In this document: in pieces, positions 1 through 63,642 of the stretch | How positions within the stretch are numbered: position 1 is the first letter of the stretch | Layout of the letters: every line of letters begins with the position of its first letter | Origin: Candidatus Izemoplasma sp. | GTDB taxonomy: Bacteria > Bacillota_I > Bacilli_A > Izemoplasmatales > Izemoplasmataceae | DNA length: 63,642 bases | Reading direction: 5' to 3' | Assembly: GCA_036172455.1 (NCBI GenBank) | Contig: JAXKVY010000006.1 | Span: 1 to 63,642, forward strand | Program-made: the position numbers and the translations under genes | Notes under the pieces: generated by a model | What the model was told of the DNA's origin: nothing | Seen by the model: the letters and a program-made list of their open reading frames with translations, nothing else | The model's database searches: none

Positions 1-45
1 CTTACCTCTATTATACCATTTATCAGTGCTTATCCCTAGTTTTAC

Positions 46-61
46 TTATCCACGTGGATAA
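46..61. promoter_or_regulatory. Palindrome of two head-to-head DnaA-box-like 9-mers
   Basis: The 16-base perfect palindrome TTATCCACGTGGATAA contains two overlapping copies of TTATCCACG, each one base away from the consensus DnaA box TTATCCACA. A weaker match, TTATCCCTA, lies at 30-38. The core CCACGTGG also resembles the centre of a Firmicutes parS site, but the outer bases do not fit. It sits between convergent terminators and is not in a gene. Binding by DnaA is an inference. Confidence 0.45.
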
Positions 62-76
62 CTTAAAACTCCCCAT

Positions 77-108
77 TAAAAAAGTACCTGATTTTCATCA
101 AGTACTTT
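77..108 (-). terminator. Intrinsic terminator for the 153-1001 gene
   Basis: Read on the minus strand, an AAAGTAC/GTACTTT stem extended by TGAT/ATCA closes a GAAA-type loop and is followed by a run of T. It lies about 45 bases beyond the stop of the minus-strand gene ending at 153. Confidence 0.75.
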
Positions 109-121
109 GTCAACAGTCTGA

Positions 122-150
122 GAGACTTAGAAATTCTAAGTCTCTTTTTC
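122..150 (+). terminator. Intrinsic terminator facing right
   Basis: The 11-base inverted repeat GAGACTTAGAA/TTCTAAGTCTC is followed on the plus strand by TTTTTC. The T run is only on this side, so it should end a plus-strand transcript that begins left of the window. Confidence 0.6.
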
Positions 151-152
151 GA

Positions 153-1001
153 TTAATCAATATTATAAGTTATGCTTTCAACTTGTAATGTAATATATGT
201 AAAGTCACCTGATTCATAATGCCAAATACCTTTCCCCGCCTTAGGTAAAGTCAAATCACCTACAGTATGATACGTAGATATTGGGGTAGACCAAGGCACA
301 TTTTCTTGCAATCCCTCGTCATCCAACACAAGCCGATCTTGACTAATAAAATTCACTAATTTACCCTCGTCATCAAATTGTAATTCTGCTGAAATAGTAA
401 TTTGATTGTGTGTAAAAATCGCTTGCACAGTACTATTATCAATTGTTTCCCATTGTATGTTGTCACGAATCAAAGTTTGTGGGGCAAACACAACCATATC
501 ATTAAAAAATGTTACTGTTTCAGCCTTTTGCATTATCTCTCCTGATTCATCGACAACTTTAAAGACATCAAAAAACTTAATTTTCATCGATGCATCATCA
601 TTATGATAATGATGTAACCCCGAGACTTTCATCCGGTTTAACCAAAGATCCATATAGAATAATCTAATGCCTTGGTTGATAAAACTCGTTTGTTCAGCTT
701 TGTAGGGTGAAAATTCTCCATCTTGTTTCATCTTCATTTCTCCTGTTAACTCAAGTTGAAAATTTGTTACATGTGGTGTTCCTACAACTCCGACATAATT
801 TAGGTAGTTTTTGACTAACGTAGGAAGATGTTCCAGATCCTCATCTGTGATGAGTTTTTGACTACCTTGTGTCTGATGCTCTAATCCCTCATTCAGCAAA
901 TCATGATAACGTCTTTTTGTTGTATTTAATAACGATAATATAACTATAGTTGTTAATGATGTGACAACTAATATAAGCAATATTTTATATACTATGCTCA
1001 T
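153..1001 (-). CDS. Membrane-anchored conserved protein (DUF6544-like)
   Basis: This 282-residue protein starts with one hydrophobic segment (about residues 5-25) and then a long soluble domain, so it is probably anchored with the domain outside. The pattern LPTLVKNYLNYVGVVG near residue 60, followed by a basic/aromatic stretch (LNRMKVSGLHHYH near 122) and a beta-rich C-terminus, resembles DUF6544-family proteins, from memory of that family; no enzymatic residues are recognised. The ATG overlaps the stop of the upstream MarR gene (ATGA) and has the strong ribosome site AAAGGAGAG, so the two genes are translationally coupled and the protein is likely under MarR control. Function unknown. Confidence 0.75.
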   Translation of the reverse strand: MSIVYKILLILVVTSLTTIVILSLLNTTKRRYHDLLNEGLEHQTQGSQKLITDEDLEHLPTLVKNYLNYVGVVGTPHVTNFQLELTGEMKMKQDGEFSPYKAEQTSFINQGIRLFYMDLWLNRMKVSGLHHYHNDDASMKIKFFDVFKVVDESGEIMQKAETVTFFNDMVVFAPQTLIRDNIQWETIDNSTVQAIFTHNQITISAELQFDDEGKLVNFISQDRLVLDDEGLQENVPWSTPISTYHTVGDLTLPKAGKGIWHYESGDFTYITLQVESITYNID

Positions 1002-1456
1002 GACTTCTCTCCTTTTTCTAGTGCATTAATATTGTTATTAATGTCTTGTAATAGTCTAATGAACTCTACCATTCTATCTTTAGAAATTCCAAAAAAGATA
1101 GATTGTAATAAAAGTGCATCATCCTTATCTCTATTTTGCCAATAACGCTTAGCTTTTTGACTAAGTTGGAGTAGTCTAAAACGTGAGTCATTAGGGTCTT
1201 TTTTAATTTTCAAAAAGCCATTCTTCTTCAATTTTAAAGCAATTTGTTTTACATTTTGATGACTTGTTCCAAAACGCTTAGATACCTGCGAGTAGTTTGG
1301 TACCTCATCAAAAGAATCTATAACAATCATTAAAAATAGCTGTTTAATCGTAAGATCATCATATTTTAATAATTGGTCAAATACTTTTTGCATCTTATTT
1401 GATAGTTGAAAAAAATATGCAATAGCATCTTTGTCTAAGTCTTGTTTATTATTCAT
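998..1456 (-). CDS. MarR-family transcriptional regulator
   Basis: A 152-residue protein with the winged-helix layout of MarR: dimer helix, LTIKQLFLMIVI, then a recognition region with QVSKRFGTSHQNVKQIALKLKKNGFLKIKKDPNDSR, in which the D-x-R wing motif typical of the family is visible. Length is usual (140-160). The ATG at 1456 follows AGGAGATGAG. Two copies of a perfect palindrome lie directly upstream (1478-1512), which suggests autoregulation. It forms a two-gene operon with the membrane-anchored protein at 153-1001. The ligand is unknown. Confidence 0.9.
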   Translation of the reverse strand: MNNKQDLDKDAIAYFFQLSNKMQKVFDQLLKYDDLTIKQLFLMIVIDSFDEVPNYSQVSKRFGTSHQNVKQIALKLKKNGFLKIKKDPNDSRFRLLQLSQKAKRYWQNRDKDDALLLQSIFFGISKDRMVEFIRLLQDINNNINALEKGEKS

Positions 1457-1477
1457 AAACTCATCTCCTATATATAT

Positions 1478-1512
1478 GTAATATATTACCTATATATTAT
1501 GTAATATATTAC
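1478..1512. promoter_or_regulatory. Twin operator palindromes upstream of the MarR gene
   Basis: GTAATATATTAC, a perfect 12-base palindrome, occurs at 1478-1489 and again at 1501-1512, 23 bases apart (about two helical turns). Both sit between the MarR start and the divergent small-protein gene at 1604. MarR dimers commonly bind such AT-rich dyads; that this regulator binds here is inferred. Confidence 0.6.
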
Positions 1513-1603
1513 ATATATACTGTTTTGTCAACTATGTTTGAATCTTTTTTTTGGTTTCATATGTCTTCGTGATATAATGATTTACAAAGAAGGAGTGATT
1601 TAT

Positions 1604-1831
1604 ATGTTTTCAAAGCGTCATATGACAGTTGTTGATTGGTGGATATTTTTCTTATTTATGGCTATACCACTTGTTAATATCGTTGTCTTTATCTTGCTAT
1701 TACTTTCATCTGGTACCAATAAGTCGCTAAAGAATTACTTGCTAGCTCTTATTCTTCCAATTCTTATAGTTATTGCATTATTCGCCACAGGCATTATGGG
1801 TCTTGGTATCTTTGGTGGCATGGGTGGATAA
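1604..1831 (+). CDS. Small two-helix membrane protein
   Basis: A 75-residue protein with two transmembrane segments (about 10-32 and 42-65) and a glycine-rich tail ending GIFGGMGG. The start is set by GAAGGAGTG seven bases ahead of the ATG at 1604; a longer in-frame reading would begin inside the promoter. A good promoter precedes it (TTGGTT at 1551, TATAAT at 1573-1578, spacer 16). It is divergent from the MarR gene and might share its operators. Family not recognised; function unknown. Confidence 0.7.
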   Translation: MFSKRHMTVVDWWIFFLFMAIPLVNIVVFILLLLSSGTNKSLKNYLLALILPILIVIALFATGIMGLGIFGGMGG

Positions 1832-2054
1832 ATGAATGCTTAACAATCATAGATCTCACATTGTATCTAGTCGTGATGAATTACTTATTTGGTAATATCG
1901 CGTTTATGATACATATGTGACATAGCTATGCTGTTCATTCTGTGTTAAAAACCATATCCTATTTGTTTTATACCCATCTAATTTCTTATTTACTTGTCAT
2001 GGACATCCGTCTTAAAGATGACATACTTAACCGAACACACTTGTATATCAAAAA

Positions 2055-2094
2055 TAAGAGATATAGCCTTTTTCGAAGGGCTATATCTCTTTTC
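2055..2094 (-). terminator. Terminator after manA, usable in both directions
   Basis: A 12-base stem (AGAGATATAGCC/GGCTATATCTCT) has T-rich flanks on both sides. It ends the minus-strand manA transcript and could also stop rightward transcription from the 1604-1831 gene. Confidence 0.75.
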
Positions 2095-2102
2095 TTATAG
2101 TA

Positions 2103-2921
2103 TTACAAATGGATAATGATACAATCCATAGGTCCAGATAACTTATAGACTGTTTTTGATGGAACAAAGTAACAATGGTGTTCTTTTACCGTGTCACTGT
2201 TCAGCTTTCCAGACCCTTCTGCGACATAAATAAATGTGCCTGTTTGATCACTTGTCGACTTGATCATTGCTGAGACTTTTATATGATTAAACTGGTAGTA
2301 CGGAGTTTTTTGATCTCTATAAACCGTTTTGTTGGGGACTTTGATTGATTCATATGCTTGTTTAGTATGAATCTTACGTTTGTGTCCTTGATATAATCTG
2401 TTATAATCATACACTCGATATGTTGTATCTGATGCTTGTTGTATTTCAAGTACAGAAGTCTTTTCACATATCGCATGCAATGTTCCTGGATATATCGTTA
2501 AGATATCATAAGGCTTAATAGAAATACGCTGAATAAGTCGGTCGTATGCCTGATTATTCATGAAGTCATTCAAGCTATGCTTGTTCTCAGCGTGATGTCC
2601 ATAAACAATTGTATCGTTGACTGTATTCTTTAATATTATCCAACTTTCAACTTTGCTATCATGACCATATTTATCCGCAATGTCTTTAGGTGGATGAACT
2701 TGTATACTCAGTTTATCATCCGCGATGATTTGTTTTATGATAATCGGGTAAGTTGGCTCAGACATATTCCCAAACAATGCATTATGCTCCCTATAGAATC
2801 TCTTAAACGAATAGATTCTTCCCTGATATACCACTTTAGATACTTTCTTTTTAAAATCAGATACAAACCACAGTTCTTTTCCCCAGAGTTTGTCTTCAAC
2901 ATACGGAATCATTTCAATCAT
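2103..2921 (-). CDS. manA: Mannose-6-phosphate isomerase, class I
   Basis: Type I phosphomannose isomerases interconvert mannose 6-phosphate and fructose 6-phosphate with a zinc ion in a cupin fold. Visible hallmarks are the N-terminal WGKELW, QVHPPKDIADKYG (zinc-binding Q-x-H), the ESWIIL glutamate, and PGTLHAI for the later histidine. The 272-residue length is short, as in many Firmicutes. The start chosen is the ATG at 2921, seven bases after AGGAGTG; the longer reading frame would run through a terminator-like hairpin. It follows the HPr gene and leads into the fructose 6-phosphate pool used by the neighbouring transaldolase and transketolase genes. Confidence 0.9.
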   Translation of the reverse strand: MIEMIPYVEDKLWGKELWFVSDFKKKVSKVVYQGRIYSFKRFYREHNALFGNMSEPTYPIIIKQIIADDKLSIQVHPPKDIADKYGHDSKVESWIILKNTVNDTIVYGHHAENKHSLNDFMNNQAYDRLIQRISIKPYDILTIYPGTLHAICEKTSVLEIQQASDTTYRVYDYNRLYQGHKRKIHTKQAYESIKVPNKTVYRDQKTPYYQFNHIKVSAMIKSTSDQTGTFIYVAEGSGKLNSDTVKEHHCYFVPSKTVYKLSGPMDCIIIHL

Positions 2922-2940
2922 TATTATCACTCCTAAAGAC

Positions 2941-2978
2941 GAAAAAGATGATGAAGTATGGAGGTGCTTCATCATCTT
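2941..2978 (-). terminator. Hairpin with T tract between HPr gene and manA
   Basis: A perfect 12-base stem (AAGATGATGAAG/CTTCATCATCTT) with a 10-base loop is followed on the minus strand by TTTTTC. It stands between the HPr gene stop and the manA ribosome site. It may end the upstream operon or act as a partial terminator that lowers manA expression. Confidence 0.7.
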
Positions 2979-3051
2979 AGGTACTGTCTTTACATACAAT
3001 AAATGGTAGGAATTATGCCAATAAAGACAGTTATATTTGTTAAGCTAACGC

Positions 3052-3318
3052 TTAATCAATAATGTCATGTTCCTTCAATACACTTGTTAATTCTTCTAAC
3101 AAGATTTCTTCACCATCACCAATGACTTCGATGTTAAACTCCGCATTATGTGGAATACCTAAGCTCATTAAAATCATAATGGATTTTAATGTTGATTTTT
3201 TATCCTTATAGACGATGTTTACATCACCATCAAACGTCATTGCTTTTTTGCACAAGATTGACGCAGGTCTTGCATGGAGACCAGCTTCATCTGTTACTTT
3301 GTATGTTTTTGTTACCAT
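3052..3318 (-). CDS. ptsH: HPr-family phosphocarrier protein
   Basis: HPr carries phosphate from enzyme I to PTS IIA domains. The active histidine is in GLHARPAS near residue 15, and the regulatory serine site is in STLKSIMILMSLGI, so HPr kinase/CcpA signalling is possible. The start used is the ATG at 3318, eight bases after AAGGAG; an upstream GTG would overlap the ribosome site. This gives 88 residues, the usual HPr length. It is the last gene before the hairpin in the transketolase/transaldolase block. It may be the general HPr or a dedicated copy; enzyme I is not in the window. Confidence 0.88.
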   Translation of the reverse strand: MVTKTYKVTDEAGLHARPASILCKKAMTFDGDVNIVYKDKKSTLKSIMILMSLGIPHNAEFNIEVIGDGEEILLEELTSVLKEHDIID

Positions 3319-3323
3319 ATCGG

Positions 3324-4001
3324 TCACTCCTTATAGATTGATGGTCCAACTTGACCAAAACGTTCAGTAAAATGTTGGGTGAATTGCTCAATACTATTAG
3401 ACGTTGTTTCAGTATTGACAAGATTATCAAATAACTCTGGTGAGACAGTCACACTGTCACATCCTTTTAATATTGATTCATTTATTTGATAAGTGCTTTT
3501 ATATGAAGCACCAATAATCTTCGTCTGATAACCATCTCGTTCAAAGATAGCATTAATATCGTTAATCACCGTGTTACCATCGATACCTGTCAATGAGGTT
3601 CGATTAACGTAGAAAGCTAGATACTCAGCTCCTGCCTTAGCTGCCATAATCCCTTGGTTAAGACTTGTAACTGCCGTTGCGGTAATCTTATATCCTGCTT
3701 TAGATAACTTATATATAGCTTTGATTCCATGATCTGAAACTGGAATCTTTAGATATAAGTCTGATTGTATTACTTTCTTTAACAGGTTAGCTTCTTTTAT
3801 CATATCTTCAAACGTCTCAGAGGTTAGTTGTATATGAAATTGTCTACCATCAAGTAACGTATCAAGGTTTTTTAGAATATCTAGATACGCCCCAGATTCT
3901 TTACTAATGATTGTTGGATTAGTCGTTATCCCATCAATTGGATAATATGATAATACCTGTTCAATTGCTTTTTTATCTGCCGTATCTAATAAATATTCCA
4001 T
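3324..4001 (-). CDS. Transaldolase-like / fructose-6-phosphate aldolase family
   Basis: A 225-residue TIM-barrel protein of the small transaldolase family (TalC/FSA). MEYLLDTADKKAIEQVL, GITTNPTII and the Schiff-base lysine in YLKIPVS near residue 85 are all visible, and the C-terminus keeps VSPEL. Members either transfer dihydroxyacetone units (transaldolase) or cleave fructose 6-phosphate; the sequence alone does not decide. It overlaps the transketolase C-terminal gene by one base and precedes HPr, so it belongs to a pentose-phosphate interconversion set fed by the PTS genes upstream. Confidence 0.88.
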   Translation of the reverse strand: MEYLLDTADKKAIEQVLSYYPIDGITTNPTIISKESGAYLDILKNLDTLLDGRQFHIQLTSETFEDMIKEANLLKKVIQSDLYLKIPVSDHGIKAIYKLSKAGYKITATAVTSLNQGIMAAKAGAEYLAFYVNRTSLTGIDGNTVINDINAIFERDGYQTKIIGASYKSTYQINESILKGCDSVTVSPELFDNLVNTETTSNSIEQFTQHFTERFGQVGPSIYKE

Positions 4002-4954
4002 TATAGATTCTCCTTTACCGCCTTAACAATATCTTGTGGTGTTAACTCGTACTCTTCTTCTAAGAAGTCTTGTGGACCTACTTGTCCAAAACGATCTTTA
4101 ACACCTAATCGTTTTACTTTAACAGGATGTGTTTCTAGAGCTTCTAATACGGCACTTCCTAATCCACCTATAATGTTATGATTGTCACAAGTTAAAATAA
4201 ATCCTGTTTTATCAGCATATTGTTCTAACAAGTCTTTATCAATAGGTTTGATTGTGAACATATCAATAACCGATACATTTATCCCTTCTTGCTCAAGTGT
4301 TTTACTTGCTTTAAGGGCACTTGCGACCATCATACCACTTGCAACAATTGTTGCGTCGATACCTTCTTTAAGGACAATACCCTTACCAATTTCAAACGTT
4401 GAACCTTCTTCATACACACCTAGTGTTTCTTTACGGACAATACGGATATAGCTTAACATGTTTTTATCGTTTAACTGTGTTAAAACATCTTCAAACATTA
4501 CAGGATCGGACATTTCCAAAACTGTCATGTTCGGTACAAGTCTCACTAGCCCTAAATCTTCAAACGGCATGTGAGTTCCCCCGTTATGACTTGCACTAAC
4601 CCCTGCATCACTACCAATGATTGTGGCGTTAAGATCACTGTATCCTAAACTGAGAAATAATTGATCGAAGGCACGACGTGTGGCAAATTGTGCAAAGGAA
4701 TGAATATATGGTTTCATACCACGGATATTTAATCCTGCAGCTACGCCCATCATATTCTGTTCCATGATTCCTATATTAATCGTACGCTCCGGAAATTTTT
4801 TTTGAAAACCACTTGTTTTAATAGACCCCATTAAATCTGCTTCTAAAAGTACTACACGGTCATCCTCTTTTGCTAATTTAACCATTGTATCATTATACGC
4901 AAGGCGCATTTCTTTTTTGGCTGGTTTAAACTCTTTTTTTAATTTGATACTCAT
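4001..4954 (-). CDS. Transketolase, C-terminal subunit
   Basis: This 317-residue protein holds the pyrimidine-binding and C-terminal domains of a split transketolase. Visible features are RTINIGIMEQNMMGVAAGL (catalytic glutamate in the E-Q-N region), DAGVSASHNGGTH and the C-terminal GGLGSAVLEAL and KRLGVKDRFGQVGP. With the N-terminal subunit encoded just upstream (four-base ATGA overlap) it forms the thiamine-diphosphate enzyme that moves two-carbon units between sugar phosphates. Split transketolases are common in Clostridia-like genomes and in sugar-specific operons. Confidence 0.93.
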   Translation of the reverse strand: MSIKLKKEFKPAKKEMRLAYNDTMVKLAKEDDRVVLLEADLMGSIKTSGFQKKFPERTINIGIMEQNMMGVAAGLNIRGMKPYIHSFAQFATRRAFDQLFLSLGYSDLNATIIGSDAGVSASHNGGTHMPFEDLGLVRLVPNMTVLEMSDPVMFEDVLTQLNDKNMLSYIRIVRKETLGVYEEGSTFEIGKGIVLKEGIDATIVASGMMVASALKASKTLEQEGINVSVIDMFTIKPIDKDLLEQYADKTGFILTCDNHNIIGGLGSAVLEALETHPVKVKRLGVKDRFGQVGPQDFLEEEYELTPQDIVKAVKENL

Positions 4955-5778
4955 GCGAGCTCACCTTCCCATTTGTTAGCTAAGTCTAATAATAAACGTT
5001 TCTGTTTGTCATCCATACGTACATGGTGGTTTGAGGTATCGCCTTCTAAGAAATCTACACCTTTAGCTTTAACGGTATCTAATACGATACAAGTTGGTAC
5101 ATTTTTCGTTTCTCTAGCCTCATTGAAAGCAGATTTTATAGCTGCTTCATCATGTCCATTAACACATAATGTATGCCAACCGAATGCCGCAATTTTACGT
5201 GTGATATCTCCTTGATCACAAATATCACGAGTATATCCATCAAGTTGCAATTTGTTCTCATCCACTAGTAATACAAAATTATCTAATTGATGATGGTTTG
5301 CAAACATGATAGCTTCATAAACTTGACCCTCATTCAGTTCACCGTCACCAACCATACAATATACACGGTTGTCTTTACCTTGAATTTTAAGTGCTTTTGC
5401 GATACCCGCCGCCGCACTAATACCTTGTCCTAATGATCCTGTCGTCATATCAACACCAGGTGTTTGATTTCGATCGGCGTGGCTTGGTAATTTTGTATGG
5501 GGTTCATTTAATGTTAATAATAACTGCTTATTAAAATATCCCTTTAATGCTAATGTACTATAGAGTGCAGGACCTGCATGCCCTTTTGATAAAACAAAAT
5601 AGTCACGCTCTTCCCACGAAGGATTCTTTGAATCAATATTCATTTCACCATTATACAGAACACTTAACGCCTCAACAATAGACATGCTTCCTCCTAGATG
5701 TCCAAACCCTCTTTTAACTAGCATTCGAATGATTTCAATTCGAACACGCTTTGCAAACTCTGTCATGTTATAACTCAC
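4951..5778 (-). CDS. Transketolase, N-terminal subunit
   Basis: A 275-residue protein carrying the thiamine-diphosphate binding half of transketolase: GHLGGSMS near residue 25, SKGHAGPALY, and GDGELNEGQVYEA, which is the GDG metal/diphosphate motif. Length fits the separate N-terminal subunit. It is co-translated with the C-terminal subunit at 4001-4954. A terminator-like hairpin separates it from the PTS IIC gene upstream, so expression may be partly independent of the transporter. Confidence 0.93.
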   Translation of the reverse strand: MSYNMTEFAKRVRIEIIRMLVKRGFGHLGGSMSIVEALSVLYNGEMNIDSKNPSWEERDYFVLSKGHAGPALYSTLALKGYFNKQLLLTLNEPHTKLPSHADRNQTPGVDMTTGSLGQGISAAAGIAKALKIQGKDNRVYCMVGDGELNEGQVYEAIMFANHHQLDNFVLLVDENKLQLDGYTRDICDQGDITRKIAAFGWHTLCVNGHDEAAIKSAFNEARETKNVPTCIVLDTVKAKGVDFLEGDTSNHHVRMDDKQKRLLLDLANKWEGELA

Positions 5779-5810
5779 CTCATATTATGTTAACTTGTTT
5801 TATGCAGATT

Positions 5811-5837
5811 AAAAGGGGAACGTGAATTCCCCTTTTT
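5811..5837 (-). terminator. Hairpin between PTS IIC gene and transketolase genes
   Basis: GGGGAA/TTCCCC stem with A/T runs on both sides gives a compact intrinsic terminator after the IIC stop. Because the next operon genes continue on the same strand, it may be partial. Confidence 0.75.
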
Positions 5838-5846
5838 ATGTTTAAA

Positions 5847-7202
5847 TTACTCCGGTGCTTCTGCTTTTTCAGGGACAACGTAATGATATACAATTGGAGC
5901 TGCAAATGCAACAGCAATAAAGACTAATACTGCCCATTTACCCCATAATGCAACATTACCTAAGACAATACCAGTACCGATAAAGTCAGCATCACTAAAT
6001 GTGGTGTTAGCAAATCCTAAATCTCCCAATACAGGCATTAATAATAATGGTAAGAATGTAATAACAACACCATTAACAAATGACCCAACGACAGCACCTC
6101 TACGTCCACCAGTTGCGTTACCAAATACACCAGCAGTAGCCCCAACAAAGAAGTGAGGGATAACACCAGGTAAGATAACTGTTCCGTTAAGCGCGATTAA
6201 AATTAACATACCAACGATTCCACCTAAGAATGAAACCAAGAAACCAATTAATACGGCGTTTGGCGCATAAGGGAATACGATTGGACAGTCAAGTGCAGGT
6301 TTTGATTCAGGTACGATTTTGTCCGCCCATCCTTTGAAGGCAGGAACGATCTCTGCGATAACCATACGCACACCGGCTAATACGATGTATACACCAGCAG
6401 CAAAGATTAACGCTTGAATAAATGCAAATACGATGTAGTTTTCACCAATACCTAATTCATCTGCAACGAATGCAGGTCCTGACATTAATGTTACGATTAA
6501 GAACATAACAAGCATTGTTAAACCAATAGCAACACTACTGTCACGTAAGAATCCTAGCCATTTAGGGAACTTCATTTCTTCTGTTGATTTAGAATCTTTA
6601 CCAACAATTTTCCCTACTTCTCCACTTAACCAGTAAGTAATGCTTGAGAAGTGTCCAAATCCGATTTCATCATTACCAACAATTTTCTTCATAGTAGGAT
6701 CTGCGATAGCTGGGAAGATAACCATTGTTAACCCTAGCGCCAATCCACCAAATAGGTAAAGTACGAATCCTTCTAAACCAGCAACTGTTAATACAACACC
6801 AATTAAGGCAGCCATATATAACGTATGATGACCAGTTAAGAAGATGTACTTCAGTCTACTGAAGCGTGCGATAACGATGTTGGCAATCATACCAATTACC
6901 ATGATAGCAGCTGTAGCAGTTGCATAATCATTTAATGCAAGTGATACAATTGCTTCATTATTTGGTACAACACCTTGTACACCGAATGCTTCTTGGAATA
7001 ACTGACCGAAATAGTCTAATGATCCGACTAAGATGCCAGCCCCTTGTTGAAGGATGATAAATCCAAGTACAGCTTTCAATGTTCCACGAATAACTTCGTG
7101 CGCTGCTTTTCTTTGTGCAATAAGACCAATTAATACAATGATTCCGATTAAGATCTGTGGTGCACTAAGCAAATCAGCAATAAATTTGATAATAGAACTC
7201 AT
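5847..7202 (-). CDS. ulaA: PTS IIC transport protein, ascorbate (UlaA/SgaT) family
   Basis: This 451-residue membrane protein has about eleven hydrophobic segments and family features such as LQQGAGILVGSLDYFG near residue 50, HHTLYMAALIG and FGNATGGRRGAVVGS. Ascorbate-type IIC proteins move the sugar across the membrane while it is phosphorylated through IIB. Start is the ATG after AAAGGAGAG. The IIB gene precedes it by 25 bases, and the IIA function appears to be supplied by the activator gene at 7523-9571. No lactonase or other ascorbate genes are nearby; the neighbours are transketolase and transaldolase, so the substrate may be a pentose or similar sugar rather than ascorbate. Confidence 0.88.
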   Translation of the reverse strand: MSSIIKFIADLLSAPQILIGIIVLIGLIAQRKAAHEVIRGTLKAVLGFIILQQGAGILVGSLDYFGQLFQEAFGVQGVVPNNEAIVSLALNDYATATAAIMVIGMIANIVIARFSRLKYIFLTGHHTLYMAALIGVVLTVAGLEGFVLYLFGGLALGLTMVIFPAIADPTMKKIVGNDEIGFGHFSSITYWLSGEVGKIVGKDSKSTEEMKFPKWLGFLRDSSVAIGLTMLVMFLIVTLMSGPAFVADELGIGENYIVFAFIQALIFAAGVYIVLAGVRMVIAEIVPAFKGWADKIVPESKPALDCPIVFPYAPNAVLIGFLVSFLGGIVGMLILIALNGTVILPGVIPHFFVGATAGVFGNATGGRRGAVVGSFVNGVVITFLPLLLMPVLGDLGFANTTFSDADFIGTGIVLGNVALWGKWAVLVFIAVAFAAPIVYHYVVPEKAEAPE

Positions 7203-7227
7203 GAAATAATCTCTCCTTTATATTTTT

Positions 7228-7521
7228 TTATTCTACTAATCCTTTGTCTTCAAGTAATGCTTCAAGTTTTTTACGTAATTCTTCCTTATCCATAATGTTG
7301 TTTAATGACAATGTTTCACCAAATTTTTTACAGTTATCTTCTAAGTCAGACCCGCATACAATTAAGTCTGCAACACCTGGCCAAGCACTTCCTAAATCCA
7401 TATGCTCAACATCAATTTCAGTTAAATCTAAATCCTTTAATACATCCTTTACATTCATTTCAACTAAGAAACTACTACCTAACCCACTTCCACAAATGCA
7501 TGCAATCTTATTAATTTTCAA
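7228..7521 (-). CDS. ulaB: PTS IIB component, ascorbate (SgaB/UlaB) type
   Basis: A 97-residue IIB with the phosphocysteine in CICGSGLGSSF near residue 8 and the LIVCGSDLEDN strand-loop downstream. The start is TTG at 7521, set by AAGGAGGAAG; no ATG is available near this ribosome site. The stop of the preceding activator gene is two bases upstream, so all three PTS genes are tightly linked. It would receive phosphate from the IIA domain of that activator or from an unlinked IIA and pass it to the incoming sugar. Confidence 0.88.
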   Translation of the reverse strand: MKINKIACICGSGLGSSFLVEMNVKDVLKDLDLTEIDVEHMDLGSAWPGVADLIVCGSDLEDNCKKFGETLSLNNIMDKEELRKKLEALLEDKGLVE

Positions 7522-7522
7522 A

Positions 7523-9571
7523 TTAATCTTCCTCCTTCGAATGTTTTTCGACTAACTGTAAGACATCCTCTTTCGTTTTTGCAGCTAGCAATTCATCTAA
7601 TGATTCCATAAACAATCTTGATAATTGTTGTAATGCCAATAAATGTTTTTCATTATCTGGTGCTGCTAAAGTTACAACAACATTAACTTCTCGATCATTT
7701 TTACCATGGAATATTACTGGTTTTTCGAGTAGCAACATTGACATACCTAAATCATTAACACCATCTTCAGGCCGTGCATGACTAATTGCTATTTTGTCCG
7801 CAATAACGATGTAAGGCCCTAATTTTTTTACATTCTCAACGACTTTATCTAAATATTTGGGTTCGATATATTTTTCTTTTAGTAACGGTTCTCCACTTTT
7901 ATATATTGAGTCTTCCCAGTTTGTGACTTGATTTAAAAAAATGATTCTTGACTTGGTAATAGTTTCTTTTAACATTGGTTTTCTCATCCTTCCGTATTGT
8001 CTTGGTGTCGGACGTCTTTCAGACAATCGTTTTAGTATTTTACGCCTTACAACTTCCCGCTTATCTTTGGGAATATAATCATTAATATCATCAATAATTT
8101 TATTTGATAAGGATACTTCAGCTTGATTCGGATAATATACGCCCAATTTATTTACAATTTTGTCTTTATCTCTTTCTGTAAGAACAGAATGTACTTGAAC
8201 TGTCTTATCTGCAATTGATTCATCATCTAAAGGTATGGTTGAAATAATATAGTCAACTTGATTCTTGTAATCATCTATGTCAGCCTTCCGGACAACATCG
8301 ATAATATCAATTTGACCAAGCAAATATTCCAACTCTTTTTTCAATAATTTACTTGTTGCAATACCATTAAGACACACAAGCAATACCTTAATCATAGGGA
8401 AATCACGCTTCTCACGTTTCATATAACCACCAAAGTGCATTGCTATGTAGGCTACATCATCATCCCCAATCGGATATCCTAAACGTTGTTCTAAGGTATT
8501 ACAAATTTGTCGTGAAATGGTGGTAATTTGAGGGTAATTTTCAAATATCTCATCTTTTAGCTCATTTTGGAAAATAATCCCGTATTTGAACCGAAACATT
8601 GCTTGTTTCATATGAAGATATAAATGATCAAATAATCCTTGTTCATCATCGAAATAAATCAATGTAAGTCTTGAAAATTCACGAATCATGAAATGAACAA
8701 TCTGTGTAATACTCGCATCATCATAATTTGCTATTTTCGGATTATCCTGAATACGCATTCCAAGAAGTTGAAGAGCGATATATTTATGCTCATTGGTCAT
8801 CCAATTTTCAGTAAAAACCTTGCATATAGTATCGTACTCACTGGAACGAGTAATCAATTCTGTATCTTCTTCGTCAAATACTATGTGATCAATACCATTT
8901 TTATAAATCATGGCTAACATAATAGATAGATATTCAATTGCATTATCGACATATTTAATATTTAAAATAGATTCTGATTCTTCAAAGTATGGTTTTATTA
9001 AGTTAGATTGATGAATGTCAAATAAATCATATGTATTTATCTTTAGTAGATATTCATAACTAGAGATAAGCATTAATGCAACACTACGCTTTCGTAATGG
9101 AGTACCATCAATTACATATCCTTTATTCTGATCAAATTCTAATCCGAGATTATAAGTTGATAGTAGTCCTTTGACTTCTTTTATATCTCCGATAATGGTA
9201 TTTCTCGACACATCAAACAGCTCTTCAAAGTGACTAACTTTAATCACATCGTTTGAAAATAACATAACTAAACTCTCGATAGCATTACGTTCTTTTTGAG
9301 TACAAAGATAGTAATTCTGTATTTGCTTTTCAAACTCACCATTCAATTGATTTTTAATTGAATCATCAACTTTGAGCCCTGTTTGGCGTTCATTAACAAT
9401 TTCAGGTAGCTTCATCGATGTTAAATAATCATTGATTCGCGAAAGTGAATAATACACACTGCGTTGTGATATTCCAATAAGTCGAGATAAGTCATTTACA
9501 TTAAGTCTTTGGTGTGATGAGATTAGCAACTTAAGAATATAGTTATCTTTATAATCCAGCATGTCAAACAC
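7523..9571 (-). CDS. PRD-containing transcriptional activator with IIB-like and IIA domains
   Basis: A 682-residue MtlR/LicR/ManR-type regulator. N-terminal helix-turn-helix segments include LNVNDLSRLIGISQRSVYYSLSRI (about 20-45) and a second near VIKVSHFEELFDVSRNTIIGDI. Two PRD domains follow (conserved histidines in the LHMKQAM and AMHFGGYM regions), then a IIB-like domain with VCLNGIATS near 400, and a C-terminal mannitol/fructose-type IIA with the phosphohistidine in IAISHARPEDGV near 610. PTS phosphorylation of PRDs tells the regulator whether substrate is present. As no separate IIA gene is seen here, the IIA domain may also drive transport, which is inference. It precedes the IIB and IIC genes in one operon. 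Confidence 0.9.
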   Translation of the reverse strand: MFDMLDYKDNYILKLLISSHQRLNVNDLSRLIGISQRSVYYSLSRINDYLTSMKLPEIVNERQTGLKVDDSIKNQLNGEFEKQIQNYYLCTQKERNAIESLVMLFSNDVIKVSHFEELFDVSRNTIIGDIKEVKGLLSTYNLGLEFDQNKGYVIDGTPLRKRSVALMLISSYEYLLKINTYDLFDIHQSNLIKPYFEESESILNIKYVDNAIEYLSIMLAMIYKNGIDHIVFDEEDTELITRSSEYDTICKVFTENWMTNEHKYIALQLLGMRIQDNPKIANYDDASITQIVHFMIREFSRLTLIYFDDEQGLFDHLYLHMKQAMFRFKYGIIFQNELKDEIFENYPQITTISRQICNTLEQRLGYPIGDDDVAYIAMHFGGYMKREKRDFPMIKVLLVCLNGIATSKLLKKELEYLLGQIDIIDVVRKADIDDYKNQVDYIISTIPLDDESIADKTVQVHSVLTERDKDKIVNKLGVYYPNQAEVSLSNKIIDDINDYIPKDKREVVRRKILKRLSERRPTPRQYGRMRKPMLKETITKSRIIFLNQVTNWEDSIYKSGEPLLKEKYIEPKYLDKVVENVKKLGPYIVIADKIAISHARPEDGVNDLGMSMLLLEKPVIFHGKNDREVNVVVTLAAPDNEKHLLALQQLSRLFMESLDELLAAKTKEDVLQLVEKHSKEED

Positions 9572-9655
9572 CTCACATTTACCATTATATCTACTACTTT
9601 GTCAAGATTGAAGACCAAATCGTTGCAACAAGATTGACATTTATATAACACATTA

Positions 9656-9669
9656 TGAAAACGCTATCT
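9656..9669. promoter_or_regulatory. cre-like site for catabolite control of the PTS operon
   Basis: TGAAAACGCTATCT matches 13 of 14 positions of the CcpA consensus TGWAANCGNTNWCA. It lies about 85 bases upstream of the PRD activator start. A CcpA gene is not in the window, but the HPr in this block keeps its serine site. Confidence 0.6.
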
Positions 9670-9793
9670 TTTTCTTACAAAAATGAAAGGCCTTACTTTA
9701 GCCCTTGAAGGATTATGAGTTGCTTACACAAATGATTGCAAAAAGGCATCATAATTTTTTATATAAAACCACAAGAAGTTGATAGTATTAAGT

Positions 9794-10555
9794 TTATTCA
9801 AAAACTTCAAAACATCGAACATCTTGTGCTTGACAATAATCTTTATAAGCTTTTGATAATGAGCCCGCGGTAATAATTCCGTCTATTTCTTTCAAATGAC
9901 CAAATGTTACAAGCGATGCATTACCAATTTTAGAATGATCGACGAGCACGTAATTTCTCTTACTATTTTCCATCGCTATTTTTTTCAGTTCAGCGTCTAT
10001 AGCAGTGTAATTAGTTAATTGAAAAGTGTTTGTAATGCCCGTCACAGAAATAAAGGCTTGATCAAAATTAATAGATTTTAATTGTTCAATTGTAACAATA
10101 CCGCATGTTGAATTTGTCTCTTTGCGTATTTCTCCACCCAACATAATAACAGTAACATTATCTTTATCTAATAGTTGATTCATAACAAAAACGTTGTTTG
10201 TCACAACAGTTATATTAATATTCTTTATATATGTAGGGATGTATGCAGTTGTTGTTCCACCATCGATGAAAATGAAGTCGCCATCATCAATCATTGATGC
10301 TGCCTGCTTAGAAATTTGTTGCTTATCTTTTTTATTTAATGTGTTTCGATTGGAATACAATAATGTTTTATTGTTACTTTCTTTAATAGCTACACCACCG
10401 TAGTTTTTAGTAACTATTCCCCTTTTAGTCAGCTCATTTATATCTCGTCTAACAGTATAAACAGAAACGTCAAAGACCTTACTTAACTCCTTGATTGTAG
10501 CTGTTTCATGACGAATTATATAATCAACCATTTTTTTTAACCTTGACTCCTTCAT
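9794..10555 (-). CDS. DeoR-family sugar-phosphate-responsive repressor
   Basis: A 253-residue DeoR-type repressor: N-terminal winged helix with ATIKELSKVFDVSVYTVRRDI (about 19-39), and a C-terminal sugar-phosphate sensor domain with DGDFIFIDGGTTT near 95 and VLVDHSKIG near 205. Length is normal. Start follows GGAGGAGAG. It lies directly upstream of the PTS operon and divergent from a decayed PTS IIB-like remnant, so it may control the living operon, or be left over from the lost one. No clear terminator follows it. Confidence 0.92.
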   Translation of the reverse strand: MKESRLKKMVDYIIRHETATIKELSKVFDVSVYTVRRDINELTKRGIVTKNYGGVAIKESNNKTLLYSNRNTLNKKDKQQISKQAASMIDDGDFIFIDGGTTTAYIPTYIKNINITVVTNNVFVMNQLLDKDNVTVIMLGGEIRKETNSTCGIVTIEQLKSINFDQAFISVTGITNTFQLTNYTAIDAELKKIAMENSKRNYVLVDHSKIGNASLVTFGHLKEIDGIITAGSLSKAYKDYCQAQDVRCFEVFE

Positions 10556-10781
10556 AACTCTCCTCCTGAACTATATTTTAACAAAATATCTAAGCAAAGT
10601 AAACATTAATTGCTCGTATTTTGCTATGTTTTTTATAATTTAGTGGTCATTATATTGCTATATGTTGCACAACTTGAATATTTACTAATAATTAGATTGT
10701 AATAAATTATAATTTAGACAAGTAATTATATCAATGCACTTATAATATTAAATAATGCATTAATTCAAGTTATTAAAAATT

Positions 10782-10946
10782 CAGTGAATTGTGAACATCT
10801 GAGAAGTATTTATTCCTGACATTCTTGTAACTGCTCCAGCAAGTAATTTGGGTGGAAAAGATCAACAGGTATAAACTATTGCAAAAAATAAACTAGTAGC
10901 TCATCTCGGTCTAAAGTTTTTAACAGGAAAATTGTGTGATATTTAA
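10782..10946 (+). pseudogene. Remnant of a PTS IIB-like gene (galactitol type?)
   Basis: Reading one plus-strand frame gives Q-stop-IVNI-stop-EVFIPDILVTAPASNL, then GGKDQQV-stop-TIAKNKLV and AHLGLKFLTGKLCDI before a final stop. The order resembles the C-terminal half of galactitol-type IIB proteins, which carry a QC-x-VNEI block, a DL/IIVTTA strand and a final P-L/F-x-x-G block. At least three in-frame stops and no start mean it cannot be expressed as a whole protein. The match is from memory of the family and is moderate; the PTS setting and divergent DeoR gene support it. Confidence 0.4.
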
Positions 10947-11192
10947 TAACACTTAGTTGATACTCACCAAATTATTAGAATGACTACATAGTGATGTGGC
11001 ACAAATTTATAACGATAATAATTTACAATTTTTGTTACTTTTTTCGAATCTTCTATTCAATTACTATAGCAATACTAACATAATTTACTTTCGCTCTATT
11101 TTCAGTATCCATGCTAGTATTAGTCGCTCATTATTGTTATCTTGCTTACTACTAAATATACCACATCTGTAATTAGTTATGATCCTATTAAA

Positions 11193-11245
11193 AAACTACA
11201 CCCACATTTTCATAGTTTACTATGTCTTATTAGTTAGTGTAGTTT
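11193..11245. mobile_element. Decayed insertion-sequence end
   Basis: The inverted repeat AAACTACAC (11193-11201) / GTGTAGTTT (11237-11245) encloses CATAGTTTACTATG. The same arrangement, AACTGCACCC, then CATAGGAAACTATG, then GGGTGCAGTT, forms the left end of the IS3-like element at 63524. The two 50-odd-base segments look homologous, with conserved outer ends, but no transposase is left here. Confidence 0.45.
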
Positions 11246-11352
11246 GATTAAAAAGTCTTTTTTAAATTAGTGATATATGGATATATTAGTATATATAGAG
11301 ATACAAGATGCCTCTATTTATAGCCTTGTGAAATAACCTAATTAATAAGTTT

Positions 11353-11925
11353 TTATTTACGTTTGAATCCATTCCAAAACAAATCAAATGAATCATTAAT
11401 AAAATGATTGATATCATCAATTTCTTCTTCTAGTAAAAAGCGTGTTGCAGCATGGATAGACCGATCAATAAATATTAAAGAATAATCAGGAAATTCATGA
11501 CAAATTGAATTAGGGGATATTGCATTGAATATTTCACTTTTAAATTGTTTGTTCATAATAAGTGATGCATTAGTTTTATAAATATTTTTAAACGGAGAAT
11601 GATCGAATAATTCCAAATAATAGAATTCCTTAGGATTTTGATACCCCCACAATACTATTGCACGGTACATAGACTGCAATTGATCGTGTTGATTATCATG
11701 TTCATCTAGAAGTTCCAAGAAGGTGTCTCGTAGGTGAACTTTGATGTCGATATAAATTTGTTCAATAAGATTCGCTTTTGTTTTAAAGTGATTAAATAGT
11801 GTTCCTACACTCACATGTGCCTTTTTTGCAATTAAAGAGGTTGGCGTAGAATGAAAACCATTATTTACAAAAAGCATCATCGCCGTTTCAATAATATGTC
11901 TTCTTTTATTTTTAATAACCATCAT
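11353..11925 (-). CDS. TetR/AcrR-family regulator
   Basis: A 190-residue TetR-type repressor. The N-terminal helix-turn-helix is clear: IIETAMMLFVNNGFHSTPTSLIAKKAHVSVGTLFNHFKTKANLIEQIY (about 10-55). The C-terminal ligand/dimer domain is diverged as usual. A near-consensus promoter (TTGACA, 17 bases, TATTAT) reads into it, with a perfect 14-base dyad upstream of that. It is divergent from the cation/proton antiporter, its likely target. Confidence 0.9.
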   Translation of the reverse strand: MMVIKNKRRHIIETAMMLFVNNGFHSTPTSLIAKKAHVSVGTLFNHFKTKANLIEQIYIDIKVHLRDTFLELLDEHDNQHDQLQSMYRAIVLWGYQNPKEFYYLELFDHSPFKNIYKTNASLIMNKQFKSEIFNAISPNSICHEFPDYSLIFIDRSIHAATRFLLEEEIDDINHFINDSFDLFWNGFKRK

Positions 11926-11946
11926 TTCATCTTCTTTCCATTCAAA

Positions 11947-11975
11947 ATAATACGCCTATAAAATGATTTTGTCAA
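11947..11975 (-). promoter_or_regulatory. Promoter of the TetR-type gene
   Basis: On the minus strand TTGACA (11970-11975) and TATTAT (11947-11952) are 17 bases apart, about 22 bases before the start codon. Confidence 0.7.
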
Positions 11976-11998
11976 CCAGTTTAAATAAAATATTTTTA

Positions 11999-12012
11999 TG
12001 TAAGTACTTACA
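11999..12012. promoter_or_regulatory. Perfect 14-base dyad, likely TetR-type operator
   Basis: TGTAAGTACTTACA is a perfect palindrome between the divergent TetR and antiporter genes, 24 bases upstream of the tetR -35 box. Dyads of this form are typical of TetR/AcrR operators; binding is inferred. Confidence 0.55.
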
Positions 12013-12167
12013 TTGACCAATATTATGCATTATTTCATTATTTTTTTAAACTCAAACATATAATAATAATATCGTATTACTACTTAATATTTTTAATAAG
12101 GCCTAAAGAAAATTATTTTTTTCAATTCTGAATCTGTATTGCTATTTGGTGGTTTTTGACCATTGAT

Positions 12168-12220
12168 TGACTATTCAGTCATTAAAAACACCTTGAAAAG
12201 TAATTTTATAGGTGTATAAT
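12168..12220 (+). promoter_or_regulatory. Antiporter promoter with adjacent dyad
   Basis: TTGAAA (12193-12198) and TATAAT (12215-12220), spacer 16, with a TG extension. Directly upstream is the dyad TGACTattcAGTCA at 12168-12181. Its half-site differs from the 11999 palindrome, so it may be bound by another factor. Confidence 0.6.
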
Positions 12221-12273
12221 GCATAAGTGGATAATAAAGATTTAGACATTTTTATTTCTTGGGAGTGAATTAA

Positions 12274-13554
12274 ATGGTTTTATTAAATGCAACATCTGGT
12301 GCCGTTATATCTAGTTTAATTGTAGATTTAGGCATCATTATATTACTCGGACTATTAATGGGCAGAATATTTGAATATTTAAAAATACCTGCGATAACCG
12401 GATACTTGGTAGCAGGTTTATTATTGGGTCCAATTACACATTATATTGATTATGAACAACTAGGCAATTTATCAATAATCTCAGACATCGCACTTGGTTT
12501 TATTGCTTTCCAGGTTGGAACTGAATTATGGTTCGGTAAATTAAAGAAGTCAGGTATGAAAATAGTCATTATTACAATCGTTCAAGCTATTACAACTACA
12601 ACGCTAGTCATACTGATTACATTACCTTTTGTTGAACTTCCGGTTTCATTAATTTTAGGTGCAATTGCAGCTGCTACTGCACCGGCACCAATTATGATGA
12701 TTATTAAAAAATATCGCACAAAGGGAGAATTAACAGACACTATTTTACCTGTTGTAGGATTAGATGATGCTGTTGGTGTTATTTTATTTGGAATCTTATT
12801 ATCAATTAGCATTACACTAATGGGGGTAAATACAAACCATAGTTTTATCCATATCATTACCGAACCATTAATTGAAATCGGAATTAGCATTGTAATTGGA
12901 TTAGGTGTTGGTTACCTGTCAGGTCTATCAGCTAGAAATATATCTTATAGTAATGATCGAAAAGAAAAAAGTTTGAATGTCATTGTCATAACTGTGTTAC
13001 TAACAGTTGGGGCTGCTTTGCTATTCGGGGCTTCACCTATTCTAACACCAATGCTTGCGGGAACTGTTGTAACGAATATGATTAATAAAGAATGCTACCA
13101 TTTAGAAGAAGAAACAATTCGATTTTTTGTCCCACCAATTATGATTGCATTTTTTACAATAGCAGGTGCTCAATTACGATTTGATGTAATATTATCTGCA
13201 GGATTAATTGGACTTCTATACATAATTGGTAGAATAATTGGAAAGTTCTTTGGAGCATATTTAGGATCTACTTGGACCAATTCAAGCGATAAAGTAAAAA
13301 AATACTTAGGTGTTAGTTTATTGCCCCAATCAGGTGTAGCAATTGGATTGTCAATTGCAGCATATAATGCAATAGCTCCGGTTAATATGGAACATGCTTT
13401 AATTATAAAAAATGTGATTTTAGCATCAGTATTGTTCTTTGCATTAACTGGTCCTCTGCTTGTAAAAATAGCATTCTTCAATGCGAATGAAATAGTCTAC
13501 ACAGAAGATAAGAAGGTGAAAACATGGAAAAATACAACGATATATCAAAAATAA
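12274..13554 (+). CDS. Cation:proton antiporter, CPA2 (Kef/GerN-like) family
   Basis: A 426-residue integral membrane protein with about twelve hydrophobic segments. Family features are KIPAITGYLVAGLLLGP near residue 40, the ATAPAPIMMIIKKY region near 135 and VVGLDDAVGVILFG near 160, where acidic residues of the ion site lie. CPA2 members exchange Na+ or K+ for protons; there is no C-terminal TrkA-N domain as in Kef channels, so it looks like a plain antiporter. Start ATG follows GGGAGTG. Likely controlled by the divergent TetR gene and co-transcribed with the small protein that overlaps its end. Confidence 0.9.
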   Translation: MVLLNATSGAVISSLIVDLGIIILLGLLMGRIFEYLKIPAITGYLVAGLLLGPITHYIDYEQLGNLSIISDIALGFIAFQVGTELWFGKLKKSGMKIVIITIVQAITTTTLVILITLPFVELPVSLILGAIAAATAPAPIMMIIKKYRTKGELTDTILPVVGLDDAVGVILFGILLSISITLMGVNTNHSFIHIITEPLIEIGISIVIGLGVGYLSGLSARNISYSNDRKEKSLNVIVITVLLTVGAALLFGASPILTPMLAGTVVTNMINKECYHLEEETIRFFVPPIMIAFFTIAGAQLRFDVILSAGLIGLLYIIGRIIGKFFGAYLGSTWTNSSDKVKKYLGVSLLPQSGVAIGLSIAAYNAIAPVNMEHALIIKNVILASVLFFALTGPLLVKIAFFNANEIVYTEDKKVKTWKNTTIYQK

Positions 13555-13802
13555 CAAACGATTATTTAGATGGAAAACTAAGTAAACTACATTTAGATTA
13601 TAATTCAAAAAATACTTTAGATCTTATCATTGAATACCAAGACCATCATTCCGTTTGGTTTGATTACGAAGTAATTTTAAACCTCAAAAACGGTGAAATC
13701 CGTTCGGGTTCTCATAAGTCAAAAGGCTTTTTTTCTAAGGTTAACTTAGAACGAGAAACTTCTTTTGAAAATGCATTACAAAAATATATTTTACACCATT
13801 AG
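13524..13802 (+). CDS. Hypothetical small protein coupled to the antiporter
   Basis: A 92-residue soluble protein rich in charged and aromatic residues, without membrane segments. Its ATG follows AAGAAGGTG and lies inside the antiporter gene, overlapping its end by 31 bases, so translation is probably coupled. No family is recognised. The context suggests an accessory or regulatory subunit of the antiporter, which is inference only. Confidence 0.65.
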   Translation: MEKYNDISKITNDYLDGKLSKLHLDYNSKNTLDLIIEYQDHHSVWFDYEVILNLKNGEIRSGSHKSKGFFSKVNLERETSFENALQKYILHH

Positions 13803-13946
13803 CATCACAAAAAACCTATCAAAGTCTATATAATATTCAATTATGCCCTCAATCCGTATTTTAAATGAGAATTTGTTACCCTTAAATAATAATTTTATTA
13901 TTCACCTACGTTATAGTATAATGTTATTTAGAGAGAGGTGATGATA

Positions 13947-15068
13947 ATGAATCAAAAGAAAAGTGTCCTTTCAAAGTTAAAAAAGAAGGACCCTAAATCA
14001 TTAAATATGGTTATTGGTTTTGATGGATTTATCGATGAAATTATTGATGTTGTGGATAAAAGACAAAATAGTAAAGACTATGTACGTATCGACACAATTA
14101 AAGAACTTGCCACAAGAATTGATCGTGCAGCTAACTTATCAACAAATATTGAATTAGTGCCTAAAATTAAAAAAATTGGTGGAAATGGACCAATAATGTG
14201 CAAGGCATTAAGTGAGCATGGAAGTAATATCACGTATTTAGGTGCACTAGGTTTTCCCTCAATTGATGATGTTTTTAGATCTTTATCGAATAATGTATCC
14301 TTGTTGTCTTTTGCCAATAATGGGCATACAGATGCGCTTGAATTCGATGATGGTAAATTAATGCTCGGTAAGATGTCGAGTTTAAATGATGTAACTTATG
14401 AGAATTTATTGAATATTTTACCAAAAGAAAAACTTATTACACTTTTAAATAAGAGTGATTTGTTCGCAACGGTAAATTGGTCAATGTTGCCTAACATGAC
14501 TGAGTTATGGACTTCTTTAATTGATGAAATACTACCGCAAATGAATAACAAAAAACGGTTCTTGTTTATCGATTTGGCAGACCCCGAAAAACGAGAAAAC
14601 AAGACCATCATTCAAGCTCTAACATTACTTAAATCGTTTAAAAGTAAATTTAAAGTTGTCCTTGGTCTCAACAAAAAAGAAGCTTATGACATCGCAAAAA
14701 TATATCGTCTATTTAATGAAAAAGCTTGTGATAATATGAGAATCCCTTTAGAAGATATTGCTCATGCGTTATATAATGCGCTACAATTAGATACATTGGT
14801 TATTCATCCTGTAGAAATGGCATGTTGTGTTGTTAACAATACATATTATGAAGTTGATGGGCCTTACACTGAAAAACCAAAACTAACTACTGGTGCTGGA
14901 GATAACTTTAATGCTGGTTTCATGTTAGGTCAATTATTAGAAATGTCTCCAGAAGAAAGCCTAATTACTGGTGTTGCAACAAGTGGTTTTTATGTAAGAA
15001 AGGCTAAAAGCCCTAATTTCAAAGAGTTACAAACCTTCATTAATGATTGGAACAATGATAAAATATAA
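13947..15068 (+). CDS. PfkB-family carbohydrate kinase
   Basis: A 373-residue ribokinase-fold protein. GFDGFIDEI near residue 25 and KKIGGNGPIMCKAL near 75 form the substrate side; the C-terminal signature TTGAGDNFNAGFMLG near 320 holds the catalytic aspartate and anion hole. It is 50-60 residues longer than typical PfkB kinases, mainly through the middle section. Of three nearby start codons, the ATG at 13947 is best spaced after GAGAGG. The substrate cannot be read from sequence. It stands alone with its own terminator. Confidence 0.85.
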   Translation: MNQKKSVLSKLKKKDPKSLNMVIGFDGFIDEIIDVVDKRQNSKDYVRIDTIKELATRIDRAANLSTNIELVPKIKKIGGNGPIMCKALSEHGSNITYLGALGFPSIDDVFRSLSNNVSLLSFANNGHTDALEFDDGKLMLGKMSSLNDVTYENLLNILPKEKLITLLNKSDLFATVNWSMLPNMTELWTSLIDEILPQMNNKKRFLFIDLADPEKRENKTIIQALTLLKSFKSKFKVVLGLNKKEAYDIAKIYRLFNEKACDNMRIPLEDIAHALYNALQLDTLVIHPVEMACCVVNNTYYEVDGPYTEKPKLTTGAGDNFNAGFMLGQLLEMSPEESLITGVATSGFYVRKAKSPNFKELQTFINDWNNDKI

Positions 15069-15073
15069 ATCAC

Positions 15074-15114
15074 AAAAGAGCAACGAATGTTAACATTCAT
15101 TGCTCTTTATTTTT
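15074..15114. terminator. Bidirectional terminator
   Basis: A long inverted repeat (AAAGAGCAA.GAATGTT / AACATTC.TTGCTCTTT) with T tracts on both strands separates the convergent kinase and membrane-protein genes. Confidence 0.85.
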
Positions 15115-16342
15115 AGGCTATCGCTTTGTATTTAATTTGATTATCACGTGTATTATAATATATAGCAAATTCCTTTGTCTTAGTATTAAAGTGGATCATA
15201 ACAACATATAAATAAATTGGACTAAGCCTTTCAATCAAGGCTTCTGCGGTCGTCATAGCATTATTTACTGTCGAAGCTTTAAACTCAATACCTAATAATT
15301 TTCTGTTAGAAAAGTTGTTTTGAATCACTTCAAAATCCGATTCTTTTGCATCTTCAAGTATTTGTGTTTTATAATACCTATTTACAAAATGGGTTTGCAA
15401 GCTTGTCATGAGTTCTTCTTTTAAATTCATAACTTCTTGATTTTCAATATCGACTTCTTCTAAGTATTCTTTTATGGCTAATTCTATAGCGTTTCTAACA
15501 ATTGCAACGCTTGAGAAGATATTTTTATTGATAAATGCCATATTTAGTCTTCGATATTTCGTTTGTAAGTCTTTTATCTTTTCATACTTAGTAAAGTCAA
15601 TAACTGTATCATTATAGTTATGAATTACATTATTACGATGAAAAATAATTTCTTTAAAATCATCAAAATCATCATCAATTACATCAAAATCTTTCGCGTA
15701 GTTATCGACAATATCATAAAGTGGTAAACGATCACCTAATTCAGAATCGTATTCATTTGAGATATAATCTTTGACAACTCGCTCTAACTCTAAATATTCA
15801 GTAATAAACTCATCAAGAGAAATTTGTTTTTGGTTAGGGTCGACAGTTGCTGTATCAAATGATTTCAAAATATCCTTAACACGTCCTGGATCAAATAGCC
15901 TATAAACATAAAGCGCTAATAAAGCAATCGCATGAATGGTAAAAAAACTGATGATATATGCATAGACTAAACTATATTCTAAAAAGAAGTTTAATAAATT
16001 GAAGATGATAATAACAAGACAAAATATAATAACAAATATCATCTCATAATAGACCTCTTTTTTTAGTTGATCAAGAACATAACTATCATACTCTTCTGAT
16101 TTTTCTTCCTCTAAATTATTTATAAAGTAGGCATAAGAAACTGGTAACAAAGCAATTAAAGCTGCCAAAGTTTGCATACTTGAAGAATAAATCCACGTAA
16201 CATTTGAGGGCTGACTATTAAAATCAATAAAAAAGTATACAGCTATAAAGATAGCTAATAAAAGGGTAAAAAATATCACATTATAAATTGAAAAGACAAA
16301 TACGAGAGACTGTTTAAAAAAACCATTTGCTTTCTGTTTCAC
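15113..16342 (-). CDS. Four-helix membrane protein with HEPN-like motif
   Basis: A 409-residue protein. Four hydrophobic segments (about 12-35, 50-72, 98-120, 125-147) are followed by a cytosolic domain. Near residue 235 the helical stretch FKEIIFHRNNVIHNYND carries RNNVIH, which fits the R-x4-6-H motif of HEPN RNase domains, including the polar residue after the arginine. Near 355, LLGIEFKAS after an upstream aspartate resembles the E-x-K part of PD-(D/E)xK nucleases, more weakly. It follows the TPR-like gene by 12 bases, so the two form an operon. Both domain calls are by eye and unproven; otherwise the protein is unrecognised. Confidence 0.6.
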   Translation of the reverse strand: MKQKANGFFKQSLVFVFSIYNVIFFTLLLAIFIAVYFFIDFNSQPSNVTWIYSSSMQTLAALIALLPVSYAYFINNLEEEKSEEYDSYVLDQLKKEVYYEMIFVIIFCLVIIIFNLLNFFLEYSLVYAYIISFFTIHAIALLALYVYRLFDPGRVKDILKSFDTATVDPNQKQISLDEFITEYLELERVVKDYISNEYDSELGDRLPLYDIVDNYAKDFDVIDDDFDDFKEIIFHRNNVIHNYNDTVIDFTKYEKIKDLQTKYRRLNMAFINKNIFSSVAIVRNAIELAIKEYLEEVDIENQEVMNLKEELMTSLQTHFVNRYYKTQILEDAKESDFEVIQNNFSNRKLLGIEFKASTVNNAMTTAEALIERLSPIYLYVVMIHFNTKTKEFAIYYNTRDNQIKYKAIA

Positions 16343-16354
16343 TCTACCACATCC

Positions 16355-17506
16355 TTAAGATATTGTTCTTTTAAAGTACAGTTCTTTGAGATATTCTAAA
16401 ATATCCTCTTGCATTTTCCATACTCCATAGAAATCGTCTAAATACTTACGTTCTATTTCTGATGCATCTTCATAAAGATCTTGCTTTGTACATAACATTT
16501 CCATAATTACTGGGCTAGCATTATAAGCCGTCTCATAAATGGTATATTCTAGTGGTTCGTAAGCATTGATTAATCCGTTAAATAATTCAACATAGGCTTT
16601 GAAAATCCCGTCATCAAGTTGCTCTGATATCGATAAAAATTCTTCAAAATCACCCGTTGCTAAAAGGGGTAATAAAACTGATTCTCTAATCTTTAAAACA
16701 TCCAAATCATCATACTGTAAAGCCTTTTGATATAAGAATTTGGCTTCTTCATAGTTACCTTCCCATTTATGTAACAAAGCAAGACTCTCAAGCGCTAATA
16801 TATAATCTCGGTAGTTTTCGTGATAATAAAAACGATGCGGGGGATTTATTAGGTCATCTTCATGGACTTTTTCAAAGGCACGAATAATGACATTCAATAA
16901 TTGCTTATAATCTTGTATTCTGACAACATTTAAGAAAAGTGACATCCCTGAATGAGCAAATGGACATATTTTCAATAAATTATAGGTAATTTTTTCATAA
17001 CCATCGACCTTAGCATCGTATAAATCAAAAATCATATCTTCGATTAAATCAATAAAATCATGATCAATCGGCTTTTCATCTTGGAGTAAGTAAAATTGTG
17101 AGAACGCATTTTTATCAGGTATAGGGTCTAACGTACTAATTTCATGTTCGGTGAATATTTGCCATACTTCTTCTAACAAAAATGACTCTTGGTCTTCAAC
17201 ATCATGAACTAGGTTACTTAAAACAGGCTGGATGATAGACTCAACAATGTTATACAACTCTTTTTTATAAGAAACAGTTCTGATTTTTCTCAAACCATCA
17301 TCGATATATGTATCGTCTTTTAAGTCGTGTAGTTCACATAGAATAATAAATACGGCGCCAACAAATCGATTGGGTTTAATGGTTTCGTCATACTCGGATA
17401 AGGCAGCCTTAAAAACATCTAAGAAGGATGGTTCTTCAATAAATATCGTGTAATCAATAAGATGATTATATTGTATAATGAGTTGATCTAATAATTCTCT
17501 TTTCAT
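16355..17506 (-). CDS. TPR-like alpha-helical protein
   Basis: A 383-residue acidic, all-helical soluble protein. Near residue 240 the stretch ending ALLHKWEGNYEEAKFLYQKAL reads as a tetratricopeptide repeat (W/G/Y/A positions), with weaker repeats around; PHRFYYHENYRDYILALE before it recalls ST7-like proteins. The start is the ATG at 17506 after AGAGGAG; a longer frame starts inside the upstream terminator region. It is the first gene of a two-gene unit with the membrane protein at 15113-16342. Probably a scaffold or partner-binding protein; function unknown. Confidence 0.65.
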   Translation of the reverse strand: MKRELLDQLIIQYNHLIDYTIFIEEPSFLDVFKAALSEYDETIKPNRFVGAVFIILCELHDLKDDTYIDDGLRKIRTVSYKKELYNIVESIIQPVLSNLVHDVEDQESFLLEEVWQIFTEHEISTLDPIPDKNAFSQFYLLQDEKPIDHDFIDLIEDMIFDLYDAKVDGYEKITYNLLKICPFAHSGMSLFLNVVRIQDYKQLLNVIIRAFEKVHEDDLINPPHRFYYHENYRDYILALESLALLHKWEGNYEEAKFLYQKALQYDDLDVLKIRESVLLPLLATGDFEEFLSISEQLDDGIFKAYVELFNGLINAYEPLEYTIYETAYNASPVIMEMLCTKQDLYEDASEIERKYLDDFYGVWKMQEDILEYLKELYFKRTIS

Positions 17507-17546
17507 ATACGGCTCCTCTTTACTGCTTATAATCATTATAACACAT

Positions 17547-17575
17547 AAAAAAAGTAGATGTCACTCTACTTTTTT
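17547..17575 (-). terminator. Terminator of the ior operon
   Basis: AAAGTAGA/TCTACTTT stem with a 6-base loop and long A/T tracts follows the iorB stop on the minus strand. Confidence 0.8.
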
Positions 17576-17591
17576 AATAGGAGGGAAAAGA

Positions 17592-18158
17592 TTATAGTTC
17601 TTTACCTTTATTGAATGCTTTTTTGTTTAAACCTATATATTTTTCTTTAACTGTATGCTCAATAGCCGCTTCTATATCAAGATTATTTAACTGATAAGCA
17701 TTAACCAATGCCCCTAACATCATAATATTCATTACTTTGGCATTGCCTAATGCTTTAGCTTGTTCAGAAGCATTTATAACAATTGTGTGAACTTTGCTTT
17801 TTAAATCTTCAACGATACCACTAGGATATGGTACTTTCCCATTCAATGTTACCATTGAATTAATTTTATGATTATTCACAATTAAGAGCCCGTCGCCAGA
17901 TAAATAATCAATAGCGCGTTCAGCTTCCATCAATTCAAATGCGATTAGCACATCTGCTTTTCCTTTCTCTATAACAGGGGAAAATACATTGTCACCAAAT
18001 CGAATCTCTGAAGAGACACTGCCACCCCTTTGGCTCATACCATGAATTTCACTCATTTTAACATCATATCCAGCGTTGATTAACGCATCACATATTACTT
18101 TTGCTGCTAGGATGGTTCCTTGTCCGCCTACTCCAACAAGTTTAATTGATTGTGTCAT
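17592..18158 (-). CDS. iorB: Indolepyruvate:ferredoxin oxidoreductase, beta subunit
   Basis: A 188-residue gamma-type subunit of 2-oxoacid:ferredoxin oxidoreductases: KLVGVGGQGTILAAKVI at the N-terminus, then MSEIHGMSQRGGSVSSEIRFG near 40, both diagnostic. With IorA it converts aryl pyruvates from aromatic amino acids to aryl-acetyl-CoA while reducing ferredoxin. The ATG overlaps the iorA stop, so the subunits are co-translated. Confidence 0.93.
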   Translation of the reverse strand: MTQSIKLVGVGGQGTILAAKVICDALINAGYDVKMSEIHGMSQRGGSVSSEIRFGDNVFSPVIEKGKADVLIAFELMEAERAIDYLSGDGLLIVNNHKINSMVTLNGKVPYPSGIVEDLKSKVHTIVINASEQAKALGNAKVMNIMMLGALVNAYQLNNLDIEAAIEHTVKEKYIGLNKKAFNKGKEL

Positions 18159-19948
18159 GCGGTCTCACCTACTTTTACAATCGCATCAAATGGACATATT
18201 TGCAAACATACATCACAGCCAACACATGTCGTTTTATCTATCGACATCTTGCCTTTCTCCTTGTCAAAGACTAGAGATGGACAACCACTTCTTAAGCAGG
18301 CTTTGCATCCAGTACATGTGTCTTGCAAGACAGTATCTTGGGTCTGCCACATATCTTTATATGTCTCAAAATCTTCCTCTTTATACCGTTTTTTTAGCAC
18401 ACAAGGCCAATTCGTGATAATGACTGACATTTCATCTAGTTCTAAGGCCCAATTGATTGTGGCTTTTACTTCATCTAAATCATTTGGATTAATCTTTTTA
18501 ACATGCTTTATCCCAAGTGCTTTACAGATTGCCTTAATGTCACCAATTTGAGCTGAATCACCTTGTAACTTGTATCCACTTCCAGGATTATCTTGTTGTC
18601 CAGTCATCCCGGTAATACGATTATCAAGAATGATATTTATTGTCTTTCCACCGTTATAAACAGTGTTTAACAATGAGTTAATTCCTGTATGGAAAAACGT
18701 ACTATCTCCCATAACCGAAACCAATCGTCTATCATCATCTTTTTTTAAGTCCGTGATAGTTTGTGCACCATGCCCTGTAGAATAAGCAGCACCCATACAT
18801 ATTAACCAATCCATCATGTCATAAGGCTGCCCTACAGCTAAACTATAGCAACCAATATCTCCAGCTACAATGATCTTCTTACGTTTTTTTCCAAGTTCAT
18901 AGAAAAATCCTCTATGAGGGCATCCACTACAGAATGTTGGAGGACGATTGACAACTTTATCTTCGTTGACTGTTAGACTCTCTATATTTTGACTTAGAAT
19001 TGCGCGTCTTATGACATCTGGGGTAAGTTCTCCTGTATAAGGGAAAACATCTCTACCAATGACTTTGTGCCCTAATTCTTTAGCAAACGATTCAATATAA
19101 GGATCATTCTCTTCAATGACATAAACTGTCTCATGTTGTTGACAAAAATCATCAATTTTTTCCTTAGGTAATGGGTGAGTGAATCCAAGTTTTAAATAAT
19201 TAACAGTATCTCCCAATGCTTCTTGAGCAAACTGATAAGCCATACCAGAAACAATAACACCCTTTGATTGGTTATTATCTACAACCATATTTAAGTTGGT
19301 CTCATCAGTGAAGATTTTTAATTTATTCAAACGGTCTTCTACTTTGTGCCGTAATTGTCTTCCAATGGCAGGAACAGCAACATATTTATTAAAGTTCTTC
19401 TCATATTTTTTAGGTTGGACAGTTAGTCTATCTTCAAGTGTCACCATGCTTTTTGAGTGACATACACGAGTTGTTAACCGAATCATCACAATCGTGTCAA
19501 ATCGTTCACTAAGTTCAAACGCAATTTTAACCATATCTTTAGCTTCTTGTGATGATGATGGCTCAAGCATAGGGATTTTTGCAAATTTAGCATAATTTCG
19601 ATTATCTTGTTCATTTTGACTTGAATGCATACCGGGTTCATCAGCACTAATCAGTACTGCACCTCCGTTTACACCTGTGTAAGCGAATGTAAATAACGGA
19701 TCAGCCGCAACATTAACACCGACATGTTTCATCGCCGCAAGAGCTCTTCCACCGGCAATACTAGCCCCGATAACTGTTTCTAGCGCAACTTTCTCATTTG
19801 GCGCCCATTCAGCTATAATTTCATCATATAATCCAACGTTTTCTAAAATTTCTGTAGATGGTGTTCCTGGGTAAGCACTGGCAAAATGAACACCTGCTTC
19901 ATATGCTCCTCGAGCAATAGCCTCGTTTCCAGTTAATAATTTCCTCAT
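18155..19948 (-). CDS. iorA: Indolepyruvate:ferredoxin oxidoreductase, alpha subunit
   Basis: A 597-residue subunit with the N-terminal pyrimidine domain (LTGNEAIARGAYEAGV), a thiamine-diphosphate domain (CSGCPHRGFFYELG near 340, GDIGCYSL, and MGDSTFFHTGINSLLN as the metal motif), and a C-terminal double [4Fe-4S] ferredoxin domain (CTGCKACLRSGCP and CVGCDVCLQICP). It provides reduced ferredoxin from amino-acid fermentation. Two cre-like sites flank its promoter, implying repression when preferred sugars are present. It is the first gene of the two-gene operon. Confidence 0.94.
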   Translation of the reverse strand: MRKLLTGNEAIARGAYEAGVHFASAYPGTPSTEILENVGLYDEIIAEWAPNEKVALETVIGASIAGGRALAAMKHVGVNVAADPLFTFAYTGVNGGAVLISADEPGMHSSQNEQDNRNYAKFAKIPMLEPSSSQEAKDMVKIAFELSERFDTIVMIRLTTRVCHSKSMVTLEDRLTVQPKKYEKNFNKYVAVPAIGRQLRHKVEDRLNKLKIFTDETNLNMVVDNNQSKGVIVSGMAYQFAQEALGDTVNYLKLGFTHPLPKEKIDDFCQQHETVYVIEENDPYIESFAKELGHKVIGRDVFPYTGELTPDVIRRAILSQNIESLTVNEDKVVNRPPTFCSGCPHRGFFYELGKKRKKIIVAGDIGCYSLAVGQPYDMMDWLICMGAAYSTGHGAQTITDLKKDDDRRLVSVMGDSTFFHTGINSLLNTVYNGGKTINIILDNRITGMTGQQDNPGSGYKLQGDSAQIGDIKAICKALGIKHVKKINPNDLDEVKATINWALELDEMSVIITNWPCVLKKRYKEEDFETYKDMWQTQDTVLQDTCTGCKACLRSGCPSLVFDKEKGKMSIDKTTCVGCDVCLQICPFDAIVKVGETA

Positions 19949-19963
19949 ATTTTCACCTCATAA

Positions 19964-19977
19964 AGTAAGCGTTTTCT
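19964..19977. promoter_or_regulatory. cre-like site downstream of iorA transcription start
   Basis: AGTAAGCGTTTTCT matches 12 of 14 consensus cre positions and lies just before the iorA ribosome site, where bound CcpA would block elongation. Confidence 0.45.
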
Positions 19978-19993
19978 TATTTTATCCAAAAAC

Positions 19994-20022
19994 ATTATAT
20001 CAAAATTATAGGTAAACCTCAA
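19994..20022 (-). promoter_or_regulatory. iorAB promoter
   Basis: TTGAGG (20017-20022) and TATAAT (19994-19999), 17 bases apart on the minus strand, upstream of iorA. Confidence 0.6.
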
Positions 20023-20040
20023 AGAAATTTAATGTTTTTA

Positions 20041-20054
20041 TGAAAACGCTAACA
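20041..20054. promoter_or_regulatory. Consensus cre site upstream of iorAB
   Basis: TGAAAACGCTAACA matches all 14 positions of TGWAANCGNTNWCA. It lies 19 bases upstream of the iorA -35 box. Confidence 0.6.
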
Positions 20055-20073
20055 CTTTATTGTGTTAAAGTTT

Positions 20074-20106
20074 AAAAAAGGTCACTGAAGCTAAGCTTCA
20101 ATGACC
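20074..20106 (-). terminator. Terminator of the phosphatase gene
   Basis: Inverted repeat GGTCACTGAAGCT/AGCTTCAATGACC (one mismatch) followed by six T on the minus strand. The phosphatase stop codon lies inside the stem. Confidence 0.85.
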
Positions 20107-20798
20107 AATACATTCAATTCATTCGATATCTCTACAAAGCGATCGATAAGTATTTTGCCAGAACGGTATAAAATATCAAATGCGCTAGGGTTTGTTTTAA
20201 ATAGTTGCCTATAATTTGCCCCGGGTTCCCTGATTGTTGCAACACGATGATGTCCAGCTACGACTGTCCTATTAGGAATAGGGTCACAGGTAATTTCTCT
20301 TGTCCATACGTAATCATCTTGGGACATCTCTTTCCAATCTCCTTTTGATGGATCAATGCCACCATGAACAAAGATGTATTCCCCTAGCTCAAAATACAAT
20401 GGAAGTGACTTCAACCACGAAAGTAAATATGGATATCGTTTATGTATTACATCTTGTATCTTTTCAAGATTATGTTTCTTTGGTACTAAACCAGATAAAC
20501 TAAAGAGTGTTTTATCAGTACCATTATGATTAATGTTAAACCATGCACGCTGATAATCTCCTTCTAAGAATTCAATTAAAAATACATCATGATTTCCTAG
20601 AAGTATGTCTGCCATTCCTTTTTTATGAGCATTATATAAATATTCTAAAACTTCTTTAGATTGATCTCCACGGTCAAACATGTCACCTAAAACATACAAA
20701 TGATGATTCTTTTCATGAGCCTCATATCCTTCATTGTTTAAAGAAGCTATCATAGCGTCATAAAAACCATGAATGTCACTTATCACAAAATATTTCAT
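20091..20798 (-). CDS. Metallophosphatase of the serine/threonine phosphatase (PPP-like) family
   Basis: A 235-residue dimetal phosphoesterase: DIHG near residue 7, GDMFDRG near 40, GNHD near 70, FVHGG near 145 and GHHR near 185 supply the metal ligands. It resembles bacterial PrpA/ApaH-like phosphatases acting on proteins or dinucleotides; the substrate is not determinable. The start is the ATG at 20798 after AGGTGAT; an earlier GTG would lie on the ribosome site. Runs toward iorAB behind a terminator. Confidence 0.9.
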   Translation of the reverse strand: MKYFVISDIHGFYDAMIASLNNEGYEAHEKNHHLYVLGDMFDRGDQSKEVLEYLYNAHKKGMADILLGNHDVFLIEFLEGDYQRAWFNINHNGTDKTLFSLSGLVPKKHNLEKIQDVIHKRYPYLLSWLKSLPLYFELGEYIFVHGGIDPSKGDWKEMSQDDYVWTREITCDPIPNRTVVAGHHRVATIREPGANYRQLFKTNPSAFDILYRSGKILIDRFVEISNELNVLVIEA

Positions 20799-20852
20799 GT
20801 TTATCACCTAGTTACATTATAACAAAGCTAAATAAAAAAGCATAGTTACTCA

Positions 20853-21521
20853 CTATACTTTGATTGGGCAGATGGAAATATATCCCTTCATATACGCTGA
20901 AATATCAGTATCTTCAGGGTATTCTTTATACGGTTTATATTGTCGATTGGGATAAAAAGTATCATCTTTTAAAACGCCTTCATAATGGAATGATCGATAG
21001 TAAGTACGACCCTCTATTATGCCTTTTGATGACTCGAACTTTTCCCTTGGAAAGTTAATATTCAAGGTATGGTTTGGTGACAATAAATTATTGTCAAATA
21101 TATATTCTAAAGTGTTTTTTAATTCTTCTTTTAGTATTTTATTACCCCGTTTATCAGCACTTAAGGCAATGGTATTGTAATTGAAATACTGTGCTTGCAA
21201 GCAAGCACCAACTGTCCCGGAATATCTTGTATCAATTCCTAAATTATACCCATCATTAACACCAGAGACTACTAAGTCAGGTTGTAACTTTAATCCATGA
21301 ATTGCGAAATTCACACAGTCAACTGGCGTTCCTTCTATTGCATAGGTATAATCATCAACTTTTACATAACGGAATTCACCAATTGTTAATGACATACTTT
21401 TCGCACTTTGTTGTTGTTGTGGGGCGACTAAATACACCTCACCATAATCTTCTAGTACAGATCGAGTATATTGTAATTTTTCTGAATCAATTCCATCATC
21501 ATTTGTTAGTAATATTTGCAT
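20853..21521 (-). CDS. surE: 5'-nucleotidase SurE
   Basis: A 222-residue SurE phosphatase. MQILLTNDDGID holds the double-aspartate metal site at the N-terminus; VAPQQQQSAKS (nucleotide-binding serine/loop near 40) and LVVSGVNDGYNLG (asparagine near 95) complete the site. SurE removes phosphate from nucleoside monophosphates and is linked to stress survival. ATG follows AAAGGAAGTG. Downstream (minus strand) is the phosphatase gene. Confidence 0.94.
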   Translation of the reverse strand: MQILLTNDDGIDSEKLQYTRSVLEDYGEVYLVAPQQQQSAKSMSLTIGEFRYVKVDDYTYAIEGTPVDCVNFAIHGLKLQPDLVVSGVNDGYNLGIDTRYSGTVGACLQAQYFNYNTIALSADKRGNKILKEELKNTLEYIFDNNLLSPNHTLNINFPREKFESSKGIIEGRTYYRSFHYEGVLKDDTFYPNRQYKPYKEYPEDTDISAYMKGYISICPIKV

Positions 21522-21590
21522 TATTTCACTTCCTTTTTAGCGTACAAAACTATTTTAACATTGGTTAGTTGCTTTTTAAGATGATATACA

Positions 21591-21616
21591 AAAAAAGGTT
21601 CATTTCTGAACCTTTT
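21591..21616 (-). terminator. Terminator of the GltS-like gene
   Basis: AAAAGGTTC/GAACCTTTT stem, six-base loop and T run on the minus strand, overlapping the stop codon region. Confidence 0.85.
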
Positions 21617-22994
21617 AAGTCTTTTTGTTTAGATGTAGCACCCAGAAAACCAATATTAATCCATATGTAATTGGGATCAGAAATACTAAATACGTCCATA
21701 AAACATTCCCCGTTGTAATTGCCAACCCTGGGAACATTAACAATGCAAATAATGGCAATGCTAATGAAATGGCAGTTCCGCTACCAACAACCATTTCTTC
21801 AGCTATTGGTGATTTAAAATCACTATCGATACCTTTTAATAACGCAAGACCAGTAGAAGCAGTACCTGTTAACATCCCAAACATTCCGATGAAATAGTGT
21901 ACTTCATATTCATTATTGTAAACTTTTCGAGCAATCCAACGTAAATAAAATACCGTAGCTATTGTTCCAACAGTTGCAAGGACAAGTACTAATAACCAGT
22001 AGTTTTGAATTGATTCAATGGTAATAGTTAGTACAGCGGCAGTAATCATAAAGTTAAATGCCACTGAACTAATATTTGATAAGATATAGTTATTGGTTAA
22101 GAAGTTAACATTTTTCCCGCGTTCTTCAAATCGCTTTAATATGTTTCTAAATAATAAGGCATACAAGATTCCTATCAAGAAGTTAAAGCCATGAAAGACA
22201 CCGGCAAATGTTTGACCTAAATCTCCTAACACAATTGGCAGATATATTTCAAGGACTGCAAGCGTCGCATATACAAAAGCATAAATGACAAATATGATTA
22301 CCAATTGAACTGTTAAAGTGTCGAACACACGCAACTCTTTGATTGTTTCTATCTCAAAACTTTCTTTAATAGTAGCTCTTTCATCATGAAACTTATCAAC
22401 TCCCATATTACGCTTACGAGCAAGATAGTTCAATATTATAACACCCATTACACCACCAACTAAAAATCCAATACTAGCTAGTGTCGCACCAAGAGCACCA
22501 CCTTGTAATAAGTTTCCAACACCTTCGGCATAGCCTTTACCAATCGATGTAGCAAGCCCTGGTCCTTGGCCAAATCCTAACGGCAAGAGTAATCCGGCAC
22601 CTAAAAAGATATCTCTAAAGAAAACAAAAACAATAAACACACCGATTACAGCTTGTAAAAGATAAGTAGTAACAATAATAATACCTGTCGACCATACTTT
22701 TTTATTTGCTTCTGACTTATCCCGTCTCAGTGTTAAAGCAATAAACCCTATGGCTAGACTGTGATAAACAACATTGTAAATTATTTCTAAACGTTCACCA
22801 TTTTCACCTAACGGAACAATATTTAAGAAACCGTCAGATAAGATTAATCCAATAGTCCCTGCGATTAAAGCAGAGGGAATGATAATCTTGTTTAGAAACG
22901 GAATTTTCTCCTTGATAATTTTGGCAATAAATAGCAAGACCCCTAAGTAGATAAAGAAATTCATTGAACTCCAGTTCTCGATAATATCAAACAC
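21615..22994 (-). CDS. Sodium/glutamate symporter-like transporter (GltS family)
   Basis: A 459-residue membrane protein with about twelve hydrophobic segments and an internal repeat layout. GFGQGPGLATSIGKGY near residue 150 and FGMLTGTASTGLALLKG near 380 correspond to the paired G-rich re-entrant loops of GltS transporters. These import glutamate with sodium; substrate here is not certain because the family includes diverged members. The start is GTG at 22994, eight bases after GGAGGTG. It has its own terminator and no operon partner. Confidence 0.85.
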   Translation of the reverse strand: MFDIIENWSSMNFFIYLGVLLFIAKIIKEKIPFLNKIIIPSALIAGTIGLILSDGFLNIVPLGENGERLEIIYNVVYHSLAIGFIALTLRRDKSEANKKVWSTGIIIVTTYLLQAVIGVFIVFVFFRDIFLGAGLLLPLGFGQGPGLATSIGKGYAEGVGNLLQGGALGATLASIGFLVGGVMGVIILNYLARKRNMGVDKFHDERATIKESFEIETIKELRVFDTLTVQLVIIFVIYAFVYATLAVLEIYLPIVLGDLGQTFAGVFHGFNFLIGILYALLFRNILKRFEERGKNVNFLTNNYILSNISSVAFNFMITAAVLTITIESIQNYWLLVLVLATVGTIATVFYLRWIARKVYNNEYEVHYFIGMFGMLTGTASTGLALLKGIDSDFKSPIAEEMVVGSGTAISLALPLFALLMFPGLAITTGNVLWTYLVFLIPITYGLILVFWVLHLNKKT

Positions 22995-23069
22995 TATTAT
23001 TGCACCTCCATTTTGTCATATATATGATTTATAAAACCATTATAACACAAATAATAGATTTTAATATAT

Positions 23070-23702
23070 CTATTCTGAAAATCCAAACATAAACTGTCTC
23101 AAGTATTTACTGAAATATTCAACTTGTTTCTCATTATGAATAATATGTTTTTCATTGGGTGTTGTTCGATTATACTCATATAATCCGATAAACGCATAAG
23201 TTAGGAAGTTTAATCCAAATACATAGTTTTGCATTAACTCTTTATAAATTAATAGTTCGGTCTTCTTTTTATTCCAAGTTGGTCTAATTTTGTTGAAACT
23301 ATCGAGAGTTCTAAATTCTAGTAAGCAGATTTTATTGTCATACTTAATAATATAGTCAATTCTCATCATTTTTGACATGCGGATTTTATATTCAACAAAG
23401 ATCTCTGTTTGCTTATAAAATTTAGTTCCTACTTCTTTTTCAAGATGCTCACATATTCTTCTCATATAAACAAAATTATCTAACCATGACACAATTTCAG
23501 CGATAGAAACGTTCTTTCTAAATAGATTTCTAGCACTAAATAGATCTCTTAAAGACTTTGCGTACTCTCGATTTCTAATCGTTCGTCCCCTACTATTCAT
23601 TGATCCACTTCTTATTGTCCATCCATTATACATATTGAGTGCATCAATAAATTCTATAAACTCATTTGGATTAGAAAAATATAGCAATGTATCGTTCTTC
23701 AT
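23070..23702 (-). CDS. Hypothetical protein with nuclease-like core
   Basis: A 210-residue soluble basic protein. The middle section EIFVEYKIRMSKMMRIDY, followed by IIKYDNKICLLEFRT (about 100-135), has the beta-hairpin look of PD-(D/E)xK enzymes: an aspartate in RIDYII and a glutamate in LLEFR, but the usual lysine of E-x-K is an arginine. It might be an inactive or variant nuclease fold. Start ATG follows AGAGAGG. It stands alone between the transporter and the tRNA cluster; no function assigned. Confidence 0.6.
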   Translation of the reverse strand: MKNDTLLYFSNPNEFIEFIDALNMYNGWTIRSGSMNSRGRTIRNREYAKSLRDLFSARNLFRKNVSIAEIVSWLDNFVYMRRICEHLEKEVGTKFYKQTEIFVEYKIRMSKMMRIDYIIKYDNKICLLEFRTLDSFNKIRPTWNKKKTELLIYKELMQNYVFGLNFLTYAFIGLYEYNRTTPNEKHIIHNEKQVEYFSKYLRQFMFGFSE

Positions 23703-24055
23703 TTGGTATCCTCTCTTCTTGATTTATATATACCCATCATACACAAGGAATAGCAAATAATAAAGGGATTTTTCAATTGATAAAACTAAGAAAAAAAACA
23801 ACCATTTTATAAAGATATTTATTTTTTTAACCTAACTACTGAAACACTTAAAATACATGATATTTTTTTGTTTAAATATAAAAATTAAAAAAATAAATAT
23901 AAGTTTTTAATTATAATTTTTTTATTGTAGAGTGTTTCCTATATAGTTAATTGATAAGCGTTTTCGTAAGTAGAAAAAATAAATATTACAAAAGATGATT
24001 CTTAGAAAAAGTCATTTAAATTTAAGTTCTATAATCTCCTTAGGGGTGTACAAAT
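23703..24055. other. AT-rich intergenic region, about 350 bases
   Basis: No open frame, RNA structure or repeat can be supported. A loose cre-like string (GATAAGCGTTTTCG near 23951) matches only 11 of 14 positions and is not called. Confidence 0.5.
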
Positions 24056-24083
24056 AAAAAAAGTCACTCTTAGGGTGACTTTA
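24056..24083 (-). terminator. Terminator of the main tRNA operon
   Basis: AAAGTCAC/GTGACTTT stem with T run on the minus strand, 14 bases past the last tRNA. Confidence 0.85.
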
Positions 24084-24096
24084 ATTTTTATTCAAG

Positions 24097-24172
24097 TGGT
24101 GGCTCGAGACAGAATCGAACTGCCGACACAGGGATTTTCAATCCCTTGCTCTACCGACTGAGCTATCGAGCC
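24097..24172 (-). tRNA. tRNA-Phe (GAA)
   Basis: Full cloverleaf with encoded CCA; acceptor GGCTCGA, anticodon loop TTGAAAA. Last gene of the tRNA operon. Confidence 0.96.
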
Positions 24173-24176
24173 ATCA

Positions 24177-24252
24177 TGGCGGTCCGGACGAGATTTGAAC
24201 TCGCGATCTCCAGTGTGACAGACTGGCATGTTAACCACTACACTACCGGACC
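24177..24252 (-). tRNA. tRNA-Asp (GTC)
   Basis: Cloverleaf with acceptor GGTCCGG/CCGGACC and encoded CCA; anticodon loop CTGTCAC. Confidence 0.96.
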
Positions 24253-24256
24253 AAAA

Positions 24257-24333
<77 letters not shown>

Positions 24334-24386
24334 GTATGTGTTAAAAAAATATATAAGATAATGCATAAAAACATCTAATCAGTAAA

Positions 24387-24479
24387 TGGCGGAGGAAGAG
24401 GGATTCGAACCCCCGCGACGCGGAAACGCCCTGTCGGTTTTCAAGACCGATCCCTTCAGCCGGACTTGGGTATTCCTCC
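24387..24479 (-). tRNA. tRNA-Ser (TGA)
   Basis: A 93-base class II tRNA with a long variable arm, anticodon loop CTTGAAA and encoded CCA; acceptor GGAGGAA. Confidence 0.95.
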
Positions 24480-24502
24480 TGATGAAACTTTTAAAATAAA
24501 TA

Positions 24503-24579
24503 TGGTGGACCCGGCAGGATTCGAACCTGCGACCTACCGGTTATGAGCCGGGAGCTCTGACCAACTGAGCTACGGGTCC
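24503..24579 (-). tRNA. tRNA with CAT anticodon, probably tRNA-Ile2 (lysidine)
   Basis: Acceptor GGACCCG and the body resemble the Bacillus tRNA-Ile(CAU), while the next tRNA matches elongator Met. If so, its first anticodon base is converted to lysidine by TilS, encoded at 55722-57029. Identity rests on comparison from memory. Confidence 0.8.
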
Positions 24580-24585
24580 ATAACT

Positions 24586-24662
24586 TGGTAGCGGCGGAGG
24601 GAATCGAACCCCCGACCTTTCGGGTATGAACCGAACGCTCTAGCCATCTGAGCTACACCGCC
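24586..24662 (-). tRNA. Elongator tRNA-Met (CAT)
   Basis: Acceptor GGCGGTG with a G-T first pair and anticodon loop TTCATAC resemble Firmicutes elongator tRNA-Met; CCA encoded. Confidence 0.9.
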
Positions 24663-24675
24663 ATAAGAAGATTTG

Positions 24676-24748
24676 TGGTGGAGCCTAGATTAGTTCTAAC
24701 AATTGCTAGAGAACTAGACAACTATAAGTCCTAACAGAGTAAGCCCCT
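24676..24748 (-). pseudogene. Decayed tRNA-Ala
   Basis: Lies in line with the operon. The 3' end CTAGGCTCCACCA is identical to tRNA-Ala at 25138, and GGGGCTT at the 5' end can still pair with it, but the D arm, anticodon arm and T-loop (GTTAGAAC instead of GTTCGAT) no longer form a tRNA. A relic of a duplicated tRNA-Ala. Confidence 0.6.
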
Positions 24749-24789
24749 GTTTTAGCTTTTTAAATAGATGTAGATACAAAAAACTGAAA

Positions 24790-24878
24790 TGGTACCTAGG
24801 GCCGGAGTCGAACCGGCACGGTATATAACTACCATTGGATTTTAAGTCCAACGCGTCTACCAATTCCGCCACCCAGGC
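24790..24878 (-). tRNA. tRNA-Leu (TAA)
   Basis: Class II tRNA, 89 bases, acceptor GCCTGGG, anticodon TAA, encoded CCA. Confidence 0.95.
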
Positions 24879-24884
24879 ATAAAA

Positions 24885-24960
24885 TGGTGACCCGCAGAGG
24901 ATTCGAACCTCTGACCCTCTGATTAAAAGTCAGATGCTCTACCGACTGAGCTAGCGGGTC
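24885..24960 (-). tRNA. tRNA-Lys (TTT)
   Basis: Acceptor GACCCGC/GCGGGTC, anticodon loop CTTTTAA, encoded CCA. Confidence 0.96.
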
Positions 24961-24972
24961 TAAAAAAATTAA

Positions 24973-25048
<76 letters not shown>

Positions 25049-25053
25049 AAATA

Positions 25054-25129
25054 TGGTGGAGAATACTGGGCTCGAACCAGTGACCCCTTGCTTGTAAGGC
25101 AAGTGCTCTCCCAACTGAGCTAATCCTCC
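25054..25129 (-). tRNA. tRNA-Val (TAC)
   Basis: Acceptor GGAGGAT with one G-T pair, anticodon loop CTTACAA, encoded CCA. Confidence 0.96.
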
Positions 25130-25137
25130 ATATTATA

Positions 25138-25213
25138 TGGTGGAGCCTAGCGGGATCGAACCGCTGACCTCCTGCGTGCAAGGCAGGCGCTCTCCCAGCT
25201 GAGCTAAGGCCCC
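25138..25213 (-). tRNA. tRNA-Ala (TGC)
   Basis: Acceptor GGGGCCT/AGGCTCC, anticodon loop CTTGCAC, encoded CCA. Probable parent of the relic at 24676. Confidence 0.96.
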
Positions 25214-25246
25214 ATATAATTATTTTTTCAATTATGCAATTTTAAA

Positions 25247-25324
<78 letters not shown>

Positions 25325-25358
25325 CACCGATTACGCTGAAAATCCAAGCGCGTTATTT

Positions 25359-25387
25359 ATTCTACTATGATATTGAAGTATTGTCAA
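25359..25387 (-). promoter_or_regulatory. Promoter of the main tRNA operon
   Basis: TTGACA (25382-25387) and TAGAAT (25359-25364) with a 17-base spacer read into tRNA-Ile and the eleven genes (plus relic) after it. Confidence 0.8.
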
Positions 25388-25444
25388 CACTAATAGTAGA
25401 CTTTTTAGAGAAAATTTTGAATATTAAATGATTGAAAATAAAAA

Positions 25445-25519
25445 TGGCTGGGCTAGATGGACTCGAACCATCGATCCCGGAGTCAAAGTCCGGTGCCTTA
25501 ACCGCTTGGCCATAGCCCA
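25445..25519 (-). tRNA. tRNA-Gln (TTG)
   Basis: Acceptor TGGGCTA, anticodon loop CTTTGAC, encoded CCA. Second gene of a Tyr-Gln unit. Confidence 0.96.
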
Positions 25520-25523
25520 ATAG

Positions 25524-25607
25524 TGGTGGGCGGGGACGGATTCGAACCGCCGAACCGTTAGGAGCAGAGTTACAGTCTGCCGCGTTTAGCCACTTCGCTA
25601 CCCGCCC
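25524..25607 (-). tRNA. tRNA-Tyr (GTA)
   Basis: Class II tRNA of 84 bases, acceptor GGGCGGG, anticodon loop CTGTAAC, encoded CCA. Confidence 0.96.
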
Positions 25608-25622
25608 AAACACGCAAGATAT

Positions 25623-25651
25623 ATTTTATAATAAATCAAACAAAAATGCAA
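25623..25651 (-). promoter_or_regulatory. Promoter of the tRNA-Tyr-Gln unit
   Basis: TTGCAT (25646-25651) and TAAAAT (25623-25628), spacer 17, directly between the MazG-like gene and tRNA-Tyr. Confidence 0.65.
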
Positions 25652-25652
25652 G

Positions 25653-25937
25653 TTATTTTTTTAATGGATATTTGATAGCATTCTTTTCAAGTTTTTCATC
25701 AATTATTTTAGCCATATCAAAGCCTAAATCATGCGCTAAGGCAAAAGAGTATATTACAACATCGGCTATCTCTTCTTTCACATTTTCCATATCTGCATGT
25801 TCTTTTCCCCATTGATAATTTTCTAATAATTCTGCAGCTTCAATAATGATTGATTTCGCAAGATTTTCAGGTTTATCATTTTCATCCCATCCCCTAGCAT
25901 CTCGAAATGCTATAATTTTATCAATTATATCTTGCAT
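25653..25937 (-). CDS. MazG-like nucleotide pyrophosphohydrolase
   Basis: A 94-residue single-domain MazG/RS21-C6-like protein. IIIEAAELLENYQW near residue 30 and EEIADVVIYSFALA near 57 give the E-x-x-E / E-x-x-D magnesium-binding helices. Such enzymes hydrolyse non-canonical dNTPs to monophosphates. The ATG at 25937 is nine bases after AAAGGA; an upstream ATG overlaps the ribosome site. It is the last gene of a parAB-mscS-DUF951 run. Confidence 0.88.
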   Translation of the reverse strand: MQDIIDKIIAFRDARGWDENDKPENLAKSIIIEAAELLENYQWGKEHADMENVKEEIADVVIYSFALAHDLGFDMAKIIDEKLEKNAIKYPLKK

Positions 25938-25942
25938 ATAAA

Positions 25943-26131
25943 TCATTCCTTTGTCTGCTTAATTTTCTTTAATCTTTTTATTACAGTGGGACGTTCAAGC
26001 ATTACAATGCGATCACATTCCATACATTGCAACTTTATATCAGCTCCCGAGCGAATAACCTTCCAATCATAGGAACCACAAGGATGTGGTTTTTTTAATG
26101 TGATAATATCGCCAATATTAATCTTTTGCAT
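25943..26131 (-). CDS. DUF951-family protein
   Basis: A 62-residue protein with the family hallmarks NIGDIITLKKPHPCG near residue 3, then SYDWKVIRSGADIKLQCMECDRIVML and a basic tail. The cysteine pattern suggests zinc or nucleic-acid contact, but no function is established. In Firmicutes it usually sits next to mscS and parB, as here. ATG at 26131 is preferred to an in-frame TTG that abuts the ribosome site; it overlaps the mscS end. Confidence 0.88.
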   Translation of the reverse strand: MQKINIGDIITLKKPHPCGSYDWKVIRSGADIKLQCMECDRIVMLERPTVIKRLKKIKQTKE

Positions 26132-26966
26132 TATGGACAACTACCTGAGGGAATGGAATTTCAATATCATTTTCATTACAGTGTAAAACAACATCTCGTC
26201 TGATGTCTCTTTCTACTTGAAAGTGTTTCATTGTATTGGTCTTTGCAATAATTCTCATATTTATACTCGAATCAGCTAATTCGGTTACACCTAAGAATGT
26301 GGGCTTTTCAACAATATCATCATAATCTTTTTCTATTTGATCCATTAATCCCGGCATAAGTTCATAAAGTTTTGGCAAATCTGTATCATACGCTACACCA
26401 AAATCTACAACTGCGGTGCTATTATTAGTAGAATAGTTGATGATATTACCAAGATTACCATTATTAATAATCTTTGTTTCACCCTTCCAATTCTGTAAAG
26501 TTGTTGTTCTGAGTCCAATCGTTTTAACCGTTCCTTTGAATCCATCTGATTCAACAACATCTCCAACATTAAACTCACCGTCAACGATAACAAAGAATCC
26601 ACTAATAAAGTCACGAACGATTTCTTGAGCTCCAAACCCTATTGCTAAACCTAAAACACCTGCGGACGCAATAAACGGTGTAATATCAACGTTTAATTCA
26701 CCTAATACTACCATGATTACAATAAACCAAATAACATATTTAAACACACTCGAGAGCAAATTTGCTACTGTTTCTGCTCTTGCAGGATTACTATTCTTAA
26801 CTTTTAATGATTTAGAAATAATGATGGATAGAATTTTTGAGGCTATCATACCTATAATAATCCATACGACTATCATTATTCCAGTCACAGTAATTTTAGC
26901 TAGTGTCTCATTGAGTTGTGTATACTCACTCACTAGTTGGGCAATTGAATCACCAATACTTAACAT
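26118..26966 (-). CDS. mscS: Small-conductance mechanosensitive channel (MscS family)
   Basis: A 282-residue protein with three transmembrane segments (about 22-45, 65-85, 92-115) and the pore helix ASAGVLGLAIGFGAQEIVRD, followed by the beta domain with FNVGDVVESDGFKGTVKTIGLRTT. It opens on membrane tension to release solutes during osmotic downshock. The ATG at 26966 follows AAGGATGAG. Six bases separate it from parB, so it is part of the same transcript. Confidence 0.93.
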   Translation of the reverse strand: MLSIGDSIAQLVSEYTQLNETLAKITVTGIMIVVWIIIGMIASKILSIIISKSLKVKNSNPARAETVANLLSSVFKYVIWFIVIMVVLGELNVDITPFIASAGVLGLAIGFGAQEIVRDFISGFFVIVDGEFNVGDVVESDGFKGTVKTIGLRTTTLQNWKGETKIINNGNLGNIINYSTNNSTAVVDFGVAYDTDLPKLYELMPGLMDQIEKDYDDIVEKPTFLGVTELADSSINMRIIAKTNTMKHFQVERDIRRDVVLHCNENDIEIPFPQVVVHNAKD

Positions 26967-26971
26967 AATTA

Positions 26972-27802
26972 TCACTCATCCTTAAATGAATTTATTATTT
27001 TTTGTAATTGCTTTTCTGTTTTGTATCTCATAGTAATTTTATTGTGCTTCACTGATACTTTTATATCATTAAATCGTGAACTTATAAACCGTTTCGCTTT
27101 ATTGAGTGTCTCCTCAGAAATAATATCTTCATCATTGGTTTTATATTTTCTAATAATACTTTCTGTATCTCTAACAGTTAAATGTTCTTGTTTAATACGC
27201 GCAAATAATTCTAGACAAAAGTTCAAATTATTAAGCTTACTTAATGCACGTGCATGTCCCATGCTAATTTCTTCAGTATTTACAGCATCCATAACTACAG
27301 TAGGTAAATTTAATAAGCCGATAATATTAGTAACATATACACGACTTTTACCAATTTTTTCACCAAGTTCTTGATGGGTAATATGTGTATTTTCAATTAT
27401 TTTTTGGAATGCAATTGCTTCTTCAATTGGTGATAAATCTTCTCTTTGAATATTCTCAAGCATTGCTAGTTCAGGTAAATACTTTTCATTATATTCACGA
27501 ACAATCGCTGGCACTTCTTTTAAGCCAGCTAATTCAGCTGCTCGAACTCGTCTTTCACCTGCGACTAAAATATATCCTTGTGCAGCTGGTTTGAGAATGA
27601 TCGGTTGTAAAATCCCATGTTGCTTGATAGAATTTGCCAACTCTTTCAACTTAAGCTCATCAAAAACCGTTCTAGGTTGCCCCGGATTTGCCTTGATTTC
27701 ATCTATCGATACATCGACAATTTCTTCATTACCAGTCACATATGTCTCATTCTCCGCAATAAGATCACTGAACGTTCTCCCTAAATTATTTTTATCTTTC
27801 AC
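26972..27802 (-). CDS. parB: Chromosome partitioning protein ParB/Spo0J
   Basis: A 276-residue ParB: N-terminal domain with VDVSIDEIKANPGQPR, the CTP-binding GERRVRAAE near 80, and the KIGKSRVYVTNIIGLLNLP helix-turn-helix near 150, then a C-terminal dimer region. It binds parS sites and slides as a CTP clamp, loading SMC. The start is GTG at 27802, overlapping the parA stop by 11 bases. No clear parS site is seen in the window. Confidence 0.94.
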   Translation of the reverse strand: MKDKNNLGRTFSDLIAENETYVTGNEEIVDVSIDEIKANPGQPRTVFDELKLKELANSIKQHGILQPIILKPAAQGYILVAGERRVRAAELAGLKEVPAIVREYNEKYLPELAMLENIQREDLSPIEEAIAFQKIIENTHITHQELGEKIGKSRVYVTNIIGLLNLPTVVMDAVNTEEISMGHARALSKLNNLNFCLELFARIKQEHLTVRDTESIIRKYKTNDEDIISEETLNKAKRFISSRFNDIKVSVKHNKITMRYKTEKQLQKIINSFKDE

Positions 27803-28568
27803 TTATGGAAACCATTTCTTTCGCGAGATTTTTATAGCTTAATGATCCTTTAGAGTTGGGAGAAAACTCGGTAACTGGCAATCCATGAGATGGTGCAACT
27901 GAGCATTTTACATTTCTTGGTATGATCGTTTTAAAGACTTTTTCTTTAAAATATGTCCTCACTTCATTAATAACTTCATACCCGATGTTACTCCGTGTAT
28001 CTAACATAGTGAGTAATACCCCTTCAATAGTGAGTGACCGTTGATTAAACTTCTGTTTCTTTTGTATTACTCGAATGGTATTCAATAACTGTGTTAATCC
28101 ATCTAGTGCTAAAAATTCACATTGCACAGGAATTAAAACACTATCTGATGCAACTAAAGCATTAATCGTAACCACACCTAAGGATGGGGGACAATCTATA
28201 ATGATATAGTCATAATTGTCTCTCACTGACTCTAATGCATTTGATAAGATGTAGTCCTTATTATCATGTGAAAGCAGAAATTGACTAATATTACCTAACT
28301 CATAACGTGCTGGAATAATATCTACTTCAACACTATCAACTTTTTGTATGATGTCATTAATATTTGCATTTTCCAAAAATATATCTGCGACAGTATAATC
28401 TAGATTAGCGCGGTTAATACCCAGGTAAGTGGTTGCATTTGCTTGGTGATCAACATCTACTAAAAGAACTCGTTTACCTAAATAGGATAACGAGCTTGCT
28501 AAATTAACGCTGGTTGTGGTTTTTCCAACGCCGCCTTTTTGGTTACTAATTGATAAAATTTTTCCCAT
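27792..28568 (-). CDS. parA: Chromosome partitioning ATPase ParA/Soj
   Basis: A 258-residue ParA with the deviant Walker A KGGVGKTT near residue 11, DVDHQANAT (Walker A') near 40 and IIIDCPPSLG (Walker B) near 120. It works with ParB in origin segregation, and in Firmicutes Soj also controls DnaA. ATG follows AAGGTGGG. The leader carries a 12-base terminator-like hairpin and, farther up, a dyad of two consensus DnaA boxes. Confidence 0.95.
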   Translation of the reverse strand: MGKILSISNQKGGVGKTTTSVNLASSLSYLGKRVLLVDVDHQANATTYLGINRANLDYTVADIFLENANINDIIQKVDSVEVDIIPARYELGNISQFLLSHDNKDYILSNALESVRDNYDYIIIDCPPSLGVVTINALVASDSVLIPVQCEFLALDGLTQLLNTIRVIQKKQKFNQRSLTIEGVLLTMLDTRSNIGYEVINEVRTYFKEKVFKTIIPRNVKCSVAPSHGLPVTEFSPNSKGSLSYKNLAKEMVSISER

Positions 28569-28582
28569 CTAAAACCCACCTT

Positions 28583-28617
28583 AAAAATAGATACTTCACA
28601 GTTTCTGAAGTATCTAT
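28583..28617 (-). terminator. Hairpin with T tract just before parA
   Basis: Perfect 12-base stem (ATAGATACTTCA/TGAAGTATCTAT), seven-base loop, then ATTTTTAA on the minus strand, ending about 15 bases before the parA ATG. It can end the upstream transcript or attenuate parAB. Confidence 0.7.
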
Positions 28618-28660
28618 TATTTTATCACATAAGTTCATTTTTTTATAGTTCAAATGATGA

Positions 28661-28691
28661 CAAGTTATCCACAAAAAATGTGGATAACTTG
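28661..28691. promoter_or_regulatory. Perfect dyad of two consensus DnaA boxes
   Basis: The 13-base arms CAAGTTATCCACA and TGTGGATAACTTG are separated by five A. Each arm contains an exact TTATCCACA DnaA box (28665-28673 and, inverted, 28679-28687). No T tract follows on either strand, so it is unlikely to be only a terminator. It lies directly after the stop of the 28693 gene and before parA. Confidence 0.75.
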
Positions 28692-28692
28692 A

Positions 28693-29874
28693 TTAAAGGT
28701 GTTCTCTAAATATTTCTTGATTGTCTAGGTAGAAATTAACAAGTTCAAAGGATAAAAATTCTCTAAACTCTTTTGAGATGAATAGCTCAGTGATTTCTTC
28801 ATGCGATAAGACCCTCTTAGCTGAACCATATTTATCAAATTGCGTCATTTCATTTTTTAAGTATTTGTATAAAAATGCTAATGCGATTAATTTATTAATG
28901 CGATCATCAAATAAATCGGATAAATGATATTGATACCGCGATTCAGAATACTCTGGGGTGTCCTTAAATAATGTTGCAAAATCATACAGTAATGCACTCA
29001 TTTCTGTATCATCATTTAACATGTACTTTTTAAACTGTTTAGCATAACGTTTTGCTAATTTAGTGCCTTTATCACTCGCAATGATTTCATCAATATCTTG
29101 TGAGTGTAAAAAGAAGTAATATTCTACAACTTCAGCTATTTTATCGCCTTCGTCTTCAAAAAACTCATTAATAAAAGTACTTAATTCGTTTACAGTTTGT
29201 TGGAATTTTCCACTTTCATACACTGGCTTCTCTTTATTTTTTTCCATAAGGTCGTCTAAATATCGAGAACTAAATGATTGATATTTATCCAACATTTTGC
29301 TCATTGTTAACCACTCATTATTCATCTTCTCATAAATACTATCTGAGACAATGAATTGTATCAAAAAGACAATGTAGAATCCAATCAATACAATTAAGTA
29401 GGTATCTTGTGAAATCAACGTGCTGATACTATTTGTGCCAACAATATACTCACCATTTGTCATAATGTAAAAAACGCCATAGCCTGTAACTAATCCACCA
29501 TACAATAGATAGGTGACAATATCATGATAAAAAATAATGACTGTTAAAGATACAAAAAACATGATAAAGCCATAGAAGTAATTTGATGAATTTACAAATG
29601 CAAATGTAATCCCTAATATGGTAATAATTGAAAGATGCATTGCGATACGATTTGAATTAATAGCAATAAATAAGATGGTTAATAAAAACAAAAATGAAAA
29701 TGCAATTGAGACAAACAAGAAAGTATTATCATCGGCGTTACTAAATGGGGCTGAGATGTAGCTTAATATTACAAATATGGATATAAAAAACGTGACTAAG
29801 ATAAGTTTTAATCTTAACACTTCATTAAAGGTTAAGAACTCACTGTGTCGAATACGATCAAGTAATGTTTTCAT
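28693..29874 (-). CDS. Six-helix membrane protein with degenerate HD-GYP-like domain (B)
   Basis: A 393-residue protein with about six hydrophobic segments in the first 190 residues, then a helical cytosolic domain. The tail (about 335-393), with YGSAKRVLSHEEITELFISKEF then FLSFELVNFYLDNQEIF, follows the pattern of the C-terminal part of HD-GYP phosphodiesterases (R-Y-x-x-x-x-S-x-E-E-A, then F-x-x-x-L-V-x-x-F), but the HD and GYP metal motifs are missing. It looks like a paralogue of its upstream neighbour, which it overlaps by 17 bases. Role unknown; an inactive sensor is an inference. Confidence 0.65.
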   Translation of the reverse strand: MKTLLDRIRHSEFLTFNEVLRLKLILVTFFISIFVILSYISAPFSNADDNTFLFVSIAFSFLFLLTILFIAINSNRIAMHLSIITILGITFAFVNSSNYFYGFIMFFVSLTVIIFYHDIVTYLLYGGLVTGYGVFYIMTNGEYIVGTNSISTLISQDTYLIVLIGFYIVFLIQFIVSDSIYEKMNNEWLTMSKMLDKYQSFSSRYLDDLMEKNKEKPVYESGKFQQTVNELSTFINEFFEDEGDKIAEVVEYYFFLHSQDIDEIIASDKGTKLAKRYAKQFKKYMLNDDTEMSALLYDFATLFKDTPEYSESRYQYHLSDLFDDRINKLIALAFLYKYLKNEMTQFDKYGSAKRVLSHEEITELFISKEFREFLSFELVNFYLDNQEIFREHL

Positions 29875-31066
29875 CTTTATCCCCCTTTAAAATATCCTTA
29901 ACAATTGTGTCAAAGACCTCATTGTTCTTTAAATATACTTGGAGAACGTCTCGATTGACACTGTAAAAATATTTGGAGTTTAATATGACATCACGAATGA
30001 CTTCTTCTGGGATTTCCTTCAAATAGGGTTTATCCTGTTTGATCATGACATAAAACACTACAAATGAGATGATTTTAACATAAATACTATCTTCTGAATG
30101 GTTAAATGATTTGAATTGCGATTCTGAAAATATCTCATTCTTATCAATGTTTATATCTTTAGTCTTACTTGCTTTAATCGCTAGGTTACGCATTTTATGA
30201 CTGACTCTTAACTCTAGTAATTTTAACCGCTTAATTTCTTCGATGGTATATTCTGGAAAATCATCTTTTAATTCCATCAAAGACTTCTTATCTAATTGTC
30301 TTAGCACATCAATTTTGCGCTTAAAGACATTTTCGATTTCAAGTTTTTCAGCTAATTTTTCTGTGAAGACTTCAACATCATCATAATACGATTTAACATC
30401 CATTTTATCTTGATCCACAATTTCGTGTAATTCTTCTAAAATATCAATATTTCGTATTTCCGATTCTTTAATATGTGCTAATTGATTATAGAAAAACATT
30501 TTACGTTTTATCAAGATATAAGAAGATAATGCTAAAAGTAGAACAAACACAAACAAGAAGATAATAATTAACAATACTTGCGGGGTTGCATTGCCAGGAA
30601 TATCCAGGATAGTGGTAAAATTAACTACCAGTAAAAAACCAAATATAAATACCAGTAAATTACTGAGTACCATAACCTTATAATCTTGATAAATGAATAT
30701 AACAGCGTACGCTAAGAAAAGGGTAGTAAACACACTTGGTGTTTGGAATACAATCACTAACCCGGCTGTAATTGAAAAGAGTGCTATAGTATTAAAATAC
30801 ATGGCAATACGCAAGTTATTATAGCGATCATTATCGTATGAGTATAGGATTAAATTAACAATGAAAAATACAACAAAAAACCCTATAAACGTAAAGAAAT
30901 AATTCGAATCAACACGTAAGTGATACATAATAATAACCAAAATAATCGCAAAAATCATTGTTAATAGATTAACTAACAATGTCTTTAACTTTAGATGTCC
31001 TAATTCTAAAGTTGCCTTGTATGGATCGAGTTGCTTATACTCATACTTTTTGGTATCTTTTTGCAT
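29858..31066 (-). CDS. Six-helix membrane protein with degenerate HD-GYP-like domain (A)
   Basis: A 402-residue protein of the same design as the 28693 gene: six hydrophobic segments to about residue 195, a charged linker, then a helical domain. Its tail, with VMIKQDKPYLKEIPEEVIRDVI and VNRDVLQVYLKNNEVF, gives the clearer resemblance to an HD-GYP C-terminal half (D-x-P-Y, then P-E-E). No HD pair or GYP loop is present, so c-di-GMP hydrolysis is not expected. It lies between rsmG and the DnaA-box dyad near parA. The start ATG has only a weak ribosome site. Confidence 0.65.
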   Translation of the reverse strand: MQKDTKKYEYKQLDPYKATLELGHLKLKTLLVNLLTMIFAIILVIIMYHLRVDSNYFFTFIGFFVVFFIVNLILYSYDNDRYNNLRIAMYFNTIALFSITAGLVIVFQTPSVFTTLFLAYAVIFIYQDYKVMVLSNLLVFIFGFLLVVNFTTILDIPGNATPQVLLIIIFLFVFVLLLALSSYILIKRKMFFYNQLAHIKESEIRNIDILEELHEIVDQDKMDVKSYYDDVEVFTEKLAEKLEIENVFKRKIDVLRQLDKKSLMELKDDFPEYTIEEIKRLKLLELRVSHKMRNLAIKASKTKDINIDKNEIFSESQFKSFNHSEDSIYVKIISFVVFYVMIKQDKPYLKEIPEEVIRDVILNSKYFYSVNRDVLQVYLKNNEVFDTIVKDILKGDKDENIT

Positions 31067-31085
31067 ATCATCACAATCCTATCAT

Positions 31086-31769
31086 TTATAGTGGATTAGA
31101 TTTAATCTTTTTAAACCTTCTTGGATACTTATCCGGTGTCTCTTTTACTTTCTTAAATTGAATTAATATATGCTCTGCATCTAATAAACGATATGAGTAA
31201 CGTTTCGTTTCTGTTACGCCAAGGATATCAAATGCTTTTTGACTTTGGGCTAACTCATCTTCAAACTTAGGACCTTTTAAAACAATAAATGCCCCATCTT
31301 TTTTGACAAAAGGGATGCATAACTCTGACAGCATCTGTAAGTTCGCAACGGCTCTAGCCGTAACAATGTCATAGGTTGCTTTCTCTTTAAATGATTCTGC
31401 TCGTCCATGAATTAATCTTGCCTCTAAGCCTAACTCTTTAGTTAGCGTTTTAAGAAAGGTAATACGTTTATTTAACGCATCAATAATCGTAACGTCTAAA
31501 TTCGGATACACTATCTTTAATGGAATGCTTGGAAATCCAGCACCACTGCCAACATCTAATATCTTCTGATCGTTCAGCGTGATGATTTGGCCCATCATAA
31601 TACTATCATAGAAGTGCTTCATAAGTACCTCATCATAGGATGTGATGGCCGTTAAATTTACTTTTTGATTCCATTCAACCAACAATCGGTAGTAATCTTC
31701 AAATTGCTGGATTTGCTTTTTAGATAACAGAATATCTATCGCTTCTAGTTTTTGTATAAATGCTTGCAT
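31086..31769 (-). CDS. rsmG: 16S rRNA (guanine-527-N7) methyltransferase RsmG
   Basis: A 227-residue methyltransferase with VEWNQKVNLTAIT near residue 30 and the SAM-binding ILDVGSGAGFPSIPL near 68, plus DALNKRITFL and TARAVA. It methylates G527 in 16S rRNA. ATG follows AAGGTGAT. It sits between mnmG and the membrane pair, in the usual mnmG-rsmG-par neighbourhood, but mnmE is absent from the window. Confidence 0.95.
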   Translation of the reverse strand: MQAFIQKLEAIDILLSKKQIQQFEDYYRLLVEWNQKVNLTAITSYDEVLMKHFYDSIMMGQIITLNDQKILDVGSGAGFPSIPLKIVYPNLDVTIIDALNKRITFLKTLTKELGLEARLIHGRAESFKEKATYDIVTARAVANLQMLSELCIPFVKKDGAFIVLKGPKFEDELAQSQKAFDILGVTETKRYSYRLLDAEHILIQFKKVKETPDKYPRRFKKIKSNPL

Positions 31770-31824
31770 GCTTAAATCACCTTAGGTCTATTTTACCATA
31801 CTAATCAATATTTTAAAATATAAG

Positions 31825-31851
31825 AAAAACAGCTTTTGAAAAGCTATTTTT
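31825..31851 (-). terminator. Terminator after mnmG
   Basis: AGCTTTT/AAAAGCT hairpin with T tracts on both sides, overlapping the mnmG stop. Confidence 0.75.
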
Positions 31852-33697
31852 TTGTTTGTATATGTACCAACAACAAAGAAACATCCGCAGGATTTACACC
31901 ACTAATACGAGATGCTTGTCCAATCGTAAGAGGTTTGATATCTTTTAATTTCTCTTTGGCTTCTAAAGCTAAATTATGGATCGCATCATAATCGATATCT
32001 GATGGAATCTTAACAGTCTCCATTTTCAACATTTTTTCAGCTTGTTTTTCGGCTTTTTTAATATAACCTTCATACTTACTATCAATCTCCACTTGTTCCA
32101 GTACCTCTTGAGAATAATCACTGAGATCAACCCAGTGGTTTAAATGGTTTATCATGATTTCAGGACGCTTTAGAAGTCCCAACAAATTTGTCTTATTTCT
32201 TAACTCAGTAGAACCAATCTCTAAGATATAATCGTTTGTTTCTTTATTCGGTGTAATAAAATAGTCACTAAGCATTTCTTTAACTCTTTTTATATCGGCC
32301 AACTTCTCGACAAATTTTTTATATTTTTCATCTGTGATAAGACCTATATCATATCCATATTGACGTAAACGAATATCTGCATTATCATGGCGTAATAGTA
32401 AGCGGTATTCCGCTCTTGATGTTAGTAATCGATAAGGATCAACGACGCCTTTTGTCACTAAATCATCAATTAATACACCTATATATGCCTCGTTACGTTT
32501 TAATACAAGGGGCTCTTTACCTTCTAAGTCTAACGATGCGTTAATTCCAGCCATAAGGCCTTGACAAGCTGCTTCTTCATACCCACTTGTCCCATTTACC
32601 TGTCCAGCAAAATACAGGTTATTATACTGTTTACTTGCTAGTGATGGATACAAATCTCTTGGATCAATCGCATCATACTCAATGGCATATGCATAGCGAA
32701 CAATTTCCGCTTTTTCTAATCCAGGAATAGATTTTACCATTTTTTCTTGAATATCATGTGGCATAGAGGTTGAAAAGCCTTGAACATAAATTTCTTCTAA
32801 TGATTCACTTTCGGGTTCTAAGAAAATCTGATGACGGGCTTTATCTTTAAATCGTACCAATTTATCCTCAATCGATGGACAGTATCTAGGCCCAACACCT
32901 TCAACTGCACCACTATACATTGATGACAAGGTTAAATTATTGTTAATCACATTATGCGTTTGTGGACTCGTATATGTTAAATAACATGAATATTGTTTAT
33001 CTACATCATAATAATAAATATTATCATAACTGAACGTACGTTCAATAGGATCTCCTGGATGCTCAACAGTTTTACTAAAATCGACTGTTTCACGTTTTAC
33101 ACGTGGCGGTGTTCCTGTTTTCAACCGCTGTGTCTCAAATCCAAGTTCTCTTAGCTGTGGACTAAGTCCAAGTGATGGTTTTTGTTTATCAGGTCCTTCT
33201 TTTTTAAAGACGTCTCCAACCATGATTTTAGATTGCATGTATGTCCCTGTAGTAATGATAATCTTTTTTCCTAAATAAGTGTCTCCATTGGCTAATTTGA
33301 CTCCTATTACTTGATTATTTTCAAACAATAATTTCTCAACATAGGCTTCGATGACATCTAAATTCTCTTGGGTAAATATGGTTTCTTTCATTTCTTTTGA
33401 ATATCGGACCTTATCACTTTGTGCTCGTAATGCCCTGACGGCTGGACCCTTAGATATGTTTAAAAGACGCATTTGAATTTGAGTTTTATCGGCATTTCTT
33501 GCCATCTCTCCTCCAAGCGCATCTATTTCTCTTACTACAATACCTTTCGCTGGTCCACCAACCGATGGATTACACGGCATTGAGGCAATCATGTCTAGAT
33601 TACCTGTGACCAATAAGGTCTGATGACCTTTTCTTGCAGCAGCTAAACATGCTTCACTACCCGCATGTCCTCCACCGACGACAATTACTTCATACAT
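31844..33697 (-). CDS. mnmG: tRNA uridine-34 carboxymethylaminomethyl modification enzyme MnmG
   Basis: A 617-residue FAD enzyme: VIVVGGGHAGSEACLAAARKG (dinucleotide fold) at the N-terminus, GPAKGIVVREIDALGG near 50, GRYCPSIEDK-type motif (GPRYCPSIEDKLVRF near 275) and GYEEAACQGLMAGINAS near 370. With MnmE it modifies the wobble uridine of tRNAs. The ATG at 33697 follows AGGTGAT; a nearer GTG lies on the ribosome site. It is the first gene of the leftward block; the neighbour on its right is divergent. Confidence 0.95.
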   Translation of the reverse strand: MYEVIVVGGGHAGSEACLAAARKGHQTLLVTGNLDMIASMPCNPSVGGPAKGIVVREIDALGGEMARNADKTQIQMRLLNISKGPAVRALRAQSDKVRYSKEMKETIFTQENLDVIEAYVEKLLFENNQVIGVKLANGDTYLGKKIIITTGTYMQSKIMVGDVFKKEGPDKQKPSLGLSPQLRELGFETQRLKTGTPPRVKRETVDFSKTVEHPGDPIERTFSYDNIYYYDVDKQYSCYLTYTSPQTHNVINNNLTLSSMYSGAVEGVGPRYCPSIEDKLVRFKDKARHQIFLEPESESLEEIYVQGFSTSMPHDIQEKMVKSIPGLEKAEIVRYAYAIEYDAIDPRDLYPSLASKQYNNLYFAGQVNGTSGYEEAACQGLMAGINASLDLEGKEPLVLKRNEAYIGVLIDDLVTKGVVDPYRLLTSRAEYRLLLRHDNADIRLRQYGYDIGLITDEKYKKFVEKLADIKRVKEMLSDYFITPNKETNDYILEIGSTELRNKTNLLGLLKRPEIMINHLNHWVDLSDYSQEVLEQVEIDSKYEGYIKKAEKQAEKMLKMETVKIPSDIDYDAIHNLALEAKEKLKDIKPLTIGQASRISGVNPADVSLLLVHIQTKK

Positions 33698-33826
33698 AAA
33701 TATCACCTGTACGTTATATTTTATTACTATTTTTTTAAATAGTAAAGCATATCACCATGTGATTCTTTTATTCTACAAGAAACTAAGGTATAATGAAACA
33801 AAAGAATGTAAATTGGATGTGAAAAC

Positions 33827-34525
33827 ATGGAAGATAAAACGGTTTTAATTATTGAAGATGAACCAACGATTAATCGTATTGTCTCAAATTATTTTGCGAA
33901 TGAAAACTATACTGTATTAAGTGCTTTAGATGGCTTTAGAGGACTTCAATTATTCAGCCAAAACCAAGTTGATATTGTCTGTTTGGATATTATGATGCCA
34001 AATGTGAATGGTTGGGATGTCGCAAAGACTATTAGAGAAAGCAGCAACGTTCCAATAATTATGATGAGTGCGCTATCCGAAGAAGAAGACATCTTAAAAG
34101 GATATTCTCTCAAAGTCGATGACTATATAACAAAGCCTTTCAATCCTAAAATACTTGTCGCAAAAGTGAACAATCTACTAGATAGATTGAATGATGATAC
34201 GAGTTCTCAGCAAACATCTGGAACGTTAGCGTCTGGTGGTGTCAAGATTGATTTAGATACCCACAAGGTCTATATAGATAATAAAGAAATTGTGCTATCT
34301 AAAACAGAATTTGATCTGTTATCCTACTTTTTAAAACACGTTGGTAAAATCTGTTCAAGAAACTTATTGCTTGATGAAGTCTGGGGTATCGATGTCTATG
34401 TCGAGGATCGTATTGTTGATACCTATATTCGGAAACTCAGAAAAATATTGGGAAATAAGTCATCTTATATAAAGACTGTTTTTGGTGTAGGATACCGCTT
34501 TGAGGTGCCTGATGAAATTTCTTGA
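33827..34525 (+). CDS. OmpR-family response regulator
   Basis: A 232-residue regulator: receiver domain with DEP near residue 11, the phosphoacceptor aspartate in VCLDIMMP near 53, MSALSEEED and the lysine in YITKPF near 104; then a winged-helix domain ending VEDRIVDTYIRKLRKIL and TVFGVGYRF. Its end overlaps the start of the histidine kinase gene, its partner. A TATAAT lies upstream near 33793. The target genes are not evident; flanking genes are on the other strand. Confidence 0.94.
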   Translation: MEDKTVLIIEDEPTINRIVSNYFANENYTVLSALDGFRGLQLFSQNQVDIVCLDIMMPNVNGWDVAKTIRESSNVPIIMMSALSEEEDILKGYSLKVDDYITKPFNPKILVAKVNNLLDRLNDDTSSQQTSGTLASGGVKIDLDTHKVYIDNKEIVLSKTEFDLLSYFLKHVGKICSRNLLLDEVWGIDVYVEDRIVDTYIRKLRKILGNKSSYIKTVFGVGYRFEVPDEIS

Positions 34526-36317
34526 TAGAGTGAAACAACAAACTAAAAATAGTATCCAGTTTTTTCCCAAAGTATTTCGTAAACTCAGTATATCAACACA
34601 GCTAACGCTTACCATTATCCTCTTGTTCGCATCATTCTTTTTATTACAATCAATTTTAAATAACCAATTTTTTAAAAACTATTATATCGACAGTGAATTT
34701 GATAACATACAGACGGATTTAATAAACTACATAGATGCTTTAAATTCTCCCGATACTGACCCCTATGATATTATGTACAATTTCACCCAAGAAAATAACG
34801 CCTACAGTGTTATTGTAGATGGACAATATCGTATTTTAAAATCAACGTTTACAAACTATACAATTACCATTGATAATGTACAAGATGAAGCATTATATAC
34901 CTTATTAGTCCCTGAAAACAATTATGATTACAGTATCGGTGATACCATTGATGCTACTATCTATGAATATAATGAGTCTTTATATTCAGCAGCTTTAATT
35001 GAAACTAATGACATGACAATTTATGAATCAAATATTGCGTGTTCAAACGAAACATGTATTACAATTTCGGGCACAATAACAAGCATTCAGAAGCCAAATA
35101 ACTTAAATTATTTGTTTCAAGAAAACTTATTGGTTGAAACGGAGATAAATAAACTTAGAAACGATGCGATTAATCTCAATAATCATGCGTATGAATACAA
35201 AGAAGGGGAAGTCGCTTATTGGTACCGTTCTAATGATGGCCCTGAAGATGCATTAGTCTTTGTTCATGAGTTAGATTGGGTACGTGTTGTCACAATTATA
35301 CCAATTGCTGATACCAATGATATTATCTCAATTGTTTCATCTTACAATTACTATGTCTACGCAACAGCTATTGCGATTATATTTTTATGGAGTTTTCGTT
35401 TATCGAGTATCATATCGAAACCAACTAAAAAAATCGAAGCTGTTACACGAGAAATTGCCCAATTAAACTTTAACGTAGAAGCAAACGAATATAATAACCG
35501 CGAACATGCTTCTTTATCTCGAAGTATTAACTTAATCACACGGAACTTAAAAGAGACTCTTGCGGCTATTAATGCTAAAAATAAAGAACTCACTGAACTT
35601 TATGAAGAGCAATCTAAACAAGTATTGCTAAAAAAACGCTTAGTATCATCAATCTCTCATGAGTTAAAGACACCCTTAATGATTATGCAAGTCATAATTC
35701 AAGGAATCTTAGATGATATTATCGCAAAAAAAGATATAGACGGCGAGCTTGAAAATGTCTTAGATGAGATAAGTAAGTCCTCTTTAATGATTCAAGATAT
35801 GCTGCAGATCTATCGTTTGGATAACGCTGAAACCGTCCTTGAGAAGACGCACTTTGATATTTCTAAAGTAACACTAGACTTTTTAAAAGAATTTGAACAC
35901 ACTATAAAAAAAGACCAATTCGACTTGGATATCAATATTCAAGATCAGGTAATAGTCTTTGCGGATGAGAAACTTATTAAACGTGTTATTTCAAACTTCT
36001 TAACGAACGCGATTAAGTACACACCCCCTACTGAAAGAATTTACATTGAAATTAGTGAACATGAAAACTATGTCTATTATGAGCTAACTAATTATGGCAT
36101 CAACATTAATGAAAAAGAATTAGACAATATATGGATACCATTTTACCGTATTAAACAAACCCAAAATATGCAAAAGCATACAAAAGGCAGTGGTGTTGGG
36201 CTATACTTAGTGAGTGAAATATTGACGGCTCATGAAGCAGATTATGGTATTAGAAATGTAAATAACGGCGTGAAAGCTTGGTTCAAACTTTATACTAAAA
36301 TAGACGGTAATCTTTAA
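34512..36317 (+). CDS. Sensor histidine kinase
   Basis: A 601-residue membrane kinase. Transmembrane helices near 30-50 and 260-280 enclose an external sensor of about 210 residues that has a C-x4-C pair (CSNETC). A HAMP-like region follows (ISKPTKKIEAVTREIAQ), then HisKA with the phosphohistidine in SISHELKTPL near 380, the N box NFLTNAIKYTP near 495 and GSGVGLYLV near 560. The ATG at 34512 follows GAGGTG inside the regulator gene. The external cysteines may form a disulfide. The signal is unknown. Confidence 0.93.
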   Translation: MKFLDRVKQQTKNSIQFFPKVFRKLSISTQLTLTIILLFASFFLLQSILNNQFFKNYYIDSEFDNIQTDLINYIDALNSPDTDPYDIMYNFTQENNAYSVIVDGQYRILKSTFTNYTITIDNVQDEALYTLLVPENNYDYSIGDTIDATIYEYNESLYSAALIETNDMTIYESNIACSNETCITISGTITSIQKPNNLNYLFQENLLVETEINKLRNDAINLNNHAYEYKEGEVAYWYRSNDGPEDALVFVHELDWVRVVTIIPIADTNDIISIVSSYNYYVYATAIAIIFLWSFRLSSIISKPTKKIEAVTREIAQLNFNVEANEYNNREHASLSRSINLITRNLKETLAAINAKNKELTELYEEQSKQVLLKKRLVSSISHELKTPLMIMQVIIQGILDDIIAKKDIDGELENVLDEISKSSLMIQDMLQIYRLDNAETVLEKTHFDISKVTLDFLKEFEHTIKKDQFDLDINIQDQVIVFADEKLIKRVISNFLTNAIKYTPPTERIYIEISEHENYVYYELTNYGININEKELDNIWIPFYRIKQTQNMQKHTKGSGVGLYLVSEILTAHEADYGIRNVNNGVKAWFKLYTKIDGNL

Positions 36318-36334
36318 AGATTTCCGTCTATTTT
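36297..36334. terminator. Bidirectional terminator
   Basis: AAAATAGACGG/CCGTCTATTTT stem between the convergent kinase and HAD genes, containing the kinase stop codon. Confidence 0.85.
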
Positions 36335-37109
36335 ATATAATATTATAGCGTTTAAAGGCGTGATAAATACCACCATTACCGGCGCTATCTGTAATAAAAT
36401 CAGCAACTTCTTTTAAAGCATTTGGCGCATCCTTCATCGCGATACCTAAGTTAACAGTTTCTAACATAGTGATGTCATTATACCCATCCCCAATTGCAAT
36501 AGTATCTTCTATAGACACCCCTAAATGTTCAATGACTTTTTTTACACCAATTTCTTTTAATCCAGATCTCATATTAACGTCAAGACCATACTCACATGAA
36601 TAATGAAAGCCCAGTTCAGGAATTAATGTTTCAAACCTTTTATAGTCATCTTTATCATAATACATAATGACCTGATATACAGCATGTGATTTATAAAAAC
36701 CTGGTATATAAACAGGATCATCAAGATGAAACCTTCTACTGAACTTTTTGCTCAGATTATTGTAGCGTGACTCTAAAGCAAAAATCTCATGGCCTTCATA
36801 AGCTATATCAATCTCTTCTTGTTTTGCTAACTGGACTAATTTATCTAAGATTTCTTTTGGGATAGGATCACTGAAAATCATATTTTCGTGATAGACAACA
36901 ATTCGCCCATTATTTGCAATATAGGAGTGAATTCCTAACTCCTTTTCAACATCATAAAATAGCGCTTTAGGTCTACCTGTAGCGATGATAACTTCATGTC
37001 CATTTTCTTGAGCTAATTGTATAGAGTCACGTGTTAATTGAGGAATACTATTAGTGTCGTGATCTATAATGGTACCATCTAAGTCTAAAAATATATATTT
37101 TTTTCTCAT
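36333..37109 (-). CDS. HAD-superfamily Cof-type phosphatase
   Basis: A 258-residue Cof-like hydrolase: FLDLDGTII with the nucleophile aspartate at the N-terminus, VIIATGRP near 40, the lysine in GVKKVIEHLG near 190 and AIGDGYNDITML near 205. These enzymes dephosphorylate sugar phosphates and related small molecules with broad specificity. The ATG at 37109 follows GGTGGAAATA. It is 19 bases after the ArsR-like gene, likely in one transcript. Confidence 0.92.
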   Translation of the reverse strand: MRKKYIFLDLDGTIIDHDTNSIPQLTRDSIQLAQENGHEVIIATGRPKALFYDVEKELGIHSYIANNGRIVVYHENMIFSDPIPKEILDKLVQLAKQEEIDIAYEGHEIFALESRYNNLSKKFSRRFHLDDPVYIPGFYKSHAVYQVIMYYDKDDYKRFETLIPELGFHYSCEYGLDVNMRSGLKEIGVKKVIEHLGVSIEDTIAIGDGYNDITMLETVNLGIAMKDAPNALKEVADFITDSAGNGGIYHAFKRYNII

Positions 37110-37128
37110 TATTTCCACCCTTTTTGTA

Positions 37129-37392
37129 TTATGTTAGAAGATATTTTATGAGTAGTAAGTGGTTTTCCAAAAAAGACTCTTTAATATGGTATTTTACTAG
37201 ATTCTTCTCACGTACTCCTTCAACAATTTCTGCATCCCGTAGTTTTTTCAAATGTTTAGAAACATTAGCCTGTTTTAAGTGAAGCAAATCAAGAAACTCA
37301 GAGACATATAATTCTTCGTAATCCATCAATTTCATAAACATCTGAAATCTGGTCTCGTCACTCAACAACTTTATTACCTCAAATTGGTTCAT
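37129..37392 (-). CDS. ArsR-like winged-helix regulator
   Basis: An 87-residue single-domain regulator with the ArsR fold: LSDETRFQMFMKLMD, then SEFLDLLHLKQANVSKHLKKLRDAEIV as recognition region. The metal motif ELCVCDL of the arsenic sensors is here ELYVSEF, so the two cysteines are missing and it is not a classical thiol metal sensor. The ATG at 37392 follows AGGTGTG. A palindrome upstream is a likely operator; the HAD gene follows. Confidence 0.88.
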   Translation of the reverse strand: MNQFEVIKLLSDETRFQMFMKLMDYEELYVSEFLDLLHLKQANVSKHLKKLRDAEIVEGVREKNLVKYHIKESFLENHLLLIKYLLT

Positions 37393-37421
37393 TTTTATCA
37401 CACCTAAATATATTCTTATAC

Positions 37422-37433
37422 AGTAATATTACT
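37422..37433. promoter_or_regulatory. Palindrome upstream of the ArsR-like gene
   Basis: AGTAATATTACT is a perfect 12-base dyad in the promoter region, a likely autoregulatory operator. Confidence 0.5.
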
Positions 37434-37465
37434 ATATAGCAATATTTATGTCAAGCTTAAAAAAA

Positions 37466-37565
37466 ACATCTCCCATTAAGCACCCCCACCCACATAGACA
37501 GAAAACTTAAGGCTGCTTCGTTCCCGACCTGACCTAATTCGTCACCACCTATTGAATGGAGATGA
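37466..37565 (-). ncRNA. ffs: Small signal recognition particle RNA (4.5S type)
   Basis: On the minus strand the apical domain reads GGTCAGGTCGGGAACGAAGC followed by AGCC, the Ffh-binding hairpin. Distal arms CATCTCCATT / AATGGGAGATG close the rod, and a run of T follows as terminator. The tetraloop closing pair is G-C around GGAA where the common form has C-G. It lies downstream of tadA, as in many Firmicutes. Length is about 100 bases. Confidence 0.93.
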
Positions 37566-37584
37566 TTAATGAGAGATATCATTA

Positions 37585-38037
37585 TCATCTTTTACGTAAC
37601 TCTTTAAAAAACGTTTTTAATATGTTTGTACATTTATGTTCTAATACTCCAGAGACAACTTCAACCTGATGGTTAAAGGGATATTCAAAGAGATTCATAA
37701 CACTTTCATGCACACCTGATTTATAGTCCTTAGCGCCGTAAACTACGCGCTTTATCCGCGATTGTATTATTGCTCCTGCACACATTGGACACGGTTCAAT
37801 TGTAACATACAAATCGCACGTGTCAAGTCTCCAACTCTGCAATATCTGATTTGCCTTTTCTATTGCTAGAATTTCAGCGTGACCAATGGCTCTGTTATCT
37901 CGTTCCCTTAGATTATGAGCTCTAGCAATAATTTGATCACCACAGACAATAACAGCTCCTATAGGTACTTCATCTAGAGCTTTGGCTTTTTCAGCTTCTT
38001 CAATAGCTATTTGCATGTACTGCTCATCTTTTGTCAT
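37585..38037 (-). CDS. tadA: tRNA-specific adenosine deaminase TadA
   Basis: A 150-residue deaminase with zinc ligands HAEILAIEKA near residue 54 and PCPMCAGAI near 83. It converts adenosine 34 of tRNA-Arg(ACG) to inosine. The N-terminal YMQIAIEEAEKAKALDEVPIGAVI is typical. Its ATG overlaps the tdk stop (ATGA). The SRP RNA follows downstream. Confidence 0.94.
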   Translation of the reverse strand: MTKDEQYMQIAIEEAEKAKALDEVPIGAVIVCGDQIIARAHNLRERDNRAIGHAEILAIEKANQILQSWRLDTCDLYVTIEPCPMCAGAIIQSRIKRVVYGAKDYKSGVHESVMNLFEYPFNHQVEVVSGVLEHKCTNILKTFFKELRKR

Positions 38038-38642
38038 GATTTTATTTCATTCTTATAAGGTCTTGGTTTACGGTAAACCTTATGACATTTTCGACATCTT
38101 GCTTCGTAACTTTCTTCAGCTCCTATAAGAACAATAGGATCTTTATATTTTGCTGGCTTTCCATTTACTAAACGTTGAGTTCTTGTTGCAGGACGGCCAC
38201 AACTTACACAAATTGCTGTTAACTTTGTTACATATTCTGCAATAGCCAATAATTTTGGCATAAATGAAAATGGTTCACCACGAAAATCTTTATCTAATCC
38301 ACTCACAATAACGCGGATTTTTTTGCTTGCTAAAAAATCAACAATCTTAACCACTTCTTCATCTAAAAACTGGATTTCATCAATCGCAACAACATCAGTA
38401 TCTTTATCTATGTGCTCAAATATCTGTCTTGCATAGGAAATATTAACTGATTTTGTACGACTATTATTATGCGAAACTACCTCATTATCGGCATAACGGT
38501 CATCTATTGACGGCTTAAATACAACAATATTCTTCTTAGCATATTCTAAGCGTCTGACACGCCTGAGGAGTTCTTCTGTTTTTCCTGCGAACATGGGTCC
38601 ACAGACAACTTCAATCCACCCTGGTTTTTGATTTAAATACAT
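38034..38642 (-). CDS. tdk: Thymidine kinase
   Basis: A 202-residue type II thymidine kinase: P-loop GPMFAGKTEELLRRVRR near residue 15, DEIQFLD near 90, lasso region near 160 and zinc-binding CVSCGRPA with CRKCHK. It phosphorylates thymidine from salvage. The ATG at 38642 follows AGGTGG; a GTG one codon earlier is less likely. Confidence 0.95.
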   Translation of the reverse strand: MYLNQKPGWIEVVCGPMFAGKTEELLRRVRRLEYAKKNIVVFKPSIDDRYADNEVVSHNNSRTKSVNISYARQIFEHIDKDTDVVAIDEIQFLDEEVVKIVDFLASKKIRVIVSGLDKDFRGEPFSFMPKLLAIAEYVTKLTAICVSCGRPATRTQRLVNGKPAKYKDPIVLIGAEESYEARCRKCHKVYRKPRPYKNEIKS

Positions 38643-38939
38643 CACAACACCACCTAGTTTTTATATATACAACAATAACATAATTTTTTAAAAAAATATA
38701 GCCTGATATAAGAATTATTCAGTTAATTCGTATAGCAAATTATTTTTTTATTAATTATCTATAAAAGATAATACTATTATGCATCTATTATTGATCGCTT
38801 AGATAAAGGTAAAACCCTATTTATAGCAGTTTTGAATATATAGAACTATTATAATATACAGGCTTTATAAAAGCCTATATATATGTTATAATTGTTTGGA
38901 AAATAAACATATATAATGATATTAATAGAGGAGAAGATT
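38643..38939. other. Divergent intergenic region with promoter of the HydABC-like operon
   Basis: AT-rich, no gene. A plus-strand promoter is visible: TTTATA (38864-38869), 17 bases, TATAAT (38887-38892). The -35 box lies inside the small palindrome AGGCTTT-ATA-AAAGCCT (38860-38876), which could be an operator. It does not fit the Rex consensus. Nothing else can be supported. Confidence 0.55.
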
Positions 38940-39422
38940 ATGGGTAGAACTATTGAAATATCAAAAGAAAATGAGAGCGCGTTATTGAGCGCTATCGACC
39001 AACACATGAAAAACCCTGGTCCATTAATGCCAATACTGCACGATGCTCAACAAATATTCGGGTGTATCCCATTAGAAGTTCAAAAACTTATTTCACGAGA
39101 AACAGGTGTCACCATTGCTGAGATTAATGGTGTAGTTACATTCTATTCTAGTTTCTCACAAACACCAAAAGGAAAAGAAACTATCGGTGTTTGTTTAGGT
39201 ACACCATGTTATGTGCGTGGTGCACAAATCATACTTGATACAGTGAAAAAAGAACTTGGTATTGATGTGGGAGAAACCACAGAGGATGGAGAATTCTCAT
39301 TAGATGCTATTCGTTGCATTGGTACATGTGGTATGGCACCAGTTATGTCAATTGGTGAAGAAGTTATAGGCGAAATGTCAGTCGAAAAAGTGAAAAAAGT
39401 CTTAAAAGGTAGGCGAAAATAG
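38940..39422 (+). CDS. NuoE/HydC-like 24-kDa [2Fe-2S] subunit
   Basis: A 160-residue thioredoxin-like ferredoxin subunit: helical N-terminus with MPILHDAQQIFGCIP, then GVCLGTPCYVRGA (C-x4-C) near 88 and IRCIGTCGMAP (C-x3-C) near 125, the four ligands of one [2Fe-2S] cluster. In HydABC complexes this is HydC, next to the flavin subunit. The ATG at 38940 follows AGAGGAG. It is the first gene of the nine-gene operon. Confidence 0.92.
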   Translation: MGRTIEISKENESALLSAIDQHMKNPGPLMPILHDAQQIFGCIPLEVQKLISRETGVTIAEINGVVTFYSSFSQTPKGKETIGVCLGTPCYVRGAQIILDTVKKELGIDVGETTEDGEFSLDAIRCIGTCGMAPVMSIGEEVIGEMSVEKVKKVLKGRRK

Positions 39423-39812
39423 ATGGAATTGAATGCTGTATTAGACTTAATTGATGCAAAACAGTTCAACTTAGAGTGCCCACGATGCGTCAAAGAAATT
39501 AATTATGCGTTTGTTTGTGATTTAATGAGTGATGCATTGATGCTTTTAAAGCAAATGCCTAGTCACATAGGAGCGCACGGTGCCCTGGTTACAGGACTTG
39601 TTACCAATCAAGCATTACGTACAGCAGAAATACTTGATTTAGAAACAATCATCTTTGTACGTGGTAAAACACCAACGAAACAAGTTATTGAACTTGCAGA
39701 TGAACTGGGAATCACTTTAATCGGTACTGATTTAACTATGTACCGGACAAGTGGCTTATTATTCATGAACGGTGTGAAAAGTTATGAATCCGTGCTTGAA
39801 GAAAACCACTAA
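39423..39812 (+). CDS. DRTGG-like domain protein 1
   Basis: A 129-residue protein resembling the DRTGG-domain proteins found in hydrogenase operons of Clostridia and Thermoanaerobacter. The beta/alpha pattern VTGLVTNQALRTAEILDL then ETIIFVRGKTP then ADELGITLIGTDLTMYRTSGLL is characteristic, although the DRTGG string itself is not intact. Function unknown; DRTGG domains are often joined to regulators. The ATG is directly after the NuoE-like stop, with ribosome site AGGTAGG. Confidence 0.7.
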   Translation: MELNAVLDLIDAKQFNLECPRCVKEINYAFVCDLMSDALMLLKQMPSHIGAHGALVTGLVTNQALRTAEILDLETIIFVRGKTPTKQVIELADELGITLIGTDLTMYRTSGLLFMNGVKSYESVLEENH

Positions 39813-40254
39813 AAACGCCCGTATTCATAAAGAGTTTGTCATTGAGCGAAATGATATCGCTAATGCTGGTACTGTCGCAAGTACGACCAAACGTATACTA
39901 AAACTCGAAGGATTTCCGAGTCACTTTATCAAACGTGTTACAATTGGAGTTTATGAAGCTGAGATTAATGTTGTAATTCATTCTTATGGTGGAACAGTAA
40001 TATTCGATCTCAATGATGATCATGTTACGCTTACATTCGAAGATAAAGGCCCTGGTATTGAGGATATCGAACTTGCAAAAGCGGCAGGATTCTCAACAGC
40101 TAGTTCCTACGCAATTGAGAATGGCTTTGGTGCTGGAATGGGCTTGCCTAATATTGAAGCAGTCTCAGATGAGATGCACTTGACCTCATCGAAAGAAGGT
40201 ACAAAACTGTGTATGCGATTCGATATAGGAGATGATCACGTTGACAGTGAATGA
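39784..40254 (+). CDS. RsbW/anti-sigma-like ATP-binding protein
   Basis: A 156-residue GHKL ATPase-domain protein. VGVYEAEINVVIHSYGG-type N box (GVYEAEINVVIHSYGG near 55), FEDKGPGIED (G1) near 90 and GFGAGMGLPNIEAVSD (G2) near 118 are present; no phosphoacceptor domain. Such proteins act as serine kinases or anti-sigma factors and are common in this operon type. It overlaps the preceding gene by 29 bases; a TTG at 39796 is a possible alternative start. Confidence 0.82.
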   Translation: MNPCLKKTTKNARIHKEFVIERNDIANAGTVASTTKRILKLEGFPSHFIKRVTIGVYEAEINVVIHSYGGTVIFDLNDDHVTLTFEDKGPGIEDIELAKAAGFSTASSYAIENGFGAGMGLPNIEAVSDEMHLTSSKEGTKLCMRFDIGDDHVDSE

Positions 40255-40570
40255 CCTTAACAATCATAAGGCGTTAACCCTAGTTAATGAAGATAGTAAT
40301 GATACGCAAACAATTAATAAACTCTTTGCATCTGATTTGCTGAGTCATGTAATTGGCTATGCTGAAGAGCATGACGTCTTAATCACTGTATTAAATAACA
40401 TCAATGTTTTGGGTGTTGCGAGTTTACTTGATCTAAGCGCTGTAATTTTTACACACAACGCTAAGATTAAACCTGATATCATTACTCGCGCAAATGATTT
40501 GAATTTGTCACTCTTTATTACCCCTTTATCTACCGCAGATATTATTAAACAACTTGCGAGTTTGGAGTAA
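40232..40570 (+). CDS. DRTGG-like domain protein 2
   Basis: A 109-112 residue protein with the DRTGG-like fold: LFASDLLSHVIGYAEEHDVLITV, then INVLGVASLLDLSAVIFTHN and ANDLNLSLFITPLSTADIIKQL. It is distantly similar to the product of 39423-39812. The ATG at 40232 directly abuts GGAG; a TTG at 40241, nine bases from it, is the better-spaced start. Function unknown. Confidence 0.72.
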   Translation: MITLTVNDLNNHKALTLVNEDSNDTQTINKLFASDLLSHVIGYAEEHDVLITVLNNINVLGVASLLDLSAVIFTHNAKIKPDIITRANDLNLSLFITPLSTADIIKQLASLE

Positions 40571-40575
40571 TTAAA

Positions 40576-41286
40576 ATGAAATGTTATTATGACTTGCATA
40601 TTCATTCCGTACTATCACCTGATGGTGATGAATTTATGACACCAAATAACATTTTAAACATGGCAATGTTAAAAAATCTCGATTTTATCGCGATTACAGA
40701 TCATAATTGCTTACTACAACTCCAAACTGTCAAAAACATTGAAACATCGTATGATTTTATTTTTGTACCGGGTGTAGAAGTTACTGTGAAAGAAGGCTTT
40801 GACGTCCTATGTTACTTTCGTACATTCAATGATGCAGAGATATTTAATCAGTTTATTCAAGGGTATTTAACCGATACATTTACACACTTTACACCTGATG
40901 ACCAAATTATTACAGATATTTACGACAACCCTATCGGAACAGTCAAAAAAGGCTTATTAACATCAACGTTGCCCTACAAGGTACTCTATCGACAAGTGAA
41001 ATCACTTGATGGTATTGCACTCTTTGCGCACATCAATCGTCCGAGTAAGTCTGTCCTAAATAATTATTCACTTGACGACTATCTTTTTGACGGTATTGAA
41101 ATTGAACCACAACACAAAACAGCATTTTTAAAAAAATATCCCCAATATAAACAGTATATAACTCTCTCTAATTCTGATTCACATACTTTAATGTCGATTT
41201 CTGAACGTATTGAGTATTTAGAACTAGCAGAGAAATCAATAGATGCCTTCTTTGATTACTTTAAAGGGGGCACAAAAAATGAATGA
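40576..41286 (+). CDS. PHP-domain phosphoesterase-like protein
   Basis: A 236-residue PHP protein. Metal ligands are visible in order: DLHIHS (H-x-H) near residue 7, AITDHN near 40, FVPGVEVTV near 66, FAHINRP near 152 and SNSDSHT near 200. The family ranges from histidinol phosphatase to nucleotide phosphoesterases. It is a regular member of HydABC-linked operons, where its role is unknown. ATG follows GGAG. Confidence 0.88.
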   Translation: MKCYYDLHIHSVLSPDGDEFMTPNNILNMAMLKNLDFIAITDHNCLLQLQTVKNIETSYDFIFVPGVEVTVKEGFDVLCYFRTFNDAEIFNQFIQGYLTDTFTHFTPDDQIITDIYDNPIGTVKKGLLTSTLPYKVLYRQVKSLDGIALFAHINRPSKSVLNNYSLDDYLFDGIEIEPQHKTAFLKKYPQYKQYITLSNSDSHTLMSISERIEYLELAEKSIDAFFDYFKGGTKNE

Positions 41287-41833
41287 ACTTTCCTTGCATA
41301 TTTTAGATATTTGTGAAAACTCAATCAGTGCGAACGCATCACTCATTGAGATTACTATAGAAGAAAGTACAACGCAAAATACCTACACCATCACTATTAC
41401 TGATGATGGTCACGGGATGAATAAGAAAACACTCTCGCAAGTGTCTGACCCTTTTTTTACAACACGAACGACTCGTAAAGTGGGCCTCGGTATCTCACTA
41501 TTCAAACTCGCTTGCGAATTAACAGGGGGCACATTTCAAATCGATTCCATTGAAAAAGAAGGGACACTCATTAAAGCTGAGTTTGTACGAGATCATATCA
41601 ATCGCGCACCAGTTGGCGACATTGAAGAAACACTTACCGTCTTATTAATGAATGATGCTGGTATCGATATCAGATATGTGCATATGATTGATCATCAAAC
41701 CTATTACTTTGACTCTCGTGAAGTCAAACAAATACTCAATGATGTACCAATCACTGATTATAATGTCATTTTATGGATTAAAAACAATATAAAAGAAGGA
41801 CTACTTTCAATCCAAAAGGAGGAAACAAAATGA
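41279..41833 (+). CDS. GHKL ATP-binding protein (histidine-kinase-like)
   Basis: A 184-residue protein consisting of a histidine-kinase-type ATPase domain: N box ILDICENSISANA near residue 7, ITDDGHGM near 38 and RKVGLGISLFK near 60, then an alpha/beta tail with no phosphoacceptor histidine helix. The ATG at 41279 follows AAAGGGGG and overlaps the PHP stop. Known from hydrogenase operons; partner and target unknown. Confidence 0.84.
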   Translation: MNELSLHILDICENSISANASLIEITIEESTTQNTYTITITDDGHGMNKKTLSQVSDPFFTTRTTRKVGLGISLFKLACELTGGTFQIDSIEKEGTLIKAEFVRDHINRAPVGDIEETLTVLLMNDAGIDIRYVHMIDHQTYYFDSREVKQILNDVPITDYNVILWIKNNIKEGLLSIQKEETK

Positions 41834-42195
41834 AATCATTAGATGATTTAAAAAAGATTCGTGAGAAAGCGCAAAGAAAAGTTACAATGCGGGACAAGCA
41901 AGATGGTACACGTATCTTAGTAGGGATGGCAACATGCGGTATTAGCGCAGGTGCACGCCCTGTCATGAATAAATTTGTTGAGGAAATTGCTGAACGTGAT
42001 ATCGAAAATATCACCGTTACACCAGTCGGTTGTATTGGTGAATGCGCAATTGAACCAATTGTAGAGGTGCTTGAAGGCGACAAACGTACAACATATTGTA
42101 AAGTTGATGAAGACGTTGCCCAAAGAATTATAGACGAACATATACTCGGTGGTAAGATCGTTAAGGATAACATCATCGGTAAATTTAGAGTATAA
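41830..42195 (+). CDS. Thioredoxin-like [2Fe-2S] ferredoxin-type protein
   Basis: A 121-residue small protein typical of the segment between the ATPase and NuoF genes in HydABC operons. GMATCGISAGARPVMNKF near 33 and TPVGCIGECAIEPIVEV near 66 match the thioredoxin-like ferredoxin fold, but only three of the usual ligand cysteines are at standard places. ATG follows AAAGGAGG and overlaps the preceding stop (ATGA). Likely an electron carrier or structural subunit. Confidence 0.85.
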   Translation: MKSLDDLKKIREKAQRKVTMRDKQDGTRILVGMATCGISAGARPVMNKFVEEIAERDIENITVTPVGCIGECAIEPIVEVLEGDKRTTYCKVDEDVAQRIIDEHILGGKIVKDNIIGKFRV

Positions 42196-42206
42196 GGTGA
42201 TTACGA

Positions 42207-43997
42207 ATGTTAGAAAGAGCTCATGTTTTAATCTGTAGCGGATCAAACTGTATTTCTCGAGGTGCGCACACCTTTCGTGCTGAATTTGAAAAACACTTAG
42301 AGACTCACGGAATCCGCGATGAAATTAAAATTGTCAACACAGGGTGTGTTGGACTGTGTGAACAAGGTCCATTTGTTATTGTATACCCTGAAGGAGTCTT
42401 TTATGCCCAAGTTAAAGAAAAGGACATTAAAAAGATTGTTGATGAACATTTATACAAGGGACGCCTCGTTGAAGATTTAATCTTTGAAGAGACATTAACC
42501 GATAAAAAAGAAATAAAAGCTTTTGATGAAATTCGCTTTTATTCTAAACAAACACGTGTTGCCCTAAGAAACTGTGGTTTAATCAATCCCGACGATATTG
42601 AAGAGTATATCGCACGTAATGGATATCGCAGTTTAGGAAAAGTATTACTTGAAATGTCCCCAAAAGAGGTTATTCAAGAAATGCTACATTCTGGATTGCG
42701 TGGTCGTGGGGGTGGCGGTTTCCCAACTGGACGTAAATGGCAATTTGCATATGAAAACGATGCGGATCAAAAATATATTATATGTAACGCAGATGAAGGC
42801 GATCCAGGTGCCTTCATGGATCGGGCATTACTCGAAGGAGATCCTCATAGTATTTTAGAAGGGTTAATGATTGGTGGGTATGCGATTGGTGCAAACAAAG
42901 GATTTATCTATGTACGTATTGAGTACCCAACAGCCATTAAGAAATTACGTAATGCCATCAAACAAGCAAAAGATCTAGGATTACTAGGTGAAAATATATT
43001 TGGCACTGACTTTAGTTTTGATATCGAACTCCGCTTAGGAGCTGGTGCATTTGTATGTGGTGAAGAAACAGCATTAATTGCATCAATTGAAGGTGGACGA
43101 GGAATGTCTCGTAACAAACCACCATATCCTGCCGCAAAAGGACTATGGGGTAAACCAACCATCATTAACAATGTTGAAACATTAGCTAATATCCCTCAAG
43201 TCATCTTTAAAGGGGCAGATTGGTTCAGTAAAATTGGAACTGAGCATTCAAAAGGAACCAAAGTGTTTAGTTTAGGTGGAAATATTAAAAATGCTGGTTT
43301 AGTAGAAGTCCCTATGGGAACGACACTCCGTGAAGTTATTTATGAAATAGGTGGCGGAATTCCAAAGAATAAAGCTTTAAAGGCTATTCAAACAGGTGGA
43401 CCATCTGGCGGGGCTATTCCGGAAAGTATGATTGACCTATCAATCGAATATGAAACGCTTATCGAAGCTGGTTCAATGATGGGTTCAGGTGGAATGGTTG
43501 TTATCGATGAAGATGCTTGTCTTGTTGATATCTGTCGATTCTATTTAGAGTTTACGGTTGATGAATCATGTGGTAAATGTACCCCCTGTCGTGAAGGAAC
43601 GAAAAAAATGCTTGAGTTACTTAATGTTATTTCATCAGGTCATGGTACCTTAGAAGATTTAGATAAACTTGAATCTTTAGCACAAATGGTTAAAGGATCC
43701 TCGCTTTGTGGATTAGGACAATCGGCACCAAACCCTGTATTATCAATGTTAAATGGCTTTAGAGATGAATTTGAAGCACATGTTGTTGATAAAAAATGTC
43801 CAGGTGGTGTATGTAAACCACTCATTAACTTATTTATTACTGATGACTGTATTGGATGTACAAAATGTGCTCGTAACTGTCCAGTCGATTGTATCTCTGG
43901 TAGTGTTAAAGAATTACATGTTATCGATACAGAAGAATGCATCAAATGTGGTGTTTGTAAAAACGTCTGTCCTGTTGATGCAATCATTAGTGTATAG
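42207..43997 (+). CDS. NuoF/HydB-like NADH-binding flavoprotein
   Basis: A 596-residue multi-domain subunit. An N-terminal [2Fe-2S] domain (CSGSNC and GCVGLC near 11-51), then the FMN/NADH domain with GLRGRGGGGFPTGRKW near 165 and NADEGDPGAFMDR, SLBB domain, CGKCTPCREGTKK near 455 for a [4Fe-4S], and a C-terminal double ferredoxin (CIGCTKCARNCP, CIKCGVCKNVCP). This is HydB of electron-bifurcating HydABC complexes, with all cofactor sites present. It would exchange electrons between NAD(H), ferredoxin and the HydA-like subunit encoded 12 bases downstream. Confidence 0.95.
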   Translation: MLERAHVLICSGSNCISRGAHTFRAEFEKHLETHGIRDEIKIVNTGCVGLCEQGPFVIVYPEGVFYAQVKEKDIKKIVDEHLYKGRLVEDLIFEETLTDKKEIKAFDEIRFYSKQTRVALRNCGLINPDDIEEYIARNGYRSLGKVLLEMSPKEVIQEMLHSGLRGRGGGGFPTGRKWQFAYENDADQKYIICNADEGDPGAFMDRALLEGDPHSILEGLMIGGYAIGANKGFIYVRIEYPTAIKKLRNAIKQAKDLGLLGENIFGTDFSFDIELRLGAGAFVCGEETALIASIEGGRGMSRNKPPYPAAKGLWGKPTIINNVETLANIPQVIFKGADWFSKIGTEHSKGTKVFSLGGNIKNAGLVEVPMGTTLREVIYEIGGGIPKNKALKAIQTGGPSGGAIPESMIDLSIEYETLIEAGSMMGSGGMVVIDEDACLVDICRFYLEFTVDESCGKCTPCREGTKKMLELLNVISSGHGTLEDLDKLESLAQMVKGSSLCGLGQSAPNPVLSMLNGFRDEFEAHVVDKKCPGGVCKPLINLFITDDCIGCTKCARNCPVDCISGSVKELHVIDTEECIKCGVCKNVCPVDAIISV

Positions 43998-44009
43998 GAG
44001 GCTTACAAA

Positions 44010-45755
44010 ATGAAAAATGTTACGCTTACAATAAATGGTAAAGAAGTCACTGTACCTGAAAATTATACAGCTATGCAAGCGGCAGAATCAATTGGAATAA
44101 ACGTACCGAGACTCTGCTTCTTAAAAGATATTAATGAAACAAGTGCTTGTCGTATGTGTGTTGTCGAAGTTGAGGGCGCAAGAGGAGGCCTATCAAACTC
44201 TTGTGCATTAGCCATTTACGACGGGATGAAAATCACAACGAAAAATAAGAAAATCACTGATTCAGTTCGCCAAAACCTTGAATTATTAGCTAGTAACCAT
44301 ATCTTTGAATGTTGGGCATGTGAACGTGAACAATCGTGTGAATTTCTCGATTTAATGCGGCGTTACCAAGTTGAAAATCCTTATGGCGAAAGCACAGATT
44401 TCTTTAAAAAACCACGCCGTATCAATGATTCATCTAACACCATTGTATTAGATAGTGGAAAATGTATCTTATGCGGACGTTGTATTAATGCTTGTCACGA
44501 AAAGACAGGACTTGATATCTTAGACTTTAATGATCGTGGAAATGGAACCTATGTTGGCCCAGCAAACTTCCATGCGATGGAAGATAGCGGATGTATCAAT
44601 TGTGGTGCATGTATTACAGCATGTCCAGTCGCTGCGATTAAAGAACAATCTGAAATTGATGTTGTAATGGATGATTTAGAAGATCCTAATAAAACCGTGA
44701 TCGTTACCATTCATCCAGCCGTTACAGTAGCACTAGGTGAAGAGTTCGGTGCTCCAATTGGTATGAATGTTGAAAAGAAAATGTATACCTCATTAAAACA
44801 TGTTGGTGTCAATGACATTGTGGATCCAGATTTAGCGAATAAATTAACAAAAATCGAGCAAGCCAAAGAACTCATAAATCGTTTTGAACAAGATGGACCA
44901 TTACCAATGTTGACTAGTTGCTCTCATAGTTTCGTAAACTATGTCGAACAATATAAAACAGATTATGTACCGCATCTTACAAGTACAAAAACACCTCAAC
45001 AGATGGCTGGGGCAATCTCTAAACATTACTATGCAGAAAAGATTGGCTACGAAAAAGAGAATATCTCGTTCGTCTCAATTGTTCCATCAATTGCTAAAAA
45101 GGATGAAGCAAAACGTGATAACATGCAATTTGGCGGAATCAGAGATGTTGATCATGTCTTAACAACACGTGAGTATGGCCGTTTATTAAAACGAAAAGGA
45201 ATCAACTTATTTGATATAGAGGATAGTGAAGCCTTTGGTCGCTTAAGCGAGTTTGATGATACACCTTACTTTTTCACAGACGCAAAATCATCACTTCAAG
45301 GTACTTTAGATGCCGTAAATAGTTTACTAGAAAAAGATAAAGTTACGTTAGACTTTACGAAAGTTAGAAACATTGATAATGCCTATGAAGCAACATTTAC
45401 TTTGAATAATCAAGAAATACAAGTTGCTGCTGTTACCGGTATCTTGAATATTCAAGAGTTCCTAGAAAGAATTCATACTAGTCGTAAAAAATATCACTTA
45501 ATTGAGTTTGCGACACATGAATTTGGATGTGTTGATGAAGGTGGACAACCAATTCAACCCGCTAGAATTCAAGATTATGTAGATATTCAAGCAAAACGAA
45601 AAGCTGCCCTAAAAGAACAAGATATAGCTGATCGTACAATCTTTAATGATTATATTAAGAATCTATATGATGAATATCTTGAAGAACCCGGTAGTAAAAA
45701 AGCAGGTAAGTTACTTCATACTGCCTTCCATAAACAGACTTTCTATAATCAATAA
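44010..45755 (+). CDS. HydA-like protein lacking H-cluster ligands
   Basis: A 581-residue protein built like an [FeFe]-hydrogenase: N-terminal [2Fe-2S] (CFLKDINETSACRMC, later NSCA), the His-Cys3 [4Fe-4S] motif NHIFECWACEREQSC, and two [4Fe-4S] sites (CILCGRCINAC, CINCGACITAC). The hydrogenase domain is recognisable, but its active-site motifs are changed: TSCCP is TSCSH (C304, S305), MPC-x-x-K is VPSIAK (S360), and the C-x3-C of the last motif is H-EFG-C (H503, C507). Three of four H-cluster cysteines are gone and the usual STGA loop is replaced. It cannot carry a normal H-cluster. Last gene of the operon; its real partner reaction is unknown. Confidence 0.9.
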   Translation: MKNVTLTINGKEVTVPENYTAMQAAESIGINVPRLCFLKDINETSACRMCVVEVEGARGGLSNSCALAIYDGMKITTKNKKITDSVRQNLELLASNHIFECWACEREQSCEFLDLMRRYQVENPYGESTDFFKKPRRINDSSNTIVLDSGKCILCGRCINACHEKTGLDILDFNDRGNGTYVGPANFHAMEDSGCINCGACITACPVAAIKEQSEIDVVMDDLEDPNKTVIVTIHPAVTVALGEEFGAPIGMNVEKKMYTSLKHVGVNDIVDPDLANKLTKIEQAKELINRFEQDGPLPMLTSCSHSFVNYVEQYKTDYVPHLTSTKTPQQMAGAISKHYYAEKIGYEKENISFVSIVPSIAKKDEAKRDNMQFGGIRDVDHVLTTREYGRLLKRKGINLFDIEDSEAFGRLSEFDDTPYFFTDAKSSLQGTLDAVNSLLEKDKVTLDFTKVRNIDNAYEATFTLNNQEIQVAAVTGILNIQEFLERIHTSRKKYHLIEFATHEFGCVDEGGQPIQPARIQDYVDIQAKRKAALKEQDIADRTIFNDYIKNLYDEYLEEPGSKKAGKLLHTAFHKQTFYNQ

Positions 45756-45762
45756 AACAAAG

Positions 45763-45792
45763 AAAAAGTCCACACATTTGTGGACTTTTTTA
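45763..45792. terminator. Bidirectional terminator after the HydABC-like operon
   Basis: AAAAAGTCCACA/TGTGGACTTTTT stem with T tracts on both strands between convergent genes. Confidence 0.88.
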
Positions 45793-45795
45793 TAT

Positions 45796-46602
45796 CTATA
45801 TTATCTTTAAACCTATAATATACTCCCATTCATCAATGTCTAATGGACACGTATATACAAATGAAATCAACTTGTCATCACCAATTAATGATACATATAG
45901 GTAAGATAGCGCAATACCAATATCTATCGCTTGTATATCAATTGCTAATGAATTACCATAGCTTTTTGTGCGATCTAAGAAAAGATAGAAAGTATCATTA
46001 TCTAACACAATACGCCATGGTTGTTTATTAGACGCACTTGGAGCTAGTCGTACTGCCTTAAGATACTGAAGGTAAGGATGGGCCTGAGGTACAGCCTCTA
46101 GTGATTCTCCTAAGAAAAAGAGTTCACTCAATGGTTTACGGTTGTCTGCATTACTAACTTTACGGATAATCTTTTCTCTTAATGACTTAGAGGCACTATA
46201 TCCAACAGGTGAAATGGCTGGGATAATCTTCTGTTCTTCAACAGGTATGTGAAATTGATTACGATGGAACGTACCACCTAACCATACGGTACCTAAATTA
46301 GATAGTGTCAACGCTAAAATAACTTGTTCAAAAAGAAATCCATAGTCTACCATACCTTTTAGCGTGTTTTCTACAACCCCACCAATAAATGCCGGAGGAT
46401 GTTTAATAAATCCATAGGTCCCAATCTTTCCCTGTTGATGAGTCTTATTTTCTTGAAAGAAAAAGTCTACATCCTGCTTGAATGGACGTTCCTCGGACTT
46501 TACATGGTCCAAAATTGTCTTCGTTAGTTTTATATCCTCTTTAGACAGTGCACGTTTTTGGAATGTTCTTGTTGACTTCCTTTGGGCAATAATACCTAGC
46601 AT
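45796..46602 (-). CDS. Nitroreductase-family protein
   Basis: A 268-residue FMN-dependent nitroreductase-like protein with the N-terminal RKSTRTFQKRALS and a central RLAPSASNKQPWRIVL, the family's FMN contact region, here in the second half, as in the TM1586 subgroup. Other motifs: GTVWLGGTFHR. Substrate unknown; roles include quinone or nitro compound reduction. The ATG at 46602 follows TTGGAG. It precedes nothing on its strand and follows the MFS gene, 33 bases apart. Confidence 0.85.
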   Translation of the reverse strand: MLGIIAQRKSTRTFQKRALSKEDIKLTKTILDHVKSEERPFKQDVDFFFQENKTHQQGKIGTYGFIKHPPAFIGGVVENTLKGMVDYGFLFEQVILALTLSNLGTVWLGGTFHRNQFHIPVEEQKIIPAISPVGYSASKSLREKIIRKVSNADNRKPLSELFFLGESLEAVPQAHPYLQYLKAVRLAPSASNKQPWRIVLDNDTFYLFLDRTKSYGNSLAIDIQAIDIGIALSYLYVSLIGDDKLISFVYTCPLDIDEWEYIIGLKII

Positions 46603-46635
46603 ATATTTCTCCAATCTCTAAATCTAGATAAACGA

Positions 46636-47886
46636 CTACAGTTGTTTAATATATTTATTATGGGTAATAACATATCCCGATACAAGAATTGCTGCCATTG
46701 CAACATAGAATAAAATCATTAATCCGAACCACTGAATAACAAATCCACCTAAAGCAAGCGCAATTGGTGTTAATCCATTTGAAATAATAGTTATAACACT
46801 AAATGTTCGTCCCATCATACTTTTATCTACAGTTATCATAATTGCAGTATTAAATGGCACATTGATAAATCCATTAACGATTCCCATAATTAACATGGTT
46901 AATGAGGTTACTATTATAAATACATTAAATGGAATTAGTCCGTTTACGATTAAGAATACATTAACTGTAAAGATAGCAAACAATACTGCCATTCCTCGAA
47001 ATCCGAAAAATAACTGCCGGCTGATTTTTTCCGCCTGCGGTTTAGTCCCAAGATATATACTTGTAATCATGATACCAACTGGGAATACACCACTAATTAC
47101 CGATAAATAAATCGCTGGTTTTTGAAGTACAATTTCAAATAAATATGGAGATCCGTTTGATATCACTGGTATTGTGAAAAAGTTAACTAAACTTGCAAAT
47201 GAGACCATATAGAAAATAGGTTTTAATTGGTATAAATAGTTTAATCCTTCTTTTACTTTAACAAGTGTTTCTTTAACTGATAATTTAATCCGTTCTGTAA
47301 TGGTCTTCGTTTTAATAAAGAACTCACTAAAACTTGATAACAGAAAACTTATAGCATTAACAAGCATTAAATATTCAATTTGTAAAAGATCATACATTAG
47401 CCCCCCAAAAACAACACCCAATATGCCATAAAGTGCAAACATTCCCATACGTAAAGAACTATTTTGTTGCATTTGATCATCTTCTAATATGTGTGCGGGT
47501 AGAGATGATGCGGCAGGATTAAACATGGCACTATTAAACCCTAGGACTACACTTGTTGAGAAAAGTGTTATTAACGTCACTGTTAATGAGATATCTAAAT
47601 AGATAAAATAAGTGGCAATTAAGACTGTTATTCCCCCAATAAAATCAGTGACATACACCACTTTTGTTTTATCCATTTGATCCACGAGGGCACCTGAAAA
47701 AATAGATACCGCAAAGAATACAACGCCTCCCGTAGCAAGATATAATCCTTGAATTCCTGGGCTTTTTGTAATACTGAGGATATAAAGACTTATTGCAAAG
47801 TTATACATATGCGTCCCTAGATTCGATATTAAACCTCCAATAAATAACAATAAATAATCTCTGTTTTTTAAAACAAATTCTCCCAT
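46636..47886 (-). CDS. Major facilitator superfamily exporter
   Basis: A 416-residue MFS protein with twelve hydrophobic segments. GALVDQMDKTKVVYVTDF near residue 65 fits the cytoplasmic loop motif between helices 2 and 3, and the N-terminal RDYLLLFIGGLISNLGTHMYNFA is common in MFS drug-efflux-type proteins. Substrate unknown. ATG follows GGAGGAAG. It may be co-transcribed with the nitroreductase gene. Confidence 0.9.
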   Translation of the reverse strand: MGEFVLKNRDYLLLFIGGLISNLGTHMYNFAISLYILSITKSPGIQGLYLATGGVVFFAVSIFSGALVDQMDKTKVVYVTDFIGGITVLIATYFIYLDISLTVTLITLFSTSVVLGFNSAMFNPAASSLPAHILEDDQMQQNSSLRMGMFALYGILGVVFGGLMYDLLQIEYLMLVNAISFLLSSFSEFFIKTKTITERIKLSVKETLVKVKEGLNYLYQLKPIFYMVSFASLVNFFTIPVISNGSPYLFEIVLQKPAIYLSVISGVFPVGIMITSIYLGTKPQAEKISRQLFFGFRGMAVLFAIFTVNVFLIVNGLIPFNVFIIVTSLTMLIMGIVNGFINVPFNTAIMITVDKSMMGRTFSVITIISNGLTPIALALGGFVIQWFGLMILFYVAMAAILVSGYVITHNKYIKQL

Positions 47887-47988
47887 AATAGTACTTCCTC
47901 CAATCGGTTGTTACTAAAAATATATCACGCCCCAACGATAAAATCAATAAAACATTAAATTTTTTTTATCGTTTCTGTATATATAATA

Positions 47989-48016
47989 AAAAAAGTCGCA
48001 TAAAGCGACTCTTTTA
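47989..48016 (-). terminator. Terminator of rpmE
   Basis: AGTCGC/GCGACT stem with T run on the minus strand, overlapping the L31 stop. Confidence 0.85.
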
Positions 48017-48229
48017 TTCTGATTTTTCTTTTCGTTTGTAACGTCTATTAAAGCGTTCAACACGTCCAGCAGCTTTACCAAATTTCTGCTTACCAGTATA
48101 GAATGGATGGCAATTTGAACACGTATCAACACGTATCTCATCAAGTACACTACCTGTTTCAAATGTATTTCCACAAGTTGTACACGTGACTGTCACCGTT
48201 TTATACTCTGGATGTATTCCTTTTTTCAT
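48014..48229 (-). CDS. rpmE: Ribosomal protein L31
   Basis: A 71-residue L31 with [20 protein letters not shown] and [14 protein letters not shown]; the two C-x2-C pairs make this the zinc-binding form. It ends in a basic tail [17 protein letters not shown] follows GGAAGGAG. Its own promoter and a short structured leader lie upstream. Confidence 0.96.
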
Positions 48230-48314
48230 ATGATTCGACTCCTTCCGCCATGGTGTTACCCATAGTAAGTTTATTCGCGATAGTAATTATATCAAACAAA
48301 TCTTAGATAATCAA
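48230..48314 (-). promoter_or_regulatory. rpmE promoter and leader with small hairpin
   Basis: TTGATT (48309-48314), 17 bases, TATAAT (48286-48291). The short leader holds a hairpin CTATGG-GTAACA-CCATGG next to the ribosome site, a position suited to L31 autoregulation; L31 leaders are known in Firmicutes, but the match was not tested. Confidence 0.5.
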
Positions 48315-48406
48315 GTTATTTTATTTTTTATTTTTTCTTCTTTTTCCTTAATTACAAAGAACCCTACTTGTGGTATACTGTGAGTGTCATACAAAGGAGT
48401 GATTCT

Positions 48407-49246
48407 ATGCGTGAAGTAGACGCATCCCAAATTACTGATATTATTCGAAAAAGTGTTATCGAAATCAATTATCATCTTGATCATTCGCTTTTGCAGTTAA
48501 TTCAAAAAGCAAAAAGTAAAGAAAGTAACCAAGTTGCTTCTTCTATTTTAGATGATATTATTGAAAATGCCAAAATTGCTGATACAAATCAAGCACCACT
48601 GTGTCAAGATACAGGTGTAGTCGTTGTCTTTTTAGAGATTGGTCAAGATGTTCATATCAAGGGTAATCTAAATAATGCCATTAATCAAGGTGTTCGCGAA
48701 GGATATGAGAAAGGGTACTTACGTAAGAGTATGGTGAATCATCCTTTTAACCGGAAAAACACAGGAGATAATACCCCAGCCATTATCCATACGAAGCTTG
48801 TTGATGGTGATAAAATCACCTTAAAAATGGCTGCTAAAGGTGGCGGAAGTGAAAATATGAGTATTGTTAAGATGCTTACACCTGCTGAAGGCTTAGAAGG
48901 TATTAAGCAATTAGTTCTAGATACAGTATTTAATGCTGGCGGTAAGCCATGTCCTCCAATCATTGTGGGCCTTGGTATTGGAGGTAATTTTGAAAAAAGC
49001 GCGCTTTTAGCTAAAGAAGCATTGTTACGTGATTTGGATGATCATAACCCTGATCCTATACTACATCAACTTGAGCAAGAGCTTTTAGAAGAAATCAATG
49101 CCTTAGGTGTTGGCCCTATGGGAGTTGGTGGAGAAACAACCTGTTTAGCTGTAAAAGCTAACTATCATCCTATGCATATTGCGTCATTACCTGTGGCAAT
49201 CAATATACAATGTCACTCATCTCGCCACAAAGAGGTGATCATATGA
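48407..49246 (+). CDS. Fumarate hydratase class I, alpha subunit
   Basis: A 279-residue subunit of the two-part [4Fe-4S] fumarase (or related tartrate dehydratase). LCQDTGVVVVF near residue 65 and GGKPCPPIIVGLGIGG near 180 supply cluster cysteines; GGETTCLAV near 245 gives another. The ATG at 48407 follows AAAGGAG. Its stop overlaps the beta-subunit start. With malic enzyme downstream it would convert fumarate and malate in a C4 to pyruvate route. Confidence 0.92.
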   Translation: MREVDASQITDIIRKSVIEINYHLDHSLLQLIQKAKSKESNQVASSILDDIIENAKIADTNQAPLCQDTGVVVVFLEIGQDVHIKGNLNNAINQGVREGYEKGYLRKSMVNHPFNRKNTGDNTPAIIHTKLVDGDKITLKMAAKGGGSENMSIVKMLTPAEGLEGIKQLVLDTVFNAGGKPCPPIIVGLGIGGNFEKSALLAKEALLRDLDDHNPDPILHQLEQELLEEINALGVGPMGVGGETTCLAVKANYHPMHIASLPVAINIQCHSSRHKEVII

Positions 49247-49767
49247 TTCATTTAACGCCCCCGATAACAGATGATGATATTAAACAACTACATGTTGGTG
49301 ATAAAGTACTGATTAGCGGGACTATCTATACTGCGAGAGATCAAGCTCATCTTCGATTATTAAAAGAAAAGAATCCTCAATTTAACTTAGAAGGTGCCGT
49401 CATCTTTTATGTAGGACCAACTCCAAATAAGCCCAATCAAGCAGTCGGTGCAAGTGGTCCAACATCGAGTTATCGCATGGATGCTATGGCGCCTGAGTTG
49501 ATGGCTAGAGGCGTTAAACTAATGATTGGTAAAGGTGATCGCTCTGAAGACTTTCGTCATGCAATGATTGAACATAACGCGTCATACTTAATTGCAACTG
49601 GCGGTGCAGGAGCTTTATTATCTAGCCGCATTAAAAACAGTAAAATTATTATGTATGAAGACTTAGGTCCAGAAGCAATCCGTGAATTAACTGTAGAATC
49701 ATTTCCATGCTTTGTAGCCTATGATGTACACGGTAAAAACATATTTAAAGGAGATGCCAATGCGTAA
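49243..49767 (+). CDS. Fumarate hydratase class I, beta subunit
   Basis: A 174-residue subunit: HVGDKVLISGTIYTARDQAH near residue 15, GPTSSYRMDAMAPELMARG near 75, MIGKGDRS and ATGGAGALLS near 120. It completes the fumarase with the alpha subunit. The ATG at 49243, after GAGGTGATCAT, overlaps the alpha stop; its own stop overlaps the malic enzyme start, so all three are translationally coupled. Confidence 0.92.
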   Translation: MIHLTPPITDDDIKQLHVGDKVLISGTIYTARDQAHLRLLKEKNPQFNLEGAVIFYVGPTPNKPNQAVGASGPTSSYRMDAMAPELMARGVKLMIGKGDRSEDFRHAMIEHNASYLIATGGAGALLSSRIKNSKIIMYEDLGPEAIRELTVESFPCFVAYDVHGKNIFKGDANA

Positions 49768-50929
49768 TCCTAAAATAGACAGTTTAGCATTACATCAAAA
49801 ACATCCTGGTAAAATAGCCATGCATGCAACAGTTGATGTTGATTCCCAAGAAGATTTATCTTTGGTATATTCTCCTCATGTCGCAGAAGCATCAAAAGCC
49901 ATTTCTGTGAATAAAGCTGATGTCTATAAATATACATCTAAAGGCAATATGGTTGCTGTTATTAGTGATGGATCTGCCGTTCTTGGATTAGGTAATATTG
50001 GTCCAGATGCAGCATTACCTGTTATGGAAGGCAAAGCTGTTCTGTTTAAAACGTTTGCCGATATTGATGCCTTTCCTATTGTATTAGATACCCAAGAACC
50101 AGATAACATTATTGACATCATCACCCATTTGGCTCCTTCTTTTGGAGGCATCAACTTAGAAGATATTAGTGCTCCTAACTGTATCATCATTGAACGAGAA
50201 CTTAAAAAACGCCTAGATATACCTGTATTTCATGATGACCAACACGGCACCTCTATTGTAACCTTGGCTGCGCTAATGAATGCTTGTAGATTAAATAAAA
50301 AAGATATCTCAAAACTTCACGTTGTCATCAGTGGATTAGGCGCAGCAGGTGGTAATATCGCTAGACTACTGCATAAGGTTGGTGTCAGCAACATTTACGG
50401 TTACTCGTTAGAAGGGGTATGTTCTTATCGACATTATGAAGATTATGACTTCTCCGTTCAAGAATTATTAGATGAAGGTGTCATTACTTCAAGTGATGAT
50501 AAATCTTTAAGTGCTTTAATACAAGACAAAGATGTTTTTATTGGTGTCAGTGCAAAGAATATTCTGACAGAAGATATGATTACTACTATGCATAAGAATC
50601 CGATTGTTTTTGCGATGGCAAATCCTGACCCAGAGATTCCTTATAAACTAGCTAAAAAAGCTGGAGCAAGTATTGTAGGCACAGGCCGTAGTGATTATCC
50701 TAATCAAATCAATAATGTTCTTGCCTTTCCAGGACTTTTCAAAGGCGTCCTCAAAGCAAGAGCAAAAAACATTACAGATGATATGAAAATTGCAGCCGCA
50801 AAAGCTATCGCAAATATTATCACTGATAAAGAGTTAACCGCTGATTTTATCATTCCTTCACCTTTTGATAAGAGGGTAGTAAAAGAAGTCAGTAATGCTG
50901 TCTATCACCTAGCAAAAAGAGACAAATAA
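49760..50929 (+). CDS. NAD(P)-dependent malic enzyme
   Basis: A 389-residue short-type malic enzyme, which decarboxylates malate to pyruvate. Visible: YTSKGNMVAVISDGSAVLGLGNIG near residue 55, the tyrosine/lysine region EGKAVLFK, FHDDQHGTSIVTLAALMNA near 155 (metal/aspartates) and the nucleotide fold VISGLGAAGGNIARLL near 190. The ATG at 49760 follows AAAGGAG. Cofactor preference is not clear from sequence. Last gene of the fumarase operon. Confidence 0.93.
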   Translation: MRNPKIDSLALHQKHPGKIAMHATVDVDSQEDLSLVYSPHVAEASKAISVNKADVYKYTSKGNMVAVISDGSAVLGLGNIGPDAALPVMEGKAVLFKTFADIDAFPIVLDTQEPDNIIDIITHLAPSFGGINLEDISAPNCIIIERELKKRLDIPVFHDDQHGTSIVTLAALMNACRLNKKDISKLHVVISGLGAAGGNIARLLHKVGVSNIYGYSLEGVCSYRHYEDYDFSVQELLDEGVITSSDDKSLSALIQDKDVFIGVSAKNILTEDMITTMHKNPIVFAMANPDPEIPYKLAKKAGASIVGTGRSDYPNQINNVLAFPGLFKGVLKARAKNITDDMKIAAAKAIANIITDKELTADFIIPSPFDKRVVKEVSNAVYHLAKRDK

Positions 50930-50945
50930 ATTGTCTCTTTTTAAT
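50914..50945 (+). terminator. Terminator of the fumarase-malic enzyme operon
   Basis: AAAAAGAGACAA/TTGTCTCTTTTT stem containing the malic enzyme stop codon; it also serves the convergent gene. Confidence 0.85.
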
Positions 50946-52988
50946 TTATTCAATATTTAAAGACTCTAAAATAGTCGTTGGATCATTCAATGTGGATACT
51001 TTGATGTAGCGATTAGATACAGTGTAGAAGAATGTAGTATCACTTGCTTCATCATGAATAAATTTTGCTTTGTATACGTAAACTTCTTCTTCTGTGTTTG
51101 AAGCGTGTTGGACATAACCTTTCACACTAAGACCTTCTATTTCATCAAAGCCAAAGGTTAAAATACCACTATTATATTGATAACGATCATCTAGATAATC
51201 ATATGTAGTAAATGGTAAGGCAATTAAACCTTTACTTAAACTGACAAGTAAATCTTTATGATTATAGGTGGCTGTTGTATATGACCATCCAAAATCAGCA
51301 TAATCATAAATAATCTCATCAAATACAACTGGGTTTGTTTTATCTTTGATATCATATACACTTATTTTAATACCTTCTGTCCCACCTTCTGAATCACCAA
51401 ACCCAATTCCTAACATATAATCATTCCCTAACGGTTGTAAATAACTACTAAAGCCTGTTATTTCTAGCTCACCTAATACCGTTGGATTGCTAGGATCTGA
51501 TAAATTCAATACATAGAATGGATCTGTTTGTTCAAACGTTACGACATAGGCATAATCTTTTGTAAAACGTACTGATCGAATGACTTCTCCTGGTTTTCCT
51601 AAACCACCTATTTTATTGATAATTTTTAACTCTGAATCTAGTAAAAATATTTGATTGTTGATATTTTCTGTCCAGCGCCCACTCGTCGTAGCAATCCGTA
51701 ACACGCCTTCATATTCATCCATACTAAACTGGTTTAACGTATTGCCTGGAACTTTACCATATTTATCAAAGGCAACATTTGGTCCGTCAATTTTAATTTT
51801 AAAAATAGCGGTTTGCACATCATTATTATCATTTGAGAGTAAATCGTCTGTGAAAGTGCGATATGGCCATAAGGTACCTGCTAGGTACATGTTATTTTGT
51901 GAGACGTACAAATTGTAGGCACTGTCACCTAAAATAACTTCCATATCGACTTGTTTCCCACCTAAATCAAGGCCATAAAATGTTGTAAAGCTATTAGGTG
52001 CCACGCCATCTACATATACTATATTTTGATATTTAGCTTGTACAGACATATTATTAACTTTGTAATAAGGTAAATACTTATCCACATCAACATCCTCTTG
52101 ATAAAGCGGTAGATATGTGGATGTGACGACATATAAATTATCTTCTATTTTGCGTGTTCCTAAGAAATTTCCAGAAAGTTCATAGATTGTCTCTAAGCTA
52201 AAGTTATCTTTTTTATCATAAACAAAGACATTAATATTACTTTCTTGATACCCCCACCAATCAATGACGATATCATCTTCTTGTTTATCTTCATAACAAT
52301 AATTATTGTAATATGACCCAATGACTGCTAAATAATCATCATCCACATAAAGCCCATTGGTATTGAATGATCGAGGGCATTCCTGATCATCGATTGAATA
52401 ATCAAATGACGTCTCTAAATCAAGTACCTGATAGGTTTCTGATTGGGTGTAAGCTAATACAATCTTTACTTCATTGTTTCTCGCGACATAAATATATTTT
52501 CCGTCGGTTAAAACATTATCCATTTCATCGACACCAATGACTTGATTATTGGTGTTTGAATAGTCATCACTACCTTGATCTTCGTTTACAGTATCAAAAT
52601 TATCTGTGGTTGTTTCCGGTACCATTAAACCATCTGTAAAGAACCATCCATTATTTGTTCTATAGTTTTGCTCGAAGGCATTATAGATATCTAAAATATC
52701 ATCACCACTGTTAAAGTCTACAACATCATAATTATTGCCCCCTAAATTAACAGTCGCAACTAATGCCACAATGACAAGTATGACCGGTGAAACCGCTCCA
52801 GTTAATAACAATGATAGACGATGATTACGTTTAATATCTGGTGATGATATACGCATAGCTGTTTTTTTCTTGTCTAAGCGTTTATTCCACTGATATTCAT
52901 CAATAAAACGTTTCACAAAATAAAGACTAATTCCTAAAAAGACTATAAGCAAAAATAGTAATCCTGGTTGATTAAAAAGCGTGCTCAT
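50946..52988 (-). CDS. Membrane-anchored beta-propeller protein
   Basis: A 680-residue protein with hydrophobic segments near residues 8-25 and 58-80, then an acidic linker (about 95-145) and a large external domain of repeated beta strands. VIGVDEMDNVLTDGKYIYVARNNEV, then DYLAVIGSYYN and GEVIRSVRFTKDYAYVVTFEQTDPFYVLNLSDPSNP are typical of the secreted C-terminal beta-propeller family (PF09826-like). Molecular role unknown. It follows the LytTR regulator by ten bases, in one operon. Confidence 0.85.
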   Translation of the reverse strand: MSTLFNQPGLLFLLIVFLGISLYFVKRFIDEYQWNKRLDKKKTAMRISSPDIKRNHRLSLLLTGAVSPVILVIVALVATVNLGGNNYDVVDFNSGDDILDIYNAFEQNYRTNNGWFFTDGLMVPETTTDNFDTVNEDQGSDDYSNTNNQVIGVDEMDNVLTDGKYIYVARNNEVKIVLAYTQSETYQVLDLETSFDYSIDDQECPRSFNTNGLYVDDDYLAVIGSYYNNYCYEDKQEDDIVIDWWGYQESNINVFVYDKKDNFSLETIYELSGNFLGTRKIEDNLYVVTSTYLPLYQEDVDVDKYLPYYKVNNMSVQAKYQNIVYVDGVAPNSFTTFYGLDLGGKQVDMEVILGDSAYNLYVSQNNMYLAGTLWPYRTFTDDLLSNDNNDVQTAIFKIKIDGPNVAFDKYGKVPGNTLNQFSMDEYEGVLRIATTSGRWTENINNQIFLLDSELKIINKIGGLGKPGEVIRSVRFTKDYAYVVTFEQTDPFYVLNLSDPSNPTVLGELEITGFSSYLQPLGNDYMLGIGFGDSEGGTEGIKISVYDIKDKTNPVVFDEIIYDYADFGWSYTTATYNHKDLLVSLSKGLIALPFTTYDYLDDRYQYNSGILTFGFDEIEGLSVKGYVQHASNTEEEVYVYKAKFIHDEASDTTFFYTVSNRYIKVSTLNDPTTILESLNIE

Positions 52989-52998
52989 AAGATACCTC

Positions 52999-53520
52999 CT
53001 AATAATCTAATGCGTTTTTAAACGCTTTTAAATATGCTCGGTTAACCTCAATGACATCACCATTTACCATTAATAACTGTAACTTTGAGTTTAAAGCTGG
53101 CTTGATATAATCAATTTTAGCGATATTGACAATGGCATGTTTGCTAACTCTGATAAAATCCTTGTCTTGCAAAATCTTTTCTAACTCATAAAGCTTATAG
53201 TTTACGCGCATTCTCATCGTCCCTAAAATGGCGTAGACATCTTCATCTTCTGTAATGAAATATGAAATATTCCTAGCCAAAGTCCGCTTATCTCCATATT
53301 GGTTGCTTCCTACGATATAAATCGCTTCCCCTTTGACAATCCAATCTAATAAAGATGAAACGTGTGACAGCTCAGTCTCATTAAAGACGATGTTTACCTT
53401 GTCTTGCTCGACTTGGTCTTTATCAGTAGTTAGTACATATAAGTAATGCTCAGTCTCTGTAAGGTTTAACCGTTCAGTAATCATTTTATGCTTAGATTCG
53501 TCGACTTTTAATTTAAACAT
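52999..53520 (-). CDS. LytTR-type DNA-binding regulator without receiver domain
   Basis: A 173-residue protein. The C-terminal 95 residues are a LytTR domain: FITEDEDVYAI, then ILQDKDFIRVSKHAIVNIAKIDYIKPALNSKLQLLMVNG and IEVNRAYLKAFKNAL. The N-terminal 75 residues are of an unknown alpha/beta type; there is no phosphoacceptor receiver. The ATG at 53520 follows AGGAGGAAC. Such short LytTR regulators are often paired with a membrane inhibitor encoded next to them; here the partner is the beta-propeller protein. Confidence 0.88.
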   Translation of the reverse strand: MFKLKVDESKHKMITERLNLTETEHYLYVLTTDKDQVEQDKVNIVFNETELSHVSSLLDWIVKGEAIYIVGSNQYGDKRTLARNISYFITEDEDVYAILGTMRMRVNYKLYELEKILQDKDFIRVSKHAIVNIAKIDYIKPALNSKLQLLMVNGDVIEVNRAYLKAFKNALDY

Positions 53521-53624
53521 AAAAGTTCCTCCTGACAATTGTATTTTAGCATGTCTACATAAAGATATATATAGGATGCAGGTATCTTACATTTATTTTA
53601 CACCAAACTACATTATAATGCATT

Positions 53625-53648
53625 AAAAAAGGGAGACTATAAGTCTCC
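53625..53648 (-). terminator. Terminator of maf
   Basis: GGAGACT/AGTCTCC stem followed by six T on the minus strand; contains the maf stop. Confidence 0.85.
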
Positions 53649-54203
53649 ACTTTCTATTAATTTCATATATAATTGATGAACTGGTAAGCCCATCACAGTA
53701 TAATAATCACCGACTATTTTTTTAATATATTTTGCGCCATGGCCTTGTATTCCATAAGCCCCTGCTTTGTCAAAAGGCTCATTTGTGGCAATATACTCTT
53801 CAATCTCAGAAATTGTTAGAGACTTAAAATAAACATCAGTATTTTCATAAAATGTTTGATATTCCTGATCTTTCACAATGGCACATCCTGTAATAACTTG
53901 ATGGTTTGTTCCCGATAATAGCTCAAGCATGCGTTTAGCATCATCTTGATCTACTGGCTTATTCAATATGTGATGATCTTTTACAACGATTGTATCAAAT
54001 CCAAGAACCAAAGCATTAGGATGATGCTTTGATACGTCTAAAGCTTTTTGTAATGCCAAAGCCATTGCAATTTCTTCATCAGCCTTGTTCATATCAATTG
54101 CTTCTTCTATCGTACTTGGTATTATTTTAAAGGGAAAATCAAATAAAGCTAATAATTGTTTACGACGCGGTGATTGGCTGGCAAGGATCACCTTTTTATT
54201 CAT
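53637..54203 (-). CDS. maf: Maf-family nucleotide pyrophosphatase
   Basis: A 188-residue Maf protein: ILASQSPRRKQLLALF at the N-terminus, VLGFDTIVV near 68, NKPVDQDDAKRML and YEPFDKAGAYGIQG-type motif (NEPFDKAGAYGIQGHGA near 145). It hydrolyses dTTP/UTP or modified nucleotides. The ATG at 54203 lies inside the end of the upstream MFS gene with a poor ribosome site, so translation is probably coupled. Confidence 0.93.
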   Translation of the reverse strand: MNKKVILASQSPRRKQLLALFDFPFKIIPSTIEEAIDMNKADEEIAMALALQKALDVSKHHPNALVLGFDTIVVKDHHILNKPVDQDDAKRMLELLSGTNHQVITGCAIVKDQEYQTFYENTDVYFKSLTISEIEEYIATNEPFDKAGAYGIQGHGAKYIKKIVGDYYTVMGLPVHQLYMKLIESGDL

Positions 54204-55560
54204 GCACAACCACTGGCGTATCAGCCTTAACAAAGAATAATATAATCGATGCTATTGCGAGTGGAATTAATAACAATAATACAGCTAAATTAGTCCCTAG
54301 ACGAACTTGGAAGAAGGCAATTAAGAATGGTGAAAAAATCCCACCAAAACGACCAAATATACTATAAAACCCAAAGAAATCATTGGCTTTTTCTTTCGGT
54401 ACCATTTTGGCAAAATAACTTCGGCTTATAGATTGTATTCCACCTTGAGCTGTTCCTATTAAAGCACCGACAAACCACATAAAATAGGTTGTTTCTGCGG
54501 TAATGCTATACACTAAGAAAACACCAATCGCATAGGTTAAAATACCGTAATAAATCATTGTCTTTCCACCAAAACGTTTGGTTAAACGGCCATAGAATAT
54601 TGCACTTGGAAAAGCAATAACCTGAACCATTACGATAACACCTAGCATGACCATATCACTAACCTCTAAATCACTACCAATGTTTGTAGCTAAACGAATC
54701 ACACTGTTTACAACATCGATATATAGTAAGTAAGCAATTAAAAACATAAACACATAACGGTACGCACGAATTTCTTTAAATGTCCCGCCTAAACGCTTAA
54801 AACTTAGTATTAATGAGTTTTTAACCCGTTCAATATTATAAGTCTGTTCAACATCTTTAATCAGTGGTATTGAGTAGATAAACCACCAAATAATTGAAAT
54901 TATAAACGCAAAACTAATGGTTAAGCGCCGCATTGAGTATTCACTTACACCAAAATTCTCTGGTGTAATTATTCCAAAAAGATATAATGCATACGGAATC
55001 AATCCAATAAAGAATGGGATAAGACTCCCAATATATCCCCATGCATACCCTGTAGAGCTTACAACATCCATGCGGTCTTCGGTGGTTACATCAACTAAGA
55101 AGGCATCATATATAACATTGGTCAAATTATATCCAATTGAGGTAATCGCAAAGATCACCAACAACGTAATCCAATCATATCCTGGTATACTTAATCCAAC
55201 GCCACCAATTAATCCCATAGATAAGAAAATAATGAAGAATTTTTTCTTATTACCTCGATAATTGGACCAAGCCCCTATGACAGGACTCAATAAAGCCACA
55301 GTAAGGGCTAAAGCACTTGTAAGATATTTAAATAACGATGAGCCGGGAATCCATAAAGCTTTATATTCTTCAGTAACAACTTGTGTATCACCAATTAAAT
55401 GATACTTCTCTATGCCATCTGCTACATGTGGTCCCATATATACCAACTCGTATAAAAGGGGCAAGAAGATGGTAATAACAGTTAGTATAAAAGCACTATT
55501 CGCAACATCGTATAATACCCATGCACGTTCTTTCTTTGTTAAATGCGGCAATTTAAACAT
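54196..55560 (-). CDS. MFS transporter of the UMF1/Atg22-like family
   Basis: A 454-residue membrane protein with twelve hydrophobic segments. WVLYDVANSAFILTVITIFLP near residue 15 and GYAWGYIGSLIPF near 170 are the family signatures, with GTAQGGIQSISRSYFAKMVPKEKANDFFGFY near 375. Substrate unknown; yeast Atg22 exports amino acids. The ATG at 55560 follows GGGAG. Overlaps maf by eight bases. Confidence 0.9.
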   Translation of the reverse strand: MFKLPHLTKKERAWVLYDVANSAFILTVITIFLPLLYELVYMGPHVADGIEKYHLIGDTQVVTEEYKALWIPGSSLFKYLTSALALTVALLSPVIGAWSNYRGNKKKFFIIFLSMGLIGGVGLSIPGYDWITLLVIFAITSIGYNLTNVIYDAFLVDVTTEDRMDVVSSTGYAWGYIGSLIPFFIGLIPYALYLFGIITPENFGVSEYSMRRLTISFAFIISIIWWFIYSIPLIKDVEQTYNIERVKNSLILSFKRLGGTFKEIRAYRYVFMFLIAYLLYIDVVNSVIRLATNIGSDLEVSDMVMLGVIVMVQVIAFPSAIFYGRLTKRFGGKTMIYYGILTYAIGVFLVYSITAETTYFMWFVGALIGTAQGGIQSISRSYFAKMVPKEKANDFFGFYSIFGRFGGIFSPFLIAFFQVRLGTNLAVLLLLIPLAIASIILFFVKADTPVVVHE

Positions 55561-55721
55561 TTGAATTCTCCCATCTTTTATCAACTTAACTCATTTTAAT
55601 TAATTATACCATAAACCATCTAAAAACCGATGGATAATCCCTAAATAACTAAAATTCAAATGGTTAAACTATTGACAGGAGAAAGTAACCATTGTATGTT
55701 ATAATAGATGTAGGTGACAGT

Positions 55722-57029
55722 ATGAAATCAATTAGTGAACATGTGAAGCAATTGAATTTATTTTCAAAAGATAGCCCCGTTGTCGTCGCGGTGAGTACCG
55801 GTGTCGATTCAATGGTTCTTTTGCATGTTTTGTTATCCTTGGATATTAAGTGTATTGTCGCGCATGTAAACCATCAAAAACGGAAACAATCAAATGAAGA
55901 ACAAGCTTTTTTAAAGGCATTTTCAAAACATCATAATGTCCCATTTAAAACCATCAATATTACTTTAGAAAATCGTAACTTCCAAAAACAAGCAAGAGAA
56001 AAACGATATCATTTCTTTAAACAAGTTGCAAAACAATATCATACGCATGATATTGCCTTAGCACATCACTTAGATGATCAAGCTGAGACGATTATGATGC
56101 GCATTATCAGAGGGTCTTCATTTCAAGGTTATGAAGGTATGCATACCCATTATATCGAGAATGATTATCGCTTTATTAGACCCCTTCTCAATATCTCAAA
56201 AGATGCTTTAATGAACTATGCACAAACATATAATATTCACTATTATGATGATTATACAAATCAATCATCTACCTATACAAGAAATCGTATCAGACACGAT
56301 ATTCTTCCTTTAATGGCAAAGGAAAATCCACAATATCGCGATAAGTTACTTCAGTTATCTGAGTATATTAAAATGGCGAATGAGATGATCCATCCGTATG
56401 TGACATCATTCCTTGATCAGCACTATCTTAATAATAAAATTTCCCTTATTCCTTTCAACAACTTAAAAGATATTGTAAAAATCAATGTCTTAACCCATTT
56501 GATTAATGATTTGACAGATAATAAAGTAGAAATTTCTTATAATCAATACCAAACTATGATTTCCCTTGCTTTAAAAGAGAATCCAAATCAAGAATACGCC
56601 CTATCAAAGGACTATAAATTCATAAAAACGTATACCTATATAACTCTTATTAAAACCCGTAAAGAAAGGGTGGCGTCAGTTAAAATTACAGATGAAGGTT
56701 GTTATCAAATTAACGACCATTACTCCTTTTTTGTTACACATAATAAATTAGACCAAAATCATAGAAATTTTTTTCAATTATGGTATAATGAATTAGTGTT
56801 TCCACTTTACTTGAGAACACGCCAAAATGGTGATAAAATGATTCTTAATGTGGGAACTAAAAAAGTTAAAGATATTTTTATTGATCAAAAGATTCCAAAA
56901 CATCTAAGAGATACGAAAATATTACTTGCGAACGATGATGATGTCTTGTGGATACCAGGAATTAAGAAGGCCCATCAAGATCAATCAAAAAAGCACATAT
57001 TATACATTTATGAGGTGACAAAATGTTAG
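55722..57029 (+). CDS. tilS: tRNA(Ile)-lysidine synthase TilS
   Basis: A 435-residue TilS: PP-loop [17 protein letters not shown] near residue 20, [17 protein letters not shown] near 52, [21 protein letters not shown] near 115, and a C-terminal domain with [10 protein letters not shown] near 360. It converts cytidine 34 of tRNA-Ile(CAT) to lysidine; a candidate substrate is encoded at 24503-24579. The ATG at 55722 follows TAGGTGACAG. First gene of the tilS-hpt-ftsH set, a conserved Firmicutes order; its end overlaps hpt. Confidence 0.95.
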
Positions 57030-57565
57030 AAAAAGATATTGAGAAAATATTGGTTTCAGAAAGCGAAATAGATGCCATTGCAAAACGCCTAGGAAAACAA
57101 TTAACAGAAGAATATAAAGATAAGTTTCCAATCGTTGTAGGATTATTAAAAGGATGTGTCCCGTTTATGGGTAAACTCATCAGCAACATGGATATGCATC
57201 TTGAAATTGAGTTTATGGATGTATCGAGTTACCATGGTGGTATTGAATCAAGTGGCGATATCAAAATCAGCAAGGATTTAGATGTTGCTGTGAAAGATCG
57301 ACACATTATTATCGCTGAAGATATCGTTGATACAGGAAGAACAATAAAAGTTATTATGGATTTATTAAAATACCGCGGGGCAAAAAGTGTTAGTGTCGTC
57401 ACACTACTTGATAAACCTGCTGGTCGTGTGGTAAATCTAGATCCTGAGTATATAGGAAAAACCATTCCCAAAGAATTTGTCGTAGGTTACGGTTTAGATT
57501 ATGATGAAAAATACCGCAATCTACCCTATGTGGGCGTCTTGAAAAAAGATGTCTATATGAAGTAA
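57023..57565 (+). CDS. hpt: Hypoxanthine phosphoribosyltransferase
   Basis: A 180-residue purine salvage enzyme with the PRPP motif [14 protein letters not shown] near residue 92, [10 protein letters not shown] near 65 and [20 protein letters not shown] at the C-terminus. It makes IMP/GMP from hypoxanthine/guanine. ATG follows GAGGTGAC and overlaps the tilS stop by seven bases. Confidence 0.95.
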
Positions 57566-57578
57566 GGAGCGAAGAATT

Positions 57579-59546
57579 ATGGCAAACAAACAAATGAAAC
57601 CCCCGAGTAGTAGGTTAGGTAACTTAATTGTTATTTCAATTATCTTATTGTTTATTTTCGGGGCAGTATATGTATTTACATATAATGAAGACCAACCAAT
57701 CGAATATGATTACGCGACATTTATCCAGAAAATTGAAGCTGGCGAGGTAGCTTCAATGGAATCCACACCAATTTCTGGTGATATGAATATTGGTGCCTTC
57801 TTAATTGAAGGACAATTAGATAATGGATCAAGTTTTGTAATTGAGATACCTACTACGGCTGTGTTAAATGAAGTTATTACACAAGCTGAGGCTGAAGGTG
57901 TCAACTATACACATACCCCGGGTTCTAGTTACGGCTTTTGGAATATCCTCGCAATTTTAGGACCCTTACTAATCTTAATTGTCATCGTCGCTGTTTTTAT
58001 GCGTAACAACGGAGGTAACAGACAAGCCTTTGATTTCGGTAAAAACCGTGCCAAATTAAACCGTAAAAAAACCACTACATTTGATAATGTAGCCGGTGTT
58101 GAAGAAGAAAAAGAAGAACTTGCAGAATTAATTGACTTCTTGAAAAACCCTAAAAAATATACAAACTTAGGCGCTCGTATACCAACTGGTATAATGTTAG
58201 TTGGGCCACCAGGTACAGGGAAAACCTTACTCGCAAGAGCTGTCGCTGGTGAAGCAAGTGTTCCATTTTACTCAATTAGTGGATCTGACTTTGTCGAAAT
58301 GTTTGTTGGTGTTGGGGCATCACGTGTACGTGATATGTTCAAAAACGCAAAACAAAATGCCCCATGTATTGTCTTTATCGATGAAATCGATGCCGTAGGA
58401 CGTCAGCGTGGCGCTGGTCTAGGTGGTGGACATGATGAACGTGAACAAACATTAAACCAATTACTTGTTGAGATGGATGGATTTGGAACCAACTCAGGTA
58501 TCATTATCATTGCCGCAACCAACCGACCTGACGTACTGGATCCTGCCTTATTAAGACCTGGTCGTTTTGATCGACAAATAACAATTGGTCGCCCAGACAT
58601 TAAAGGACGCCGAGCAATCTTAGAAGTGCATGCACGTAATAAGAAAATTGATCCTAAAGTAACCTTTGATGATATCGCAAGACGTACACCTGGATTCACA
58701 GGCGCAGACTTAGAAAACTTACTAAATGAAGCTGCCTTACTGGCTGCACGCGAAAATAAACCCCATATTAAAATTTATCATATCGATGAAGCGGTTGATC
58801 GTGTTATGATGGGACCTGCGAAAAAATCACGTGTCTTTACAAAACATGAGCGTGACTTTATTGCCCATCACGAAGCAGGACATGCCGTACTCGGTATTAA
58901 GTTAGATAATGCAAATATCGTACATAAAGTTACAATTATCCCGCGTGGACAAGCAGGTGGATATGCATTAATGCTTCCTGAGGAAGAAGAAAGTTTCTTG
59001 CAAACCAAGAAAAATCTAACTGATCAAATCACTGGATTATTAGGCGGTCGTGTAGCCGAAGAGATTATTTTCAACGAAGTCTCAACTGGAGCACAAAATG
59101 ACTTCCAAAAAGCTACTGAAATAGCACGCAGTATGGTTACTGAATATGGTATGAGTTCGCTAGGGCCCATTCAATACGAGAAACGTAATGGAAATGTCTT
59201 CTTAGGAAGAGATTACGCAGCGGATAAATCATTTAGTGACCAAGTCGCATTGGAAATTGATAATGAAGTAAGATTAATTATCAACCAATGTTATGACCTT
59301 GCTAAAAAAACATTAACCGAAAATTTAGACTTACTTAAAAATATCGCTGCACACTTACTAGATGTTGAAACCTTAACAAAAGAAGACATTTATGAGATTG
59401 TTGAGACTGGTAAACTCAGTTGGTGGGAAAAGAAAAAAGAAAAGATAGAAGCAGAAAAACAAGCTGCTATTGAAGAAGAAAAAGAAGAAAAAGAAAATGC
59501 ATCTGATGATGCTAATGAAAACACTACTGACGACAAACAAGCATAA
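57579..59546 (+). CDS. ftsH: ATP-dependent membrane zinc protease FtsH
   Basis: A 655-residue FtsH: transmembrane helices near 15-35 and 120-140, AAA+ domain with [18 protein letters not shown] near 208, [13 protein letters not shown] near 266 and the second region of homology RPGRFDRQI, then the zinc site [10 protein letters not shown] near 427. It degrades membrane and regulatory proteins. The tail is rich in lysine and glutamate. ATG follows AAGGAG, 13 bases after hpt. Confidence 0.97.
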
Positions 59547-59575
59547 GGGTATCTAAGGATATCCTTTCTTTTGTA
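59545..59575 (+). terminator. Weak terminator after ftsH
   Basis: AAGGGTATC/GATATCCTT imperfect stem followed by TTCTTTTG, between the ftsH stop and the S4-domain gene; read-through is likely. Confidence 0.5.
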
Positions 59576-59595
59576 AATAAGATAGGGAGAAGAAC

Positions 59596-59856
59596 ATGCG
59601 ATTAGACAAATATCTAAAAGTATCAAGAATAATTAAAAGACGCACAATAGCAAAACAAATTGCGGATAATGAACGTGTAGAAATTAACGGTAAAACCGCT
59701 AAATCAAGCACGCCTGTTGAGGTAGATGATATTATTACGATTCATTTTGGTAATAAAGTTGTCAAAGTAAAGGTTTTAGAAATCAAAGACTCTACCAAAA
59801 AGAAAGATGCCCAAAATATGTTTGAAATTCTTGAAGAAACTTATATCAACAATTGA
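59596..59856 (+). CDS. rqcP: S4-domain RNA-binding protein RqcP (YabO/HslR type)
   Basis: An 86-residue single S4 domain: [25 protein letters not shown], then [32 protein letters not shown]. The B. subtilis homologue works in ribosome-associated quality control, helping RqcH add alanine tails to stalled chains on 50S subunits. ATG follows AGGGAG. Its place after ftsH differs from B. subtilis, where it is near divIC. Confidence 0.9.
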
Positions 59857-59909
59857 TTTTTCTGGACATTTATCCTATAATATACTAATCAAAGAAAAAG
59901 GTGATTTTT

Positions 59910-60899
59910 ATGAAGAAATTAATCCTAATACTATCTATTGTTCTTGTAGGACTTCTTTCAGCATGTGGTAATAACGGTACGGATGATTCAAATGTAGTTT
60001 ACGTAACGGTATATCCTATGCAATATTTAGTTGAACAAATAGCCGGAGATACGATTGAAGTTAAGCGTGTTCCAGGTTCAAATACACACAGTGAATCAAT
60101 TGATTGGGGCGCACAAGAAATCATTAGCATGCTAGATGCTGATTTACTGTTCTATATCAATGGTGGTGTCGATACGTATATTCCAAATAATGCTGATACA
60201 ACTTTTGCTGATGGGAATGTTGAACTAGTCGATATGTCATCTCATATTGAATATAATGAAGTATGTTATACTGATGCTCACGATCATAGTTATGAAGCTC
60301 CTACTGAAGAACACACCGGTGATGAACACACTGAGGAAACGATTGATTGTGAGGAAAACCAATTAGCAGAGGATCCGCATTTTTGGTTAGATCCTGTAAG
60401 GATGCTAGAAGCCGCAACCTTTATTAAAGACAAACTGATTGCGACATTTCCTGAAAATGGCGCACTTTATGATAATAATTTCACCGTTTTAAATGCCTCA
60501 CTTGAAAAATTAGATCAAGATTATCAGACAATGGCAGATGAAGCAACTAAACCAATTATTACAACAACTATGTTGTTTACTTACTGGAACGAACGGTATG
60601 ACATTGAAATTTTACCTATTACAACTTCGGCGCACTCAACCGAAAATGTTCCTGGTGATATCATACATTTTGTGGAGGAAGCAGAATATCATAGTATTCA
60701 ATACATTCTGTTTGAAATGAATGCCAATTCACCAGCTGGGGATCAAGTGCTCTCGCAACTTCAAGAAGTCAATGAGACGGCATCTAAGCTTTACTTACAT
60801 GGACTTGGTAATCTAACAACCGAAGAACTAGAACAAGGAAAAACTTACTTAACAATTATGTATGAGAATCTAGATACATTGAAAATAGCCACTAAATAG
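59910..60899 (+). CDS. znuA: Zinc/manganese ABC transporter substrate-binding lipoprotein
   Basis: A 329-residue cluster A-I binding protein. The signal peptide ends with lipobox LLSAC near residue 20. PGSNTHSESIDW near 58 and PHFWLDPVRM near 160 provide metal histidines, and an acidic/histidine-rich loop (DAHDHSYEAPTEEHTGDEHTEE in part, near 125-150) fits a zinc-acquisition role. TTSAHSTENVPGD near 240 completes the site. The ATG at 59910 follows AAAAGGTG. No permease or ATPase genes are adjacent, so it depends on unlinked partners. Confidence 0.88.
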   Translation: MKKLILILSIVLVGLLSACGNNGTDDSNVVYVTVYPMQYLVEQIAGDTIEVKRVPGSNTHSESIDWGAQEIISMLDADLLFYINGGVDTYIPNNADTTFADGNVELVDMSSHIEYNEVCYTDAHDHSYEAPTEEHTGDEHTEETIDCEENQLAEDPHFWLDPVRMLEAATFIKDKLIATFPENGALYDNNFTVLNASLEKLDQDYQTMADEATKPIITTTMLFTYWNERYDIEILPITTSAHSTENVPGDIIHFVEEAEYHSIQYILFEMNANSPAGDQVLSQLQEVNETASKLYLHGLGNLTTEELEQGKTYLTIMYENLDTLKIATK

Positions 60900-60925
60900 T
60901 ACAATTTTTTGTACTATTTTATTTT
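60895..60925 (+). terminator. Terminator of the zinc-binding lipoprotein gene
   Basis: AAATAGTACA/TGTACTATTT stem and T-rich tail, overlapping the stop codon. Confidence 0.8.
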
Positions 60926-60976
60926 GATATATTTTCAAGTATGTTATAATCGATATGAATCAATAAAGAGGTGTAA

Positions 60977-62473
<1,497 letters not shown>

Positions 62474-62477
62474 AACT

Positions 62478-62508
62478 AAAGAATGGCTGATTAGCCATTC
62501 TTTTTTTA
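62478..62508 (+). terminator. Terminator of lysS
   Basis: AAAGAATGGCT/AGCCATTCTTT stem with a T7 tail. Confidence 0.9.
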
Positions 62509-62581
62509 TCATATTACTTTATGATGTCTATTGAATTTACTATAATGATAGTACGGTTAATACAGCAATGGAGGAATAATT

Positions 62582-63499
62582 ATGATTTATCATTCAATAT
62601 ATGAAACAATAGGCAATACCCCTATTATAAACATTAGTCACTTAACAAATAAGGGCGCAGCTAAACTTTATGTTAAGCTTGAATGGTTTAACCCTGGTGG
62701 TAGCGTAAAAGATCGAATTGCGATGAATATGATTGACGCTGCTGAAAGAGAAGGACTATTGACACCAGGCGATACAATAGTAGAACCGACCAGTGGGAAC
62801 ACAGGTATTGGTTTAGCAATGATTGCAGCCGCAAAAGGCTATAAAGCAATCTTAACAATGCCCGATAGTTTAAGTATAGAACGCCGTAAAATCTTAAAAG
62901 GATATGGTGCAAAACTGATTTTAACCCCTGCTGAAAAAGGGATGAAAGAATCCATTCGTGTGGCACAAGAACTTGTTGATGAACATGGCTACTTTATGCC
63001 AATGCAATTTGACAATGAAAACAATCCTTTAGCCCATGAAAATACTACAGCAAAAGAAATTATTAATGATTTACCGCAAATTACACACTTCATTGCTGGA
63101 GTTGGTACAGGAGGCACCATCACAGGCGTTGGACGTGCTTTAAAACGCTATAACCAAGCTATTCAAATTATCGCAGTAGAACCTGAAACAAGCGCAGTTA
63201 TTAGTGGTGAAGATCCTGGTAAACATACCATTCAAGGTATTGGTGCAGGATTTGTTCCAAGTGTCCTTGATCGTAGTGTTATAGATAATGTGACGACCAT
63301 TAATGATGATATTTCTTACGAAACAGCCCGTAAATTAGCCAAAGAAGATGGGCTATTTGTTGGAATTTCTAGCGGCGCTAACATCTATGCGGCAATACAA
63401 CTAGCTAACTCATTATCAAGCGATGACATTGTATTAACTGTCTCTGCAAGTAATGCTGAACGTTACTTATCCACAAGTTTATTTGAAGATGAGGAGTAA
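62582..63499 (+). CDS. cysK: Cysteine synthase (O-acetylserine sulfhydrylase)
   Basis: A 305-residue PLP enzyme: YETIGNTPIINISHL at the N-terminus, the PLP lysine in NPGGSVKDRIAM near 45, the substrate loop PTSGNTGIGLAM near 70, phosphate-binding GVGTGGTITGVGRAL near 175 and the serine in FVGISSGANIYAA near 260. It forms cysteine from O-acetylserine and sulfide. ATG follows GGAGG. The IS-like element begins 24 bases after its stop. Confidence 0.93.
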   Translation: MIYHSIYETIGNTPIINISHLTNKGAAKLYVKLEWFNPGGSVKDRIAMNMIDAAEREGLLTPGDTIVEPTSGNTGIGLAMIAAAKGYKAILTMPDSLSIERRKILKGYGAKLILTPAEKGMKESIRVAQELVDEHGYFMPMQFDNENNPLAHENTTAKEIINDLPQITHFIAGVGTGGTITGVGRALKRYNQAIQIIAVEPETSAVISGEDPGKHTIQGIGAGFVPSVLDRSVIDNVTTINDDISYETARKLAKEDGLFVGISSGANIYAAIQLANSLSSDDIVLTVSASNAERYLSTSLFEDEE

Positions 63500-63523
63500 T
63501 ATATATAAAAAGACGATTAAATG

Positions 63524-63642
63524 AACTGCACCCAAAAACTTGGACATAGGAAACTATGAAAAAGAAAGGGTGCAGTTTTTATATGGCAAAATATTCAATA
63601 GAGTTTAAGAAGGAAGTCGTTGAGAATTACAAGAAAAATGGT
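63524..63642 (+). mobile_element. Left end of an IS3-like insertion sequence (cut by window edge)
   Basis: Begins with AACTGCACCCAAAAACTTGG, typical of IS3-family termini, and leads into a transposase-like reading frame. An inverted repeat AACTGCACCC (63524-63533) / GGGTGCAGTT (63568-63577) can fold in the leader. The right end is outside the window. Confidence 0.75.
63583..63642 (+). CDS. IS3-family transposase OrfA, 5' fragment
   Basis: Twenty residues, MAKYSIEFKKEVVENYKKNG, run to the window edge. The pattern (S-x-E-F-K-x-x-x-V-x-x-Y) is the usual N-terminus of the helix-turn-helix protein OrfA of IS3-type elements, which binds the element ends. The ribosome site AAAGGG lies inside the leader inverted repeat and would be hidden in the folded RNA. 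Confidence 0.75.
   Translation, partial: MAKYSIEFKKEVVENYKKNG

Follow-up and report, generated by a model that had tools for sequence, protein, structure and literature searches.

The group A3 HydABC hydrogenases, exemplified by A. woodii (7q4v/7q4w) and T. maritima, resemble the locus described here in the HydC-HydD-HydB-HydA operon, the relay clusters and the FMN/NAD(H) core; the A. woodii enzyme shares in addition the HydA fold and the TSC-S variant of the L1 motif. They differ from it at the active site, where the present HydA carries Ser and His at the positions of CpI C355 and C499, lacks FGATGG and has a changed Pro, Gly and Trp in L1. Nar1/NARF are eukaryotic HydA relatives that hold a [4Fe-4S] cluster by four cysteines at the H site, outside HydABC complexes. 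Like them, the present HydA has a hydrogenase fold without a full H-cluster; unlike them, it keeps a cysteine at one of the four ligand positions (C507) and so does not have their four-cysteine set.

Within the Bfu family, Types 1-3 work with another catalyst, namely NiFe-Bfu (A. mobile), Nfn-Bfu/Stn (Sporomusa ovata), Wor-Bfu and Fdh-Bfu (PMC9304861, PMC7483475). The conserved BfuBC core and a BfuA without H-cluster are common to these enzymes and the present locus. Their BfuA has however gained a domain or partner subunits, whereas the HydA studied here keeps a degenerate hydrogenase domain without any added domain and, in contrast to Types 2 and 3, its operon holds no new subunit. Trimeric FeFe-hydrogenases of Melainabacteria are mentioned in passing as having a HydA that lacks the L2/L3 motifs or has the L3 cysteine replaced (PMC3787301). 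H-cluster-free BfuA with other catalysts (PMC9304861) and degenerate HydA motifs (PMC3787301) are thus precedents already known; in the available part of the Melainabacteria report the degenerate HydA is not treated as a clade with its relay, core and relatives. In a literature search of partial coverage, no description was found of an H-cluster-less HydA clade in a HydABC operon or of its stepwise decay.

The operon and its HydB core

The Izemoplasmatales are a group of small, wall-less bacteria of the seafloor. The window, that is the whole stretch of 63,642 nucleotides analysed, makes up all of contig C6 in a genome of 1.69 Mb that is 99% complete. This genome is placed in the Izemoplasmatales, the named relatives at the locus being Izemoplasma/Mycoplasmatota MAGs. 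An operon at 38916-45755 on the forward strand encodes, in order, hydC, a DRTGG-like protein, a HATPase, a DRTGG protein, a PHP protein, a second HATPase, hydD, hydB and hydA (Table 1). Both the operon and its syntenic site, which in relatives follows tdk and precedes fumarase genes, are those of relatives with a canonical HydA.

Table 1. Features of the operon and of its HydA, by position in the window
Feature	Position	Strand	Evidence
hydC / bfuC, 168 aa, thioredoxin-like [2Fe-2S] subunit	38916..39422	+	PF01257 2.2e-46; C93, C98, C134, C138 kept
DRTGG-like small protein, 129 aa	39423..39812	+	operon comparison; weak NF011447 match; no Pfam match
anti-sigma/histidine-kinase-type ATPase domain protein, 156 aa	39784..40254	+	PF13581 2.4e-12
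DRTGG domain protein, 112 aa	40232..40570	+	PF07085 1.2e-7
PHP-domain protein, 236 aa	40576..41286	+	PF02811 7.1e-6
HATPase_c protein, 196 aa	41243..41833	+	PF02518 2.4e-14
hydD, 121 aa, small [2Fe-2S] thioredoxin-fold protein, four conserved Cys	41830..42195	+	weak PF01257
hydB / bfuB, 596 aa, NuoF-like FMN/NAD(H) subunit, clusters B1-B5	42207..43997	+	PF01512, PF10589, Fer4
hydA-like subunit (bfuA), 581 aa, without H-cluster	44010..45755	+	ORF, alignment, motif reading
HydA relay region, C36-C205 (first and last relay Cys), A1+A2+A3+A4 intact	44115..44624	+	33/33 N-terminal invariant sites kept
L1 motif T302-S-C304-S305-H306-S307-F308 (canonical orthologs: TSCSPGW)	44913..44933	+	alignment, codons
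S360 (tca), CpI C355 ligand position	45087..45089	+	alignment, codons
loop residues 415-428, FDDTPYFFTDAKSS in place of YTGAxxIFGATGGV	45252..45293	+	alignment
L3 motif: H503 (cat) = CpI C499; C507 (tgt) = CpI C503	45516..45530	+	alignment, codons

HydB contains the FMN domain and all ligand cysteines of clusters B1, B3, B4 and B5, as is characteristic of the BfuB of Bfu enzymes. Its B2 ligands (C438, H525, C531 and C536) match the His-Cys set published for A. mobile BfuB in both residue and number. HydC has the ligands of the one [2Fe-2S] cluster that characterizes BfuC, and C36, C68, C72 and C90 of HydD were invariant in 13 genomes. We infer that the HydBC(D) core would carry out NAD(H)/ferredoxin bifurcation. 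In the clade of relatives with a pocket-less HydA described below, HydB identity stayed at about 82% and no bifurcation ligand was lost, the exception being congener G003. Where estimable, dN/dS was about 0.01-0.12 up to and including hydB, and about 0.01-0.11 for hydB, hydC and hydD; the comparison was made with congeners G001 and G002, whose contigs end before hydA, and covers the operon up to hydB. Neither extra oxidoreductase subunit genes nor a partner gene were found in the window operon or in the operons of the five clade relatives, and no Pfam domain of the FAD/NADP kind that marks Nfn-Bfu/Stn was found in the window HydA.

Among the proteins encoded in the operon, the DRTGG-like one (DRTGG1) was the most conserved, with 85-90% identity in relatives and a dN of about 0.003-0.02 against congeners. 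The DRTGG, HATPase and PHP genes (39423-41833) accompany canonical and pocket-less HydA alike. They are missing from the operon of G003 (L074:7242-11647), where HydB is 494 aa long, is without the N-terminal [2Fe-2S] domain and has lost the B2 ligands (D438, Y525, T536) as well as those of B5. The ligand losses in G003 look like further decay rather than a stable new function.

H-cluster positions of the window HydA

The sequence-only reading had described a HydABC-type operon around 44010-45755 in which a HydA read from clean codons combines intact relay motifs with a rewritten S-T-G-A loop, and each of these points held. The operon encodes HydC, HydD, HydB and HydA. The hydA ORF is intact, with an ATG start, 581 aa and no frameshift, and its codons were read directly as tgc for C304, tct for S305, tca for S360, cat for H503 and tgt for C507. 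All relay ligands are present, comprising C36/47/50/65 for A1, H97/C101/C104/C110 for the His-Cys3 cluster A2 and C152/155/158/162/195/198/201/205 for A3/A4. In the alignment the STGAxxFGATGG loop is replaced by FDDTPYFFTDAKS.

Alignment to CpI and A. woodii HydA1 placed the CpI positions C300, C355, C499 and C503 at S305, S360, H503 and C507, while C304 occupies the position of CpI C299 and is retained. Proton transfer in CpI involves C299, and the adjacent C300 is a ligand of the H-cluster. C299 is listed as a CpI variant site in PDB titles. The claim that three of the four H-cluster cysteines are replaced is therefore right against CpI, but S305 had to be set aside as a lost ligand since the same Ser occurs in A. 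woodii HydA1 (7q4v, TSCSPGW) and in nearly all canonical orthologs and is common in published group A3 BfuA (PMC11406978). By alignment, the losses specific to the lineage are Cys to Ser at 360, Cys to His at 503, the YTGAxxIFGATGG loop and P306/G307/W308. Hidden ligand cysteines were sought across the catalytic domain (residues 206-581) and none was found beyond C304 and C507, the only cysteines of that region, which leaves no room for the four ligands elsewhere in the domain that would have spoken against the original claim. As the catalytic region holds two cysteines, a normal H-cluster in this protein is very unlikely. Where group A3 [FeFe]-hydrogenases have their Cys ligands, HydA presents S305, S360, H503 and C507, with no spare cysteines, and its scores were beneath the NCBIfam hydrogenase cut-offs (562 against 765 bits for NF040763 and 335 against 406 bits for TIGR02512). 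A frameshift or assembly artefact was rejected on account of the intact ORF and the ligand loss in five genomes (G011 on a single contig, G031 on two contigs).

The AlphaFold model of HydA had a mean pLDDT of 84.5, mostly at or above 90 across the catalytic domain, and its best match among solved structures was A. woodii HydA (7q4w_A) at a TM score of about 0.86. The hydrogenase fold is thus predicted to be retained despite the missing pocket ligands.

Pocket loss among relatives

Orthologs were searched for in 90 genomes of the order, giving matches at E<=1e-140 in 37 genomes. Most orthologs examined were canonical, and about 30 relatives encode a canonical HydA at this locus. In a tree of 51 HydA sequences the window HydA and those of G031, G011, G003, G008 and G025 formed one clade with 100/100 support, nested inside canonical HydA and with G089 as sister; G008 carries two HydA copies, one of them in this clade. 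The alignment with CpI and HydABC proteins and the tree, which had been proposed as checks, thus bore out the ligand loss and placed it within a canonical background. HydA of G025 lacks the loop but keeps all ligands of the subfamily. Ligand cysteines have been lost in the remaining five members, with different replacements in each: C/S/K/D/N at position 304, S/G/T/K/R at 360, H/G/gap/S/S at 503 and C/A/L/W/N at 507. The pattern is no one-off, since five lineages have lost ligands and a sixth has lost the loop. Degenerate motifs in trimeric hydrogenases had also been published for Melainabacteria, as given in the available part of that report (PMC3787301).

At the aligned positions no residue was both derived and common to all five ligand-less proteins, and a new pocket shared in the clade was rejected on these grounds. 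Since five lineages lost the ligands differently and a sixth lost the loop alone, the pocket appears to be decaying rather than redesigned. Five independent losses at the HydABC locus were also unsupported, as the five share their 100/100 clade with G025, and constraining them to one group was not rejected (p-AU 0.23). The series formed by G025, with ligands and without loop, and by the five others without ligands suggests that the loop was lost first and the cysteines afterwards. HydA of the sister G089 (L085:7720-9474) reads TSGCPGW, with the proton-transfer Cys replaced and a Cys at the C300 position, and has ISDVTGG in its loop; this motif state is possibly an early stage of pocket loss.

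In 32 canonical sequences 111 sites were invariant. The five ligand-less proteins keep, of these sites, 33/33 in the N-terminal relay, 35-46/70 in the catalytic domain and 4-5/8 in the C-terminal part. Terminal branches for the catalytic domain were 0.40-0.93 in the five against 0.05-0.22 in canonical proteins, and for the HydB core 0.07-0.18 against about 0.1-0.15, except in G003, these lengths being estimated on a fixed topology of which parts are weakly supported. In the alignments, relaxation was shown to be confined to the catalytic and C-terminal parts and to be specific to the clade. Given the 100/100 clade and the concentration of substitutions in the catalytic domain, the H-cluster loss is judged to be more than chance, and we consider it a real loss, at the level of a clade, in a HydABC-type complex of the Bfu family.

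The maturase genes and canonical HydA paralog that the sequence-only reading had asked after are all present in the genome. hydE, hydF and hydG lie at C2:392-397 kb and may serve other HydAs. Also encoded in the genome are two further HydABC sets, a canonical one of C3 type and one of C1 type, as well as an Rnf-linked HydA and a HydS-like protein with a PAS domain. C1- and C3-type HydAs were canonical in the related genomes examined, and canonical HydABC co-occurs in most genomes of the pocket-less clade. Loss of maturases as the cause was rejected, as hydF and hydG occur in 6/6 pocket-less genomes and hydE in the window genome. The C1-type hydA (L008:9267-11047, G000 C1), canonical in type, is split by a frameshift into ORFs of 299 and 300 aa, which may be either a real mutation or an assembly error. 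Maturases were detected in only 16-18/90 genomes of the order. HydAs with all H-cluster motifs occur in G037 (L040), G005 (L044), G030 (L045), G032 (L046) and G019 (L047), where the HydG/HydF search gave no HydG matches and no HydF above cut-off; of these genomes G037, for example, is 97% and G019 96% complete.

Candidate functions of the complex

The complex is probably a BfuABC/HydABC electron-transfer complex that is no longer a hydrogenase, in which HydA serves as relay or scaffold. Its HydBC(D) core would still bind NAD(H) and ferredoxin, with every ligand of the bifurcation-linked clusters kept, and HydA would keep the A1-A4 relay on a catalytic domain reduced to an H-cluster-free scaffold. 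Electrons would be exchanged between NAD(H) and ferredoxin. This could happen directly, but a route via a third partner that would dock on HydA and use the A3/A4 end of the relay is slightly more likely. A crossing at A3/A4 is favoured because these clusters are perfectly conserved beside a decaying pocket; they could also be kept for a folding or structural role only. The proposal that electrons move among NADH, ferredoxin and a partner without H2 thus stands as the likeliest role, its partner having no gene in the operon. We infer from sequence that H2 activity is absent, that the complex is active with NAD(H) and ferredoxin, and that a partner exists. The H-cluster loss was probably tolerated through redundancy, as these genomes encode further HydABC complexes of canonical type that take care of H2 turnover.

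The same redundancy could have left a decaying remnant, in which the H2 role is lost, hydA is on its way out and only residual NADH/ferredoxin leakage takes place. The lack of shared new pocket residues, the long terminal branches, the canonical HydABC paralogs and the additional loss of DRTGG genes and HydB B2/B5 ligands in G003 would all fit. We nevertheless regard this as unlikely, as five deeply separated lineages have no stops or frameshifts, all relay ligands are intact, HydB is about 82% identical and the rest of the operon has the low dN/dS given above. It is far less credible still that a non-standard H-cluster remains bound through Ser and His ligands and handles H2. A. woodii HydA1 is active with a Ser at the C300 position, and C304, K363 and C507 are still present; yet two more ligands and the pocket residues FGATGG, P306 and M501 are missing, clade relatives have no ligand cysteine at all and the scores are beneath the hydrogenase cut-offs.

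HydABC trimers assemble into oligomers, as in the T. maritima structure. The H-cluster-less HydA might therefore join the canonical HydA of another HydABC in a mixed oligomer with half-active or electron-sharing protomers, and canonical HydABC does co-occur in most clade genomes. The identity of only about 35% between the window HydA and the C3 HydA, and the full HydBCD set that accompanies the former, make such mixing rather improbable. We give equally little credence to a redox sensor or regulator that reports the NADH/ferredoxin state together with the DRTGG, ATPase and PHP gene products. These genes are retained in 5/6 pocket-less genomes, where the identity of DRTGG1 is about 89%, but they do not track H-cluster loss because they also stand beside canonical orthologs, and G003 does without them.

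A parallel case is found in the nuoF-Cterm/hydA/rnfCDGEAB operon present across the family (L009:8260-16171 in G000 C4; L087-L091, L096-L107). Six genomes encode a canonical Rnf-linked HydA. In twelve, this HydA lacks FGATGG and the proton-transfer Cys at the C299 position, the degenerate proteins mostly retaining their [4Fe-4S] cysteines. A tree of Rnf proteins, from which the HydA pocket was excluded, required four changes, at least three of them forced by starred branches, a count that cannot alone separate losses from gains. Between congeners the degenerate catalytic part had a dN/dS of about 0.05-0.1, and the degenerate Rnf-linked HydA is therefore no pseudogene. It is conceivable, though we hold it with some doubt, that Izemoplasmataceae repeatedly turned HydABC and Rnf-linked HydA into H2-independent electron-transfer machines, the HydABC form being a bifurcating NAD(H)/ferredoxin enzyme with a third substrate at the A3/A4 end of HydA. 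If true, the H-cluster would have been stripped, with relay and core retained, in two types of [FeFe]-hydrogenase complex.

The electron-transfer reading of the window operon would make it a case of stepwise catalyst loss with the bifurcating core retained and with intermediate stages in living relatives. This would favour a picture in which BfuBC acts as a core for attaching different third substrates. It would also constitute a natural experiment in which the third site of HydABC has been removed, bearing on a long-open question in electron bifurcation. For Izemoplasmatales-type bacteria, counts of hydA genes would overestimate H2 metabolism.
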